Positions 1 to 8,937 of a stretch of 8,937 nucleotides of DNA are shown in pieces. The position numbers and the translations under genes were made by a program. The DNA comes from Gemmatimonadota bacterium (GTDB taxonomy: Bacteria > Latescibacterota > UBA2968 > UBA8231). The DNA lies in NCBI GenBank assembly GCA_002712305.1, contig PATE01000049.1:1-8937 (forward strand). Reading direction: 5' to 3'. How positions within the stretch are numbered: the stretch's first letter is position 1; the number at the start of each line of letters is the position of its first letter. The notes below the pieces were generated by a model, which had not been told where the DNA came from, did not search any database, and worked only from the letters and a program-made list of their open reading frames with translations.

Positions 1-69
1 CGGTGGTTAGTTAGCTGGGGCACACGCTCACAAGTCCAGCGTTCTAAGGGAGTTGCGACGATTCTCGGC

Positions 70-99
70 TTGACGATCTTCCAGCGCGGCCGCTATATT
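70..99 (+). promoter_or_regulatory. Predicted sigma70-type promoter for the cyclic-nucleotide-binding gene
   Basis: A -35 box TTGACG (70-75, five of six consensus bases) and a -10 box TATATT (94-99, five of six) are separated by 18 bases. This is the best housekeeping promoter match in the window. Transcription would start near 105-107. That makes the upstream GTG at 105 an unlikely start codon unless the message is leaderless, and supports a start at 153 or 159, giving a leader of about 50 bases. The promoter likely serves the three genes down to 1200. The call rests on pattern matching only. Confidence 0.6.
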
Positions 100-145
100 G
101 GCGAGTGATTGTGAAGGCGGTCGGAGTTGGGGCCGAGTCTTGGTC

Positions 146-150
146 AGGAG
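146..150 (+). promoter_or_regulatory. Ribosome binding site deciding the start of the first gene
   Basis: AGGAG lies 8 bases before an in-frame TTG at 159 and only 2 bases before an in-frame GTG at 153. The spacing favours the TTG. There is no comparable Shine-Dalgarno sequence in front of the GTG at 105, which would also sit at the predicted transcription start. Confidence 0.5.
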
Positions 151-158
151 TTGTGATT

Positions 159-605
159 TTGGCAGATAATGGAATCGGATACTCGTCCCTGCTTGTGGGG
201 TTGACCGATGCAGAGGTCGAGACGCTTCTGGCAGCGGCTGAGGAACGTAGCTACGGCGATGGTGAACTCATCGTCGAACAGAATACGCCGTCCGACTGCC
301 TCTTCATCCTGACCGATGGTGCGGTCCAGGTCGAATACCGGGAGGGTGCTCGTAGTATTCCCCTCGCTCGCCTGGATCAGTCCGGCGAATTCTTCGGCGA
401 AATGTCCCTCATCGATATCCTCCCGCGATCAGCCGATATTCGTGCCTGCGGACCAACGATGGTTCTCGCCTTCCCGAAGCAGGCTCTGACCACCGTGTTC
501 ACCGAGGGACCGCGGGTTCAGATGACACTCATCCTCAACATTTCCCGGATCCTGTCCCTCCGCCTGCGAGAGGCGAATGCACGGATCGCCGAGTTGTCCG
601 CTTGA
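159..605 (+). CDS. Stand-alone cyclic-nucleotide-binding domain protein
   Basis: This encodes a single Crp/cAMP-receptor-type nucleotide-binding domain of 148 residues from the TTG at 159, with no helix-turn-helix or other output domain. An N-terminal helix (LTDAEVETLLAAAEE) leads into a beta roll. The phosphate-binding cassette is visible as GEFFGEMSLI...LPRSADIRA, with FGE at about residues 79-81 and the cyclic-phosphate-binding Arg at about 90 followed by Ser and Ala. The protein ends in a long helix rich in Arg, Glu and Leu. The intact cassette suggests it can bind cAMP or cGMP, but the ligand is unknown. Without an effector domain it may act by protein contacts, perhaps with the two membrane proteins encoded just downstream. 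The start is uncertain: GTG 105 adds 18 residues and GTG 153 adds 2. The domain call is firm; the role is inference. Confidence 0.85.
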   Translation: MADNGIGYSSLLVGLTDAEVETLLAAAEERSYGDGELIVEQNTPSDCLFILTDGAVQVEYREGARSIPLARLDQSGEFFGEMSLIDILPRSADIRACGPTMVLAFPKQALTTVFTEGPRVQMTLILNISRILSLRLREANARIAELSA

Positions 606-617
606 GAGATAGAGGCC

Positions 618-839
618 GTGATCTATGGGTCCATCGCATTTGTCATCTTTCTCCTCGTTGTGGTGGCCGTCAAATACCTGGCCCCCACACCCAAGGGCTG
701 CCCGCAATGTGGCCAGGGGCGTGTCGATGACCATCCTCTGTGCACAAACTGTGGCTGGATCTTTGACGTCGATGATGAAGACGATGACGATGGCCCGCAC
801 GAATCTGAATCCGAATCAGAATTGCCTTGGAGCACCTGA
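618..839 (+). CDS. Small membrane-anchored zinc-ribbon protein with acidic tail
   Basis: This is a 73-residue protein from a GTG start 12 bases after the preceding stop, probably in the same operon. One hydrophobic segment (about residues 4-21) is followed by a zinc-ribbon pattern CPQC...CTNC (Cys 28, 31, 42, 45). The tail is strongly acidic, with a D/E run (about 50-58) and an alternating Glu-Ser stretch. The topology suggests a short membrane anchor with a cytoplasmic metal-binding knuckle and an unstructured acidic end. I recognise no named family beyond a generic zinc ribbon. The four regularly spaced cysteines and the gene order argue that it is a real gene and not a chance frame. A minus-strand frame over the same bases encodes a low-complexity serine run and is a shadow. 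Confidence 0.7.
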   Translation: MIYGSIAFVIFLLVVVAVKYLAPTPKGCPQCGQGRVDDHPLCTNCGWIFDVDDEDDDDGPHESESESELPWST

Positions 840-894
840 GATGATCTGCACAGTGCCGGCCGTCGACGGGGCGCCAAGAGGAGGGTGGTAGCAG

Positions 895-1200
895 ATGGAA
901 TGGGTGCTGGCGCTGCTGGCCGTGGGCTGTCTGTTCTTCGCAGCTCAGGTCATCATCGACTACTACCGCTACAAACGCGCCATCGAGCCTCGCCTCGACC
1001 GGGCTGATGAACTGCGCGATGAGCTGCAGGGCAAGATCGACCAGGCCAATGAACAGTTGACCGAGACTCGATCAACCCTTGACCCGGCCAGGGAAGAAGT
1101 GGCTCAGTTGGAGCGGGAATACTCAGAATTGCAGAATCAGGTCCGTCAGGAGACGGACCAACAACGCCCGACGCGACCGAATAAGCGCTTGGAGCGCTGA
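895..1200 (+). CDS. Membrane-anchored coiled-coil protein, unknown function
   Basis: This encodes 101 residues. The ATG is preceded by AGGAGG (879-884) at 10 bases, so the start is well supported. Residues 3-21 are hydrophobic (a single membrane span or uncleaved anchor), followed by YYRYKR, which fits the positive-inside rule. About residues 34-90 are charged heptad-like sequence rich in Glu, Gln, Leu and Arg, typical of a coiled coil. The C-terminus is basic and proline-containing, probably disordered. No enzymatic motif is visible. It lies 55 bases downstream of the zinc-ribbon gene on the same strand, so I infer a three-gene unit with the cyclic-nucleotide-binding protein. The coiled coil may be an assembly or scaffold element. 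I do not recognise a named family. Confidence 0.7.
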   Translation: MEWVLALLAVGCLFFAAQVIIDYYRYKRAIEPRLDRADELRDELQGKIDQANEQLTETRSTLDPAREEVAQLEREYSELQNQVRQETDQQRPTRPNKRLER

Positions 1201-1214
1201 CGGACTCCTGTATC

Positions 1215-1259
1215 AGGCCTCCTTTGGCCTTGACAAGTCTTCGATTCGGTCTGTAGTTT
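1215..1259 (+). promoter_or_regulatory. Candidate promoter with adjacent small hairpin, upstream of the lipoprotein gene
   Basis: A perfect -35 box TTGACA lies at 1230-1235. Possible -10 boxes are TGTAGT (1252-1257, four of six bases, 16-base spacer) and TAGTTT (1254-1259, three of six, 18-base spacer). Immediately upstream, AGGCC (1215-1219) and GGCCT (1226-1230) form a 5-base-pair hairpin with a 6-base loop. This could be a weak terminator end for the previous unit, but it lacks a T tract. The leader to the ATG at 1389 would be about 120 bases. The weak -10 keeps confidence moderate. Confidence 0.4.
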
Positions 1260-1359
1260 GTGCCTACTGTAGATAAGCCGTATTCACAACAAGCAGTTAC
1301 CGTCAAAATCGACCGAGCAATGTCGCGGTCTGGGCCTGATCAAATCTAGTCGGGTCTGC

Positions 1360-1380
1360 ACCGAACGATCGGTCCGGAGG
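1360..1380 (+). promoter_or_regulatory. Small hairpin and ribosome binding site of the lipoprotein gene
   Basis: ACCGA (1360-1364) and TCGGT (1369-1373) can pair over a 4-base loop. GGAGG (1376-1380) follows, with 8 bases to the ATG at 1389. The ribosome binding site fixes the start. The hairpin ends 2 bases before it and leaves it exposed, so a regulatory role is possible but unproven. Confidence 0.4.
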
Positions 1381-1388
1381 ACATCATA

Positions 1389-2024
1389 ATGCGGGTATCG
1401 TCCCGGTGGATTTCGCTTGTCGCTCTCTGTTGCGTGGCTATGCTGGCTGCGTGCGGCGGCGACGGCCCCCAGGCGGACCTCGATGCCGCCAAGGCGGCTC
1501 TCGACGGCGCCAAGGCAGCAGGCGCCGAGACATACGCCAGCAGTGAACTGTCGGCCGCTCAGAGCGCGTACACCGCCGCCAAGAGTGCCTTTGATGAAGA
1601 GGCCGGCAAGATGTTCAAGGACTGGGAGCCTGTCGCTTCTCAGATCTCCGACGCCAAGGCCAAGGCCGATCGCGCCCGGAGTTCCGCTTCATCCGCCAAG
1701 TCACAGGCCAAGAGTGGTGCGGACGGTGCGATTGCCGCCGCTGCCGCTGCCGTCTCCAGTGCTCGTGAAGCTCTTGATGCGGCACCTGCCGGCAAAGGCA
1801 CCGAAGGCGACATCGAAGAGTTGAGTGCTGCCCTCGACGCTGCTGACGCCGATCTGAGCGCCGCCCGTTCCGCTTCGGCTCGCGAAGACTTCGCCAGTGC
1901 TTCGACGAAGGCTGGAAGCGCGCGCTCGAAGGCCGCCGATGTGAGCACAGGTGTTGCCAGTGCCGTCGCCAGGTATGAGGAGCTCGTCGAGAAGAACACG
2001 CCCTGGTACATGCGGGGTAGCTGA
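1389..2024 (+). CDS. Alanine-rich helical lipoprotein, unknown function
   Basis: This encodes a 211-residue lipoprotein. The signal peptide MRVSSRWISLVALCCVAMLAAC ends in a LAAC lipobox with the lipidated Cys at residue 22. Gly at the next position, with no Asp, predicts outer-membrane sorting if Lol rules apply. The mature part is almost all Ala, Ser, Lys, Asp and Glu in helix-forming repeats (AAKAALDGAKAAG, SAAQSAYTAAKSAF, SAREALDAA, SARSASAREDFASAS), as in long helical periplasmic lipoproteins such as Lpp-like or DUF4398-like proteins. I cannot assign it to either. It ends in the distinctive NTPWYMRGS. A predicted promoter lies upstream and a hairpin terminator just downstream, so it may be a single-gene, strongly expressed unit. 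Next to an L,D-transpeptidase, a link to peptidoglycan or outer-membrane tethering is attractive but inferred. Confidence 0.8.
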   Translation: MRVSSRWISLVALCCVAMLAACGGDGPQADLDAAKAALDGAKAAGAETYASSELSAAQSAYTAAKSAFDEEAGKMFKDWEPVASQISDAKAKADRARSSASSAKSQAKSGADGAIAAAAAAVSSAREALDAAPAGKGTEGDIEELSAALDAADADLSAARSASAREDFASASTKAGSARSKAADVSTGVASAVARYEELVEKNTPWYMRGS

Positions 2025-2072
2025 GCCTGCTGCATTTGACTTGAGGGTTTCACGTTCAGGACTCGACCAACG

Positions 2073-2693
2073 ATGAACAAGAAAAACGACCGGAGAGGAT
2101 TTCCTCTCCGGTCGTTTTGCATGTACGTCGCTCTGTCGCTGCTGCAGCCGTTGCTCGCCGTCGCATCTTCGACGACGGATTCAGTACATCAGAACCATCG
2201 CCGTCTACTTCAGGAGTTGACGTCAGCACAGACGATGGCAACGCCGTATTTGGTCATCGATACCCGTGACAACGTCGTTCAGCTGCGTGACACAGACCAT
2301 CGACTGTTGCGCTCGGCCGTCGCGGCCACAGGGGCGGCCCGTCGTTTTCAGGGACGGGAGAAATTGTGGAAGTGGAGTTGGAAGTTTGCCACACCCAGTG
2401 GTCGTTTCAGCATTCTGCGAAAGGTCAGCGATCCGTTGTGGGTCAAGCCGGACTGGCACTTTCTTGAAGTGGGAGAACAGGTCCCCGTCTTCGCCGAAGA
2501 CCCACGTCGATTCCAGCGAGGCGTGCTCGGTCGATACGCGCTCTATTTCGCCAAGGATCTGATGATTCACGGCACTTTGTACGAGGTCAACCTCGGCAAG
2601 TCGATCACCCATGGCTGCGTCCGCGTCGGCGCTGAAGATCTGGAATACTTCTACGAACACGTGGATGTGGGATGGCCCGTCTACATCTACTGA
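2073..2693 (+). CDS. L,D-transpeptidase (YkuD family), exported
   Basis: This enzyme family forms 3-3 cross-links in peptidoglycan, or attaches proteins to it, by an L,D-transpeptidase reaction in the periplasm through a catalytic cysteine. The YkuD signature is visible near the end: His 166 (HGTLY), then SITHGCVRV with His 180 and catalytic Cys 182 (numbered from ATG 2073), about 14 residues apart as expected. The N-terminus reads as a signal peptide: basic MNKKNDRRGFPLRSF, then CMYVALSLLQPLLAVASS. The start is unresolved. ATG 2073 has AGGA 11 bases upstream and gives a charged n-region, but the frame then runs through the terminator hairpin at 2083-2118. ATG 2121 avoids the hairpin but has no charged n-region and no clear ribosome binding site. 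It is followed by a diverged, catalytically dead paralogue. The family call is strong; the start is not. Confidence 0.88.
   Translation: MNKKNDRRGFPLRSFCMYVALSLLQPLLAVASSTTDSVHQNHRRLLQELTSAQTMATPYLVIDTRDNVVQLRDTDHRLLRSAVAATGAARRFQGREKLWKWSWKFATPSGRFSILRKVSDPLWVKPDWHFLEVGEQVPVFAEDPRRFQRGVLGRYALYFAKDLMIHGTLYEVNLGKSITHGCVRVGAEDLEYFYEHVDVGWPVYIY
2083..2118 (+). terminator. Near-perfect terminator-like hairpin, possibly acting in both directions
   Basis: Bases 2083-2099 and 2102-2118 are an uninterrupted 17-base-pair inverted repeat (AAAACGACCGGAGAGGA pairing with TCCTCTCCGGTCGTTTT) around a TT centre. The real loop is probably ATTT on a 16-pair stem. The 5' arm starts with an A tract and the 3' arm ends in TTTT, so it resembles a bidirectional intrinsic terminator 58 bases after the lipoprotein stop. 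It lies inside the longest reading frame of the next gene (from ATG 2073). That either pushes that gene's start to ATG 2121 or makes this an attenuator. The T tract is only four bases, so read-through is plausible. Confidence 0.8.
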
Positions 2694-3283
2694 CTCGTCT
2701 CATTTTGGCCTGCCCATGTCAGCCACGGTATCTGTCGCGGGCCTGGCGAACCCGCGATTTCTTGATGCTGTGCAGCGTCTGGCTGTGGGTGGGGTCCGTG
2801 GCCGCCGACGCAGACGCCCCTCTTCATCAGATCAACGCGTCCCTTGCCCAGTGGCTCGAACTGGCACGCACCGACGCACCTTATCTGGTCATCGATCACG
2901 AGGCCGCCCAGGTTCGTCTCTATCATCAGGCTGCCCTGTTGCGCACGTGCCCGGCCCAACTGTCGCAGCCGCCCGCAGTCGTGGGTCCTTCGGCACCTCT
3001 CGCGGTGGCCGACCACTTGAGACACGTCAGACCAGCCGGTCCCTACGATCGTGTGCAAACCGGTCCCTTCGATTGGGAACGGTATCTGGCCGATGCGGCG
3101 ACCGAAACATCAGCCCTCTTGCTTACCGATGAAACCCTCATCTCGGCTTTGGAGATCTGGAAGTCACCCCACGACATTCGCCTGCAACCACACGACCTGC
3201 AGGCCCTGTTCGACGCCGTCGATGACAGCACTCTTGTCGTTCGGCTGCCGCAGGGGTGGTCTTCCGTTCAGGAGGCACCGTGA
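2672..3283 (+). CDS. Diverged YkuD-like paralogue lacking catalytic residues (pseudoenzyme)
   Basis: This encodes up to 203 residues, overlapping the end of the transpeptidase gene by 22 bases. By eye it aligns with that protein. APYLVID...QVRLYHQAALLR (about 69-91) matches TPYLVID...VVQLRDTDHRLLR. The C-terminal stretch IRLQPHDLQALFDAV...VVRL (169-192) matches VRVGAEDLEYFYEHV...VYIY without gaps. In that register the active-site THGC becomes SPHD (165-168), so Cys is Asp 168, its His is Pro, and the earlier His is Thr 152. It is therefore probably a catalytically dead transpeptidase paralogue, not merely an unknown protein. A hydrophobic segment MLCSVWLWVGSVAADA (from 32) after RAWRTRDF looks like a signal peptide. 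Starts at ATG 2672, TTG 2705 or ATG 2765 are possible, none with a good ribosome binding site. Its stop overlaps the next gene (GTGA). Confidence 0.7.
   Translation: MARLHLLTRLILACPCQPRYLSRAWRTRDFLMLCSVWLWVGSVAADADAPLHQINASLAQWLELARTDAPYLVIDHEAAQVRLYHQAALLRTCPAQLSQPPAVVGPSAPLAVADHLRHVRPAGPYDRVQTGPFDWERYLADAATETSALLLTDETLISALEIWKSPHDIRLQPHDLQALFDAVDDSTLVVRLPQGWSSVQEAP
3270..3275 (+). promoter_or_regulatory. Ribosome binding site fixing the ceramidase-like gene start
   Basis: AGGAGG stands 4 bases before GTG 3280, which overlaps the TGA stop of the preceding gene (GTGA, 3280-3283). This is a classic translational coupling arrangement, and it rules against the upstream ATG at 3256. Confidence 0.75.
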
Positions 3284-4578
3284 CCCTCCGGGCTGGCTGG
3301 GCAGCCGTCGAAATCACACCACCTGTCGGGACCGATATGGGAGGCTATTGGGGGCGCCCAGGGCCGAGTCTGGGGATCCATGATCCACTGTATGGACGTG
3401 TGTTGGTCTTTGAGCTCCATGGGCAACGCGTCGGAGTGATCAGTCTCGACCTGGTCGGTCTCGACGCCGATGTCGCCCAACAGTTGTGTGAACGGATCAG
3501 TGCACGTATCGATTCCTCACCCGAGAATTTGCTGCTGTGCGCGACCCACACCCATAGTGGACCCCTGAGTCTGTCCTTTCGAGGCATGGGGGAGGTCCCC
3601 GTCGAATACGTGGAGGGACTGGCGCCGATGCTGATCGAGGCCGCGCGCCAGGCCGTAGACGGTCTTGCGCCATGCCACCTGACCACCACGAGTGTCGATG
3701 TGGAGATGGCGATCAATCGTCGAGCCCAGCTCAGGACACTTCCGGGTGGCTGCGATCCGGCCGGTCTGGTCCCCAGGCAGGCGCATGCTCTGCAGATCGC
3801 AACCGATGCAGGCTCTGCAGTACTGGTGCACTATGCCTGTCACCCGGTGATACTCGGGGGTGCCAACCGCCTTCTAAGCGCCGATTGGCCGGGCAGCATG
3901 GTCGGCCACATCGAACAGGCCACGGGCGCCGAGCTGGCCATGTTCATCAACGGCGCCTGCGGCGATCTGAACCCCCCCCTGGGGAATGCAGATTTCGATG
4001 TCGTCCAACAGCTGGGAATGGTCGTGGGCCGTGCGGTCGTTGAGGGTCTCTCGGGATCTCAGCCCATGCTCGCGGATGTCATTGGTGCAACTCACGAGCG
4101 AATCGATCTGCCCCTGATGGACCCACCCTCCGCCCTGCGCACAGCAGCCGGAGCTTCCATCGATTCGCTGAAACTGGCGATCAAGAAAGCAGCCTTCAGC
4201 GACGACCTGTCCCTGCGCAGGGTCCCCGAGGCTCGTTTGGCCTGGGCGCGGGAGCTGCTGTCGCTTCCACGCGAGGCGATGCGTCACCAGTCCTTTGCCA
4301 TCAAGGCGCTACGAATCGGCAAACTGCGCCTGATCGGCCTGGAGGGTGAGATCTTCGCACGATACCAGATAGACCTGGAGCAGCACCACGAACTGGCGTG
4401 GCTGTGTGGATACGTCGGTGGGTGCGTTGGTTATATCCCCACGGCGGATGAGTATGATCGTGGGGGCTACGAGATCGACGATGCCTACAAGGTGTACCCG
4501 AGTGTCTTGATGGTCTCCCCGGATGCCGAGACATTGGTGCGCGCGTCGATCGAGCGCGCTCTGGCCACCCTGGGGTAG
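3280..4578 (+). CDS. Neutral/alkaline non-lysosomal ceramidase-family protein (short form)
   Basis: This encodes 432 residues from GTG 3280. It belongs to the neutral ceramidase N-terminal family, zinc amidases that split ceramide into sphingosine and fatty acid. Numbered from this start, the expected metal-site motifs are all present: ATHTHSGP (His 90 and 92), YACHPVILGG...SADWPG (His 188), LEGEIFARY (Glu 357) and GYIPTADEY (Tyr 385). The motif that carries the nucleophile in true ceramidases, GDVSPN, reads GDLNPP here (Asn 231 in place of Ser), so ceramidase activity is doubtful and another amide or ester substrate is possible. Full-length neutral ceramidases are about 650-700 residues with a C-terminal domain; this protein ends after the catalytic domain. 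No signal peptide is visible, so it is probably cytoplasmic. It is translationally coupled to the dead transpeptidase paralogue. Confidence 0.85.
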   Translation: MTLRAGWAAVEITPPVGTDMGGYWGRPGPSLGIHDPLYGRVLVFELHGQRVGVISLDLVGLDADVAQQLCERISARIDSSPENLLLCATHTHSGPLSLSFRGMGEVPVEYVEGLAPMLIEAARQAVDGLAPCHLTTTSVDVEMAINRRAQLRTLPGGCDPAGLVPRQAHALQIATDAGSAVLVHYACHPVILGGANRLLSADWPGSMVGHIEQATGAELAMFINGACGDLNPPLGNADFDVVQQLGMVVGRAVVEGLSGSQPMLADVIGATHERIDLPLMDPPSALRTAAGASIDSLKLAIKKAAFSDDLSLRRVPEARLAWARELLSLPREAMRHQSFAIKALRIGKLRLIGLEGEIFARYQIDLEQHHELAWLCGYVGGCVGYIPTADEYDRGGYEIDDAYKVYPSVLMVSPDAETLVRASIERALATLG

Positions 4579-4620
4579 GCGTCTGGCTACCTGTCGGGCT
4601 ACAAGTCTGGGGCGTAGAGG

Positions 4621-4797
4621 TCAGGTCGCATTGAAGAAACGGGCGTCGGTGCCGCCCTTGCCGACGTTGACCTCCACACGCTTGCGGCATCGAGGACAGG
4701 AACCGACATACTTCTTCCCCTCCTTGTCGATATAGGCACGCGCGTAGACATTGCAGCACTGATAGTGAATGCCTAAGAATTTCCGTGGCTCTGCCAA
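4621..4797 (-). CDS. Small conserved-looking cysteine (zinc-ribbon-like) protein
   Basis: This encodes 58 residues on the minus strand from a TTG at 4797-4795, preceded by a near-ideal AAGGAGG (complement of 4806-4812) at 8 bases. The frame remains open upstream to 4923, but that extension is unneeded and would read through the predicted promoter. The sequence has QCCNVYARAYIDKEGKKYVGSCPRCRKRVEVNVGKGGTDARFF, with cysteines at 14, 15, 34 and 37, which suggests a small metal-binding ribbon. I recall similar short proteins with a CCNVYGR...CPKCG...GGT..RFF pattern in planctomycetes and deltaproteobacteria, but this is memory, not a search. It is convergent with the ceramidase-like gene (42 bases apart) and divergent from the cysteine-cluster gene. 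Function unknown. Confidence 0.72.
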   Translation of the reverse strand: MAEPRKFLGIHYQCCNVYARAYIDKEGKKYVGSCPRCRKRVEVNVGKGGTDARFFNAT

Positions 4798-4805
4798 GGT
4801 TGGCA

Positions 4806-4812
4806 CCTCCTT
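4806..4812 (-). promoter_or_regulatory. Ribosome binding site deciding the TTG start of the small cysteine protein
   Basis: On the minus strand this reads AAGGAGG, with 8 bases to the TTG start codon at 4797-4795. It supports the short 58-residue product over the 100-residue open frame from 4923. Confidence 0.7.
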
Positions 4813-4820
4813 CGTTCTGA

Positions 4821-4848
4821 GATAATCAGAGGCGTCCAAATTCGTCAA
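4821..4848 (-). promoter_or_regulatory. Candidate minus-strand promoter for the small cysteine protein
   Basis: Read on the minus strand, TTGACG (complement of 4843-4848, five of six -35 bases) is followed by either GATTAT (15-base spacer, four of six) or TATCTC (18-base spacer, three of six). It lies just upstream of the strong ribosome binding site. The position is good but the -10 match is only fair. Confidence 0.4.
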
Positions 4849-4875
4849 GGGCGACCATCCGACCCGATCCGAGGG

Positions 4876-4912
4876 TTGCCGACGGGCTGGTCTCGTCTTG
4901 CCGACGGGCTGG
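4876..4912 (+). repeat. 15-base direct repeat in the divergent intergenic region
   Basis: TTGCCGACGGGCTGG occurs at 4876-4890 and again at 4898-4912, exact copies with a 7-base gap and a 22-base period (about two helical turns). It lies between the minus-strand small gene and the plus-strand cysteine-cluster gene. It could be an operator read on one face of the helix or simply a local duplication. It is not needed by either coding sequence. Confidence 0.7.
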
Positions 4913-4938
4913 GGTTGCGTCATTTTCCTTCGATACCC

Positions 4939-5736
4939 ATGTCCGATTCCATCCCCGATATCGTCACAGATCTCGATATGCCAGATCGTACGTCGCCAGA
5001 TTTCGATGCCGACGCAGAGTTTGCTGCATCACTCACCGTCGAGCAGCGACAGGCACTGTCATCTCAGCTCGATGAGATCTACCATCAGGTGCCGGCCACG
5101 TGCTGCGCCGGCTCGGGCGAGTGCTGCGTGCTGACGGACGACGAGATGCGCGAGGGATATGCGACGATGTTCCCTCTGTATCTGGCCGAGTATGTGCGCA
5201 TCGCCGAGTATGTGCGGCATGAAGAGCCTGCGGAGCGTGCGCGCGATTTGCTGGGTCATACACAGGAGCGTCCGGGGCAGTGCCCCTTTCTTGGTGCTGA
5301 TCGCGGGTGCACGATCTATCCCGTGCGGCCTCTGATCTGCCGAACCTACGCCGTGCTCGATAAGGAGACGATCGATGCCGCTGCCAAGCTACACGCTGAT
5401 GAGATGCCAGAAGAGTGGGTTCGCGGTTTCGTCCGCCGCGAAGGCGCCATGCATTGCCCCAGAGTGACCGTAATGCAGCCGGACAAGCTGGTCCAGCACA
5501 TCCACAATCTCATCTCCTACACCTATGAACGAACGATGGCGCGGCTGAGCAGGGACGTCTTTGAGCAGCTTCCTGAAGCACGACGGAAGGCGGTGCGCAA
5601 GCAGATTCGGCGACGGGGCTGGCCGACGCGCTGGACGTGGGGCGGCTTCAACGCCTTGGTTCAGGCGCGCGCTTCGTGGATAGAGCAACACCTGAAAACG
5701 TACTGGAAACGCGCACAGCTCAACGATCTGGACTGA
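4939..5736 (+). CDS. YkgJ-family cysteine-cluster protein (predicted metal-binding)
   Basis: This encodes 265 residues from ATG 4939. The YkgJ family is defined by a conserved cysteine cluster thought to chelate zinc or iron; its biochemical role is generally unknown. The cluster is complete here: CCAGSGECC (Cys 55, 56, 62, 63), then QCPFLGADRGCTIYPVRPLICRTY (Cys 115, 124, 134) and a further Cys 173 in MHCP. The N-terminus is acidic and probably disordered; the C-terminal third is basic and helical (RRKAVRKQIRRRGW) and longer than in minimal family members. No ribosome binding site precedes ATG 4939. ATG 4979 would trim the acidic end, and a TTG at 4876 would read through the direct repeat. 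A 14-base in-frame duplication (AEYVR twice) lies at 5185-5216. The family is clear; the start is moderately sure. Confidence 0.85.
   Translation: MSDSIPDIVTDLDMPDRTSPDFDADAEFAASLTVEQRQALSSQLDEIYHQVPATCCAGSGECCVLTDDEMREGYATMFPLYLAEYVRIAEYVRHEEPAERARDLLGHTQERPGQCPFLGADRGCTIYPVRPLICRTYAVLDKETIDAAAKLHADEMPEEWVRGFVRREGAMHCPRVTVMQPDKLVQHIHNLISYTYERTMARLSRDVFEQLPEARRKAVRKQIRRRGWPTRWTWGGFNALVQARASWIEQHLKTYWKRAQLNDLD
5185..5216 (+). repeat. Short in-frame direct repeat inside the cysteine-cluster gene
   Basis: GCCGAGTATGTGCG is present at 5185-5198 and 5203-5216, an 18-base (six-codon) period that yields AEYVRI followed by AEYVRH. The near-identical codons suggest a recent tandem duplication rather than convergent helix repeats. 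The frame is preserved. Confidence 0.6.
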
Positions 5737-5765
5737 ATCAAAAGACGACAGGAAACTGGTGAGAG

Positions 5766-6098
5766 TTGGAGGCCGAACTGATCAAGATGGAGAAACTGGC
5801 CACGGTCGGTCAGATGGTGATCACCGTCAATCACGAGATCAACAATCCCCTCGTCATCATTTCCACGAACGCGCAGTCCTTGCGGCTGCTCAACAAGAAT
5901 CTTGACGAGAAGTCGAAAACGAAGCTGGAGCGCATCGAACAGCAGGTGAAGAGAATCTCCGAGGTGACGGAGCGTTTGCGCACGATAGATGAGGTGGCTT
6001 CGAGCGAGTATATCACCGATGGGCCCGCGATGGTGGATATTTGGGGCAAAGAGTCAGACACATCACAGGATGTACGGCCTCGAGGGGACAAACAATGA
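5766..6098 (+). CDS. Stand-alone HisKA (dimerisation/phosphoacceptor) domain protein
   Basis: This encodes 110 residues from TTG 5766; ATG 5787 is an alternative. It matches the dimerisation helix pair of sensor histidine kinases: MEKLATVGQMVITVNHEINNPLVIISTNAQSL holds the H box, with phosphoacceptor His 23, followed by a second helix, KLERIEQQVKRISEVTERLRTIDE. There is no N, G1, F or G2 box and so no ATPase domain. The ending SSEYITDGPAMVDI resembles C-termini I recall from other short HisKA proteins or receiver-HisKA proteins that also lack the ATPase, so this may be a natural form and not a truncated kinase. The next gene overlaps by 4 bases (ATGA). It lies 29 bases after the cysteine-cluster gene, likely co-transcribed. 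It could be a phosphotransfer or dimerisation partner of a kinase encoded elsewhere. Upstream truncation of a larger kinase cannot be excluded. Confidence 0.75.
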   Translation: MEAELIKMEKLATVGQMVITVNHEINNPLVIISTNAQSLRLLNKNLDEKSKTKLERIEQQVKRISEVTERLRTIDEVASSEYITDGPAMVDIWGKESDTSQDVRPRGDKQ

Positions 6099-7249
6099 AG
6101 AACTATCGTGTTGCCATTCTGGGCTGTCGAGGTCGCGGTACCGCCGCTGCTCGAGCATACCACCAACATCCACGAACAGATCTGGTGGCTCTGTGCGATC
6201 TGCTCAAGGAACGGCGAGATACACTGGGGGAGGAATTGGGGGTCGCTGCCCGCTACGACGATTTCCGCCAGATGATCGCCGAGGAATCGCCCGACATCGT
6301 GGCGATCCCGACGGGGACTGAATTCCACTACGAATTGGCTATGGCCGTTCTCCAACTGGGCGTGCATATCGACATCGAGAAGCCGCTGTGTCAGACCCTA
6401 GATGAGGCCGACCGCGTATTGGCCCGAGCGGCCGATGGTGACCTGCAGATCGCCGTCCACCACCAGGGCCGCTGTGGTGGCTCCATGCGGGCGGTCCAGC
6501 AGGCTTTGGCAAGCGGTCGAATTGGCACTCTCCGCTATCTACACGGAAGTGGCAAGGGGTACTACGCCGGTTACGGACTGATGAACATCGGCACGCACAT
6601 GCTCAACAACATGCTGGGTCTTGCTGGCCCCTGCCGCAGTCTGAGCGCGACAGCCCTCGTCGATGGCCGATCGATCACGTCACAGGATGTCATCCCGGCC
6701 GCCAACGGGATGGGGTGGATCGCCGGCGAGAACATCACGGCTCAGCTCGCCTTCGACGGTGGCGTGACCGGTACCCTGCTGCAACACCGGTTCCCCAAAG
6801 TCGATTCAACCGCCTATGCCCTCGAAGTGTACGGCACGGAGGGCCGATTGTTCTGGCGCTCGGGGGGGGCATGGTTGCTGCCAGTTCCTCACGATGAGCC
6901 GTCGACGGATGCGTCGTGGGAAGACCTCGAGCCCATATGGCCCGCGTCTTTCAGCCCCGACGGGGCAGCGGCAGAAGCGGACTATGCCTTCGTCGACGAA
7001 TACGTTCAGGCTCTCGACGAGGGCAGGTCACACTGCTGCAGCGGCCAGGAGGGGCGGCACGTGATGGAGATCATGATGGCCATCTTCGAATCCGCGGCAC
7101 ACGGTCGCCGTGTGGAACTGCCCCAGACCGACCGGCAGCATCCGCTCATCAGTTGGCGCGAGCACCATGCACTGGGCGAGCCAGACCCGATGCCGCGTCC
7201 CTATGCTGAATGGCTGTCTGCCGAAGATCAGCGGCTAGGCCGTGGCTGA
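6095..7249 (+). CDS. Gfo/Idh/MocA-family NAD(P)-dependent oxidoreductase
   Basis: This encodes 384 residues. ATG 6095 is preceded by AGGGG (6083-6087) at 7 bases and overlaps the upstream stop as ATGA, so the upstream in-frame start at 6041 is rejected. The Rossmann fold starts at once: YRVAILGCRGRGTAAARAY, with Gly 10, 13 and 15. EKPL (95-98, Lys 96) is the usual catalytic or substrate-contact motif of the family. NIGTHMLNNML (164-174) corresponds to the D-x-G-x-H region, with Asn replacing the usual Asp and His 168 retained. Members oxidise or reduce sugars, inositols and related polyols; the substrate here cannot be read from sequence. The length is normal and no signal peptide is seen, so it is cytoplasmic. 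A run of eight G (6862-6869) lies in frame. It probably shares an operon with the HisKA gene and the following transporter. Confidence 0.9.
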   Translation: MKNYRVAILGCRGRGTAAARAYHQHPRTDLVALCDLLKERRDTLGEELGVAARYDDFRQMIAEESPDIVAIPTGTEFHYELAMAVLQLGVHIDIEKPLCQTLDEADRVLARAADGDLQIAVHHQGRCGGSMRAVQQALASGRIGTLRYLHGSGKGYYAGYGLMNIGTHMLNNMLGLAGPCRSLSATALVDGRSITSQDVIPAANGMGWIAGENITAQLAFDGGVTGTLLQHRFPKVDSTAYALEVYGTEGRLFWRSGGAWLLPVPHDEPSTDASWEDLEPIWPASFSPDGAAAEADYAFVDEYVQALDEGRSHCCSGQEGRHVMEIMMAIFESAAHGRRVELPQTDRQHPLISWREHHALGEPDPMPRPYAEWLSAEDQRLGRG

Positions 7250-7263
7250 AGCCGCACCGGCTC

Positions 7264-7268
7264 AGGGG
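7264..7268 (+). promoter_or_regulatory. Ribosome binding site of the transporter-like gene
   Basis: AGGGG precedes the tandem ATGATG at 7271-7276. The spacing is 2 bases to the first ATG and 5 to the second, so ATG 7274 may be the true start. No terminator is visible in the 21-base gap after the oxidoreductase. Confidence 0.45.
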
Positions 7269-7270
7269 AG

Positions 7271-8937
7271 ATGATGCAGCGACTGTTAAAACTGCTCAAT
7301 CTGCGGCGCAATGAGGTGCCGCGCCTGAGTCTGGCTGCACTCGCTTTTTTTCTGGTGGCCGTGGACGACGGGATCGTCAAAGCCGTCGCGTCAGGTGTCT
7401 TCAATATCCGTGTGGGCCCTCAGCATCTGCCGCAGATGTACAGCTGGATCGCCGTCGTGTTCTTTTCGACGATGGTCGCTCTGTCGTGGTTGACCACCAG
7501 GGTACAGCGACACCGCCTGGTGCTGAGTCTCTTCGTGTTGTTGGCCATCGTCCTGGCGGCAAATGCCATGGCCTTGCTGGGCGTGGAAACCGGTGCCGTC
7601 ACCGTCGGTGATGGTTTCTATTCCTTCCTGTTTGTCTCTTCGGAGCTCATTCGCAACGTGGCCGGATTCCAGGTCTGGATCGTGGCGGGGGGGATCTGTT
7701 TCGCCTCCAGAGCGAAGGTTCTGTTTCCCCTCCTTGCGGCCAGCACGACCCTGGGTGATATCGGTGGCGGGTTTCTGGTGGGTGGGCTCGGAAGGGTGGG
7801 ATGGGATTCGTGGCAGATCTACGGTCTGGCAGCACTGAACACGCTGGTTGTCATCGGCCTGCTGCGACCTCTCATGCGAAGGTATTTCGTCACCCCCGCC
7901 GGCGAGTCCGGGTCGGCGGCGACGATGCGGCAGAATCTTGACTACTTTGCCCGCTCCTCGTATCTGCGATCTCTGTTCATACTCTCGCTGGTCTTGTTCG
8001 CCCTCTACACGGCCATTCACTACGGCTTCAATGTGATCGCCCGGGAGAGTTTCCCCGAAGAAGCGCAGATCATGGGACTCTTCGGCGCCTTCTTCGCCCT
8101 GGCCGGCGTGGCGACGATGCTGACGACGACAATTCTACTGCGACATATTCTGCGCTGGCTTGGTATCGGCAATGTGTATCTGTGGCTCTATGTTATCCAT
8201 GCCGCCGCGGCATTGTTGCTGGTCGGCGTCTTCGGAGACTGGCTGCCCGTCTCGGCGCTGGTGGTCATCTTTGCTATCAATCTGCTCAATTACGTTCTGC
8301 TCGATGCAGTGATTGCACCGACCTACCAGGTTCTGATGAAACTGGTACCCGATCGCAACGCTGATGGTACCCGCATGATCATGGAGGGCGGTTTCATGCT
8401 CTTCGGTGGGCTTCTTGGGGCGGGCGTCACCGCCCTGCATGCGCAGGATGTCCTGACGCTTTCACAGCTGTTCACCGGACTGGCTGTGGCGAGCGTGGCC
8501 ATGGCGTGGGTCGGATGGCGTCTGCGGCAGAGTCATCGGCAGGTCCTGATTCAGGCTGTGAAGGATCAGGATTTCGACGTGGAGGACGAGCAGGCGATGC
8601 AGGCCATGCGGCAGGTCGTGTCAGACTCGGTCGAGTTCCCGCGCAGCCTTCTGCTGCACGCCGATGACGGTGTGCGGGAGATGGGGATCGAAATCCTCAA
8701 ACAGAATGAGAGTGCTGCGGCCCAGGTCTGCGAACCACTCATCGATCACGACAACCCCAGAATCCGGGCCGCCGCCTGGCAGACGTTGGGTGCCTCCAGT
8801 GTGGATCAGACCATCCTCGATCACGCCCTGCGTCACCTCGACGACGAAGATGAACAGGTGCGTCTCAGCGCTGCCACCTGGTCCTCCCAGCTTGTTTCCG
8901 GATCAGAGCTGGACCCACAGCAACGCCAGAGCGTCAT
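7271..8937 (+). CDS. NTT/ATP:ADP antiporter-like membrane protein with C-terminal HEAT repeats (partial, runs off the end)
   Basis: An open frame of 555 complete codons reaches the window edge without a stop. About 11-12 hydrophobic spans fill residues 20-415. LPQMYSWIAVVFF and ASRAKVLFPLLAASTTLGDIGGGFLVG resemble the nucleotide-transporter (ATP:ADP antiporter, NTT/COG3202) pattern, in which a K-x-x-FP-x-x-x motif precedes a glycine-rich helix. From about 457 on, soluble helical repeats with LIDHDNPRIRAAAWQTL and HLDDEDEQVRLSAATW are HEAT repeats. NTT-like domains fused to HEAT repeats, some with a further cyclic-nucleotide-binding domain, are known in free-living bacteria, so this need not be an energy-parasite ATP importer. 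The substrate is unknown. It lies 21 bases after the oxidoreductase, probably in one operon. The C-terminal domain content beyond 8937 cannot be seen. Generic MFS is the alternative. Confidence 0.75.
   Translation, partial: MMQRLLKLLNLRRNEVPRLSLAALAFFLVAVDDGIVKAVASGVFNIRVGPQHLPQMYSWIAVVFFSTMVALSWLTTRVQRHRLVLSLFVLLAIVLAANAMALLGVETGAVTVGDGFYSFLFVSSELIRNVAGFQVWIVAGGICFASRAKVLFPLLAASTTLGDIGGGFLVGGLGRVGWDSWQIYGLAALNTLVVIGLLRPLMRRYFVTPAGESGSAATMRQNLDYFARSSYLRSLFILSLVLFALYTAIHYGFNVIARESFPEEAQIMGLFGAFFALAGVATMLTTTILLRHILRWLGIGNVYLWLYVIHAAAALLLVGVFGDWLPVSALVVIFAINLLNYVLLDAVIAPTYQVLMKLVPDRNADGTRMIMEGGFMLFGGLLGAGVTALHAQDVLTLSQLFTGLAVASVAMAWVGWRLRQSHRQVLIQAVKDQDFDVEDEQAMQAMRQVVSDSVEFPRSLLLHADDGVREMGIEILKQNESAAAQVCEPLIDHDNPRIRAAAWQTLGASSVDQTILDHALRHLDDEDEQVRLSAATWSSQLVSGSELDPQQRQSV

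Follow-up and report, generated by a model that had tools for sequence, protein, structure and literature searches.

A predicted catalytically dead YkuD paralogue paired with an active-type L,D-transpeptidase in a widespread lipoprotein gene cassette

In Escherichia coli, the lipoprotein Lpp is attached to peptidoglycan by the L,D-transpeptidases LdtA, LdtB and LdtC. Another L,D-transpeptidase, LdtE, is presumed to act in crosslinking. Catalysis by the YkuD domain is known to need a Cys. Dead paralogues of enzymes can compete for substrate or dimerize with the enzyme, and the dead LytM factors EnvC and NlpD control amidases. Lpp is detached by DpaA (also LdtF or YafK), which lacks the Arg that the transpeptidases have two positions beyond the catalytic Cys (PMC8263019). 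DpaA-like enzymes are found in many bacteria that lack Lpp and there have no known substrate (PMC8263019).

The gene cassette described here resembles the E. coli system in that it comprises a lipoprotein, a candidate attaching YkuD enzyme with the CxR signature and, in relatives, a candidate detaching enzyme of the DpaA type without the Arg; most of these relatives also share with Lpp a basic lipoprotein C terminus. The differences are that the lipoprotein is larger (~200 aa) and has no Lpp family match above cut-off, that the genes are clustered, that the DpaA-like part is fused to a lipoprotein-like helical domain and that the cassette contains an extra, apparently dead YkuD protein. The version from which this analysis started, which has neither the DpaA-like gene nor the basic tail, lies in the draft genome (4.77 Mb) of a Gemmatimonadota bacterium placed in the Latescibacterota, on contig PATE01000049.1; "the window" denotes the whole 8,937-nucleotide stretch that was analysed (Table 1). 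Genes B and C are the active-type and the dead YkuD gene, and gene A is the DpaA-like gene of relatives. EnvC and NlpD, like C, are dead relatives of a wall enzyme fold and provide the nearest precedent for C as a regulator, although theirs is another fold and they act on amidases, whereas the proposed target of C is a YkuD transpeptidase.

Table 1. Features of the cassette and its surroundings in the window
Feature	Position	Strand	Basis
DUF4398-like Ala-rich helical lipoprotein, 211 aa, lipobox LAAC, proposed tether	1389..2024	+	PF14346; position upstream of B conserved
Gene B, active-type YkuD L,D-transpeptidase, 206 aa	2073..2693	+	PF03734; HGT...HGCVR
Terminator-like hairpin between lipoprotein gene and B, over B's annotated start	2083..2118	+	dG -29.7 kcal/mol, z -7.4
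Gene B active-site stretch: His166, His180, Gly181, Cys182, Arg184	2568..2624	+	
Gene C, predicted exported, predicted catalytically dead YkuD paralogue, 203 aa (172 aa from 2765)	2672..3283	+	hhalign, AlphaFold, Foldseek/VIA; conserved after B
Degenerate site of C: Ser158 for His166; Pro166-His167-Asp168-Ile-Arg170 for His-Gly-Cys-Val-Arg	3143..3181	+	
Ceramidase-like gene after C	3283..4578	+	Also follows C in the window's family

The product of gene B matches the YkuD family above the Pfam cut-off (E 8.4e-14), and its domain contains the His, the Gly-Cys pair and the Arg two residues after the Cys. A sequence-only reading of the window had assigned its active site to His166, His180 and Cys182; all three were recovered, together with Gly181 and Arg184, and the Arg is present in B at all of the 80 loci compared below. 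By its complete catalytic motif, B is a predicted active L,D-transpeptidase. Its first codons as annotated are overlapped by the hairpin of Table 1, which has a perfect 16-bp stem and a T run. Translation from the in-frame ATG at 2121 would begin with a clean signal peptide, cleaner than that from the annotated start, and this ATG is perhaps a likelier start than 2073. A second YkuD protein of the genome, also bearing HGCVR (L001, G000:C62:33611-34099), is encoded outside the cassette, near a gene that by eye resembles glucose-1-phosphate adenylyltransferase.

Gene C, for which the start at 2672 (common to the relative genome G001) and an ATG at 2765 are both candidates, is far less readily recognized. 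A Pfam/NCBIfam search matched it to no family, and none of 52 C proteins has a YkuD (PF03734) match at cut-off. BLASTP of B against C aligned the N-terminal half alone (36% over 64 aa, E 8e-4); as such a comparison of single sequences is too weak to decide homology, family profiles were used. By hhalign, 16 C proteins and 14 B proteins of the window's class align over 162 columns (probability 95.6, E 1.1e-8), and 52 C proteins of many phyla align with 11 B proteins with a probability of 96.0, an E of 4e-9 and a score of 60.7. The paralogy of B and C that had been read from the window is thus borne out by their families. Derivation of C from the DpaA-like A was considered and rejected, the C profile scoring only 25.7 against A, and on these profile scores C is nearer to B.

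Structure prediction leads to the same place. The AlphaFold model of the window's C (pLDDT 82.2, pTM 0.77) has the YkuD fold that the sequence-only reading had led us to look for: the leading PDB matches found by Foldseek are all YkuD/L,D-transpeptidase structures, and superposition by VIA gives Z 12.6 over 92 residues with LdtMt1 and Z 12.1 over 95 residues with Bacillus subtilis YkuD. A model of a distant C protein from the Aminicenantes (pLDDT 85.6) arrives at the YkuD fold independently, with B. subtilis YkuD as its best match (Foldseek E 6.6e-4, VIA Z 8.4), and the β-sandwich core is present in both models. Together, profiles and models show C to be a YkuD paralogue of B with the same predicted fold.

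What C has not kept is the catalytic apparatus. Its predicted fold is like that of B. subtilis YkuD and of LdtMt1 and LdtMt2 of Mycobacterium tuberculosis, but the active-site His and Cys and the loop that holds them are lost, and with them the His and HGCxR motif of active L,D-transpeptidases. In the merged alignment, every one of the 11 B proteins has Cys in the column of Cys182, but not one of the 52 C proteins does; the columns of His180 and His166 and the Gly of HGC are not conserved among the latter, half of which (26/52) have no Cys at all after residue 45. The column of Asp189, which follows the catalytic Cys, is Asp in 39 of the 52. The loss of the Cys, from which C was expected to be inactive, holds across the family, and an intact HGC motif elsewhere in the chain was looked for in relatives of C and found in none. 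In the window itself, the replacements Pro166 and Asp168 that had been proposed agree with the alignment; the third, Thr152, does not, as His166 of B aligns instead with Ser158. Judged by these residues, C is catalytically dead.

The sequence-only reading had also suggested a search for the pair in relatives, where it proved far more widespread than expected. A scan for B across 84,980 species yielded 571 relatives, and the analysis took in the best 80, whose B is the most similar to that of the window. Going by record titles, at least ten phyla are represented: Bacteroidota (20), Nitrospirota (16), Aminicenantes (9), Latescibacterota (9) and Acidobacteriota (7), with smaller numbers from Eisenbacteria, Nitrospinota, Calditrichota, Ignavibacteria, Myxococcota and others. 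A C-type gene without HGC directly follows B at 78 of the 80 loci, the other two ending at contig ends, a proportion that may be different for B-type enzymes at large because these loci are the nearest to the window's B. In distant phyla the C open reading frames were chosen by position and composition and then checked by profile and by the one independent fold; a profile built on the window's class alone recognizes 46 of the 78 at E < 0.01. The gap between B and C has a median of 10 nt, with a stop/start overlap (TGATG) in several genera, and no fusion of the two was seen. In five genomes of the window's family (L006, L015, L018, L007 and L020) about 1 kb separates them, occupied in L006 and L020 by what appears by eye to be a zinc-type alcohol dehydrogenase gene.

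Co-occurrence follows the same pattern. A search with a single C sequence found the gene in 24 of 194 genomes and a broader profile found it in 49 of 194; among the 60 nearest genomes the C profile detected it in 41, over four families, beside or near B. The four genomes or families of other phyla that have C all have B too, and in two further phyla the identical genomes hold both (1/4 and 2/7, from 4 and 7 genomes only). In one relative genome, G131, the B-like gene is divergent and C is absent. The faster evolution of C (its identity to G001 is 54%, that of B 74%) is accompanied by purifying selection, though weaker than that on B: near pairs, used because dS of C is saturated between the window and G001, give dN/dS of 0.22 and 0.30 for C and of 0.05 and 0.18 for B, and the values for C in near pairs span 0.22-0.34.

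The B-C pair is part of a larger cassette that includes the lipoprotein gene and, in relatives, gene A. In its fuller form the order is lipoprotein with a Lys/Arg-rich C terminus, terminator-like hairpin, A, B, C. Gene A, found upstream of B at most loci, encodes ~360-410 aa in which a lipoprotein-like helical domain precedes a YkuD domain, and the lipoprotein of ~200 aa encoded before it is similar to its N-terminal part. All 14 A proteins compared with the LdtF/DpaA/YafK family NF040599 match it (best E 8.8e-11), at a best score of 41 bits where the equivalog cut-off, at 365, is far higher. The residue two after the catalytic Cys in A is Ala in 44, Ser in 12, Met in 6 and Gly in 3 of 65 proteins, and never Arg. 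The window's family has the lipoprotein, B and C with no linked A, and a full-length A was not found elsewhere in the window genome. That C is kept where A has been lost ties it to B or to the lipoprotein rather than to A. In another genus (g4; L098, L099, L140 and L186), two different DUF4398-like lipoprotein genes precede B, C is divergent and a DpaA-like gene lies elsewhere in the genome. In family f3 (L022-L026, about 1944-2920), C is followed by a gene for what appears by eye to be a PorV/UPF0164-like outer-membrane protein.

The lipoprotein of the window has a lipobox and an Ala-rich helical body. Its match to PF14346 (DUF4398) is below the cut-off (E 5.7e-5), as are the other DUF4398 matches, and the Lpp/OprI profile NF040598 gives no family match (E 0.17). 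It ends in NTPWYMRGS, with neither a C-terminal Lys nor a basic tail. Outside the window's family, 53 of 60 lipoproteins have at least two Lys or Arg among their last five residues, compared with 6 of 78 C proteins, and the terminal residue is Lys or Arg in 47 of 60 (Lys in 24), compared with 14 of 78 for C and 0 of 80 for B; such Lys/Arg-rich C termini occur in most other phyla. Terminator-like hairpins follow the lipoprotein gene at 31 of 74 loci where 2.0 would be expected, and follow A at 1 of 62, B at 3 of 80 and C at 3 of 75. A hairpin in this place would allow the cell to make more of the lipoprotein than of the enzymes, as would befit a structural tether.

With moderate confidence, we favor a reading in which C is an exported pseudo-L,D-transpeptidase, duplicated from a B-type YkuD enzyme and retained as a non-catalytic cofactor of B in tethering of the Braun lipoprotein kind. 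B would most likely link the stem peptide of peptidoglycan to the helical lipoprotein encoded alongside it, much as LdtA, LdtB and LdtC do with Lpp, and in most other phyla the DpaA-like A would cut this link. C would bind B, the lipoprotein or the stem peptide and so tune the reaction, as adaptor, activator or substrate presenter, in keeping with the earlier suggestion, itself an inference, that it regulates, scaffolds or localizes B. The analogy with Lpp is weakest in the window's own family, where the lipoprotein has no basic tail and there is no DpaA-like gene. Other points against this reading are that C evolves faster than B, that no invariant surface motif was found in C across phyla, that no B-C fusion was seen and that a dehydrogenase gene separates B and C in some relatives.

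Among the other explanations, the one that fares best, though unlikely, is that C binds peptidoglycan or the lipoprotein alone, as anchor or chaperone, and is merely co-transcribed with B, making no contact with it. A fold core that has lost its catalytic loop would suit such a protein, as would the longer insert between strands in C proteins outside the window's class and the lipoprotein-like character or N-terminal hydrophobic anchor of some. The near-constant pairing of B and C and their joint presence and absence, even where the DpaA-like gene is lost, argue against this. Somewhat less likely again is a role for B and C in 3-3 crosslinking or another wall reaction with the lipoprotein not a substrate. 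LdtE is among the weak NCBIfam matches of B, and the lipoprotein tail of the window is consistent with this; the conserved linkage with the lipoprotein and DpaA-like genes and the basic tails in most phyla point the other way.

Inhibition of B by C, which would keep the enzyme off until needed, is improbable. The tight coupling of the two genes would preserve the stoichiometry that an inhibitor requires, but the sequence holds nothing to tell inhibition from activation. That C performs some other enzymatic chemistry in the same cleft is very improbable: different C proteins have Asp, Arg, Glu or Ser in place of the Cys, yet no polar residue of the site was found to be conserved across the family. 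A decaying relic, pseudogene or chance open reading frame, which the fast evolution of C might suggest, is effectively ruled out by its conservation across phyla and by its dN/dS in near pairs.

Returning to C as a cofactor of B, the occurrence of the pair with a lipoprotein gene in at least ten phyla suggests an undescribed system that fastens the outer membrane to the wall. More tentatively, since we put this wider claim at somewhat less than even, the pseudo-L,D-transpeptidase family may be an obligate partner in a widespread form of tethering (lipoprotein, attaching L,D-transpeptidase, DpaA-like detaching enzyme and dead L,D-transpeptidase) in Bacteroidota, Nitrospirota, Acidobacteriota, Latescibacterota and other phyla without Lpp. 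In the open papers searched, we found no described family of dead YkuD proteins, none that joins YkuD with a pseudoenzyme and no description of the B-C cassette, DUF4398 appearing in unrelated papers only. The cassette sets a candidate substrate, an attaching enzyme and a regulator side by side, and so gives the DpaA-like enzymes of bacteria without Lpp a candidate substrate that can be tested. Odoribacter laneus and Alkaliflexus imshenetskii (L125, L129) are among its cultured hosts, which puts the question within direct reach of experiment. If the proposal is true, dead relatives of wall enzymes would be partners in transpeptidation as well as in hydrolysis, where EnvC and NlpD have this role.
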